Shown in pieces: positions 1 through 35,966 of a stretch of 35,966 bases of DNA. The stretch comes from a virus. The notes beneath the pieces are model-generated. The model worked only from the letters and a program-made list of their open reading frames with translations, did not search any database and had not been told where the DNA came from. Both the position numbers and the translations under genes were made by a program. Location of the stretch: positions 1-35,966 of IMG/VR virus record IMGVR_UViG_3300046009_008454; one strand, given 5' to 3'. How positions within the stretch are numbered: the first letter of the stretch is position 1; each line of letters opens with the position of its first letter.

Positions 1-125
1 CGGCGTATGTCCCGCGCTCACGTCATCCACCACAGGCTGATGACGCCAGCGAGGGCCAGCAGGATGATGATGCTACGCGGGCGCAGCACCTCGGCCACGG
101 CGCGAAGCCACATCGGAGGCTCGTC
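1..125. repeat. Direct terminal repeat, left copy
   Basis: Identical to 35842-35966. The 65-aa gene at 18-215 and the gene at 35566-35862 both use bases of this repeat and keep a normal GTGA overlap across the join. This shows that the contig closes into a circle of about 35,841 bp. A 125-bp exact overlap is the usual product of assembling a circularly permuted genome. A genuine short terminal repeat cannot be excluded from sequence alone. Confidence 0.95.
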
Positions 126-215
126 GGAGGGGCGGAAGTCAAACCCGCGATTGGATTGGTTGGTCGCCTGAGCCGCTTTCATGCGGTGGCAAACGTAGTC
201 GGAACGGTCAATCAT
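18..215 (-). CDS. Small single-span membrane protein, unknown function (65 aa)
   Basis: The protein has a hydrophilic N-terminal half and a hydrophobic segment at about residues 47-64 (rich in I, L, A, V and ending SLWWMT), consistent with one C-terminal membrane span. I do not recognise the family. The start overlaps the stop of the upstream AP2-HNH gene by four bases (ATGA). Its own stop overlaps the GTG of the next leftward gene, reached across the circle join at 35862, so it is a regular member of the leftward operon. A tail-anchored small phage protein acting at the host membrane is possible but unproven. Confidence 0.7.
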   Translation of the reverse strand: MIDRSDYVCHRMKAAQATNQSNRGFDFRPSDEPPMWLRAVAEVLRPRSIIILLALAGVISLWWMT

Positions 216-763
216 CTGTCTTCTCCCTCTTGTTCTGATGCTTTTGTCATGAGCGAGAATGTCCGGTTGAGTTTTGTGTTTACAAAATCCGAACCCCAGA
301 CTTCTTCCGCTCGCTTTTGGTATGCCGCCGCCGCTTCATCTAAAGTTTTGAATCGACCAACGTATTTGTGGGCACACGCTACTTGGTATCCTCCCCTCGC
401 AAACGTTACGCCTTTGGCTCCAGACAACGATGTTCCTCTTCGGTTTGCGTTGTTTTGAGCAATCGTTACTGGCCGGAGGTTGGAAAGTTTGTTGTTAGTC
501 GGGTCGTTGTCTATGTGATCAACGATTCCATCGGCGTTTAGGATTGCGCGCCCGAGAGAAATATTCTTCCCGGTTCCGCCTTTGCGTTTTCCTAGACACG
601 CAATGATGCGGCTATAAATGCGCCCGCTGCTTTTCTTTTTGTGGTGACCGAACAATCGCCACGCATCAAACTTCGGCGCGATTGAAACATCCATGATGGC
701 GACAAGCCCTAGAGAAGCTGGTCTCCATGCATGATCGCCACATACGCAAACTGAATGCGTCAT
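212..763 (-). CDS. HNH endonuclease with AP2 DNA-binding domain (183 aa)
   Basis: This is a free-standing homing-type nuclease. The N-terminal 50 residues hold a C-V-C-G-D-H segment and a short strand-rich module often seen in phage HNH proteins. The HNH core is at about residues 80-110 (VDHIDND, then NLR and QNNANRR). An AP2-type DNA-binding domain follows at about 115-160 (GAKGV, GRF, EAAAAY). Such proteins cut DNA site-specifically and promote their own spread. The ATG overlaps the stop of the 49-aa gene upstream (ATGA), and the 3' end overlaps the membrane-protein gene. No intron or intein is visible around it. Catalytic activity is inferred from the family. Confidence 0.9.
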   Translation of the reverse strand: MTHSVCVCGDHAWRPASLGLVAIMDVSIAPKFDAWRLFGHHKKKSSGRIYSRIIACLGKRKGGTGKNISLGRAILNADGIVDHIDNDPTNNKLSNLRPVTIAQNNANRRGTSLSGAKGVTFARGGYQVACAHKYVGRFKTLDEAAAAYQKRAEEVWGSDFVNTKLNRTFSLMTKASEQEGEDR

Positions 764-909
764 ACGGCACCGTAACGCTCGGCAAGCGTCCTGATAGCTA
801 CTCGAACAGCTTGAGCTTCCGAGCCGTAAACGCGGACCAGCTTATCAAGCAGGGCTTTGTCTTGCGGGTCCAGCCTTACGCCGGGGCGGTGATATTTCGT
901 CGTTTCCAT
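760..909 (-). CDS. Small ribbon-helix-helix-like protein (49 aa)
   Basis: The predicted 49-residue protein has the Arc/CopG pattern: a short strand (PGVRLDPQ), a helix (DKALLDKLVRVYG), then SEAQAVRVAIRTLAERYG as a second helix. RHH dimers bind operators in the major groove through the strand. The ATG at 909 is chosen because an in-frame stop lies five codons upstream. Its stop overlaps the start of the AP2-HNH gene (ATGA), supporting genuine translation. There is no strong Shine-Dalgarno. It could regulate this operon or the divergent promoters near 6.5 kb, but no target is shown. Confidence 0.65.
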   Translation of the reverse strand: METTKYHRPGVRLDPQDKALLDKLVRVYGSEAQAVRVAIRTLAERYGAV

Positions 910-980
910 GACGACACATTGTCACCGCTTAATCAGGCCGTCAACACCTATCTCCACCCTCCCCTTAAAAAACATTGGGG

Positions 981-1157
981 TTAGGTGCTGACGTGTTCGT
1001 TTTCGGGCGTTTTGTATGCACGTCCCGCCGTCATGTTTGATAACCCCTCTAAACCGAACATATGGATGGTGAGGGCGATGGCCTGTAGCTCGGCGGCAAC
1101 CCGCGCATTGCTGATAGGCTTGTCCCCTTCCTCTATCTGGCGAGAGCTTGTCATCAT
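981..1157 (-). CDS. Small protein of unknown function (58 aa)
   Basis: The ORF starts at tandem ATGs (1157 and 1154) directly behind an AAGGAG ribosome-binding site with good spacing. It encodes a 58-residue, mostly polar protein with one amphipathic helix near residues 16-40. No family is recognised. It follows the HNH gene ending at 1235 and a possible 11-codon leader ORF. A 71-bp gap separates it from the next gene. Confidence rests on the strong ribosome-binding site and position. Confidence 0.6.
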   Translation of the reverse strand: MMTSSRQIEEGDKPISNARVAAELQAIALTIHMFGLEGLSNMTAGRAYKTPENEHVST

Positions 1158-1164
1158 AAGCTCC

Positions 1165-1200
1165 TTAGAAGCTGTTTGCGTTGTGATGTTGGGTGGTCAT
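1165..1200 (-). CDS. Possible 11-codon leader peptide
   Basis: ATG at 1200 follows a good GGAGG ribosome-binding site by eight bases. The reading frame encodes MTTQHHNANSF and stops at 1165, only a few bases before the ribosome-binding site of the next gene. It could be a translated leader that couples or attenuates the downstream 58-aa gene, or a chance ORF. Confidence 0.3.
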   Translation of the reverse strand: MTTQHHNANSF

Positions 1201-1234
1201 CGTGTCGTCCTCCCATAGCTTCGCCCTTCCCGCG

Positions 1235-1714
1235 CTATCGCCAGTCAGTGTCGTCTCTGTTGCCCTTCCCCATGTTGCAGTCTTCGCAAAGCACTTGAAG
1301 ATTGCTCAGGGTCAGAGCGAGGGCCGGGTATCGGCTCCGGGGCTTGATGTGATCGACGTGAAGGATGATTCCGTGCCCTCGGTTAGATCGACCGCAGAGG
1401 CAGCAACATCCGTCTGACGCTTTGAGAGCTAAAAACCGTAGTGCTCTCCACGCGTCGCTTTTGTAAAACTCCGTCCGCACCACTGACGGGCCGCGCTTGG
1501 TCTTTTTGACTTTGCGAGCCTTTGGCGCAGGAAGAGTCACAGAGGCGTTTCGCTGCTTTCGCATTTCGTCTGCCAGCCAATGCCATGATTGAGAGCGAGA
1601 CAGCTTTACGCCGAAAGCGCGATAGACCCGGTCGGATATTTTGCCTTCGAGGGACTCGTTTTTCTCTCTCAGCTTTTCGTTCACGAACTTGGTCAGGATT
1701 CCTCTAGCCGACAC
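1235..1714 (-). CDS. HNH endonuclease, zinc-binding McrA-like type (159 aa)
   Basis: The C-terminal half carries the complete HNH/zinc signature: CxxC at about residues 104-107, HVDHIKPRSRYP from residue 119, NLQ near 138-140 and CEDCN at 143-147. The N-terminal 80 residues are basic and helical, probably DNA-binding. The GTG at 1714 is preceded by AGGGAG at suitable distance. It is the first gene after the 700-bp noncoding block. Possible roles are homing nuclease or packaging-associated HNH. The terminase sits 13 kb away, so a free-standing nuclease is more likely. Confidence 0.88.
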   Translation of the reverse strand: MSARGILTKFVNEKLREKNESLEGKISDRVYRAFGVKLSRSQSWHWLADEMRKQRNASVTLPAPKARKVKKTKRGPSVVRTEFYKSDAWRALRFLALKASDGCCCLCGRSNRGHGIILHVDHIKPRSRYPALALTLSNLQVLCEDCNMGKGNRDDTDWR

Positions 1715-2186
1715 TGTAACTCCCTAATCTATCAATCAGACCCTTTGGTGAAGCCCTTGGTTTCGGACAAAGGACGACACTCCCGCGCCAAAAGGCTAAC
1801 GAGAGGCGTCCCGTGACCGTGAACGATGTTGCCAGACCCTTCGGAGCCAGCCCCCGCCTACGGACAGTTTCGTGCCATGAGCGACCGAAACCAGACCACT
1901 ACTTTTCGCGGCAATCTCAAACCGCGCTGCTCGCCCTTTGGTCATACGGACTAGGCTGGCCCTTGAGCAGACTCCCCCAGTGGGCCGAGTTACAAGGACG
2001 TGCGCTGGCGGACCGCACCGGAAGCCCCGGTTTTACGTCGTCGCCTAAAAGCCGTCTGTTGCCTTTGGAGTGCCGTTGTCTTACTTTGTGTAAGAGCGTT
2101 GGCTCTCCGCGTTGCCGCGCGGATTTTAGGAGGGACGGGGCTTTGGCGGCTCCGTCCCTTCGCCCTTAATAAGCGCCAGAAAATCG

Positions 2187-2215
2187 TTGCCGTCAAGCCC
2201 GCTTAGATGTAGGTT
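2187..2215 (+). promoter_or_regulatory. Weak candidate promoter for the tRNA-like RNA
   Basis: TTGCCG at 2187-2192 and TAGGTT at 2210-2215 are separated by 17 bp. Both boxes are poor matches. The predicted start, about seven bases downstream, falls at 2222, exactly the first paired base of the tRNA-like structure. That coincidence is the main reason for listing it. Confidence 0.25.
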
Positions 2216-2221
2216 GATCGG

Positions 2222-2308
2222 GCTGTGCGGAGACTCTTAGCTCAGTGGCAGAGAGGCCGGGGACAACCGGAGGCACGGGTTCGATTCCCGTAGGGCGCTT
2301 CGCACAGC
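2222..2308 (+). ncRNA. tRNA-like RNA with extended acceptor stem
   Basis: The element has a T arm ACGGG-TTCGATT-CCCGT (2275-2291), the D-arm signature TAGCTCAGTGGCAGAG (2238-2253) and a short anticodon-like hairpin CCGG-GGACAA-CCGG (2257-2270). These are closed by an 11-bp perfect stem, GCTGTGCGGAG with CTTCGCACAGC (2222-2232/2298-2308, one G-U). A four-pair inner stem CTCT/AGGG is separated from it by a small internal loop. A normal tRNA has a 7-bp acceptor, a 7-nt anticodon loop with U33 and a closed D stem. Here the loop is 6 nt, U33 is missing and D-stem pair 10-25 is G-A. A decayed tRNA, a tRNA mimic or a processing element are alternatives. The structure lies opposite to the surrounding leftward genes. 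Confidence 0.55.
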
Positions 2309-2414
2309 AAAACGCCACCAACCCCGAAGGACTGATGGCGTAGTGACGACGGACCAAACGTCCGGCTTAGGACAGGCTACCACCCCGCCGCCCGGTAGCT
2401 CAGGCCAGCGAAGC

Positions 2415-2897
2415 CTAAACCTTCGACCGAATCCCCGCAAGCCCCGCCGCTTTCAGCTCCCGTCCCTTCTCAACCAGTTTCCCCTTTGCATATCCTGTTG
2501 CTGGCGTAATCCATCCGTCAGGGTGGATTGTTGCCGGGTCGATATAGCTAACCACGAACGGCTCCCCGAGCGCCGCTATCAGCGCCGGGCGTTGCGGATA
2601 GGGCGGGCGCTCAACCTTCGCCACAGCCTCCGCAGACGGAAGCCAATGATCGTATTTCTCGCCGTTTAGCCACACGCTCAGGCCGCAGAAACCGCAAGTC
2701 GGTTCCTTCTCCCTCAGATACCCCCGCAAAGCCTCTAGAAGCCGCTCCTGACCGACTTTAGCGGCATGGCGGTTCCATAGCTTGCGGGTTTTGTCCTGAC
2801 CGTCTCCGCGCTTACGCATCTGGCCAGCGCGCAGGAGCCACGCCTCGTCAAACGTATTTGCTTCTCTCACGGGAAATTGTAGAATAGCTGCACCCAC
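2415..2897 (-). CDS. Protein resembling the C-terminal domain of phage replication initiators (160 aa)
   Basis: Residues about 16-90 follow a pattern common at the C-terminus of HTH-type phage replication proteins: F-D-E-A-W, then K-T-R-K-L-W-N-R-H, then LLEALRGYL, ending in a conserved V-W-L-N-G-E-K-Y-D segment. The usual N-terminal HTH is absent, so this would be a stand-alone version. GTG at 2897 is preceded by GGGAGGGAG. It is the last gene before the noncoding block. A helicase-loader or initiator-accessory role is inference. Function is otherwise unknown. Confidence 0.55.
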   Translation of the reverse strand: MGAAILQFPVREANTFDEAWLLRAGQMRKRGDGQDKTRKLWNRHAAKVGQERLLEALRGYLREKEPTCGFCGLSVWLNGEKYDHWLPSAEAVAKVERPPYPQRPALIAALGEPFVVSYIDPATIHPDGWITPATGYAKGKLVEKGRELKAAGLAGIRSKV

Positions 2898-2930
2898 GAC
2901 GTTCTCCCTCCCTTGTTGTGGCTAGACTGG

Positions 2931-2965
2931 CCCGGCGCGTGAACCATACCGCGCCGGGTCTTTTT
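2931..2965 (+). terminator. Rho-independent terminator on the + strand
   Basis: A perfect 9-bp stem CCCGGCGCG/CGCGCCGGG (2931-2939/2950-2958) with a 10-nt loop is followed by TCTTTTT. The T-run is on the + strand, although all protein genes here are leftward. It would therefore stop + strand transcripts such as one from the tRNA-like locus, or shield the leftward operon from antisense reading. Confidence 0.7.
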
Positions 2966-3669
2966 CATATCAAAACATCTTGAACCGGCTTTTGAACTGG
3001 CTCGGCAAATAGGCGGGGCTGCTTGTAAGCGGCCTCGATACGGCGGCAGGCGGCGGAATAGTAAACAGGGTCAATCTCGATTCCGACAAACGCGCGACCC
3101 TGCTGGACACAAGCAACGCCCGTTGAGCCGCTACCCATATACGGGTCTAAGATTGTCCGCGCTTTTGGCACAAAGCCAAGGCACCATTCCATTAGGCCGA
3201 CAGGCTTTTGGGTCGGGTGAACGCGCTCGTTCGCAATCCCGGCGTTAGAAAGGTCGCGGCGGCAATAGACCCCGTGTCCTTTGCTCATCCAAGCTAGTTC
3301 CGCGTCGCTCAAGAAGCTACCAAAAGCGTCGTCATTCCGTTTGAGCCAAACAAGGCAGGCCCCGCGCGGCAAGGCGTCGGGGTAATTATTCCAGCCCCAA
3401 ATGATCTTGTCTCCGGGCAACGCCAGCAAGAAAGCGGGGTCGAACGGCTCCGCGTCGTTGGCAATAGGCCGACCACCCGCAGGGCCTTGGCGCTTGCCGC
3501 GCTTGCGGGCGCTTTCGCCTTTGCCGCCCGAAAAGCGAAGATTGTTTGTGTCCAGCGCAATCCCATAAGGCGGGTCGGTAACCACCGCATCCACTGGCTC
3601 AAGCGTCTCTAGCAAGTCCCGGCAATCGCCAAGTATCAGCCGACAATCACCAATGACCTCCTCACGCAT
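2965..3669 (-). CDS. DNA N6-adenine/N4-cytosine methyltransferase, beta class (234 aa)
   Basis: The protein transfers a methyl group from SAM to DNA bases. Catalytic motif IV DPPYG is at residues 32-36 and precedes the SAM-binding motif DPYMGSGSTGVA at 175-186, which is the beta-class order. HPTQKPV at 151-157 is the usual partner motif. The region between (about 45-150) serves as target recognition. The third ATG (3669) is chosen: GGAGG lies six bases upstream and the gene then overlaps the preceding one by eight bases. DPPY favours adenine. It is an orphan without a cognate restriction gene, so protection from host restriction or epigenetic control is likely. The site is unknown. Confidence 0.93.
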   Translation of the reverse strand: MREEVIGDCRLILGDCRDLLETLEPVDAVVTDPPYGIALDTNNLRFSGGKGESARKRGKRQGPAGGRPIANDAEPFDPAFLLALPGDKIIWGWNNYPDALPRGACLVWLKRNDDAFGSFLSDAELAWMSKGHGVYCRRDLSNAGIANERVHPTQKPVGLMEWCLGFVPKARTILDPYMGSGSTGVACVQQGRAFVGIEIDPVYYSAACRRIEAAYKQPRLFAEPVQKPVQDVLI

Positions 3670-3835
3670 CACCATCCTCCACAAACGGAAAGCCAATCAC
3701 CTTAGCCCGGATGATTACGCTTTCCTCTAGCCGGTTAAGCGCCTCTGCCACGTCTGCGACAGGACGCTTGGCAAGCGAGCCGGATTTAAGAAGACGGTCC
3801 TCCTCGGGCGTCCAATGTCCCGGTGGCTTACGCAT
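3662..3835 (-). CDS. SANT/Myb-like small DNA-binding protein (57 aa)
   Basis: The protein is almost only a Myb/SANT-type helix-turn-helix: HWTPEEDRLLKSG (first helix), PVADVAEALNR (second), then SVIIRAKVIGF (recognition-like helix). The same layout occurs in the two proteins encoded just upstream, so this is the third and shortest of a tandem set. ATG at 3835 sits seven bases after GGAGG and two bases after the upstream stop. The 3' end overlaps the methyltransferase gene. A role as transcription or DNA-organising factor is inferred. Confidence 0.7.
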   Translation of the reverse strand: MRKPPGHWTPEEDRLLKSGSLAKRPVADVAEALNRLEESVIIRAKVIGFPFVEDGDA

Positions 3836-3837
3836 TC

Positions 3838-4215
3838 TCAATCCTCCCAAACGCTAAACAAATTGTTCCGCTTGGCAGGCACCGGCCTCGTCTTAACCGG
3901 CTTGGGCTTAGGCGCTGGCAAATGGTCGCCACGCTGAAACGCAAGGGCTAGGGCATGGACAAAGCGTTCGTCTGCCACCCGTTGCCGTGCCTCGGTCTCG
4001 CGGTCTTTGTTGAAGCCGTCCGGGTATTTGTTGGCCAGCTCCGACCGGCCCAAGTCTTTCTGCCACGGGATGCCAAGCGCCCGCGCTCGTTCCCTTACAG
4101 TCTTTTCCGTCCGGCCCAGCTTCTCGCCAATCTCGGCGGGGGTGAAGCCTAGTCGCTTCATCTTGCGGAGCGTGTTATCTTGAACGGAAGTGAACCAGTC
4201 TCTGGGTTGTCTCAT
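3838..4215 (-). CDS. SANT/Myb-like DNA-binding protein (125 aa)
   Basis: An N-terminal SANT/Myb-like HTH occupies about residues 5-50 (WFTSVQDNTLRKMKRLG, then PAEIGEKLGRTEKTVRERARALGI). It is followed by a basic, proline-rich tail (PAPKPKPVKTRPVPAK) and ends FSVWED. A shared downstream segment, VHALALAFQRGDHLP, matches VRAVAGAIQRGENLP of the upstream neighbour, so the two are true paralogues beyond the HTH. The start overlaps the upstream stop (ATGA). Similar proteins are common in alphaproteobacterial phages and are usually unannotated. Confidence 0.72.
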   Translation of the reverse strand: MRQPRDWFTSVQDNTLRKMKRLGFTPAEIGEKLGRTEKTVRERARALGIPWQKDLGRSELANKYPDGFNKDRETEARQRVADERFVHALALAFQRGDHLPAPKPKPVKTRPVPAKRNNLFSVWED

Positions 4216-4550
4216 TTGGCTACACGGGGCAGATTTTCACCGCGCTGGATAGCACCCGCCACGGCCCGGACAAGCCGTCTGCTGCTTTCCTCAAGCCGGG
4301 AACGGTTCTCTTGCGGGAGGGCGATGTCATAGGGGCGAAGGAAACCGCCATAGGTGTCCCGCCTAAAATGAAGCCCAAGGGCCTGAGACCGTCCTTTGAT
4401 GGCCATGTGGGTCCGGCCCATTAGATCGGCGGCTTCCTTCCGAGAGAACCCGGAAAAGGCCAAAACTCGCAAGAGTTCGTCCTGTTCGTTATCCCATCCG
4501 TCGCCATAGTTAGGCGCGAGTTTCCGTGCTGAATTGATCGGCGCTGTCAT
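4212..4550 (-). CDS. SANT/Myb-like DNA-binding protein (112 aa)
   Basis: The HTH spans about residues 17-60: GWDNEQDELLRVLAFSG, then RKEAADLMGRTHMAIKGRSQALGL. The C-terminal half contains a helix ending AIQRGENLP that is echoed in the next gene product. ATGA overlaps occur at both ends (4547-4550 and 4212-4215), so it is translationally coupled between the HNH gene and its paralogue. It is the first of three consecutive copies. Target and role are unknown. Confidence 0.72.
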   Translation of the reverse strand: MTAPINSARKLAPNYGDGWDNEQDELLRVLAFSGFSRKEAADLMGRTHMAIKGRSQALGLHFRRDTYGGFLRPYDIALPQENRSRLEESSRRLVRAVAGAIQRGENLPRVAK

Positions 4551-4915
4551 GTCTCTCTCCCCTTAAAAGGCCTCTTAGGCCATGTGGTTTTAGTCTTTGG
4601 GAACGGGCGGGATTGCATCGTGCTAGGCTTGCGGGTCAGCGGGTTTGATTTCTTGATTAGCCGATTGACCTTGCCCCGGTCGGTTGCCTCGCCCGACGTT
4701 TTGGAAGCGTGGCAAGCCGGAATCCAAGCCTCAAGGTTCTCAATGTCGTTTGTCCCGCCGCGCCAGAGTGGGTTGCGATGTTCGATGTGAAAGCCCGGCT
4801 GTAGCTTCTTGCCGCATCCGCACTGACACCGGCCCTCAGCCCGATTGAAAATCTCCAGCCGCTGCTTTTTGGTAAACGACTTGCGCGGGTGGATTTCGAC
4901 AGGTTCACGCTGCAT
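4547..4915 (-). CDS. HNH endonuclease (122 aa)
   Basis: A compact HNH domain lies at about residues 15-80: RCQCGCGKKL (cysteines 30, 32, 34), then HIEHRNPLWRGGTND (H43, H46), NIENLEAW-type segment and a final zinc/HNH element ACHASK (C68, H69). The rest is a basic tail. It overlaps the end of the C5-methyltransferase gene by 11 bases and is translated straight after it. Nuclease partner of the methyltransferase, homing enzyme and packaging nuclease are all possible; sequence alone does not decide. Confidence 0.87.
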   Translation of the reverse strand: MQREPVEIHPRKSFTKKQRLEIFNRAEGRCQCGCGKKLQPGFHIEHRNPLWRGGTNDIENLEAWIPACHASKTSGEATDRGKVNRLIKKSNPLTRKPSTMQSRPFPKTKTTWPKRPFKGRET

Positions 4916-5654
4916 GGAAGTCAGCCAGAATCGCGCGCCCGATCATTTCGGGAATCTGAGGAACCACAGCGTTTCCAAGGGCCGCTAAGGCAGCCTCGTC
5001 CACATAGGAGGGAACCCCATCATGCCCTCCACACACATAGGGCACGGAGCCTTCATGAAAAGCGCGCTCAAGCCCACTTGCTTGCCGATACGCATCCGAC
5101 GTTGCACGGAGGGCAATAGCAAGTTGCCTCTGTCGCGGTTGTCGCTTGCCAATGGGGTAGGCAATAATCCAAACGCGGTCCCGGCCATGGGGCGCGCCAA
5201 CGTGGGAAGCCGGTATGCAATGCCATTCCGCATCAAACCCGAGCGTGGCCAGCGGCCCGAGTATGTCTCCAATCCATCCATCAAGCAGCTCTGGGCTGTT
5301 TTCCACGATGACAAATTGGGGTCGAACCTCGCCAATAAGGCGAGCGAACTCACTCCATAGTCCGCTGCGCTCTCCGTCGAGGCCCTTGCGGCTTCCCGAC
5401 GTTGATAGGTCCTGGCATGGGAAGCCTCCGACGATAACGTCGGGGTATATTCCGGCGGCAGCAAGCTGTCCTGCCGTAAGAGTCCAAACGTCTTCATAGC
5501 AGGGAACCTCGGGCCAATGTTTCGCCAATACGGCGCGGGGAAACGGTTCGATTTCACAGAAAGCAACGGTTTTAAATCCGCCCGTGCGTTCAAGCCCAAG
5601 GGAAAATCCTCCAATACCGCTGAATAGGTCCAGAACCTTTAGTTTCTCGGTCAT
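4905..5654 (-). CDS. DNA (cytosine-5) methyltransferase, Dcm-like (249 aa)
   Basis: The C5-MTase motifs are in order: I LDLFSGIGG (8-16), IV GGFPCQDLS with catalytic Cys80, VI VEN (117-119), VIII GAPHGRDR (153-160) and X LGNAVVPQI (226-234). The enzyme flips out a target cytosine and methylates carbon 5. At 249 aa it is short, and only about 60 residues between motifs VIII and X can form the target-recognition domain, which is typical of phage versions. ATGA overlap with the RusA-like gene upstream. It probably protects phage DNA from restriction. Confidence 0.95.
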   Translation of the reverse strand: MTEKLKVLDLFSGIGGFSLGLERTGGFKTVAFCEIEPFPRAVLAKHWPEVPCYEDVWTLTAGQLAAAGIYPDVIVGGFPCQDLSTSGSRKGLDGERSGLWSEFARLIGEVRPQFVIVENSPELLDGWIGDILGPLATLGFDAEWHCIPASHVGAPHGRDRVWIIAYPIGKRQPRQRQLAIALRATSDAYRQASGLERAFHEGSVPYVCGGHDGVPSYVDEAALAALGNAVVPQIPEMIGRAILADFHAA

Positions 5655-5992
5655 GGCGCAATCACAATCCGCACTAGCCCGCCCTTGATCGGCTCACCGA
5701 ACGTCAGCGACGGCGTATTGAACAGTTTGTCATCTACGCCGAGGGCCTGTGCAATTCCGTCTGCGTAGCTTTTCAGACTGGCGTGAGCGTTGTCTCTGTC
5801 GATGACATTGCCGGTTTTTGGGTGTATGGTCACAGACCAGTCAACCCGACCGTTTGGAGCCGGTATCTTAGCTGCCAGCGTTGCCAGCCTTGCCCATTCG
5901 CGGTGCTTTTTCGTCTGCTGCCATCGGGCCAAATAGCTACGAGTTCGCCCGTTTGGCCAAAGCAGCTTGTCTGGAAAGGGAAGCTCGATCAC
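5651..5992 (-). CDS. RusA-like Holliday junction resolvase (113 aa)
   Basis: Length and pattern fit the RusA family (about 120 aa). The N-terminal LPFPDKLLWPNGRTR resembles the family start. The acidic metal site is DRDN at residues 65-68, followed by K74 and a second acidic cluster VDD near 86-88. RusA dimers resolve four-way junctions made during replication or recombination, which fits the Rad52 and SSB genes on the rightward side. ATGA overlaps join it to both neighbours. Confidence 0.85.
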   Translation of the reverse strand: MIELPFPDKLLWPNGRTRSYLARWQQTKKHREWARLATLAAKIPAPNGRVDWSVTIHPKTGNVIDRDNAHASLKSYADGIAQALGVDDKLFNTPSLTFGEPIKGGLVRIVIAP

Positions 5993-6258
5993 CGCCGCCC
6001 CTCGACCTTAAGCTCTTCAATCGAGAGAGCGCGAAGGGCCGCATAAATCGGAGCGCGGGCCTTTTTGGCTTTGATGACCTTCGCCAGTTCGTCTTTCAAT
6101 GCGTTACGCTGGCGAGCAATCTCGGCAAGACGTCGGGCTTTATCTCCCGCGCTTGTATAAAAGGGGTGAGCTTGCCAGTCGTCCCGCTTTTGCGGTGCGG
6201 GCTGGCGATGAAAGCCGTAGCGGCTGAACAGGCGGCGGATAAAAGCAAGCACGGTCAT
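5989..6258 (-). CDS. Small basic helical protein, unknown (89 aa)
   Basis: The 89-aa protein is very basic. The N-terminal MTVLAFIRRLFSRYG is amphipathic. Residues about 40-65 (RLAEIARQRNALKDELAKV) are likely coiled coil. No family is recognised. The ATG overlaps the stop of the 55-aa gene (ATGA) and its end overlaps the RusA start, so it lies in the promoter-proximal part of the leftward operon. Confidence 0.65.
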   Translation of the reverse strand: MTVLAFIRRLFSRYGFHRQPAPQKRDDWQAHPFYTSAGDKARRLAEIARQRNALKDELAKVIKAKKARAPIYAALRALSIEELKVEGRR

Positions 6259-6422
6259 TCTCCCTTTTTAGCTTTCCGACGTTCCGCGCGTTCATGCGCT
6301 TCCGCCATTTGATGAACGATAGGGCTGAGAGGCGTATTATCCTCTCGCGCCCGGTCGATAATGCGTTGCAGGGCGGTCCCCTGTTTCGGCCTGACGCCGA
6401 TAGGTTTGGTCGGGTTAGGCAA
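6255..6422 (-). CDS. First gene of the leftward operon, small unknown protein (55 aa)
   Basis: A 55-residue, charged, helical protein (PNPTKPIGVRPKQG at the start, MAEAHERAERRKAKKGE at the end). TTG at 6422 is the only start, because an in-frame TAG lies just upstream. GGAG is about ten bases away. Its stop overlaps the next ATG (ATGA), which supports real translation. It begins about 40 bp downstream of the leftward -10 box. Function unknown. Confidence 0.6.
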   Translation of the reverse strand: MPNPTKPIGVRPKQGTALQRIIDRAREDNTPLSPIVHQMAEAHERAERRKAKKGE

Positions 6423-6460
6423 TGGCTAACGTCTCCACGCGGGCCAATCCCGCTGCCGAC

Positions 6461-6489
6461 ATAAAGGCAAAACGCGGCGCATCTGTCAA
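6461..6489 (-). promoter_or_regulatory. Leftward early promoter
   Basis: On the minus strand a perfect TTGACA -35 (6484-6489) is 17 bp from CTTTAT (6461-6466). The -10 is weak, as is usual in Alphaproteobacteria, where the TTGAC box dominates. It would start transcription of the whole leftward operon. Confidence 0.6.
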
Positions 6490-6494
6490 ACGGA

Positions 6495-6505
6495 TTGTTA
6501 TACAA
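6495..6505. promoter_or_regulatory. Operator-like dyad between divergent promoters
   Basis: TTGT-TAT-ACAA is a perfect inverted repeat in an AT-rich patch. It lies between the two -35 boxes, which are only 23 bp apart. A regulator bound here would touch both promoters. The dyad is short, so chance is possible. Confidence 0.35.
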
Positions 6506-6512
6506 ATATCGC

Positions 6513-6541
6513 TTGACGCCCTCCCCGGCACCGTGTTTTAT
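6513..6541 (+). promoter_or_regulatory. Rightward early promoter
   Basis: TTGACG (6513-6518), a 17-bp spacer and TTTTAT (6536-6541, four of six matches to TATAAT) form a good sigma-70-type promoter. It is placed just before the first rightward gene at 6565. Confidence 0.65.
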
Positions 6542-6564
6542 GGTGGCAACAAGGGAGAGACGAC

Positions 6565-6756
6565 ATGACTGACGAACAAAAAAAGATTGTCGAAGGCCGC
6601 GAATGGATTGCTTCGCTGGCTGAGGCGGAAGGCGAACACACATTCGCAAGCGAGGTCCGTTTCGGATGCTGGGACCATCGCCGCGACGTGGCAAAAGCTA
6701 TTACGGGCGAACGGTTTGAGGTTCGCTCGACGGCCCGCCGCATGGGAGCGATGTGA
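6565..6756 (+). CDS. First rightward early gene, unknown (63 aa)
   Basis: ATG follows GGGAGAG by five bases, and the gene starts 24 bp after the promoter -10. The protein is hydrophilic (MTDEQKKIVEGREWIASLAE..., ending RSTARRMGAM). No family is recognised. The position as first early gene suggests a host-takeover or regulatory role, but that is inference only. The stop shares a base with the next ATG. Confidence 0.65.
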   Translation: MTDEQKKIVEGREWIASLAEAEGEHTFASEVRFGCWDHRRDVAKAITGERFEVRSTARRMGAM

Positions 6757-7115
6757 TGAAGATGTCAAAAGAACTCTGCAAGCTCGAAGACGATATGTGG
6801 GAGGCGCATCGCGACTACGCATACGAAAACGAAGGCGAAGGCGGCGGGCGCGACTGGGCCAACGCTGACGAACTCCGCGAAGAAGGCCTCGCAATCGGTG
6901 AGGAAGCCTACAAGCTCAACCCCGAAAACGATTACGAGCACGACGTGGGCGATTGGGAAACTTACATTGAGGAAGAGCTGGACAGGTATCACGAGCATCA
7001 GCAATCCGTCGTTGCCCGCGCCGCCTATTACCGCGTCAAAGAGTGCGCGGAGGAAGCCGCAGCCAAGGCTGACAAGGCTCTCGCCGTAGCCGCTGACATT
7101 ACGGGAGCCGCATGA
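6756..7115 (+). CDS. Acidic early protein, unknown (119 aa)
   Basis: A strongly acidic, helical protein, rich in E, D and Y in the middle (for example NPENDYEHDVGDWETYIEEE) with an alanine-rich C-terminal helix. ATG at 6756 is chosen because GGGAG lies seven bases upstream and it overlaps the preceding stop (TGATG). An upstream GTG is also possible. Small acidic early phage proteins often act as DNA mimics or inhibitors, but there is no specific evidence here. Confidence 0.65.
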   Translation: MKMSKELCKLEDDMWEAHRDYAYENEGEGGGRDWANADELREEGLAIGEEAYKLNPENDYEHDVGDWETYIEEELDRYHEHQQSVVARAAYYRVKECAEEAAAKADKALAVAADITGAA

Positions 7116-7315
7116 TGACTGACGTTATTGACGCCCTCCGCACCATCCGCCACTCCGGCAAGTTCGAGCCGTGCCTTTCAACCCTCACTGTCGCAATCGG
7201 TGACGTTGAAAGGCTGACTGATCTGGATGAAGCCCAGATTGAACGCCTGAGAAGCGCAGTCACCCGACTAACAGCCGCGTATTATAAACACTCGCTAGGC
7301 CAAGCCGATGACTGA
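7112..7315 (+). CDS. Small early protein, unknown (67 aa)
   Basis: A 67-aa, probably all-helical protein without recognised family. It starts at ATGATG overlapping the previous stop (ATGA) and ends eight bases inside the next gene. The tight overlaps on both sides and ordinary codon use support a real gene. Confidence 0.6.
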   Translation: MMTDVIDALRTIRHSGKFEPCLSTLTVAIGDVERLTDLDEAQIERLRSAVTRLTAAYYKHSLGQADD

Positions 7316-7511
7316 CAGGCCCCTCGCCCGGTTTCATGAAGGCCGGTTACAAATGGACTACGGCGGCATTTACGAACCGGCCAGCCGCTTCAGTGTCCTG
7401 ATGACGGCGCGGATGTTTGAAACTCGCCCCGGCCCAGACGCGGCCCGATACGCCCGCGATTGCAAAGCCGCACTGGCAGAATACGACAAGGCAAAGGAGG
7501 AAGCCGAATGA
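7308..7511 (+). CDS. Small early protein, unknown (67 aa)
   Basis: The protein starts MTDRPLARFHEGRLQMDYGG and ends in a helix rich in A, K and E (CKAALAEYDKAKEEAE). No family is recognised. It overlaps its upstream neighbour by eight bases, and its C-terminal codons carry the AGGAGG ribosome-binding site of the Rad52-like gene. Confidence 0.6.
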   Translation: MTDRPLARFHEGRLQMDYGGIYEPASRFSVLMTARMFETRPGPDAARYARDCKAALAEYDKAKEEAE

Positions 7512-8161
7512 CGTTCTCGGATGAACAGCGGATAGCCCTGACGGCACCGCTCAATAAGGCCCATGTGGCCACCCGCCAGCAAGCCGGGCAGACGCTTTCG
7601 TATCTTGCCGCGTGGCACGTTATAGCGGAGGCCAATCGGATTTTCGGCTTTGCGGAATGGGACCGCGAAACGGTCGAGATGCGCCAGCTTGGCGAGCCGC
7701 GCATGATTAACGAAAAGTTCCGCGTCGGCTATACCGCCCGCGTTCGGATTACCGTTCGCGCGGGTGACACGGTTATCGTCCGCGAGGGGTGCGGGTTCGG
7801 GTCTGGCATCGACCGGGACGTTGACCAAGCCCACGAAAGCGCCGTCAAAGAGGCTGAGAGCGACGCAATGAAGCGGGCGCTTATGACCTTCGGCAACGCC
7901 TTTGGGCTGGCGCTTTATGACAAGGCGCAAGCGAACGTGGTCGAGACCCCGCCTGAGCCTGTTAAGCCCCCGACCCTTTCCGAACGGGCCGACCGCTTCG
8001 AGGATGTGTTGCGCCGGACGAAGCCGGACGATCTGTCGAAAGTATGGGCGAAGGCTTCCGGCCTGTGTGCCGAACTAGACGCCACCATGCCTGAGCGGCT
8101 GGTGGAACTTGAAGAGATTTACAAGGGTCTGACTGACCTGACTGCAACCCCTTTTACTTGA
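7508..8161 (+). CDS. Rad52-family single-strand annealing protein (217 aa)
   Basis: Residues about 10-140 follow the Rad52/Rad22 annealing core: LSYLAAWHVIAEANRIFGF..W, a basic strand YTARVRITV, then GCGFGSGIDRDV and AHESAVKEAESDAMKRALMTFG. Such proteins form rings that anneal complementary ssDNA in phage recombination and concatemer formation. ATG at 7508 has a perfect AGGAGG upstream and overlaps the previous stop. The adjacent SSB and the RusA-like resolvase make a small recombination set. No 5'-exonuclease partner is seen. Confidence 0.88.
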   Translation: MTFSDEQRIALTAPLNKAHVATRQQAGQTLSYLAAWHVIAEANRIFGFAEWDRETVEMRQLGEPRMINEKFRVGYTARVRITVRAGDTVIVREGCGFGSGIDRDVDQAHESAVKEAESDAMKRALMTFGNAFGLALYDKAQANVVETPPEPVKPPTLSERADRFEDVLRRTKPDDLSKVWAKASGLCAELDATMPERLVELEEIYKGLTDLTATPFT

Positions 8162-8168
8162 GGACGAC

Positions 8169-8576
8169 ATGAAAAACATCACGATTGCTGGACGCATTAC
8201 CAAAGACGCCGAACAGCGGACGACAACGGGAGGCGACAAGGTGACGGCGTTTTCCGTTGCGGTTGATGATCGGTCTGGGAAGGAAAAGGGAACGATCTTT
8301 TTCGACTGCAACCTTTGGGGAGCGCGGGGCGACAGTCTGGCGCAATACCTGACGAAAGGCTCAAGCGTGACGGTCTGTGGCGACTTGTCCAAGCGCGAGC
8401 ATGAAGGCAAGAGCTACCTGACCGTCCGCGTTGATAACGTGACCCTGCAAGGCGCTCCGAAGGCGGCGGGCGGCGGTGGCGACCGTGGCGAATATTCTAG
8501 CAAGCCCAGTTTGCGAGATTTTGCTCTCGACGACGATGTGCCATTCATTCGTCCGGCGTTTAGCTATGAGTGCTGA
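8169..8576 (+). CDS. ssb: Single-stranded DNA-binding protein (135 aa)
   Basis: OB-fold SSB pattern: MKNITIAGRITKDAEQR at the start, FDCNLWG near residue 45-51, LTKGSSVTVCGDL and YLTVRVDNV, then a glycine-rich linker. The usual acidic tip DDDVPF (121-126) is not terminal: nine more residues (IRPAFSYEC) follow. This stretch overlaps the next gene. SSB tips normally recruit partner proteins, so the extension may weaken that. A GAGGA ribosome-binding site precedes the ATG. Confidence 0.93.
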   Translation: MKNITIAGRITKDAEQRTTTGGDKVTAFSVAVDDRSGKEKGTIFFDCNLWGARGDSLAQYLTKGSSVTVCGDLSKREHEGKSYLTVRVDNVTLQGAPKAAGGGGDRGEYSSKPSLRDFALDDDVPFIRPAFSYEC

Positions 8577-9294
8577 ACCTATCCCCAACGCGCGGCCCTA
8601 TGACCTGATCTGCGAATGTATCGACGACCTTTATGCGGAAGCTAAAAATTTCGCAGACGGCGAGCCGATTACCACGCCGGGTCAGGCCGAGGCCGTGCAA
8701 ACCCTGATGCGCCAAATCCAGCAAGCGGAGAAGGCGGCGGATGCGGAGCGCGTAAAGGAAAACGAGCCTTTCGATGCAGGCAAGGCAGAGGTTCAAGCCC
8801 GGTATGCCCCGCTTATCGGCAACACGAAAGCCGTCAAGGGTAAGACGGTTCAAGCGGTCGAGGCGCTTAAGGCTTGCCTTGCGCCGTGGCTGAAAAGGCT
8901 GGACGACGAACAAAAGGCTAAAGCGGAAGCCGCGCGTCTGGTAGCTGAGAAGGCTATTCAGGAAGCGGCGGAAGCTATGCGCCAAGCCCAGAGCGCGAAC
9001 CTTTCAGAACGCGAGGACGCGGAGCAAAAGATACAGGAAGCCCAAGCCGCGCAAAAGGCCGCTAGGGACGCTGAGAACGCTCGTCCGCAAGCGTCTGGTA
9101 TGGGAAGGGCCGCAACCCTGAGAACGTCTTACAAGGCCGTTCTCGTGGATGCCCAAGTCGCCGCCGGAGCATACTGGAAGCGCGACCCGTCCGCGTTCAA
9201 TGCGTTTCTGCAAAAGCTGGCGGATGCGGACGTGGCGTCGGGGCGGCGTGACATTCCCGGCTTTGATGTCGTCGAAATGCAAACGGTGGTTTAA
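8566..9294 (+). CDS. Conserved coiled-coil phage protein next to ssb (242 aa)
   Basis: The N-terminal ARPYDLICECIDDLYAEAKNFADGEPI pattern is frequent in alphaproteobacterial phages beside recombination genes. The middle (residues about 100-190) is a long K/E/A/Q-rich coiled coil. The C-terminal domain ends near FNAFLQKLADADVASG. No enzymatic motif is seen. ATG at 8566 lies inside the end of ssb. Function unknown. A recombination accessory role is guessed from position only. Confidence 0.7.
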   Translation: MSAEPIPNARPYDLICECIDDLYAEAKNFADGEPITTPGQAEAVQTLMRQIQQAEKAADAERVKENEPFDAGKAEVQARYAPLIGNTKAVKGKTVQAVEALKACLAPWLKRLDDEQKAKAEAARLVAEKAIQEAAEAMRQAQSANLSEREDAEQKIQEAQAAQKAARDAENARPQASGMGRAATLRTSYKAVLVDAQVAAGAYWKRDPSAFNAFLQKLADADVASGRRDIPGFDVVEMQTVV

Positions 9295-9620
9295 TGCTCG
9301 TATCAGACGACGATATGCATGACGTGTTGGCGGTCCTTGGTGATGAATCAGGGGCCGCGCACCGCGCCGCGCATGAATATCTGGACGCCCTGACAAAGAC
9401 GGTTCTTGCCGAACTGATGGGCGAGAGTGACGCAAAGTCAGCTACGGAGCGAGAGCAATGGGCGAGAGCGCAGCCACGGTTCAAAGACCATCTAACGAAG
9501 GTCGGGGCGCAAGCGAAAGCGGATTACACAGCCCGCCAACGCTATGCAGCGGCGAACGCCAAGATGGAGGTCTGGCGAACGCAGAACGCCAACAACCGGG
9601 CGGCGGAACGCCTCCGCTAA
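9294..9620 (+). CDS. Conserved phage protein, unknown (108 aa)
   Basis: A helical protein with a C-terminal pattern common in alphaproteobacterial phages: EREQWARAQPRFKDHL, then KADYTARQRYAAANAKMEVWRTQNAN. The start overlaps the previous stop (TAATG). It is found with the Rad52/SSB module here, and its role is not known. Confidence 0.65.
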   Translation: MLVSDDDMHDVLAVLGDESGAAHRAAHEYLDALTKTVLAELMGESDAKSATEREQWARAQPRFKDHLTKVGAQAKADYTARQRYAAANAKMEVWRTQNANNRAAERLR

Positions 9621-9663
9621 CAATCTGGACCCCGTGGTCCGTAAGAAAGCAAGATTACCGACG

Positions 9664-9837
9664 ATGAACGACCCGATCACCTCCGTTCGTTCCTACGCCT
9701 GTCCAAAAAGCAGGGCCGCGCGTGACCGATGGCTTGCCCACCGTGCAGAGGCTGGAATGCCAGTGTTCCGCATCGCTGATAAGCATGGGGAGCCGCCGGG
9801 AGCGTTTATGCGCCAGTTTCAAAAAGCGCAAAAATAA
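9664..9837 (+). CDS. Small basic protein, unknown (57 aa)
   Basis: The 57-residue basic protein starts MNDPITSVRSYACPKSRAAR and ends GAFMRQFQKAQK. The middle, IADKHGEPPGAFMRQ, has a weak helix-turn-helix feel. No strong ribosome-binding site precedes ATG 9664, and an in-frame GTG about ten codons earlier is an alternative. Confidence is moderate. Confidence 0.5.
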   Translation: MNDPITSVRSYACPKSRAARDRWLAHRAEAGMPVFRIADKHGEPPGAFMRQFQKAQK

Positions 9838-9902
9838 TCACGCGAGCTATTGCGTAACCGGAAACGGTGTGGGATAAGGGTGCATCAAAGGGAGAGAACG
9901 AC

Positions 9903-10160
9903 ATGACCAAGATTCATCTTCGCCAAGGCAAAAACGGAACCACAGCCTGCGCCTCGCTCGGTGTCGATAGCCGGGGCAATGTCGTTCGCAACGGTCGCCA
10001 GACTTATCAATGCATGGCTTCGGAAGTTGTCGGCGTTAACGAGTTCATGGCAACGCCAGCCGCTGATCGTTGCGCTCATTGCTGCGACCGTTTCGTGCCA
10101 ATGATGACCGCCCGTCACGCTAGGCTGGGCTTGCCCCCGTTCACGGGAGCGCTGGCATGA
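9903..10160 (+). CDS. Small cysteine-containing protein, unknown (85 aa)
   Basis: The start MTKIHLRQGKNGTTAC is placed at 9903 because GGGAGAG lies six bases upstream. The C-terminal part has RCAHCCDRF plus two earlier cysteines, so a small zinc site is possible. It overlaps the following RHH gene by four bases. No family assigned. Confidence 0.6.
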   Translation: MTKIHLRQGKNGTTACASLGVDSRGNVVRNGRQTYQCMASEVVGVNEFMATPAADRCAHCCDRFVPMMTARHARLGLPPFTGALA

Positions 10161-10366
10161 TGACCGCCACCCTCCGCACTCAACGCGCCCGTTCCCGACA
10201 AGCCCAATCAGGAGCAAAGCGTGTCGAGGTAGTGCTAGACGCTGGCCAGCTTGCCGATCTGCAACGCATCAAAGACCGTTACGGCTACACAACGGCAGAC
10301 GCTATTGCCTATGCCATTAGCGCCGCACTGGTGGTTATGGCGCGGGACACCCCATTGAGCAGCTAG
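10157..10366 (+). CDS. Ribbon-helix-helix-like DNA-binding protein (69 aa)
   Basis: A basic N-terminus is followed by an RHH-like core: strand KRVEVVLDAG, helix QLADLQRIKDRYG, then TTADAIAYAISAALVVMA. This is the Arc/CopG/MetJ layout. It starts ATGATGA, overlapping the previous stop, and is the last gene before a gap with a large hairpin and a promoter. That location suggests it could act on the 10.4 kb promoter, but no operator is proven. Confidence 0.6.
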   Translation: MMTATLRTQRARSRQAQSGAKRVEVVLDAGQLADLQRIKDRYGYTTADAIAYAISAALVVMARDTPLSS

Positions 10367-10383
10367 GAGTTAGAGGGCCTAGT

Positions 10384-10422
10384 GGGCGCGGAATAACGGG
10401 TTTCACCGGACCCGCCGCGCCC
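10384..10422 (+). other. Two-tier hairpin in an intergenic region
   Basis: The outer stem GGGCGCGG/CCGCGCCC (10384-10391/10415-10422) and inner stem CGGGT/ACCCG (10397-10401/10410-10414) stack on one side, with an AATAA bulge on the other. No T-run follows, so it is not a standard terminator. It lies between the RHH gene and the next promoter, where an RNA-processing or attenuation role would fit. Confidence 0.55.
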
Positions 10423-10435
10423 TGCTCATACTAAC

Positions 10436-10464
10436 TTGACCGGAAAGCCCCTCTAATGCATCAT
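10436..10464 (+). promoter_or_regulatory. Candidate rightward promoter
   Basis: TTGACC (10436-10441), a 17-bp spacer and CATCAT (10459-10464, four of six matches). It starts about 40 bp before the 53-aa gene at 10504 and follows the hairpin at 10384-10422. Confidence 0.5.
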
Positions 10465-10503
10465 CCCTCTCGCAACTACGCCCCCGCTACGGCTTAAGGC
10501 TAG

Positions 10504-10665
10504 ATGAAAAAACACGTCCTGAACTGCGCCCGCCGGATAGACGGGCAGTATTCCGTTATCATCGCTGACACTTGCGGCGCTAAGAATATGCGCGTGGTTC
10601 TATCGGACAGGCCCGTAAAGGCCGGGACAGACGTTCAAGTCAGTGAAGGCAAGGTGGTTCACTAA
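10504..10665 (+). CDS. Small protein, unknown (53 aa)
   Basis: The 53-aa ORF starts MKKHVLNCARRIDGQYSVII and ends GTDVQVSEGKVVH. Its alternating hydrophobic pattern suggests a small beta barrel. The stop shares a base with the next ATG (TAATG), which argues for a real gene. The ribosome-binding site is weak (AGG). Function unknown. Confidence 0.6.
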   Translation: MKKHVLNCARRIDGQYSVIIADTCGAKNMRVVLSDRPVKAGTDVQVSEGKVVH

Positions 10666-11225
10666 TGGCCCGCCGGAAGCCGTCTAAGCCGCGCGAGATT
10701 ATCACCGCCGAAGAGCGAGCGGAAAACCGTATGGAGGCTAACCGCTTGAAAGCCGTTGGAGCCGAGGTCACCACAGACCTAGCCGGGCGCATCGTTCGCG
10801 CTAGGCGGATTGACGTATTCCAACTGCTGATGGAGCGCGGCTCAATCCCTCAAGAAACCTTTGACGCCGTTCGGGCTTATGAGACCGATGTAGCGACGGC
10901 GCAGGGCTTCAATACGCCAGAACGTCGTCCAGACCACATTCGGGGAACGGTTGAAGGCGCACCGGGCCAGAACGTCACGCAACGCATGATCGACGCGAGC
11001 CGCATGGTTCAATGGGTCGAGACGATGCTGACGACGCGAGACGCAAAGCTATTGAAGGCCCTGCTATGCGAGAATGACGGAAACTGCGGACGATGGCGGG
11101 GAACCGTTGAGCGCATCACGGGCGAGACCCGAGACGATGCCCACGCCGTAGCCGTTCGGCACATGGCCGCGAACCTGAAAGACGTTAGAGACCGTTTCCG
11201 CCCGGCTGTAATGCTCGCGGCGTGA
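10665..11225 (+). CDS. Possible late regulator, helical protein (186 aa)
   Basis: A basic N-terminus (MARRKPSKPREI) precedes a helical domain. The C-terminal 80 residues (MVQWVETMLTTRDAKLLKALLCEN, GRWRGTVERITGE, VRHMAANLKDVRDRF) resemble the DUF6456-like domains of alphaproteobacterial phages and genomes, with a sigma-region/HTH feel. It is the last gene before the 333-bp gap in front of the late genes, the usual place for a late activator or antiterminator. That role is inference from position. Confidence 0.55.
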   Translation: MARRKPSKPREIITAEERAENRMEANRLKAVGAEVTTDLAGRIVRARRIDVFQLLMERGSIPQETFDAVRAYETDVATAQGFNTPERRPDHIRGTVEGAPGQNVTQRMIDASRMVQWVETMLTTRDAKLLKALLCENDGNCGRWRGTVERITGETRDDAHAVAVRHMAANLKDVRDRFRPAVMLAA

Positions 11226-11265
11226 CGCCAGATTTAGCGGTTGTCTCACCTTGCACCGCTAGGAC

Positions 11266-11294
11266 TTGACGCATCGGGAAATAGGTGCAATCAC
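11266..11294 (+). promoter_or_regulatory. Candidate late promoter
   Basis: TTGACG at 11266-11271 is 17 bp from AATCAC at 11289-11294 (three of six matches). The -35 matches the other candidate promoters of this phage. The inverted repeat at 11235-11261 ends just upstream and could be an operator or activator site. Confidence 0.35.
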
Positions 11295-11506
11295 TAGGCT
11301 GCAAAGCAGTTCCGTCTAGGGCTGCCATACTTTCCGCTGGGCGAATGGCCCCGGCAAGAGCGCAGATAGCCCCATAGCTGAATAGCCGAACCGGGGACGG
11401 GCGCTTACCCAATCCGCGCCCAGCCGACACGTTCCCCCGGCCTACAGGCATTTAGACAAGAGCGGTTGAGGCGCGGATAGCCTGCTGCTGTCAGCGTTGC
11501 CGCGAC

Positions 11507-11530
11507 GTTTGAAAAAATAGACAGTTTTCA
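11507..11530 (+). repeat. AT-rich element, copy 1
   Basis: The 17-base stretch from 11514 (AAAATAGACAGTTTTCA) matches 15 of 17 bases at 14611-14627 (AAAATAGGCAGATTTCA). Both are preceded by GTTT and sit shortly before the first gene of a block. It may be a late promoter element or a translation enhancer. Confidence 0.5.
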
Positions 11531-11558
11531 GGCTGTAGGGCGCTATGAGGGCCGGTCT

Positions 11559-11876
11559 ATGCGAATAACAATCCTCAAGCGCGGTGGCCTTTCCGTTTAC
11601 GGCGGCTTCTATGACGCCAAGCGCAATGTGGCGGTTGCTGATTCGGCCACGCAACAATCCGTGCAGCTTTTGTATCCCGAAACGATTACCGCGCTGGCCA
11701 TAACCAGTGACGGCCTTTCCGCTGGTCCTGTCACCATTTCAGGCAAGACCGCCACTTTCACCATTACTGGACAAGGTTGGCTTGAAGCCGTCGCGACGAT
11801 GGGTTCCGACCGTCCCAGTGTAACCATTGAAGCCGAGCCTTTGCTTCGGTCGGGGAGCGATTATGTCGGTCACTAA
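11559..11876 (+). CDS. Small beta-rich protein, probably virion-associated (105 aa)
   Basis: Alternating strands (MRITILKRGGLSVYGGFYD, VTISGKTATFTITGQG, PSVTIEAEPLL) suggest a small beta domain. No family is recognised. ATG follows GAGGG at a rather long distance. It overlaps the next, large structural gene by 14 bases. Co-expression with that gene suggests a partner, chaperone or capsid-attached protein. Confidence 0.6.
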   Translation: MRITILKRGGLSVYGGFYDAKRNVAVADSATQQSVQLLYPETITALAITSDGLSAGPVTISGKTATFTITGQGWLEAVATMGSDRPSVTIEAEPLLRSGSDYVGH

Positions 11877-14313
11877 GTATCACAGCCGCGCGCCGGTTAA
11901 GTTGACGACGGTAACGCCGGACAACCCGCTTCCTGTCGCGCCCGCGAACATCACCACCAAATTCCGCGAGGCGTTCGAGGACCCGACGCTGGCAAACTTT
12001 GTCCGGGTCGTCGGCACGGGCGATATTGTGCAAGTCGAGGGCAACGCGGCGGCTGCGTCATATGTGTCGATCTCCAAGTCACCTTGGGATGCGGGCAACC
12101 AGACCACGCTGGAGACTATCGAGACGTTTTCCATGCCAATCGAGCTGGCGTTCGGCGCGCATCGCTCGCAGGCCACGCTCGGTCAAGAGTTCTCGGTTGA
12201 GATCGTGGACACCGACACGCCTTTTGCCGCCGTAGCCGACATTGCGATTTCCTCGATCACGCAATCTGCATCTGTGCTGACGGTAGATACGGTGGCCGAT
12301 CATGGACTGGTTCCGGGCCAGTCCATTGGCGTGACTGGATGCTCTAACCAGCTGGCCAACTATCCGGCGCTTGTGGTCGCATCCATTCCGACGCCGCGCC
12401 AGTTCACGGCGACTGCCGGTCCCGGAGGCACCATTCCCTCGCAAACCATCACGAACCCGGTGGGAGCTAAGGGTTCGGTCTTTGCCCGCGAGCGCCTTGG
12501 TCGCGCCCAGAACGGCGTGTCGCAGATTTTCGACAACGCGACGATCACGAACGCCAGTTTCTATATCCGGTCGGAGAGCGGCGACGCTCTCCCCTCGGGC
12601 ACGATCTTGGGCAACCACTCGATCACGGTCGCCACGGCTGCGTCTGTGCAACTGGTGAACGCGCCCTACACCTATGCCTTCTCGCCAACGTCAGAATATC
12701 GGACCAACTTGCAGGCCGACCGCGTTCAAACCGCTGACGGCCCGGTTGACAGTTTGGTCCAAGCGACCGGGCGCGTATTGCGGACACAGGTGTGCCCCGA
12801 CCCGTCATCTACTTACAAGTTCCGCATCCGGGCGAATAACGCCAAATCGCTGACTGTTCTGACGGCGAAGGTGGTTAGCGTCAGCAAGCCGGGCACGACT
12901 GTCGGCACGTTTACAACGGCCACGAACCACGGCCTCACGACTGGCGATCTGATTGTCTATTACGGCAACAGCAACGTCGCGGCCTCGGCTTTCCCGAACC
13001 TGACGACGGCCACGGCGGTCACAGTCCTGACCCCGACCACTTTCACGGTGGCTGCTATCGGCACGGCGGCGACTGTAACCGGCTACGGCGGTGTGATTGC
13101 CAAGGTCCAAGGCGGCAACCTCCTGTCGGCCCTCGGCGTCAATAACAACTCGGGCGTCAACGCCACACTCTCCACCCTGACAAACGGCACTCGCCAACTG
13201 GTTCTGACCGGCGCGGCTGCTTGGTCCGGCCTGTCGATTGGCGATTACATCAACGTCGAAGGGGTTACGAACGTCAGCAACGGCGCAACCCTCGGCGTTG
13301 ATGGTGCATGGAAGGTGGCTAACTCGGTCACAACGGCCTTGACGCTTGTGCCTTGCACTACGGCTTTCGCCGCGACCCTGCCTGCTGATTTCGTCCTGAC
13401 GAACTCGGCTGGCGCGGTTATCAAGCGGACGTGCCTGCGCCTGTCGTTCGTCCGCATCTTTGATTATGAGCGCCAGCGCGTCGAGGTGCTGGCCCGCCCG
13501 ACCGGCGACATCTCGGGGGCGGCCCCGGTCAACGTCCAGAACGTCCCGGCTGTTACGGTGTCGTCCGGCACGATCACGGCGGTGACCGGCATCACAAACG
13601 CGCTTCCCGCTGGCGCGAACACCATTGGCAACGTCAACCTGCCTTTGATGACTTCGGTGGCCGACATTGCATCGGCTGCTATCACCACGACTGCAACGCT
13701 TGCCGCTGTCACGCCCGGCTTTGGCATTTCCTATCAAGTGAATATTCCGGTTACGGCTGTCACCGGCACGAACCCGACGATGGATGTTCGTATCGAGGAA
13801 AGCGACGACGGCGGAACGAACTGGTTCACGGTCTATGACTTCCCGCGCATCACGGGGACCGGCATCTATCGCAGTCCGTTCCTGCCGACGACCGGCAACC
13901 GCGTTCGTTACGTGCAGACTATCGGTGGCACGACGCCTTCGTTCACTCGCTCGCTGAACCGCCTTCAATCTAACGGCTCGTTCCCTAACACGCGCCAACT
14001 AATCGACCGGACGGTTGCGCCGAACACGCTCAACAGCACGACGCCGGTTCTGCTGACCCGCGATTGCGGCAACTCCACTCAGCTTGTCGTCAACATGGGC
14101 GCTATCACCACGACGGCCCCGGCCTTCCAGCTTGAAGGTTCTGACGACTTCGGCGCAACGTGGTATGCGATTGGCTCCCCGCTGACTGGTGTTGCTTCGT
14201 CAACCGTGCAAGTGACCGTCAACAGCATCAATGCGGGTGCTATCCGCGCTCGCGTATCGACGGGTGGTTCTGGCGCGACCCTCGGCTGGGTTGCTCTTAA
14301 GGCGCACGACTAA
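11863..14313 (+). CDS. Large beta-rich virion protein ahead of the terminase (816 aa)
   Basis: The protein is rich in T, A, V, N and G with a strongly beta, low-lysine composition typical of capsid-decoration or fibre proteins. Two related Ig-like modules are visible: one around residue 147 (DHGLVPGQSIGV) and one around residue 352 (NHGLTTGDLIVYY), each followed by a TFTV-type strand. The C-terminal third holds a strand-rich segment with ESDDGGTNWFTVYDF and a parallel EGSDDFGATWYAIGS, another internal duplication. The start MSVTKYHSR has GGGAG upstream. Its location before terS, apart from the tail genes, is unusual. Head fibre or decoration protein is my best guess. Confidence 0.65.
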   Translation: MSVTKYHSRAPVKLTTVTPDNPLPVAPANITTKFREAFEDPTLANFVRVVGTGDIVQVEGNAAAASYVSISKSPWDAGNQTTLETIETFSMPIELAFGAHRSQATLGQEFSVEIVDTDTPFAAVADIAISSITQSASVLTVDTVADHGLVPGQSIGVTGCSNQLANYPALVVASIPTPRQFTATAGPGGTIPSQTITNPVGAKGSVFARERLGRAQNGVSQIFDNATITNASFYIRSESGDALPSGTILGNHSITVATAASVQLVNAPYTYAFSPTSEYRTNLQADRVQTADGPVDSLVQATGRVLRTQVCPDPSSTYKFRIRANNAKSLTVLTAKVVSVSKPGTTVGTFTTATNHGLTTGDLIVYYGNSNVAASAFPNLTTATAVTVLTPTTFTVAAIGTAATVTGYGGVIAKVQGGNLLSALGVNNNSGVNATLSTLTNGTRQLVLTGAAAWSGLSIGDYINVEGVTNVSNGATLGVDGAWKVANSVTTALTLVPCTTAFAATLPADFVLTNSAGAVIKRTCLRLSFVRIFDYERQRVEVLARPTGDISGAAPVNVQNVPAVTVSSGTITAVTGITNALPAGANTIGNVNLPLMTSVADIASAAITTTATLAAVTPGFGISYQVNIPVTAVTGTNPTMDVRIEESDDGGTNWFTVYDFPRITGTGIYRSPFLPTTGNRVRYVQTIGGTTPSFTRSLNRLQSNGSFPNTRQLIDRTVAPNTLNSTTPVLLTRDCGNSTQLVVNMGAITTTAPAFQLEGSDDFGATWYAIGSPLTGVASSTVQVTVNSINAGAIRARVSTGGSGATLGWVALKAHD

Positions 14314-14489
14314 TGGAAACTGGACGGGTCTATTACCGCGACGAAGCCGGGCAACTTTGGCTGGCCGTGTCTTACGTCGATGAAGACGGCGTGACGACCA
14401 CGCAAGCCACCTCCGTTGACGAAAACGCCCAGCCCAAGCGCAAAGCCAAGGCAAAGGCCGTTAGCGCCCCTGTTGAGGAAGCCGAGTAG
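14313..14489 (+). CDS. Small charged protein (58 aa)
   Basis: Starts on the stop codon of the 816-aa gene (TAATG). Residues 1-35 look like two short strands (GRVYYRDEAGQLWLAVSYVDEDG). The C-terminus is basic, then acidic (PKRKAKAKAV...VEEAE). Translational coupling suggests it goes with the structural protein. Family unknown. Confidence 0.6.
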   Translation: METGRVYYRDEAGQLWLAVSYVDEDGVTTTQATSVDENAQPKRKAKAKAVSAPVEEAE

Positions 14490-14505
14490 CTACCACATAA
14501 CCATT

Positions 14506-14551
14506 TCAGGGACCGGCTCCCTGAGTATCGCTTTCCCCATTGGGGGCGATA
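14506..14551 (+). other. Two consecutive hairpins before the terminase genes
   Basis: The first is TCAGGGA-CCGGC-TCCCTGA (14506-14524), a 7-bp stem. The second is TATCGC...GCGATA (14526-14531/14546-14551) with an inner CCCC-ATT-GGGG. No T-run follows either, so full termination is unlikely. An mRNA-processing or stability element is plausible. Confidence 0.5.
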
Positions 14552-14604
14552 GACCCTAAGCGGTCAAAGAAGCCGAGAGCGCCCGCAAACCACTTTGCTA
14601 AGGC

Positions 14605-14627
14605 GTTTAGAAAATAGGCAGATTTCA
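14605..14627 (+). repeat. AT-rich element, copy 2
   Basis: Partner of the element at 11507-11530 (15 of 17 identical core bases). It ends two bases before the terS start codon and replaces a normal Shine-Dalgarno there. Confidence 0.5.
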
Positions 14628-14629
14628 CG

Positions 14630-14923
14630 ATGGCCAAACAAGGCGGCGCTAGGCCCGGCGCAGGACGTAAGCCGGGTGCGATTAACAAGGCAACAGCTAA
14701 GGCGCGGGAGGCGGCTGAGGCTGGCGGTATGATGCCGCTGGATTTCATGCTGTCAGTAATGCGGGATGAGCTAGCGGAACGCAGCGAGCGGCTGGATATG
14801 GCCAAGGCTGCGGCCCCTTACCTTCACGCCAAGCTAACGAGCATTGAGGCGACGGTTGACGCTGACGTGACGTGGCTTCCGTCCGTGGTTGAGTTCGTGG
14901 CCCCGGATGCGAGCGCAGATTAA
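14630..14923 (+). CDS. Terminase small subunit (97 aa)
   Basis: The N-terminal GGARPGAGRKPGA is the basic motif typical of phage small terminases, followed by helices (AKAREAAEAGG, PLDFMLSVMRDEL, MAKAAAPYLHAKL). It recognises phage DNA and hands it to the large subunit. At 97 aa it is short. There is no Shine-Dalgarno in front of the ATG, and an AT-rich repeated element sits there instead. It overlaps the large-subunit gene by 17 bases. Confidence 0.85.
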   Translation: MAKQGGARPGAGRKPGAINKATAKAREAAEAGGMMPLDFMLSVMRDELAERSERLDMAKAAAPYLHAKLTSIEATVDADVTWLPSVVEFVAPDASAD

Positions 14924-16181
14924 GGAACTGCCCAAGATCACCCAGAACTTCGCCAGACCGGCGCGGACAAGGGTTTTTAAGGGTGGTCGCGGTTCTGGTA
15001 AGACAAGGGGCCTAGCCCTTCGTTCGGCCTTGCGGGTTTATCAGCTTGCTGAAATGGGCGTTGAGGGTGTTTTCCTTGCCAGCCGCGAGCATCTTAACAG
15101 CCTCGATGAATCCTCGATGGAGGAGATTAAGGCGGCTATCCGTTCGGTCGATTGGCTACACGGCTATTTCGAGATTGGTGAGAAATACATCCGCACCCGT
15201 AACCGGCGCATTTCGTATGCGTTCGCGGGCCTTCGGCACAATCTGGACAGCATCAAATCCAAGGCGCGGATTATAGGCAACTGGACCGATGAAGCGGAGA
15301 GCGTTTCCGAGGTCGCATGGCGCAAACTTATTCCGACAATCCGCGAAGGCGGCAAGGGGTGGGTTGCGGAGAACTGGATTAGCTACAACCCAGAGCGGGA
15401 CGACAGCGCAACGCATCGGCGCTTCGTCGCAGACCCGGCGGATGACTGCATCGTTACGGACATCAACTGGCGTGACAATCCGTGGTTTCCGGAGGTTCTG
15501 AACCTTCAGCGGCTAGAGGACCAACGGCGGCGCCCTGACGTTTATGCCCATATCTGGGACGGAGAGTTCAAGCGGCTGGATGAAGCCCGTGTCTTTCGGA
15601 ACTGGCGGATTGAGGCATTTGACACGCCGAGCAATGCGGAGTTCCGCTTCGGCGCTGACTGGGGCTTCGCGGTTGACCCTACGGTTCTGGTCCGGTGCTA
15701 TCTGGATGGCCGAACGCTTTACGTCGATCAATGCGCTTGGGAAGTCGGGTGCGAGATTGACAAGACCCCGGCGCTATTCGACCAGATCGAAGGCTCCCGC
15801 AAATGGACGGTTACGGCGGACAGCGCGAGACCTGAGACGGTTTCCTATATGCGGCGGCAAGGCTTCCGCATTGTCCCGGCTATCAAAGGCCCCGGCTCGA
15901 TTGAAGACGGGATAGAGTTCCTTAAGTCATTCGACATCGTGGTTCACCCGCGATGCCAACACGTTGCAGATGAACTGACATTGTTCTCGTTTAAGACAGA
16001 CAGCATGACGGGCGACGTTCTGCCCGTGCTAGAAGACAAGAATAACCATACCATAGACGCTTTGAGATATGCCCTTGAGGCATTGCGGCGGACATGGAAA
16101 AAGCCCGTTCTGGCACCCGCGCCCGTTAGGGACCGATGGGACCGCAGACGAGAGGAAGGCCCGAATTGGAAAACAGCCTAG
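14907..16181 (+). CDS. Terminase large subunit (424 aa)
   Basis: ATPase: Walker A GGRGSGKT (26-33), Walker B/catalytic DEAE-like TDEAES (127-132) and coupling motif SYNP (159-162). RNase H-like nuclease: acidic residues in GADWG (D251), TADSA (D305) and HTIDALRY (D384). The protein pumps and cuts DNA during headful packaging at the portal. ATG 14907 is preferred. TTG at 14889 is an alternative that adds six residues. The 3' end overlaps the portal start. The family resembles PBSX/P22-type large terminases. Confidence 0.96.
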   Translation: MRAQIKELPKITQNFARPARTRVFKGGRGSGKTRGLALRSALRVYQLAEMGVEGVFLASREHLNSLDESSMEEIKAAIRSVDWLHGYFEIGEKYIRTRNRRISYAFAGLRHNLDSIKSKARIIGNWTDEAESVSEVAWRKLIPTIREGGKGWVAENWISYNPERDDSATHRRFVADPADDCIVTDINWRDNPWFPEVLNLQRLEDQRRRPDVYAHIWDGEFKRLDEARVFRNWRIEAFDTPSNAEFRFGADWGFAVDPTVLVRCYLDGRTLYVDQCAWEVGCEIDKTPALFDQIEGSRKWTVTADSARPETVSYMRRQGFRIVPAIKGPGSIEDGIEFLKSFDIVVHPRCQHVADELTLFSFKTDSMTGDVLPVLEDKNNHTIDALRYALEALRRTWKKPVLAPAPVRDRWDRRREEGPNWKTA

Positions 16182-17941
16182 CCTCGCAGGACGGCGGACG
16201 CCTCGCCAAAGTCATTGGCTATTTCGAGGAAGCCGAGGAGGCGACGCTTGACGCCCGCACTAAGTCGGAGCGCGACCGCGACTATTACGACGGCAAGCAA
16301 TGGACCGCTGAGGAAATAGCGGAACTGAAAAAGCGCGGGCAACCGGCCATTGCGTTCAACGTCATCAAGTCGCGGGTTGAGTTCCTGCTTGGCCTTGAGA
16401 AGCAGCAGCGGCGCGACCCGAAAGCCTATTACCGTAATCAGCCCGACCAACCGGCGGCGGATGCCTTTACGTCGGGGTTGCGCTTTGCGGCTGAATCGGC
16501 AGACTTCCCGGCCAAGCGTTCGCGGGCATGGAAAAACATGGTCGTGGAGGGCTACGGCGGCGTTGAGCTTTACGCCGAGCCGGACGGTATTGACTACGCT
16601 TTGAAGATGAATGCTATCCCTTGGGACCGCATTGTATTTGACCCTCATTCGTCGTCTGAGGACTTTTCCGACGCTCGCTATCTCGGTCAGGTTCTATGGA
16701 TGGACCTTGAGGAAGCGGTCGAGAAGTATGGCGAGGAAGCCCGCGCCATTCTGGAAACGACCTTGGCGGGTTCGCCGCGAGCGGGTGAGACATTCGACGA
16801 CAAGCCTCGCTGGACCGTCTGGGGCGACCCCAAGCGCAAGCGGGTTCGGGTTGTCAGTCTTTGGCACAAGGAAGCCGGGCGCTGGTATCTGTGCGAGTTC
16901 ACAAAGGCGGGCGAGCTTTTCTATCAGGAAAGCCCGTATATGGACCGGGATGGCCGTAGCCTTTGCCCGCTCATTCTAGAAAGCGCGCACGTTGACCGGG
17001 ATAACAACCGTTACGGCGAGGTCCGGCATCTTGTGGACCCGCAAGATGAGGTCAATAAGCGCCGCTCCAAGGCCCTTCACCAATCGGTAAGCCGTGGCGT
17101 GATTGCCGAGGCTGGCGCGGTTGAGGACGTAGGCAAAACCCGCAAGGAACTAGCCCGCCCTGACTTCTACGTTGAGGTCATGCGTGATGCCCGTTTCGAG
17201 GTTGTGGACGGCATCCAGCTTGCGGCGGGTCAAGCGGCCCTCCTTAACGATGCAATGGGCTATATCGCGCAGGCTGGCCCGAATAGCGCCCTTCTCGGTA
17301 AGGGTGTCGAGAGCCAATCGGGCCGCGCCATTGAGGCGCAACAGTCCGGCGGCATGGTGGAGATGGGCGACCTGCTGGATGCGCTTCGTCGCTTTGATCA
17401 GCGCGTGTTCCAGATGCTCGCCAACATGATGCAACAGTTCTGGACGGCAGAACGGTGGATTAGGGTAACGGATGATGAGCTATCGCCGCAGGCTGTTGGT
17501 CTCAACGTCACGCAAGTCGATGAGTTTGGCTATCCGGTCCAGCAACAAAATGCCGTTGCAGACATGGACGTGGACATCATTATAGCGGACGCCGAAAACG
17601 TCATCACGATGCAGGGCGAGGCTTATCAGGCGTTTGTGACGACCCTGCCGATGCTGGCGCAGATGCCGCCGCAGTTTGCCCAGATTGCGGTTAAGACACA
17701 CCCGGCGTTGACATCTAACCAAAAGCGGGAAATCCTTCAGGTTCTAGAGGGTATGGCCCAGCCGAACCCGCAAGCGCAGGCGGCGCAACAAAGTCAGATG
17801 CAAATGCAACAGGACATGGCCGCAGCGGACATCGAGAAGAAACGCGCCGACGCATTCAAGAGCATGGCCCAAGGCGAGGAAATCGCCGGACGGACTATGG
17901 CTCCACAGTTCCCCGATCAGGGGCAGTTCATCGCCGCATAA
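16166..17941 (+). CDS. Portal protein, P22 gp1-like (591 aa)
   Basis: Near the N-terminus are SERDRDYYDGKQWT and AIAFNVIKSRVEFLLGLEKQQRRDP, typical of P22-type portals. The C-terminal third is Q/M/A-rich helix (QAQAAQQSQMQMQQDMA), like the portal barrel. Twelve copies form the DNA channel at the head vertex. TTG at 16166 is chosen because AGAGGAAGG lies six bases upstream and gives a natural start (ENSLASQDG). ATG at 16136 is an alternative inside terL. Confidence 0.93.
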   Translation: MENSLASQDGGRLAKVIGYFEEAEEATLDARTKSERDRDYYDGKQWTAEEIAELKKRGQPAIAFNVIKSRVEFLLGLEKQQRRDPKAYYRNQPDQPAADAFTSGLRFAAESADFPAKRSRAWKNMVVEGYGGVELYAEPDGIDYALKMNAIPWDRIVFDPHSSSEDFSDARYLGQVLWMDLEEAVEKYGEEARAILETTLAGSPRAGETFDDKPRWTVWGDPKRKRVRVVSLWHKEAGRWYLCEFTKAGELFYQESPYMDRDGRSLCPLILESAHVDRDNNRYGEVRHLVDPQDEVNKRRSKALHQSVSRGVIAEAGAVEDVGKTRKELARPDFYVEVMRDARFEVVDGIQLAAGQAALLNDAMGYIAQAGPNSALLGKGVESQSGRAIEAQQSGGMVEMGDLLDALRRFDQRVFQMLANMMQQFWTAERWIRVTDDELSPQAVGLNVTQVDEFGYPVQQQNAVADMDVDIIIADAENVITMQGEAYQAFVTTLPMLAQMPPQFAQIAVKTHPALTSNQKREILQVLEGMAQPNPQAQAAQQSQMQMQQDMAAADIEKKRADAFKSMAQGEEIAGRTMAPQFPDQGQFIAA

Positions 17942-17976
17942 GCGGAGGTCCGTCCGGGCCGGTAAGCCCGAGAGGT

Positions 17977-17992
17977 AGCGTCGAGAGACGCC
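17977..17992 (+). repeat. GNRA-loop hairpin, copy 1 (scaffold leader)
   Basis: GCGTC-GAGA-GACGC forms a 5-bp stem with a GNRA tetraloop and is followed by C. It recurs base for base before the coat gene (18700-18714). It ends ten bases before the scaffold start codon, and another stem (CGGGC/GCCCG) lies just upstream. Confidence 0.7.
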
Positions 17993-18001
17993 ACATATCG
18001 C

Positions 18002-18688
18002 ATGATCGACAATGAAGCCCCGACCCATGAGGTCGAGATGGAGCCGACTGGTATTGAGGCCATTCTGGCGGATGACCAGTCGGTTCCTGTGGAGGCGCAA
18101 GCCCCCGTTCAGGAATCCGCCCCGGAGGCTAAACCGGAGGCGAAACCAGAGGCCGAACAGCCGTTCTGGTATCGCAAGCAACTGAAGAAGGAAAAGGACC
18201 GTGCAGCGGCTCTTGAGCGCGAGCTTGAGCAAGCCCGTCAGCAGGTTCCGCAACAGCATCTGCCGGACCCCCGGCAAGACCCAATCGGTCACTTTGAGAC
18301 CATGCGGGTGATGGATAGACTTGAGCGGTCGGAGGACCGTTTCGTCGATAAGCACGGCGAGCAAGAGTTTGACGCGGTGAAGGAATGGCTGACGACGCGC
18401 CCCGATATTGAGGCGTGGGCCATCCAGCAGCGTCACCCTTGGGGGTCGGCTTTCCAACAATACCAGCGAGAGAAACTCTCGGCTGAGATCGGGGACGACC
18501 CGAACGCTTGGCGCGAAGCCGAGCGCAACCGCCTTCGGGCAGAAATCCAAGCTGAGTTTCAGGCGTCCGCGCCGATGGCCCAGCCCCGCATTCCCGCGCC
18601 CGCATCGGGTCAGCGGTCTGTCGCGCCGTCGCGCACAGGTCCGGCCTTTGCGGGTCCTACGCCGATTGGGGACATCCTCAAGCGGTAA
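18002..18688 (+). CDS. Scaffold protein (228 aa)
   Basis: Hydrophilic, low-complexity protein between portal and coat. It has an acidic N-terminus with P-E-A-K repeats (residues about 30-50), a central coiled coil (KKEKDRAAALERELEQARQQ) and a proline/alanine-rich C-terminus ending IGDILKR. Position and composition fit a P22 gp8-type internal scaffold that directs coat assembly and leaves before packaging. There is no clear Shine-Dalgarno, and the GNRA hairpin is directly upstream. Confidence 0.82.
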   Translation: MIDNEAPTHEVEMEPTGIEAILADDQSVPVEAQAPVQESAPEAKPEAKPEAEQPFWYRKQLKKEKDRAAALERELEQARQQVPQQHLPDPRQDPIGHFETMRVMDRLERSEDRFVDKHGEQEFDAVKEWLTTRPDIEAWAIQQRHPWGSAFQQYQREKLSAEIGDDPNAWREAERNRLRAEIQAEFQASAPMAQPRIPAPASGQRSVAPSRTGPAFAGPTPIGDILKR

Positions 18689-18699
18689 CAATCACGCCC

Positions 18700-18714
18700 G
18701 CGTCGAGAGACGCC
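18700..18714 (+). repeat. GNRA-loop hairpin, copy 2 (coat leader)
   Basis: Identical 15-base GCGTCGAGAGACGCC to the copy in the scaffold leader, 24 bases before the coat ATG. The short A-rich stretch after it (AGAAAGAAACGAAA) provides the ribosome-binding region. Confidence 0.7.
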
Positions 18715-18738
18715 GGTATCTTATAGAAAGAAACGAAA

Positions 18739-19845
18739 ATGGCAGACACGGTTTCGGCCACCGGCTTGGTGGTTCAGCAGTGGGAAGACAAATTCTTCAC
18801 CGAGTATCTTCAGGACCTGCAAATCAAGTCCATGATGGGTGCGGACGAAAACTCCGTCATCCAAGTGAAGGAAGACCTGACCAAAAAGCAGGGCGACTCC
18901 ATCACCATCGCTCTCGTTAATCGCCTGACTAACGCTGCGGTCACCGGCACTTCGACGCTGGAAGGCAACGAAGAGGACATGAGTTCGCGTTCCATGCGGA
19001 TTTACGTCAACAAGCGCCGCAACGCCGTCCGCATCGCTGAAATGAGCGAGCAAAAGTCGGCTATCTCCCTTCGTGAAGCTGGCCGCGCCACGCTGAAGGA
19101 TTGGGCGATGGAAGACACCCGCGACCTCGTTATTCAGGCCCTCGGCTCGATCAACGGTGACATTTCGTTCACCGCCTCGACTGAAGCCCAGCGTGACGCT
19201 TGGCTGGTGGATAACGCCGACCGCGTTTATTTCGGTGCGGGCGTCGGTGGTTTCACTGACTTCTCCGCTGACGCGGCCCTTCTCGACACCACGAACGACC
19301 TGTTCAACGCGAACGCTCTGGACGGGATGATTCTGAAGGCCAAGACGGCAAACCCGAAAATCCGTCCGGTTCGTGACCCCGGCAACGGCAAGCGTTACTA
19401 CGTCGCGCTCTGCCACCCTGCCGCGTTCAAGAACCTGCGGGACAGCATCGATAACGAGGTGCTGGCGAATACGTCGGTCCAGATGGAAGCCGCCAAGCTC
19501 TTCGAGGGTGGTGACATTTTCTGGAATGGCGTCATCGTCAAGGAGCAGGACAACATCCCGGTTTATCTCAACCTTGGCGCTTCGGGCACCACTGAGGTAA
19601 CGCCGGTTTACCTGCTCGGCGCTCAAGCCGTTGCGGTTGCTTACGCGAAGCGTTGGCGCTCGAAGACGGAAGAGTTCGACTATGGCGACAAGTATGGCGT
19701 CGCCATTGACGGCATCTACGGCGTCCGCAAAATCCTGTTCGGGACCGGCGCTGGCGACACTGACGACCTGAAAGACCACGGCGTTGTGACTGGCTATTTT
19801 GCCACCACGGCGGCTGGTAACACGGTTGGTATCGCCGCTTCGTAA
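18739..19845 (+). CDS. Major capsid protein, N4-gp56-like/HK97 fold (368 aa)
   Basis: The sequence resembles the N4 gp56/DUF4043 coat family: N-terminal TGLVVQQWEDKFFTEYLQ, GDSITIALVNRLT, then EGNEEDMSSRSMRIYVNKRRNAVR and a C-terminal KTEEFDYGDKYGVAIDGIYG. It makes the icosahedral shell with the scaffold. It lies between the scaffold and a strong terminator, as expected for the most abundant late protein. Start preceded by a purine-rich AGAAAGAAACGAAA. Confidence 0.93.
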   Translation: MADTVSATGLVVQQWEDKFFTEYLQDLQIKSMMGADENSVIQVKEDLTKKQGDSITIALVNRLTNAAVTGTSTLEGNEEDMSSRSMRIYVNKRRNAVRIAEMSEQKSAISLREAGRATLKDWAMEDTRDLVIQALGSINGDISFTASTEAQRDAWLVDNADRVYFGAGVGGFTDFSADAALLDTTNDLFNANALDGMILKAKTANPKIRPVRDPGNGKRYYVALCHPAAFKNLRDSIDNEVLANTSVQMEAAKLFEGGDIFWNGVIVKEQDNIPVYLNLGASGTTEVTPVYLLGAQAVAVAYAKRWRSKTEEFDYGDKYGVAIDGIYGVRKILFGTGAGDTDDLKDHGVVTGYFATTAAGNTVGIAAS

Positions 19846-19858
19846 GGCGGTTGAGATT

Positions 19859-19892
19859 GGGGCGGGCCTAGTCTGGTCCGCCCCTTTCTTTT
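19859..19892 (+). terminator. Rho-independent terminator after the coat gene
   Basis: GGGGCGGGCC-TAGTCT-GGTCCGCCCC forms a 10-bp stem with one G-U pair, followed by TTTCTTTT. It probably terminates part of the transcripts, raising the coat:tail ratio. Genes continue downstream in the same direction. Confidence 0.9.
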
Positions 19893-19905
19893 GCAGGAAG
19901 ACGCT

Positions 19906-20223
19906 ATGACCCGAGCCGAAGCTATCAGACAGGTTCTCGAAAATCTGCGGGTTATCGACGCCGTGTCGGAACCCGCCGCCGAGGACTTCGCTCGCGTGGG
20001 TCGCCGCGTCGATCAAGAGCGCGCCCGGCTGATGGATAAGGGTTTGGTCTGGTGGGATGAAGACAGCATCCCGGACGCTGTGGCGGGTGCCTTTTGTGAC
20101 CTTGCCTCGGTGCGGTCCATGAACATTTTTGCCAAGTCGTATGACGCGACCGGCGCGGAGGCCATGATAGCCGCCGCTAAATCGAGCGAGCGCCGGGAAT
20201 CGGTGCGGGCGACCTATTACTGA
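19906..20223 (+). CDS. Head-tail adaptor, P22 gp4-like (105 aa)
   Basis: Small helical protein beginning MTRAEAIRQVLENLRVIDAV, with WWDEDSIPDAVAGAFCDLASV in the centre. Position directly before the gp10-like gene matches P22 gp4, the first protein to bind the portal after packaging. Similarity is by layout and helix pattern. P22 gp4 is longer (about 166 aa) and has muramidase activity, for which I see no motif. AGGAAG precedes the ATG. Confidence 0.7.
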   Translation: MTRAEAIRQVLENLRVIDAVSEPAAEDFARVGRRVDQERARLMDKGLVWWDEDSIPDAVAGAFCDLASVRSMNIFAKSYDATGAEAMIAAAKSSERRESVRATYY

Positions 20224-21560
20224 TGCGCGTTCCGCTTCAGATTGGGAAGCAAAGCGGCGAGGCGCTATCCCCGGCGGTTAGTGCCGAACGACTGATTAAC
20301 GGGTATCTGGAACAAACGCCGCAAGGTCGCGAGCCGACGCCGGTTTATGGGACGCCGGGCTTTTCCGCGTTTGCTACGACCGGGGCCGTAAGGGGGCTTT
20401 TGTCGGTCGCTGACAGGCTCTTTGCGGTTAATGCGTCCAGCCTTGTCGAGATTGCTTCTAACGGCTCTGTGACGACGCTAGGGGCCATTCCGGCGGGCGT
20501 GGTCGATATGGCGTCTGACGGGACCAATGTGGTCGTGACCGTGGGCGGTGCGATCTACGTTTATAACGGGTCCAGCGTCACTGAGGAAACCGACCCGGAT
20601 GCGCCGGATGCGTCGTCGGTCGAGTATCTGAACGGCTTTTACGTTTACACCGAAAGCGACACGGAACAGTTTTTCATCTCGCCGCAAAATGACCCGCTGG
20701 GTAACTATGACGCGCTGGACTTTGACAGCGCGGACACCTCGCCGGACAAGCTGGTCAGGACGCGCCGAGTGGGCCGTGATCTGATCTTGTTCGGCAAGCG
20801 GTCGGTCGAGTTCTGGTATTATTCGGGCGATAGCGTTTTCCCGATTTCGCGCTATCAGGACACGCCGCTCGATATTGGCTTGATCGGGGTCCGGGCCGAG
20901 GCGGCAACGAACGAAACGATTTTCTGGATTGCGTCGGATAAGACGGTTCGGCGTCTGGATGGGCGCACGGCGGCGCGGATTAGCACCTTTGCGATTGAGA
21001 AAGAAATCGCTTCATGGGCTGACGCATCGCTGACGATTGCCACGGCGCACGTTTGGCAAGGTCACTTGTTCGTGGTGTTCCGTAACCCGTCCGGTTGTGT
21101 GGTTTGGGACCAAGCGACGAACCTTTGGCATGAACGGGCGTCATACGGGTCTGACACATGGTCAGTGCCTTATTATGCCTATGCCCACGGAAAGCATCTG
21201 GTTGGCGGCGCGCAGGTTTATGAGCTTGGCGGCTACACCGAAGCCGGTGCGGTTCTGCCGTTTGAAATGATTACGCCTTGGATTGATAATCAGGGCGAAC
21301 GGTTTAGCATCAACAGCGTTGAGGTTCGCATTGAGGCTGGCGTGGGGTCGCAGACTTTGGACCCGAAAATCACCCTAAGCCGGACTGAGGATGGTGAGGA
21401 GTTTTCGACGCCGCTCATCCGGTCGTTCGGAAAGCAAGGCGACAGGTTCCGTCGTGTTATATGGTCAAGTCAGGGTATGAGCCGGGGTTGCGCGTTCAAG
21501 TTCACGATTACGGACGCGGCAAAGCGGGCGATATTCGCGGCTTATGCGGATATTGACTGA
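20223..21560 (+). CDS. Packaged DNA stabilisation protein, P22 gp10-like (445 aa)
   Basis: The protein follows the P22 gp10 pattern: an N-terminal RLINGYLEQTPQGREPTPVYG segment and beta-propeller-type repeats, with LYG-like strands such as DLILFGKRSVEFWYYSGD and IGLIGVRAEAATNETIFWI. gp10 forms a hexamer that plugs the portal-gp4 channel and holds the DNA. Length is close to P22 gp10 (about 472). The start shares a base with the previous stop (TGATG). Confidence 0.9.
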   Translation: MRVPLQIGKQSGEALSPAVSAERLINGYLEQTPQGREPTPVYGTPGFSAFATTGAVRGLLSVADRLFAVNASSLVEIASNGSVTTLGAIPAGVVDMASDGTNVVVTVGGAIYVYNGSSVTEETDPDAPDASSVEYLNGFYVYTESDTEQFFISPQNDPLGNYDALDFDSADTSPDKLVRTRRVGRDLILFGKRSVEFWYYSGDSVFPISRYQDTPLDIGLIGVRAEAATNETIFWIASDKTVRRLDGRTAARISTFAIEKEIASWADASLTIATAHVWQGHLFVVFRNPSGCVVWDQATNLWHERASYGSDTWSVPYYAYAHGKHLVGGAQVYELGGYTEAGAVLPFEMITPWIDNQGERFSINSVEVRIEAGVGSQTLDPKITLSRTEDGEEFSTPLIRSFGKQGDRFRRVIWSSQGMSRGCAFKFTITDAAKRAIFAAYADID

Positions 21561-22678
21561 TGGTTTCGCCGCTTGAGCCGAGGCCGGTTAAGGCTGACCC
21601 GCCGGGGACGCGCATAGCGTTTATTGACCCGGCAACGGGCGTTCTGACCCCGCACGGCTTGCGGGTGATGACGAACCTCTGGCGTCGGACGGGCGGTTTT
21701 AACGACGATCTGGACAGCGTTCTAGGGACGACCTTGCTTAGTCAGTTGTCGTCACTGACGACGGCCTCGGGTGAGGAAAAGGTGCGGCGAACGCTGGAAA
21801 CGGCGTTGCAGCAGGTGCAAGCGCAGGGTGTCGAGCGCATCCGCGCAATGTTGGATGATTACAAGAAGACCACGGATACCAACTTCGCCCAGTTTCTAGG
21901 CGGATTGGCCCGTCCGCCTCAAACGCGGGTTATCCAGTTCACGGCAAACGACACATGGCGGCTTAACCCCGACGTTCGGGCCATTCATGTCTATGGCGTG
22001 GGTGGTGGGGGTGGCGGTGGCGGCGGCACTGCCAGTGCGAACGGCGGCGGCGGCGGCGGCGGTGCAAACGTATCATTTGCCGCGATTGAAGGCTCTCTCT
22101 TGCCGGTCACGGTATCGGTCACGGTCGGCGCGGCTGGAACCGGGGGCGCGGCGGGTTCAAACGGCACGGCGGGCGGAAATAGCGCGTTTGGAGACTTTCT
22201 GGCTGCCAAGGGCGGAACGGCTGGTTTGGCGTCCGGGACGGCGGGCGCAGCGAACACGGCGGTTGGCGGTCTTTATCTTGGCGGTAGCGGTGGAAACGGC
22301 GGTTCAAGCGGCGACGGTTCGGATGCGCCGAATACGGCAATGGGCGCGCCCGGTGGCGGTGGCGGCGCTTATTACAACGGCTCAAACGCGGTCGGGGGTT
22401 CCGGCGCGGCAGGCTCACCGCGAACCGCGCTTGCAACGGGTGGCGGCGGGTCGGGTGGTCTCGGGACCGGCTCTGACGGCGGTGTAAATGCGATTTCGGC
22501 CACGTTCATCGGCGCGGGCTTTGGCGGCGGCGGCGGCGGTTCCAGTTCATCGGTGTCCGGCGCTGGCGGGGCCGGGTTTAACGGAGCTGGTGGCGGCGGT
22601 GGCGCGGCCCGTTCGGGTAACGCAAGGGCTGGCGGCAATGGCGGCGCGGGCAAAATCTGGGTGGTGGAGTTTTACTGA
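21560..22678 (+). CDS. Glycine-rich tail protein in the tail-needle slot (372 aa)
   Basis: Residues 1-45 are a short conserved-looking head (ending NLWRRTGGFNDDLD), 50-115 a coiled coil (QLSSLTTASGEEKVRRTLE...), and the C-terminal 230 residues a glycine-rich domain with runs such as GGGGGGGGG and ASANGGGGGGG. Similar glycine-rich domains occur in phage receptor-binding proteins, where they form polyglycine-II sandwiches. In P22 this position holds gp26, the tail needle. Coiled-coil plus glycine-rich tip suggests a needle or tip-fibre analogue. TGATG coupling to both neighbours. Confidence 0.7.
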   Translation: MVSPLEPRPVKADPPGTRIAFIDPATGVLTPHGLRVMTNLWRRTGGFNDDLDSVLGTTLLSQLSSLTTASGEEKVRRTLETALQQVQAQGVERIRAMLDDYKKTTDTNFAQFLGGLARPPQTRVIQFTANDTWRLNPDVRAIHVYGVGGGGGGGGGTASANGGGGGGGANVSFAAIEGSLLPVTVSVTVGAAGTGGAAGSNGTAGGNSAFGDFLAAKGGTAGLASGTAGAANTAVGGLYLGGSGGNGGSSGDGSDAPNTAMGAPGGGGGAYYNGSNAVGGSGAAGSPRTALATGGGGSGGLGTGSDGGVNAISATFIGAGFGGGGGGSSSSVSGAGGAGFNGAGGGGGAARSGNARAGGNGGAGKIWVVEFY

Positions 22679-23013
22679 TGGCGACAAGAGGCACGGGCGT
22701 TGCCACGGTTCTAACGACCAGTTCGGTCGCTTTGGCCACGGCGGGCGCTAACGAGCTTGTGACCGTTGTGCGGGCGCAAGTTCAGAACATCGACACGGTG
22801 GCCCGTCTGGTTACGGTGCATCAGGTGGCATCGGGCGGCTCGGCCACGGATGCAAACAAGGTTCACGTTCAGACGGTCTATGCCGGTCAATCGACCTCGC
22901 TGGACATTGCGGGCATGATGGTGGCGGCGGGTGCTGCGCTGTATTTTAAGACGGACGCCGGGTCGGTTGTGAACCTGTCGCTTAACCTGTTCCGGTCGGA
23001 CCAAACGCCTTGA
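22678..23013 (+). CDS. Small beta-rich virion protein (111 aa)
   Basis: Strand-rich, with regular V/T/A alternation (NELVTVVRAQVQNIDTVARL, SLDIAGMMVAAGAALYFKT). It is coupled to the glycine-rich protein gene by TGATG and to the next gene by a TTGA overlap. No family recognised. Composition fits a small structural or decoration protein. Confidence 0.65.
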   Translation: MATRGTGVATVLTTSSVALATAGANELVTVVRAQVQNIDTVARLVTVHQVASGGSATDANKVHVQTVYAGQSTSLDIAGMMVAAGAALYFKTDAGSVVNLSLNLFRSDQTP

Positions 23014-23486
23014 TTTGTCGCGATGTGGCCTTTTGGGATAAGGTCGCGTTCCATCCGCAGGTTGCTCCCCACGTTTTTGTTGGGCAAGAGCCGGAAAGTT
23101 TAGGTCCGCTAATCCTTAACCCGATGGCCAAGCCTTATGCGTCAGACCACGGCGGTGTTATATTCTTGCCGGTCGATTTTCTTGGCTTTGTTTTTGAGAT
23201 GCACACGCTGTTTACGCCGGAGGGATGGGGCCGCGAGGTCGCTTCGTTTGGCAAGCGGGTCATGCCCGATATTCTGCAAACCGCCAGCCTAATCCTGACG
23301 CATGAGCAGGAAGGCCGCTGGCAATCGCGCCCGCCTCGTTCCCACGGTTGGCGGGCTTGTGGCGAGTTCAAAGACGTTGGAATGCCCTGCCGGTTGCGGC
23401 TTTGGGAACTATCCCGCGAGGCTTGGGTCGCCTCCCCTGTAGGAAGAAAAACACTATGCCAATCGGTATTCCAGCAGCCGCTCTAA
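23010..23486 (+). CDS. GNAT-fold protein, P22 gp14/DUF2824-like (158 aa)
   Basis: The segment FVFEMHTLFTPEGWGREV followed by an Asp-Ile-Leu helix and NPMA...GGVIF strands resembles the GNAT-like DUF2824 proteins encoded at the P22 gene 14 position. P22 gp14 is an assembly factor needed for proper heads and ejection proteins. Acetyl-CoA binding is not evident from a full Q/RxxGxG/A loop. TTG at 23010 starts it (overlap TTGA). It overlaps the next gene by 31 bases. Confidence 0.7.
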   Translation: MICRDVAFWDKVAFHPQVAPHVFVGQEPESLGPLILNPMAKPYASDHGGVIFLPVDFLGFVFEMHTLFTPEGWGREVASFGKRVMPDILQTASLILTHEQEGRWQSRPPRSHGWRACGEFKDVGMPCRLRLWELSREAWVASPVGRKTLCQSVFQQPL

Positions 23487-24364
23487 TCGGCGGCGGCCTA
23501 GTCGGTTCTGCCGCCTTGTCGTCCAGCGCATCAAGGCGCGCGGGCAGCACGATTTCGCAATCGACCGACCGCGCCGCTGATCTGCAAAATCAGCAGTTCC
23601 AGCAGCTTCTCGCCCTACAGATGCCCGCATATCGTCGGGCCGAGGGCGCGTCGGGGACGTATATGCAAGCGCTTGGCTTGGGTGGCCCCCAATCCCAGCC
23701 CAGACAGGCACCGGGCGGCTTTCAGGGCGGCGGTGGCTTGATGACGGGAGGCGGGTTCCAAGGCGTGTCAGGCGGGCCTTCGCAGGGCGGGTTCCAAGGC
23801 GGCGGCGCGTCGGATATGGCGGTTCAGATGTCACCGGGCATGATGACGGGCGGCGGGCAGTATATGCCGGGCGGTGAAGACGTTGGCGGGCCGCAGATTT
23901 TTTACGGCGGTGCTGGCGTCCCCGGAAATGACCCGCAAGTCCAGCCCGGTCAAGCGGGCGGAAACCAAGGCGCTCTCGACATTGGCGCTCAAGTCCGCAA
24001 TACGCCGGGCTATCAAGAGCAGCTTCGCGCTGGCATCACCGCAATTGACCGCGCCGCTCCGCTGGTCGGCGGGATGTATTCGGGACGCCGCATGAAGGCG
24101 CTGGAAGCCCAAGGGCAAAACACCTTCGGCAGCTTCTATAACGATTGGCTAAACCGTGTTGGCGGTATTGCCGGTCAGGCTCCGCAGATTGCGGGCAGCA
24201 TCGGTCAGGCCGGGATGCAAAACGCGAGCAACGTCGGGAACCTGATGATGACCGGGGCAAATGCACGGGCGCAAGGCCAGACAAACAGTGCTAATGCATG
24301 GACTGGCGCGATTGGCACGGGCATTGGCCTTTATGGCGGCTCGCAAGGGTGGTTCGGACGATGA
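23456..24364 (+). CDS. Ejection protein, P22 gp7-like (302 aa)
   Basis: The N-terminus is hydrophobic (AAALIGGGLVGSAAL), as in other ejection proteins. The middle (about residues 70-190) is Q/G-rich low complexity (PRQAPGGFQGGGG, QGGFQGGG). The C-terminal part has the conserved-looking YQEQLRAGITAIDRAAP, YSGRRMKALEAQ and FGSFYNDWLNRVGGIAGQ, common in podophage DNA-transfer proteins. gp7-like proteins leave the capsid first and help form a conduit through the envelope. AGGAAG precedes the ATG. Confidence 0.75.
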   Translation: MPIGIPAAALIGGGLVGSAALSSSASRRAGSTISQSTDRAADLQNQQFQQLLALQMPAYRRAEGASGTYMQALGLGGPQSQPRQAPGGFQGGGGLMTGGGFQGVSGGPSQGGFQGGGASDMAVQMSPGMMTGGGQYMPGGEDVGGPQIFYGGAGVPGNDPQVQPGQAGGNQGALDIGAQVRNTPGYQEQLRAGITAIDRAAPLVGGMYSGRRMKALEAQGQNTFGSFYNDWLNRVGGIAGQAPQIAGSIGQAGMQNASNVGNLMMTGANARAQGQTNSANAWTGAIGTGIGLYGGSQGWFGR

Positions 24365-25365
24365 ATAATCCATTCGACGGCTTTCAACGCGGTCTGATGA
24401 CCGGCGGGCAGATGGGGCAGGGTATGTATCGCGCGCGTGGCGACCGCACCTATGCGGGCCAGATTGCGGCGCGGGACTATACCGGCGCAGCGGCTACGGC
24501 TGGCCAGTATGGAGACACGCAAGGGGCGGAACGGGCGCAAGGGCTGGGGACGCGACAGGCGGTCGGAACGGCTCTTGCGGGCGGCGATTTTAACGCGGCC
24601 ACCACGGCGGCGGGCGGTGATATGGAGATGCTCAACAGCATCCGTCAATTCCGTGATTCAGCCTCCCAAGCGGAAATCGCGGCGGCGGGGGCAAGGGCTG
24701 AGAACTTCGCGCGTCTTGGCCTGCAACTGCTGGAAATCAAAGACCCGGTGCAACGGCGGCAACAGGCCCTTGTGGCAGCGGGGCAAGCCGGTATTCCGCC
24801 CGAGCAAATCCCAGAAAACCTGACCGACGAAATGCTGACCGGCTGGTATCGGTCGAATATGTCAGCGGCGGAACTTTTGGCGGAGCGCCGCGATGAACGG
24901 AACGCGACCCGGCCATTTGCGGCGGATGGCGTGGTGTATTACCCGCCCGGTTCGCCGGTAGCCCCTAACAACAGCCCGCCGCAATCGCTTGGCGCTAACA
25001 TCCCGCCGGGGTGGTCAGTGGCCCCGCCAAACCCTAATCAGCCCGCGCCGGGCCAGCCGGTGCGGGCTACGTCAGAACGGGCGCAGACCCCGCGCGTTTC
25101 TTTTCAGTCGTCGGGTGAGGCACAGCAAGCCGTTGCAGCCCTTGTTCCCGGCGTTCGCGTAACCAATGCCGATAGAACGTCAGCCGATACGGCTCGCCTT
25201 CGTCGGCAAGGCTATAACCCGTCAAGCACGTCATTCCACCTTCAAGGCCAAGCCCTAGACCTCGCCCCGCCTGCCGGGATGACAATGGAGCAGCTAGAGG
25301 CAAGGATGCGCCAAGCCGGGTTCCGTGTTCTAAATGAGCGCACACACATTCACGTTTCATGGTGA
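24361..25365 (+). CDS. Ejection protein, gp20-like, with C-terminal M15-type peptidase domain (334 aa)
   Basis: Residues 1-180 are A/G/Q-rich helix (FQRGLMTGGQMGQGMYRARG, then AGQAGIPPEQIPENLTDEML), as in gp20-type ejection proteins. A P/N-rich linker follows. The last 70 residues match an M15 D-Ala-D-Ala carboxypeptidase-like zinc domain: SFHLQGQALD at 291-300 (S-x-H-x-x-G-x-A-x-D, ligands H293 and D300) and THIHVSW at the end (H331 or H329). This domain would cut peptidoglycan during entry. ATGA coupling to the gp7-like gene. Confidence 0.82.
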   Translation: MNNPFDGFQRGLMTGGQMGQGMYRARGDRTYAGQIAARDYTGAAATAGQYGDTQGAERAQGLGTRQAVGTALAGGDFNAATTAAGGDMEMLNSIRQFRDSASQAEIAAAGARAENFARLGLQLLEIKDPVQRRQQALVAAGQAGIPPEQIPENLTDEMLTGWYRSNMSAAELLAERRDERNATRPFAADGVVYYPPGSPVAPNNSPPQSLGANIPPGWSVAPPNPNQPAPGQPVRATSERAQTPRVSFQSSGEAQQAVAALVPGVRVTNADRTSADTARLRRQGYNPSSTSFHLQGQALDLAPPAGMTMEQLEARMRQAGFRVLNERTHIHVSW

Positions 25366-28121
25366 CTGAAATGCAAGATCGCCCTAGCGTCATTTACGGC
25401 CCGAACGGCCAGCGCGCGACGTGGAATGGCGCTGAATATGTCGTTGACGCTACTCCGCAGGCCGGAGGTTGGACAACGGCCCCAAGCGCATCGGCAAGCC
25501 GGGCTGACCGCAACGAAGCCCGTCAAGCTCGGCGCGACGTTCTGATGGACCAACTGACGGACGCGCGGGAGTCTCGGGCCATTGCCGCAGCGGAGCGTCA
25601 GGCTGAAGCGCAGCGGATTGCGAACGAAAAACTGACAGAAGACCAAGGCAAGGCGGGCGGCTACGCGCAGTTGATGGCTGACGCGGAGCAATCGTATCAG
25701 CAAGCATTGCGGGAGGGCTTTAACCCCACTGGGTTCCGCGCTGGTTTGGCAAACTTTACCGACAACATTCCTCTGATGGGTGGCGTCGGTAATTTCATCC
25801 GCGATGATGCTGGAGACCGTGCAAGACAGGCGGAGCTTCAATGGACAGACGCTCAACTAAAAGCAATGTCAGGGGCGGCGTCGCCTGAAGCCGAGGTAAT
25901 CCGCAACCAAATTACCAACTTTGCGCGGCCCGGCCAGAACTATAACTACATTGGCGAGCGTCTTGAGGATGCGCGCAGAACGGCGTTTGAAGCGTCGCGC
26001 CGTCGTGCCGGGCGCGACTTGCAAGACCTTGCTTATCCAGACACCGATGCGGGGCAACTGAACATCCGCGACCTTCTCCCGGATGAAACCCCTGACGTGT
26101 TGCGCGCTCGCGGTATGACCCGAGGCAGCGATGGCGTTTGGCGCTTTCCGCGTGACGCTGAAGGCAATCCTATTTTGCCGGAAGGCGATGGCGGCGCGCC
26201 TCCGGCTGGCCCGGCTAATGGGCCTGCGGCGGGAGGCGGCAATAGCGGCGGTGATAATGGCGGCCTGATACGCGGCGTTGGAGACGGCGGCCCCATTCTG
26301 GGCGGTCAGGGAGCCTTTGATCGCGCCGCTCTTGAGCAAGTCCCGTTTGCTGAAAAAGGCATGGCCGCTGTTCTTGGGCTTATGACCGGCGAAGGCTATG
26401 ATCGAGTCCGCCAAGCTCAAGCGTGGCTGCGTGATTACGACCGGCAGAACAACCCGACATCGCGCAACTTCGGCGGTGTCGCTGGTTTTACGGCCCAAAT
26501 CCCCTTGGGCGGCGGTGCCGGACAATGGATTACGCGCGGCCCAAACCTCGCTTATCAAGCGACACGCGGCGCGGCTGTCGGCGCTCCGGTCGGCGCTTTT
26601 TACGGCGCTGGACTGGCTGACGACGGGCGCGAACTTGAGGGCGCGGGTTCCGGGGCTACTTTTGGAGCGCTCACGGGTGCCGCCGGGCCTGTTATTGGCC
26701 GGATTGCCGGGGCTATGACAAACAGCATAACCCGCCCGATTGTTGAAGGGGCTGGCGACTTTTTTAGCCGCTTTACGCGCCGCCCGATGACGGGCGAAGA
26801 CCGCGCCGTTCGCACCATGATGCGCGGCGTAAACCCTGCGGAAGCAACCGCTCGGCTTGAGGAGGGTCGCCGCTTTGGCGCAAATTTGACGGCGGCAGAC
26901 GTGGGCGGCTCTAATGTGCAAGGGCGTGTCCGTGTGGCCGCAACCCGCCAGACGCCGGGCCGCGCCGTGGCCGAGGACTTCGCTGCCGGGCGTCGTTCTG
27001 AGGTGCAGGATTTTGCAGCTGGGCTTGGCGGGCGCGTTTCCCCCATATCAGCAACTCCCGGCCAATTGGATGAGGCGCTGGAAGCATATCAGCGCACTGC
27101 GTCTGCCGATGCATTTGGAGCCGTTCGCGGCGACCGCGTGACCCTGAACCGCGATAGCGTCATGGCGTTGCGAAGCGACGAAGGGCGCGCCGCCGTGCGC
27201 GATGCGGCGCGCCTGTTTGCAAGCTCAACTGACGTGGATGAGCGCAACATTGCCGCCGAACTAAACCGTTTGGCAGATGTCGCCCTCGACAATCCGGCGG
27301 GCGCGGAAATAACCGTTGGCGCAGCGGACTTGATGGCTCGATATTTGAACCGCGCTGGTGGTGCCGATGCTAACAGGAACCGCGTTTTTGGTTCGTTGGG
27401 GCGGACGATTCGCAACGACGTGCGGGCACAAAATCCCGGTTATGATGCAGCTCTGACAGACTATGCCGCCCGCGCCCGCCTTGGCGGTGCCGTGGAGACC
27501 GGGGAGCGGTTTTTGGGGTCCGGTTATACCGGAGACTTTGTTGCGGCTGCTGAAGGTATGGACGACGCCCAGCGCGGTATTGCCAGCGCCGCCGCTCGCG
27601 CTGCTATTGAGCGCGCCAGTGAAACTGGCGGCTCCGCTCCGGGCTTGCTGGACAAACTGGCAACTGGTCGGGGTCAGCAGCAGCGCGCAGCGGCGCTTCT
27701 CGGACTCGAAGGCGCGACGGACCTTCAGCAGGGCGCGCAAGTCGGGCGGCGCATGGTTTCGGCTGGCGCTAACGTCAATCCGCGCGCCGGGTCTCCGACA
27801 TTCCTCAACGCTCAAGATGAAGGGGCCATGCAAGCTAGCGGTATCGCTGGGAACTTGTTTAGCGGTCGCCTGCTACAAGCTATCGGCGGCGTGATGGATG
27901 TCATCCGTTCGGCAGGCATTTCTGACGATCAAGCGGAAATGATCGTGCGGCTTGCGACGGACCCAGATCGCGTCGATGACGTGTTGCAAATCCTCCGCAC
28001 ACGCTTCCCAGATCAGGAAGCGCGTCAGATTGTCTCGGAGCTGTCACCGTTTCTCGCCGCTCAAGCGGGAGCAGCGTCGGCTCCGCAACAACCGCCCCGT
28101 CTTATGACCAGATCGCAGTGA
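25359..28121 (+). CDS. Large ejection protein, P22 gp16-like (920 aa)
   Basis: The longest gene of the phage. N-terminal 100-200 residues are charged helices (RADRNEARQARRDVLMDQL, ADAEQSYQQALREG) with PTGFRAGLANFTDNIPLMGG. A G/P/N-rich linker at about 275-315 is followed by hydrophobic glycine-rich segments (GVAGFTAQIPLGGGAGQW, AGPVIGRIAGAMTNSI) that could insert in membrane, and a long helical tail. Third in order after gp7- and gp20-like genes. No transglycosylase motif is evident. The start ATG at 25359 overlaps gp20 by seven bases, and ATG 25371 is an alternative. Confidence 0.72.
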   Translation: MVTEMQDRPSVIYGPNGQRATWNGAEYVVDATPQAGGWTTAPSASASRADRNEARQARRDVLMDQLTDARESRAIAAAERQAEAQRIANEKLTEDQGKAGGYAQLMADAEQSYQQALREGFNPTGFRAGLANFTDNIPLMGGVGNFIRDDAGDRARQAELQWTDAQLKAMSGAASPEAEVIRNQITNFARPGQNYNYIGERLEDARRTAFEASRRRAGRDLQDLAYPDTDAGQLNIRDLLPDETPDVLRARGMTRGSDGVWRFPRDAEGNPILPEGDGGAPPAGPANGPAAGGGNSGGDNGGLIRGVGDGGPILGGQGAFDRAALEQVPFAEKGMAAVLGLMTGEGYDRVRQAQAWLRDYDRQNNPTSRNFGGVAGFTAQIPLGGGAGQWITRGPNLAYQATRGAAVGAPVGAFYGAGLADDGRELEGAGSGATFGALTGAAGPVIGRIAGAMTNSITRPIVEGAGDFFSRFTRRPMTGEDRAVRTMMRGVNPAEATARLEEGRRFGANLTAADVGGSNVQGRVRVAATRQTPGRAVAEDFAAGRRSEVQDFAAGLGGRVSPISATPGQLDEALEAYQRTASADAFGAVRGDRVTLNRDSVMALRSDEGRAAVRDAARLFASSTDVDERNIAAELNRLADVALDNPAGAEITVGAADLMARYLNRAGGADANRNRVFGSLGRTIRNDVRAQNPGYDAALTDYAARARLGGAVETGERFLGSGYTGDFVAAAEGMDDAQRGIASAAARAAIERASETGGSAPGLLDKLATGRGQQQRAAALLGLEGATDLQQGAQVGRRMVSAGANVNPRAGSPTFLNAQDEGAMQASGIAGNLFSGRLLQAIGGVMDVIRSAGISDDQAEMIVRLATDPDRVDDVLQILRTRFPDQEARQIVSELSPFLAAQAGAASAPQQPPRLMTRSQ

Positions 28122-28168
28122 CAATAGCTCGGGCAAACCAAACAAACCCGCCCATCAGGGTAATGTAA

Positions 28169-28292
28169 ATGGCCCAAGCGACGACGTGCTGCCACCAAGC
28201 CCAACGGGACGTATCTTGTCCCCACAACGGATGTTTCTGCATCCGCGACTAATAACACACTTTGCAGCGTCGGACGACGCCGCTTCCTATGA
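28169..28292 (+). pseudogene. Possible frameshifted small ORF before the tailspike
   Basis: ATG 28169 lies behind AGGG at good distance, but the zero frame stops after 27 codons with an odd cysteine-rich peptide. Shifting by one base after codon six gives a protein-like stretch (TKPNGTYLVPTTDVSASAT, then NNTLCSVGRRRFL) up to TGA at 28290-28292, 40 codons in all. A decayed gene, a programmed shift or a one-base sequence error would all explain this. Chance is possible. Confidence 0.3.
28267..28280 (+). other. GCGTC/GACGC hairpin before the tailspike
   Basis: GCGTC-GGAC-GACGC has the same stem as the scaffold and coat leader hairpins but a non-GNRA loop, and ends 24 bases before the tailspike ATG (25 bases for coat). 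It may be a diverged third copy. It also lies within the possible frameshifted ORF. Confidence 0.4.
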
Positions 28293-28304
28293 CGGAGTTA
28301 CCAG

Positions 28305-30290
28305 ATGGCGGCAGGCCGTATCATTATCCCCAACTGTATGCCCGCGCTGGACATCAACGGGAACCCGGTAGCTGGGGCGAAACTGACGTTTTACGTCAAC
28401 GAGACCACCACGCTCCTGCCGGTTTACACTACGGCGGCTCTCAACGTCGCGCACCCTAACCCGCTTTCTGCTGACGCGGCGGGGGTATTTCCCTCAATCT
28501 TTGCAGATACGGCGGTTGCTTACTCGGTGGCGATTACCGACGCGGACGGCTTGCCGATCATTGACCTACGCAACCGCGACAACATCAAAGCCTCACTTTA
28601 TTACGGCGATGTGGTCGCGTATGACCCGGACCTCGCTGCTATCGCGGCGCTGACCTCCGCTGCTAATAAGGTTCCCTACGCGACTGGCGCGGGAACGTGG
28701 GCAATGGCGGACCTGACCTCGTTTGCCCGCTCCTTGCTGGCCACGGCGAGCAACAGCGCCTTCCTTGTGGCGCTGGGGCAGATTGCTTCGTCATTCGTGA
28801 ACTTTCTTCAATCAGGAACCGGCGCTGTTACGCGGACGGTCGAGGGCAGATTGAAGGACACCATCCACGCCAAGGACTTTGGCGCGCTTGGTGGCGGGGC
28901 AAACGACACGGCAGCTATTCAAGCGGCGTTGACCTATGCTGGAACGCGTGCCCCTGCAACGGTGTTTTGCAACGACGTTCAATACACAACTGACGAACTG
29001 AACGTCCCGGCCAATGTGACGTTGTTCTGCAACCTCAAAATTCGCACCGCCGCGACGGTTGGCAGCGAAAAGAACATCGTTCGCGTTAATCCTGGCTGCA
29101 CTGTTATCGGCAGACTGGAAGGCAGCAACACAACAGCCACCGAGGTCGTGGAGCGTGGTATTTATCCGGCGGTCAACTCTTGCCATGACGTAACGCTTGA
29201 CGTTGAGATTACGAAAACAACGGTTGGCGTCCAAGCAAGCGACATCAGCGATTTGACGTTGCCGCCCCGCCGTTGGCGCGGGCGTATTGTTTGCAACAGC
29301 ATTGCAGCATTTATCGGCGGGTCGAACGGTTACGGTCTGAACGGGACGCTCTGCGACTCAAATCTCATCGTCATCACAACCAGCGTTCCGCGTCACGGCC
29401 TTTATTTGGCTGCTGGCGCGTCCAACAATTACATCGAAATCCACGACGACGGCAGCCGGTTTGCGCCTATCGACATTGCAAGCGACCCGGGCCAACCGGA
29501 ATGTTTCGGCAACAGCATTATTGCGTTCGTCAGAAATCACCTTGGAAACTACACTGGCCTCAACTGCGTTGGCGGCTTTTTCAAGGGCGCGTGTAGAGGC
29601 AACAAGCTGGAACTGCACATTTCCGACAGCGCCGCGCTCTATTCGGCGTTCCAGTTTTTGGCGACAAACACCACGACCTACCCGACGGATAATGATGTCA
29701 CTGTGTATTTTGACGGCGATATTTCCGGCACGGCGGTTGTTGAGTTGATGTCTGGCGGGAACAACCAGATTAACCTTTATGGTGCGGGCGCGAAAACGGG
29801 CGGCGGTCTTGGCGTTCCTATTTACGTCGGACGAAACGACAGCATTACGCCTGCCAGCCCTCCGGCATACGCGGCTGTGATTGGCGAGGTCAATTACCGC
29901 TGTGGGTCGGGCTTCACAAACGCCGTTGCCGTCGTGACGAACTACGCAAAAACGCTCCTTGGTTACGGCTCGATTGTTGTTTCGGGCTACTCGGGTGATC
30001 CTGTTGTGGTTTCGGGTTCGCCAGTCCTAGAGGGTTGGATTAACCAAGCTCGCGCTACCTTTGATGTTTCGGGCGTAGCGGCGGGCGGGACGTTTGACGT
30101 TGTTGTGACCCACGACAAGATTGCTTCGTTCAAAAACGTGCTGGCAGGATCGGTGGTCAACATCGGCGGCACAAAAACGCCGAACAACCTTATTACCGTG
30201 TCCGCCTCGACGACCACAACTGTGCAGTTTACCAATCTTGACTCAGTTACGGCCCGTTTCGTCGGGTCCGTCGTTATCCAAGGGTATTAG
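28305..30290 (+). CDS. Tailspike with beta-helix (661 aa)
   Basis: Residues 1-95 form a head-binding-like domain (AGRIIIPNCMPALDINGNPV, KLTFYVNETTTLLPVYTTA, TDADGLPI). A helical neck follows, then the pectate-lyase-superfamily entry KDFGALGGGANDTAAIQAAL from about residue 190 and a long beta-helix region. The C-terminus is beta-rich (VVVTHDKIASFKNVLAGS, VQFTNLDSVTARF). Such trimers bind and usually depolymerise surface polysaccharide. The catalytic residues cannot be assigned from sequence. GGAG precedes the ATG by seven bases. Confidence 0.88.
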   Translation: MAAGRIIIPNCMPALDINGNPVAGAKLTFYVNETTTLLPVYTTAALNVAHPNPLSADAAGVFPSIFADTAVAYSVAITDADGLPIIDLRNRDNIKASLYYGDVVAYDPDLAAIAALTSAANKVPYATGAGTWAMADLTSFARSLLATASNSAFLVALGQIASSFVNFLQSGTGAVTRTVEGRLKDTIHAKDFGALGGGANDTAAIQAALTYAGTRAPATVFCNDVQYTTDELNVPANVTLFCNLKIRTAATVGSEKNIVRVNPGCTVIGRLEGSNTTATEVVERGIYPAVNSCHDVTLDVEITKTTVGVQASDISDLTLPPRRWRGRIVCNSIAAFIGGSNGYGLNGTLCDSNLIVITTSVPRHGLYLAAGASNNYIEIHDDGSRFAPIDIASDPGQPECFGNSIIAFVRNHLGNYTGLNCVGGFFKGACRGNKLELHISDSAALYSAFQFLATNTTTYPTDNDVTVYFDGDISGTAVVELMSGGNNQINLYGAGAKTGGGLGVPIYVGRNDSITPASPPAYAAVIGEVNYRCGSGFTNAVAVVTNYAKTLLGYGSIVVSGYSGDPVVVSGSPVLEGWINQARATFDVSGVAAGGTFDVVVTHDKIASFKNVLAGSVVNIGGTKTPNNLITVSASTTTTVQFTNLDSVTARFVGSVVIQGY

Positions 30291-30293
30291 GTC

Positions 30294-30401
30294 GTGGTTC
30301 TCGAACCTAGGCATCTCATCACCCTCGGCCTAGCTGGCGTGGCCGTCATTATTTGGCTTGTGCGGCTTGAAAGCCCCGTTACTGGAAAGGCAACACAATG
30401 A
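30294..30401 (+). CDS. Tiny single-span membrane protein (35 aa)
   Basis: GTG start after the tailspike stop, with AAGGG about nine bases upstream. Residues 8-23 (LITLGLAGVAVIIWLV) form one membrane span between charged ends. Its stop overlaps the next ATG (ATGA), so it is coupled to the lysis region. It could be a pinholin-like or accessory lysis peptide. Function not shown. Confidence 0.5.
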   Translation: MVLEPRHLITLGLAGVAVIIWLVRLESPVTGKATQ

Positions 30402-30688
30402 CTGCACAAGAACACATCGAAGCTATCGGGCGCGCAATCGTTCAGGTGGAAGCCGCCGTAAAGGTCATGCAAAAAGCGACGCAGCAGGCGGACCAACGCG
30501 ACCCTGCCGCAAAAGCCATGCGGAAGGCAACAGAGCAAGCGGAGAAAAGCCTTGCCCTTCTTCATGCTAGACTGGACCGAGCGCAGAAAGCCTACATGGC
30601 CACGCGCGACGGCAAGAACATTGTTGCTTTCTCTGGGGGCACGGATAAGCCTCCGGTCACTGACCCCGACAAGCCGGTGAAGCCATGA
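30398..30688 (+). CDS. Coiled-coil protein in the lysis region (96 aa)
   Basis: Soluble, lysine/alanine/glutamine-rich helices (IVQVEAAVKVMQKATQQA, KAMRKATEQAEKSLALLHARL) and a proline/lysine/aspartate C-terminus (PVTDPDKPVKP). No membrane span. ATGA links it to its neighbours on both sides. Role unknown. A lysis-timing partner is possible from context. Confidence 0.6.
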   Translation: MTAQEHIEAIGRAIVQVEAAVKVMQKATQQADQRDPAAKAMRKATEQAEKSLALLHARLDRAQKAYMATRDGKNIVAFSGGTDKPPVTDPDKPVKP

Positions 30689-31170
30689 TCTGGTATCTTT
30701 ACGCGACCGCAGCCGTCTTTGTGGTCTGCTTTCTGGCCTATCGGTCCAAGCCTCAGAAGTATGCGGACTTGATGGGCGTCAGCGCCCTGCTTGCAATGGT
30801 CTTTTGCATCGGGAACGCAATCCTCGGGCTTTATCGTTTCCCCGACGCGCTTTTGGCTTCGCCAGTTCTCGACCTTTTTTTGGTGGCGATGATCTTCCGG
30901 TCAAATCAGGAAAATCCCGAGAACTGGAAATATGTCATGGTCGGGACATTGGTTGCCCAACTTGCGCTTCATGTCGTGGCTATCGGACTATGGAAAACCG
31001 GGGAGCTAACACAGCATGGATTGTGGACCTATGTTGTGGCTGTCAACGCGATCTTCGTGGTCCAGCTTCTTACCCTCGCGGCCATCGGAGTGGGTCATGG
31101 CGTGGATCGTCTTCGCGTCTGGCTGTTTAATCGCCGGGACGTATCTCTTGCAGCGGATGCTGGACAATGA
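30685..31170 (+). CDS. Polytopic membrane protein (161 aa)
   Basis: Four or five hydrophobic segments (about residues 1-20, 30-50, 57-71, 82-105, 112-140; for example YATAAVFVVCFLAY and LVAQLALHVVAIGLW) are separated by short loops. The C-terminus is basic then acidic. It lies between the coiled-coil protein and a holin-like gene with ATGA overlaps. It may be a holin component or an anti-holin. No family recognised. Confidence 0.65.
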   Translation: MIWYLYATAAVFVVCFLAYRSKPQKYADLMGVSALLAMVFCIGNAILGLYRFPDALLASPVLDLFLVAMIFRSNQENPENWKYVMVGTLVAQLALHVVAIGLWKTGELTQHGLWTYVVAVNAIFVVQLLTLAAIGVGHGVDRLRVWLFNRRDVSLAADAGQ

Positions 31171-31355
31171 GCATTCCAAGCGTGGAGGTGGTCGCAAACG
31201 ACGTAGGACATTTGATCGACCGGGTTGAGAAATTGGAAGCCAAGGTGGAAGCGATCATGCTGACGCAACGCTGGCAAATGGGCGCGGCTGTCGGATTTGG
31301 CGTGGTGATGACCTTGTTGCTTCCCCGCGTCGCTGCCGTGCTTGGCTTGTCATGA
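31167..31355 (+). CDS. XhlA-like coiled coil plus membrane anchor (62 aa)
   Basis: Residues about 10-32 are a heptad-rich coiled coil (VGHLIDRVEKLEAKVEAIM) followed by one membrane span at 37-58 (MGAAVGFGVVMTLLLPRVAAVL). This is the layout of haemolysin XhlA-type lysis accessory proteins. It is coupled by ATGA to the 161-aa protein and to the holin-like gene. Confidence 0.65.
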   Translation: MSIPSVEVVANDVGHLIDRVEKLEAKVEAIMLTQRWQMGAAVGFGVVMTLLLPRVAAVLGLS

Positions 31356-31609
31356 CCGACAATATGCCGTTGTCGGACAACCCTGCGCCTGAACCGTCAT
31401 TTCACTGGCGGCGATGGGTCACGATTGGCTACGTCGTCGCGACCACAATCCTGCTGGCCCTGATCGTCTGGAAGCTAACCGAAGGCGGCCCGCTTCGTGA
31501 CATTGCGCTGGCCCTGATAGCCTCGCAAGCGTTCTTTGCCTTGATGTATATGGGGGGAGCGTCAGCCTCTGACCTCGCCCGCATCGTCGCAAGCTGGAAA
31601 AAGCCATGA
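31352..31609 (+). CDS. Holin-like protein (85 aa)
   Basis: Two likely membrane spans: residues about 21-40 (WVTIGYVVATTILLALIVW) and 50-70 (IALALIASQAFFALMYMGG), with charged ends and the segment GASASDLARIVASW. Size and position right before the endolysin fit a class II holin that permeabilises the inner membrane at a set time. ATGA overlap with the endolysin start. Confidence 0.75.
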   Translation: MTDNMPLSDNPAPEPSFHWRRWVTIGYVVATTILLALIVWKLTEGGPLRDIALALIASQAFFALMYMGGASASDLARIVASWKKP

Positions 31610-32031
31610 CCTATGTTCTAGGCCCTCAATCCCGCGCCCGCTTGCAAGGCGTTCATCCTGATTTGGTTAAGGTGGTTCAACGGGCCATTGAGCTAACCGC
31701 TCAAGATTTTATGGTTTTGGAGGGCGTTAGGACGCCAGCGCGTCAAAGGGACCTTTACGCTCAAGGCCGCACCAAGCCCGGCCCTAAAGTAACATGGACG
31801 CTGAATAGCAATCACTTCCTCAATCCAAAAACGGGGTTCGGACACGCTGTCGATCTGGTTCCTTTCCCAGTCGATTGGTCTCATGCCAAGCTAAATGTGG
31901 TTAGCAAGGCGATGTTCGCGGCATCGCAAGAGCTTGGCATTCCTATTAGATGGGGAGCCGACTGGGACCGTGACGGCAAACCGCGCGAAAAAGGCGAGAC
32001 TGACAGCCCTCACTTTGAGCTTCATCGTTAA
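31606..32031 (+). CDS. Endolysin, M15-type peptidase (141 aa)
   Basis: VanY/M15-like zinc peptidase that cuts peptidoglycan cross-bridges: SNH at 68-70 and GHAVDLVPF with D83, separated by a short insertion, and DSPHFELH with H136. GVRTPARQ near 40-47 and the ADWDRDGKP stretch are typical. Zinc ligands are probably H70, D83 and H136. It lacks a signal peptide and relies on the holin. Sits between holin and spanins. Confidence 0.9.
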   Translation: MTYVLGPQSRARLQGVHPDLVKVVQRAIELTAQDFMVLEGVRTPARQRDLYAQGRTKPGPKVTWTLNSNHFLNPKTGFGHAVDLVPFPVDWSHAKLNVVSKAMFAASQELGIPIRWGADWDRDGKPREKGETDSPHFELHR

Positions 32032-32471
32032 TGCGTTATCTCCGCATCATCACCCCGACCGGATGGCTTGTCATTGCAGCGGTTGCGGTGGTGATGTTCG
32101 GCCTCGCCGGTCTAGCCCGTCCTAGCTTTCTCGGCCTCAAGTTTGACCCGTTCGGCATTGATGCCCGCAAGATTGACCGGCTGGAAACGGAGGTCTCGGT
32201 GTTAGAGCGCGAGGCGGTCGGCAACGCTGAAATAGCGGCGGCGACACAAACCTTTCACACGCGGGAGGTTGTAATCCGCGACCTTGCCCGCCAAGCTGAA
32301 ACCGAAGCGAGGACGGCACCTGATGCTGAAACGCCCCTTGACCCTGACCGCGTGGCTCGTATTCGGGCTGCTGATCACCGGCTGTGCATCGTCTCCCCGA
32401 CCATCTGCGCCAGTCCTGACCTTGCCGGAAGCGGCGCGGACGCCGTGCCAGTTACCGACCCTGCCCGATAG
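32031..32471 (+). CDS. i-spanin, Rz-like (146 aa)
   Basis: N-terminal membrane anchor at about residues 12-28 (WLVIAAVAVVMFGLAGL), then a long charged coiled coil (DARKIDRLETEVSVLEREAV) and a proline-rich C-terminus. The o-spanin gene is nested in another frame in its 3' half, as in lambda Rz/Rz1. The pair disrupts the outer membrane at the end of lysis. TAATG overlap with the endolysin. Confidence 0.85.
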   Translation: MRYLRIITPTGWLVIAAVAVVMFGLAGLARPSFLGLKFDPFGIDARKIDRLETEVSVLEREAVGNAEIAAATQTFHTREVVIRDLARQAETEARTAPDAETPLDPDRVARIRAADHRLCIVSPTICASPDLAGSGADAVPVTDPAR

Positions 32472-32622
32472 CCCGACCATTGCTGACCTAGAAGTCACGC
32501 ACGACGCTAGGGGCTTAATGCTGGCCGTGTGCGACGGTCGGAGGGATTTAGCGGTTCAAGCCTTCGACGCTCAATCTCGCGCCTTGGCACCCCATCCCCG
32601 CCCGTTCTGGCGCTTTTGGTGA
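32323..32622 (+). CDS. o-spanin lipoprotein, Rz1-like, nested (99 aa)
   Basis: Signal peptide MLKRPLTLTAWLVFGLL with lipobox LITGC (lipidated Cys21), followed by a proline-rich segment (PRPSAPVLTLPEAARTPCQ). ATG at 32323 lies after GAGGA. It overlaps the i-spanin reading frame out of phase from 32323 to 32471 and extends past it. It sits in the outer membrane and binds the i-spanin. The upstream ATG at 32284 would destroy the signal peptide. Confidence 0.88.
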   Translation: MLKRPLTLTAWLVFGLLITGCASSPRPSAPVLTLPEAARTPCQLPTLPDSPTIADLEVTHDARGLMLAVCDGRRDLAVQAFDAQSRALAPHPRPFWRFW

Positions 32623-32628
32623 TCTGAC

Positions 32629-33813
32629 ATGGCCTTGTCGTTTATTCCGCCGGAAAATGACGAGTATCCCCGATGGGTGACTGAAACCCAAATTAGATAT
32701 CTAGAAGCGGTAAAAGAACACGGCGGCCAGAACGCCGCAGCTAGGGCGCTTGGTGTTGCTAAGAGTTCGGTCAACGAAGCGATTGCGACATACAAAAAGG
32801 AAGCGGCTAGGCGAGGACACGCCCCCGGCCATTTTGACGACGGCGTAGCCCCCGGCTTTGTTATGGGCAAAGTCACCATTCAGCGCGGCCCCGGTGGCGT
32901 TGAGAGGGTTTGGGAACGGCAGTCCCCAGACGCTGAATCGCAGGCTGAACGGTTGCAAGCTATCAAGGCGGGGCTTCTTGATGGGCTAGAGCCTATCGCG
33001 CCGCTTTCCGGGCCTGATTACACGGATGACGACCTGCTAACTGTCTATCCGCAAGGCGACCCTCACGCGGGCCTGTATGCGTGGAAAGACGAAACTGGAC
33101 AGGCTTTTGATCTGGTCGAATATGAGCGGGTGATGAAGGCCGCGATTGATCGGCTTGTGGCGTCCGCTGCCCCGTCATCCCATGCGCTGTTTATTGACCT
33201 TGGCGACAGTCTCCATGCTGATAACAACGCGGCTCGAACGCGGTCTGGGCATCATCTAGACACGCATGGCCGTCACGCCGAAGTCGTCCGGGCTGTCATT
33301 CGGTGCAAGCGCCACCACGTCGCTCGGATGCTGGAAAAGCATAATCATGTGACCGTGCGGATTAACCCCGGAAACCATGACGGCATAACGGCCCTGATGC
33401 TGGCCGAAATGATGGCGGCGATTTACGAAAACGAACCGCGCGTCACGGTTTCCACTAGCCCTAACCCTTATTGGTTTCACGGCTTTGGCGCGAACCTGAT
33501 CGGGACTACACACGGCGACGGGGCAAAGGGCGCAAACTTGCCCTTGCTGATGGCAGTGGATGCCCCCGCTATGTGGCTCGCATCGGAACACGGCTCGCGG
33601 GTCTGGTTCGTCGGCCACGTTCACCACAAAGACGTTAAGGACCACCCCGGCGTCACGGTCGAATACTGCCGGACCCTTGCGGCCCCTGACATTTGGTCTC
33701 ACGCCTCGGGCTATCGCTCCAAGCGGTCAATCGAGGCGGTGACATACCATCGGCAAGATGGCGAGGTTGAACGGCATACTTGCTCGATAGCGAGGGTGAA
33801 CCGTGAACCTTAA
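32629..33813 (+). CDS. HTH-metallophosphoesterase (394 aa)
   Basis: N-terminal helix-turn-helix at about residues 33-54 (GQNAAARALGVAKSSVNEAI). The calcineurin-like phosphoesterase motifs follow: GDPH (143-146), FIDLGDSLH (188-195), GNHD (248-251), THGDG (294-298) and GHVHH (329-333). The metal-binding set is complete, so an active phosphoesterase or nuclease is likely. It stands after the spanins, at the late end of the operon, which is an unusual place. DNA processing during packaging or a defence counter is possible. Confidence 0.88.
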   Translation: MALSFIPPENDEYPRWVTETQIRYLEAVKEHGGQNAAARALGVAKSSVNEAIATYKKEAARRGHAPGHFDDGVAPGFVMGKVTIQRGPGGVERVWERQSPDAESQAERLQAIKAGLLDGLEPIAPLSGPDYTDDDLLTVYPQGDPHAGLYAWKDETGQAFDLVEYERVMKAAIDRLVASAAPSSHALFIDLGDSLHADNNAARTRSGHHLDTHGRHAEVVRAVIRCKRHHVARMLEKHNHVTVRINPGNHDGITALMLAEMMAAIYENEPRVTVSTSPNPYWFHGFGANLIGTTHGDGAKGANLPLLMAVDAPAMWLASEHGSRVWFVGHVHHKDVKDHPGVTVEYCRTLAAPDIWSHASGYRSKRSIEAVTYHRQDGEVERHTCSIARVNREP

Positions 33814-33982
33814 TCCGTTCGCCCTCCTGCTAGGCATCGCCGCCGCCCGCGCTCTTAATCGCAAGGCGTCGGCAAAGCGAGCAAAATGGGCCGCGCACAT
33901 TGGCAGACCCTTCCCGCGTTCCGTTACGGACTTGCGCCCAGACCCCGGCACTCTTGATGATGCCGACATTGAGCTAGGCTAA
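33803..33982 (+). CDS. Small basic protein at the end of the late operon (59 aa)
   Basis: GTG at 33803 overlaps the end of the phosphoesterase gene by 11 bases, with GAGG seven bases upstream. Residues 5-18 are hydrophobic (PFALLLGIAAARAL), followed by a basic stretch and an acidic C-terminus (DPGTLDDADIELG). A weak membrane or signal-like N-terminus is possible. Family unknown. Confidence 0.55.
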   Translation: MNLNPFALLLGIAAARALNRKASAKRAKWAAHIGRPFPRSVTDLRPDPGTLDDADIELG

Positions 33983-33998
33983 ACCATTTCCGTTCCCG

Positions 33999-34304
33999 TT
34001 AGGGACTTGTTGCCCGTCGTCCCTTCACCGGGGCGGCGGGCCTTTTTGCGTTCAGCCTACCAAAAAAGCTGACCGCATCTATTGGCTCCAAAACAAAACC
34101 CGGCCTCGTTCCAAGATCAGCAAGCACGGCGACTAAAAGCTGCGCCGCAAACTTATCGTATTTGCCTTGCGACACGCCGAGAATAGCGCGTTCCAAAAGG
34201 TCAACGGTGCCGGTAGCGTCGGGCGCAAACTGGCAACAGTAAGCCGGAAGCGTTGCCTCAATCTCGGTGGGGACGGAGCGCCCTTGCGCGGAGTGAACCA
34301 TCAT
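33999..34304 (-). CDS. Last gene of the leftward operon, unknown (101 aa)
   Basis: A protein with CCQFAPDATG near residue 23 and a helical centre (DLLERAILGVSQGKYDKFAAQLLVAVL). No family recognised. Its last 15 or so codons are the complement of the late-operon terminator. It starts ATGATG overlapping the upstream stop. It lies at the very end of the leftward transcription unit. Confidence 0.65.
   Translation of the reverse strand: MMVHSAQGRSVPTEIEATLPAYCCQFAPDATGTVDLLERAILGVSQGKYDKFAAQLLVAVLADLGTRPGFVLEPIDAVSFFGRLNAKRPAAPVKGRRATSP
34012..34047 (+). terminator. Strong terminator of the rightward late operon
   Basis: A 12-bp stem GCCCGTCGTCCC/GGGGCGGCGGGC (34012-34023/34030-34041, two G-U pairs) with the 6-nt loop TTCACC is followed by CTTTTT. 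It ends rightward transcription where the convergent leftward operon ends. It lies inside the coding 3' end of that leftward gene. Confidence 0.95.
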
Positions 34305-34612
34305 CCGTCACCCCTTGTGCGAGCGTCGGTTTGAGTTTTGCAGGAAAGACTAAGCGTGGCTGTGTCTTCTCCTGTAAGGGCGGCTAGAACGCGGTTGCCT
34401 ACATCGACCGCGTCAAACTCGTTGGCTGGCGTGTCGCGGATACAGCGCAGAAGCTCCCGCAGCCTCTCTATCTCAGCGGCTTGGCGTTCAAGGGTGTCGG
34501 CTGCTTCAATGCCGTCAGGGTTGCGATACCAGTTCGTCGTCACACCCCCGTGTCCGCTGCTTTCGACAGCCCGCAACCTCTCGCACAGACCGGCTATGTC
34601 AGGGGTGGTCAT
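34301..34612 (-). CDS. Ea22-like protein (103 aa)
   Basis: The pattern MTTPDIAGLCERLRAVESSG, NPDGIEAADTLERQAAEIERLRELL and a C-terminal IRDTPANEFDAVDVGNRVL resembles Ea22/Eaa-type phage proteins with a coiled coil. ATG 34612 is chosen because GGAG precedes it and upstream residues are out of family pattern. It overlaps the neighbour by 14 bases. Function unknown. Confidence 0.65.
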   Translation of the reverse strand: MTTPDIAGLCERLRAVESSGHGGVTTNWYRNPDGIEAADTLERQAAEIERLRELLRCIRDTPANEFDAVDVGNRVLAALTGEDTATLSLSCKTQTDARTRGDG

Positions 34613-34829
34613 TGGGGGTCTCCATGTATTTTTCCACTTGATGACCGTGGAAGCGGGCGGTGGTCCAATCGGCTCCGCATCGCGGGCAGGTGTGAACAAC
34701 GTGAAAATGTGATCGACCGATACCGTCAGTCCCGCTTGGAACGACCCGGCCATAAAGCCCGTCTCCCCACCACCCTTGTTCCGGCATTTTGTGTCCGAAC
34801 AAATCGCATCGAAAACTCTGCCGAACCAT
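34599..34829 (-). CDS. Small zinc-ribbon-like protein (76 aa)
   Basis: Cysteine pairs near the N-terminus (CDLFGHK) and CPRCGADW around residues 48-55 suggest a small zinc ribbon. A frequent accessory phage protein type. ATG at 34829 shares a base with the upstream stop (TGATG) and has GGGAGG five bases upstream. An in-frame GTG one codon earlier is possible. Confidence 0.6.
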   Translation of the reverse strand: MVRQSFRCDLFGHKMPEQGWWGDGLYGRVVPSGTDGIGRSHFHVVHTCPRCGADWTTARFHGHQVEKYMETPNDHP

Positions 34830-35569
34830 CACTCCCTCCCTGTATCGGTAGGGGCGGGAGGCAAAGGCATCCAGTGGGTTGCAGCGGAGTGCAGCAGAAA
34901 GCCATTGCGGGCCGCGAACGTCGCCTGCTGTTCATCCCACCCCGCTTCGTAAACCCGCTCACGCGGGCCTTCCAGCCGCCCTGTCCGCGCCGCGCTGTCG
35001 TCGTATGCGACAAGAATCATTGTCCCATCCTTCGGAGCCGTCGTAATGTCCCGCCACCCTGTATCGGTAGGGCGAAGGGCTGCGATGATGGCGTCGGCCA
35101 CCCACCCGGCTTGAATGTCCAGCTTGTGCGACTGGCTGCTGTCGATCATTGGGTGCCGGTCCAGAACCGGACGAACGGCCTTGATAATCTCCTCCCTGCT
35201 CACCCCTACCGGAACGACAGGAGCGGCCTCGCCAAGAGCGTAATATCGCCCGCCCATCCATTTGGCGTTCTCGACGGCCTCGGCCTCTGTGGGATGCGTC
35301 GCGCGCGAAACGCCGCCCTTCCCTTGCCATTCGGAAGCCCAGAACACTGGCTCCCCGCTCCCTACCGGAACGACAGGGGATGCTGCCTCCAAAGCCCAAC
35401 GCTGCTCTTGGTATGCTTTCAGGAGGGCAGCCGCTTGCTGGACATTGTTGGCGAAGCGGTCCCATACGTAGAAAGGCACTCCGCGGGCGGTTGCTGCGAG
35501 GACGCTAAGGTCAGCCAAAAGATTAGCCGCCAGCCCCTCCATATCAGCGGGGAGTTCGTCGGGGGTCAT
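34829..35569 (-). CDS. DUF551-domain accessory protein with internal repeats (246 aa)
   Basis: The C-terminus has the DUF551 signature WRDITTAPKDGTMILVAYDD and THWMPLPPAP. The N-terminal half is helical (NVQQAAALLKAYQEQRWALE) and contains VVPVG twice, followed by a WASEWQGKGG-like segment. At DNA level two 16-bp and two 18-bp elements, related as inverted copies, fall in the linkers, so it looks modular. Common in phage early regions without assigned function. ATGA overlap with the upstream gene. Confidence 0.65.
   Translation of the reverse strand: MTPDELPADMEGLAANLLADLSVLAATARGVPFYVWDRFANNVQQAAALLKAYQEQRWALEAASPVVPVGSGEPVFWASEWQGKGGVSRATHPTEAEAVENAKWMGGRYYALGEAAPVVPVGVSREEIIKAVRPVLDRHPMIDSSQSHKLDIQAGWVADAIIAALRPTDTGWRDITTAPKDGTMILVAYDDSAARTGRLEGPRERVYEAGWDEQQATFAARNGFLLHSAATHWMPLPPAPTDTGRE
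34838..34853. repeat. 16-bp repeat CCCTGTATCGGTAGGG, copy 1
   Basis: Identical to 35057-35072. On the coding strand it encodes the linker PTDTG. It is a partial inverse of the 18-bp element at 35204-35221 and 35360-35377. Confidence 0.8.
35057..35072. repeat. 16-bp repeat CCCTGTATCGGTAGGG, copy 2
   Basis: Second identical copy, 219 bp from the first, again encoding PTDTG in the same gene. Confidence 0.8.
35204..35221. repeat. 18-bp repeat CCCTACCGGAACGACAGG, copy 1
   Basis: Identical to 35360-35377. Encodes VVPVG on the minus strand. Similarity extends a few bases to the left (CTCCC-GCTC) between the two copies. Confidence 0.8.
35360..35377. repeat. 18-bp repeat CCCTACCGGAACGACAGG, copy 2
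   Basis: Second identical copy within the DUF551-type gene, 156 bp from copy 1. Confidence 0.8.
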
Positions 35570-35862
35570 GATGCTTCTCCTGTGGCTTTGGCGATAGCGG
35601 CGCGGGCGCGGTCAAAGGCATCCGTCTTGCGGTCGGCAATAGCTACGACCTCGATCAGCGCCTCCAAAAGATCAGGAGCGGAGGCAATAAGGCGGGCGTT
35701 GGCTTCGCTTTCTTGGGAAGCGGGCGCAGACATGCCACCCCAGTTGACAATTTTTTTCGGCGTTGGTCCGCGCTTTCCGGCGCTAATGCCATACGGGCGC
35801 TGTCCGTGACGCTCGCTAGTTCTGTCAATCGACCAAGGCCCCGGCGTATGTCCCGCGCTCAC
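35566..35862 (-). CDS. TPGPW-type phage accessory protein (98 aa)
   Basis: The family pattern HTPGPWSIDRTS lies at the N-terminus, with NARLIASAPDLLEALIEVVAIADRK further on, as in many phage accessory proteins of unknown function. GTG at 35862 is chosen: it makes a GTGA overlap with the stop of the upstream gene across the circle join and puts TPGPW close to the N-terminus, as in relatives. An upstream GTG at 35874 is possible. Confidence 0.7.
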   Translation of the reverse strand: MSAGHTPGPWSIDRTSERHGQRPYGISAGKRGPTPKKIVNWGGMSAPASQESEANARLIASAPDLLEALIEVVAIADRKTDAFDRARAAIAKATGEAS

Positions 35863-35966
35863 GTCATCCACCACAGGCTGATGACGCCAGCGAGGGCCAG
35901 CAGGATGATGATGCTACGCGGGCGCAGCACCTCGGCCACGGCGCGAAGCCACATCGGAGGCTCGTC
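35842..35966. repeat. Direct terminal repeat, right copy
   Basis: Exact copy of 1-125. It should be counted once in the circular genome. Confidence 0.95.

What the first reader, a model, noticed from the sequence alone, without database searches (positions are those of the whole stretch)
2222..2308. tRNA-like RNA with a fifteen-pair acceptor and no usable anticodon loop
The element has D-arm and T-arm signatures of a tRNA, but the closing stem is 11 perfect pairs plus four inner pairs, the D stem is imperfect, and the middle hairpin has a 6-nt loop without U33. It does not decode as a normal tRNA, yet the long stem is intact, which argues against simple decay. It may be a phage tRNA mimic acting on host RNases, synthetases or tRNA-directed defences, or an RNA processing signal. 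The weak promoter call places the transcript start exactly at its first paired base.
Basis: partly seen in the sequence, partly recalled or inferred. Interest (0 to 1): 0.68.

Follow-up and report, generated by a model that had tools for sequence, protein, structure and literature searches.

The report
Phage RNA cassette holding broken tRNA
In a P22-like freshwater phage, a small RNA gene apparently with its own promoter folds into a tRNA-shaped molecule that cannot decode, clamped by a long stem; relatives use the same promoter and stem to carry quite different RNAs, so the site looks like an exchangeable small-RNA slot rather than a single odd tRNA.

Summary
The element is real. Window 2222-2308 (+) folds with an 11-pair closing stem (one G-U), a tRNA-like D region, a 4-pair hairpin with a 6-nt loop lacking U33, and a perfect T arm (-40.9 kcal/mol, z -3.2). 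ARAGORN and Rfam do not call it. In 15 related viral contigs the same spot, between a small-RNA gene and a terminator hairpin, is an indel site. Six contigs are empty there and three lack the site. The window and six relatives carry an insert behind the same promoter (-35, 17 nt, TAGRTT, +1 at the first base of the insert). The 9-12-pair closing stem is shared by five of the seven inserts and covaries (5 of 11 pairs changed on both sides), yet the inside is unrelated: two tRNA-like bodies, three other RNAs; the sixth insert lacks the stem and the seventh is a 72-aa ORF. The second tRNA-like body (L008) is a tRNA-Trp whose anticodon is deleted. So the long stem belongs to the cassette, not to a tRNA acceptor. 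Best reading: a promoter-driven, stem-closed small-RNA cassette whose cargo here is a non-decoding tRNA mimic, perhaps a decoy for tRNA-elbow-binding proteins. Decay is a serious rival. Y-RNA-like layout, but no Ro60/Rsr gene.

The parts
2187..2215 (+). Putative sigma70-type promoter: -35 TTGCCG (2187-2192), 17-nt spacer, -10 TAGGTT (2210-2215), 6 nt to +1 at 2222
   Evidence: Same geometry in all 7 insert-bearing sites (best TAGACA-17-TAGATT, 9/12), absent from the 6 empty sites
2222..2232 (+). 5' arm of closing stem GCTGTGCGGAG
   Evidence: 11 pairs with 2298-2308; covariation in 5 sequences
2238..2254 (+). D-arm-like segment TAGCTCAGTGGCAGAGA (D-loop GG kept; D stem 3 pairs in tRNA frame, alternative 8-pair hairpin in MFE)
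   Evidence: Matches 5' part of real phage tRNAs; energies
2256..2271 (+). Anticodon-arm-like hairpin CCGG-GGACAA-CCGG, 6-nt loop, no U33
2275..2291 (+). Canonical T arm ACGGG-TTCGATT-CCCGT
   Evidence: tmRNA/tRNA T-arm, E 0.0005; pair probability about 0.9
2298..2308 (+). 3' arm of closing stem CTTCGCACAGC
2312..2341 (-). Hairpin terminator of the leftward operon (13 pairs then TTTTG), directly 3' of the element on the + strand
   Evidence: retained at filled and empty sites
2166..2196 (-). Divergent leftward promoter-like site: -35 TTGACG (rc of 2191-2196), 19 nt, TATTAA; overlaps the + promoter
   Evidence: TTGACG conserved in 15 of 16 sites (TTGACC in L130), filled and empty; -10 weak
2059..2167 (+). 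Conserved neighbouring small-RNA gene (promoter TTGCCT-17-TACTTT, hairpins), 5' border of the variable site
   Evidence: pairs with two-sided changes in 10 sequences

Best explanation
The element is the cargo of an exchangeable small-RNA cassette (a 'moron'-like unit) in a family of P22-like phages. A host-type promoter starts the RNA at the first base of a conserved closing stem; the stem clamps both ends, which would protect the RNA from exonucleases; and the inside of the stem is swapped between phages. Here the inside is a tRNA body with the T arm and D-loop GG kept but the anticodon loop broken; in the closest tRNA-like relative (L008) it is a tRNA-Trp with the anticodon deleted. The RNA therefore cannot decode and, with its ends closed in a stem and no CCA end, should not be charged. 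Most likely mechanism: it is a tRNA mimic that occupies host or defence proteins that recognise the tRNA elbow (for example tRNA-targeting nucleases, which cannot cut it because the anticodon is gone, or RNase P, TruB and other processing enzymes). Shown: site, shared stem, covariation, promoter geometry, two tRNA-derived cargos that both lack a usable anticodon. Inferred: transcription, stability, protein target, benefit to the phage.
For: Stem: 5 of 11 pairs changed on both sides among 5 sequences, 96.4% paired, 0 of 500 shuffles reach this; the L132 arms pair with each other (12) but give only 4 pairs with any other arm. Promoter with +1 at the first base of the stem in 5 stem-closed inserts, same geometry in 7/7 filled and 0/6 empty sites. 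Filled versus empty sites. L008 scores 33.5 bits as tRNA in Rfam (gathering score 29) although ARAGORN calls no tRNA, and aligns best to tRNA-Trp(CCA) with CTCC, the bases holding U33 and the first two anticodon bases, deleted. Window and L008 bodies resemble different tRNAs, both with a lesion in the anticodon loop and both with T arm and D-loop GG kept. Both fold better than shuffles (z -3.2 and -3.3). Precedent for the idea: YrlA, a stem-closed tRNA mimic, is not cut by a Salmonella anticodon nuclease and was proposed as its competitive inhibitor (PMC7790460).
Against: No expression data. Only two tRNA-like members, so no covariation test inside the tRNA body. In MFE folds the D side of both (and the T arm of L008) prefer non-cloverleaf pairings by 2.5-4.8 kcal/mol (tertiary contacts are not modelled). 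Window D stem and anticodon stem carry mismatches, as decay would give. Other cargos (L010, L133) are not more stable than shuffles. Promoter score is modest in the window (7/12). No target known; host unknown.
Confidence: 0.42

Rival explanations
1. tRNA pseudogene: complete tRNA genes were once captured in this RNA slot and are decaying; only promoter and closing stem are kept because they belong to the slot.
For: Lesions in D stem (G10-A25), anticodon stem (G27-A43), variable loop and acceptor of the window element; no Rfam tRNA match. tRNA remnants are common in mobile elements (PMC9897764).
Against: Two bodies resembling different tRNAs at the same site both lost the anticodon and kept T arm and D-loop GG; L008 otherwise still scores as a tRNA. 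The acceptor has been replaced by the cassette stem rather than merely mutated.
Confidence: 0.3
2. Regulatory unit whose cargo hardly matters: the + promoter overlaps the divergent leftward promoter (TTGACG), so transcription or the stem-loop tunes the leftward operon by promoter competition or insulation.
For: + and - promoter elements overlap within 30 bp; TTGACG in 15 of 16 sites; cargo sequence is freely exchanged.
Against: Does not explain the covarying closing stem or why tRNA bodies are kept; empty sites keep the leftward promoter alone.
Confidence: 0.15
3. A true bacterial Y RNA (YrlA/Deinococcus type): Ro60/Rsr binds the long stem and the tRNA-like end binds an effector such as PNPase.
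For: Same layout: long stem from paired ends plus D-short hairpin-T module; L008 gives 23.9 bits, E 0.041 to the Deinococcus Y RNA model, window 15.7 bits to YrlA.
Against: Scores far below gathering (80 and 69 bits); no TROVE/Ro60 gene in the window genome (closed by an exact 124-bp terminal repeat) or 11 related contigs; stem is 9-12 pairs and also closes non-tRNA cargos.
Confidence: 0.06
4. Attachment-site remnant: a tRNA fragment carried by the phage for integrase-mediated insertion.
For: Related Pan3 and Pam1 carry integrases; tRNA genes are usual integration targets.
Against: Both tRNA halves are present with an internal lesion, inside a covarying stem behind a promoter; 9 of 16 contigs lack it; no integrase seen among the window proteins scanned.
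Confidence: 0.04

Closest known systems
Bacterial Y RNAs (YrlA RF02553, Deinococcus Y RNA RF01053)
   Same: Both ends pair in a long stem that presents a tRNA-like module with D side, shortened middle hairpin and T arm; non-decoding
   Different: No Rsr/Ro60 in these phages, weak covariance scores, shorter stem, and the same stem carries unrelated cargos in relatives
Phage tRNA genes (tRNA-Trp, tRNA-Asn, tRNA-Ala type)
   Same: Sequence source of the body: L008 closest to tRNA-Trp(CCA), window closest to Ala/Asn-type tRNAs
   Different: Anticodon destroyed, acceptor replaced by a stem that closes the ends, no CCA
Phage morons (autonomous promoter-gene-terminator cargo units)
   Same: Presence/absence at one site between operons, own promoter, exchangeable cargo
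   Different: Cargo is mainly structured RNA in a shared stem; classical morons encode proteins (L006 alone has an ORF here)
tmRNA tRNA-like domain
   Same: T arm and tRNA-like end
   Different: No mRNA-like part or tag, no CCA; only the T arm matches the model

Membership tests
Functional tRNA | 7-nt anticodon loop with U33 and an anticodon | tested here: not met
   6-nt loop GGACAA, no U33; no ARAGORN call
Functional tRNA | 7-bp acceptor ending in a free CCA or CCA-addable end | tested here: not met
   Ends are paired in an 11-bp stem with no CCA
Functional tRNA | Canonical T arm | tested here: met
   ACGGG-TTCGATT-CCCGT
Bacterial Y RNA | Long stem formed by 5' and 3' ends | tested here: met
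   11 pairs, covarying
Bacterial Y RNA | tRNA-like module with D, T elements and truncated anticodon | tested here: met
   L008 aligns to the RF01053 model
Bacterial Y RNA | Covariance score above family cut-off | tested here: not met
   15.7 vs 69 bits (YrlA); L008 23.9 vs 80 (Deinococcus)
Bacterial Y RNA | Ro60/Rsr partner gene | tested here: not met
   No PF05731 in the window genome or 11 relatives; a host Rsr cannot be excluded
Bacterial Y RNA | Binding of Rsr and PNPase | not testable with these tools
   Needs pull-down
Phage moron | Own promoter and indel presence between conserved genes | tested here: met
   promoter activity itself not tested
Phage moron | Own terminator | tested here: inconclusive
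   Hairpin 2312-2341 follows directly but its T run is on the - strand

The most novel reading that the evidence does not exclude
A dedicated phage locus that displays interchangeable structured RNAs on a common covarying stem, used as a slot for RNA counter-defences; the window and L008 versions are anticodon-less tRNA decoys that inhibit tRNA-targeting immunity.
Probability: 0.2. Interest if true: 0.85.

Novelty: new variant of a known kind. Interest (0 to 1): 0.55.

Why it matters
RNA-based counter-defence in phages is little charted, and annotation tools skip such elements (ARAGORN and Rfam both pass this one by). A locus that swaps structured RNA cargo in a fixed, promoter-driven stem would give a way to find further phage effector RNAs by position, and the anticodon-less tRNA cargo makes a direct test possible of whether phages use tRNA decoys against anticodon nucleases.

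Tried and rejected
Standard tRNA or tmRNA: rejected. Y RNA membership: layout alike, scores and partner absent. Search for the element by 3'-border and promoter patterns in the viral collection gave only the same family plus chance hits; L054 has a similar stem next to a terminator but lies upstream of a gene that looks like a scaffolding protein (my reading of the sequence) in an otherwise different phage, so I treat it as chance. No prophage or host found in the bacterial genome collection with the neighbour gene or the promoter pattern. The neighbour gene (2415-2897) has no relative in the phage collection. MCP-based relatives lack the neighbour gene and the promoter motif. The other cargos gave no Rfam family at gathering score and, for L133 and L011, no convincing match among phages.

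Full report
OBSERVATION. The 87 nt at 2222-2308 (+) fold as stated: closing stem 2222-2232/2298-2308 of 11 pairs (one G-U), D-like segment, a 4-pair hairpin with loop GGACAA, and a perfect T arm; -40.9 kcal/mol, z -3.2 against dinucleotide shuffles. ARAGORN finds no tRNA in the window and no Rfam family reaches its gathering score; with relaxed settings only the T arm is clearly seen (tmRNA model, 13.1 bits, E 0.0005) plus a weak YrlA match of 15.7 bits. The D-side 22-mer occurs in 7 viral contigs, always at the start of a called tRNA, and the best phage BLAST hit of the element is a tRNA-Ala of Microbacterium phage Pumpernickel (81% over 63 nt). So the tRNA ancestry is real. The four inner acceptor pairs are possible but unlikely in the thermodynamic model; an 8-pair D-side hairpin competes.

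GENOME. The window is an IMG/VR record that begins and ends with the same 124 bp, so it is probably complete. Terminase, P22-type portal and capsid, SSB, Rad52-type recombinase, two DNA methylases and HNH genes are present. The capsid is 79% identical to that of Pseudanabaena phage Pan3, but the early region differs; the host is unknown.

RELATIVES. The neighbour gene 2415-2897 (-) brought 15 related contigs. At the syntenic place the left border is a conserved small-RNA gene (missing in L133) and the sequence CGTCAA (GGTCAA in L130); the right border, except where the site is missing, is a hairpin that serves as terminator for the leftward operon. Between them: six contigs are empty (L004, L005, L007, L009, L129, L158); three lack the site altogether (L002, L003, L130); the window and six relatives (L006, L008, L010, L011, L132, L133) hold an insert. 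All seven inserts begin with the same promoter geometry, -35 (TAGACA, TAGACG or TTGCCG), 17 nt, TAGATT or TAGGTT, then 6 nt to the first base of the insert; empty sites have no such promoter. Five inserts (window, L008, L010, L132, L133; 87, 72, 121, 99, 149 nt) are closed by a stem of 9-12 pairs. Four share GCUGUGCGG/CCGCACAGC with small changes; L132 has GCUGACGGAC/GUCCGUCAGC. Five of 11 pairs show two-sided changes, with 0 of 500 shuffles reaching any of the measures. Most of that covariation comes from one sequence (L132), so it is few events, though several pairs. Inverted repeats of this size are not rare in this genome, so it is this conservation and placement, not the stem alone, that points to function. 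L011 has lost the 5' arm pairing. L006 carries instead a 72-aa open frame without a PHROG match.

CARGO. The interiors are unrelated to each other, except that window and L008 are both tRNA-like. L008 scores 33.5 bits as a tRNA (one search shows no ARAGORN call) and aligns to phage tRNA-Trp(CCA) with a gap that removes CTCC, the stretch with U33 and the first two anticodon bases, and further bases of the arm. Its acceptor is the cassette stem. The window body is closer to tRNA-Ala/Asn types and has a 6-nt anticodon loop. Both keep the T arm and the D-loop GG, the two parts that form the tRNA elbow. L010 and L133 are not more stable than shuffles, L132 is moderately so (z -2.1), window and L008 strongly so.

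MECHANISM. Shown: an indel RNA slot with conserved promoter geometry and covarying clamp; two cargos derived from tRNAs, both without a usable anticodon. Inferred: it is transcribed from 2222, the clamp protects its ends, and the tRNA body acts as a non-decoding mimic that binds proteins that grip the elbow. The nearest published idea is that YrlA, a stem-closed tRNA mimic spared by a Salmonella anticodon nuclease, could be its competitive inhibitor (PMC7790460). YrlA is described as a stem of paired ends with a tRNA-like domain that is modified by DusA and TruB and tethers Rsr to PNPase (PMC8394870). The rival that the tRNA body is simply decaying in a slot that is kept for other reasons cannot be excluded with two examples. 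A purely regulatory role at the overlapping divergent promoters is a further rival.

MEMBERSHIP. Not a functional tRNA. It works somewhat like a Y RNA in layout, but fails the score and partner tests, so it is not filed as one. The locus meets the placement and promoter criteria of a moron; a + strand terminator is not shown.

NOVELTY. New variant of a known kind: tRNA-derived phage RNA in an exchangeable, stem-clamped cassette. The literature searches returned no description of such a locus, within an open-access library only.

Noticed in passing
window 2059-2167 (+): A small-RNA gene just upstream of the cassette: promoter TTGCCT-17-TACTTT, hairpins including a terminator-like one. A related-looking unit stands upstream in all relatives but L133; 7 consensus pairs show two-sided changes in 10 sequences. 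Weak resemblance to Xanthomonas sX14 (18.3 bits, far below cut-off).
   Followed up: partly
window 2166-2196 (-): Leftward TTGACG element, conserved in 15 of 16 sites examined (TTGACC in L130), overlapping the cassette's rightward promoter: mutually exclusive divergent promoters are possible.
   Followed up: partly
L006, reverse strand, at the cassette site: Same promoter precedes a 72-aa ORF (MMEESGSP...TPPTPKD) that ends inside the terminator hairpin; no PHROG match.
   Followed up: partly
L011 8502-8763: Flanks 97% identical to the window, but the insert is an unrelated 154-nt sequence with the 5' arm altered; no phage match.
   Followed up: partly
window 1-124 and 35843-35966: Exact 124-bp terminal direct repeat: the record is probably a complete genome.
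   Followed up: yes
window 3838-4550 (-): Two overlapping short ORFs match neighbouring parts of one PHROG (phrog_323, D5-like regulator), as if one gene had been split.
   Followed up: no
window 2415-2897 (-): 160-aa protein highly conserved in 15 viral contigs but without Pfam, PHROG, PADLOC or phage-collection matches.
   Followed up: partly
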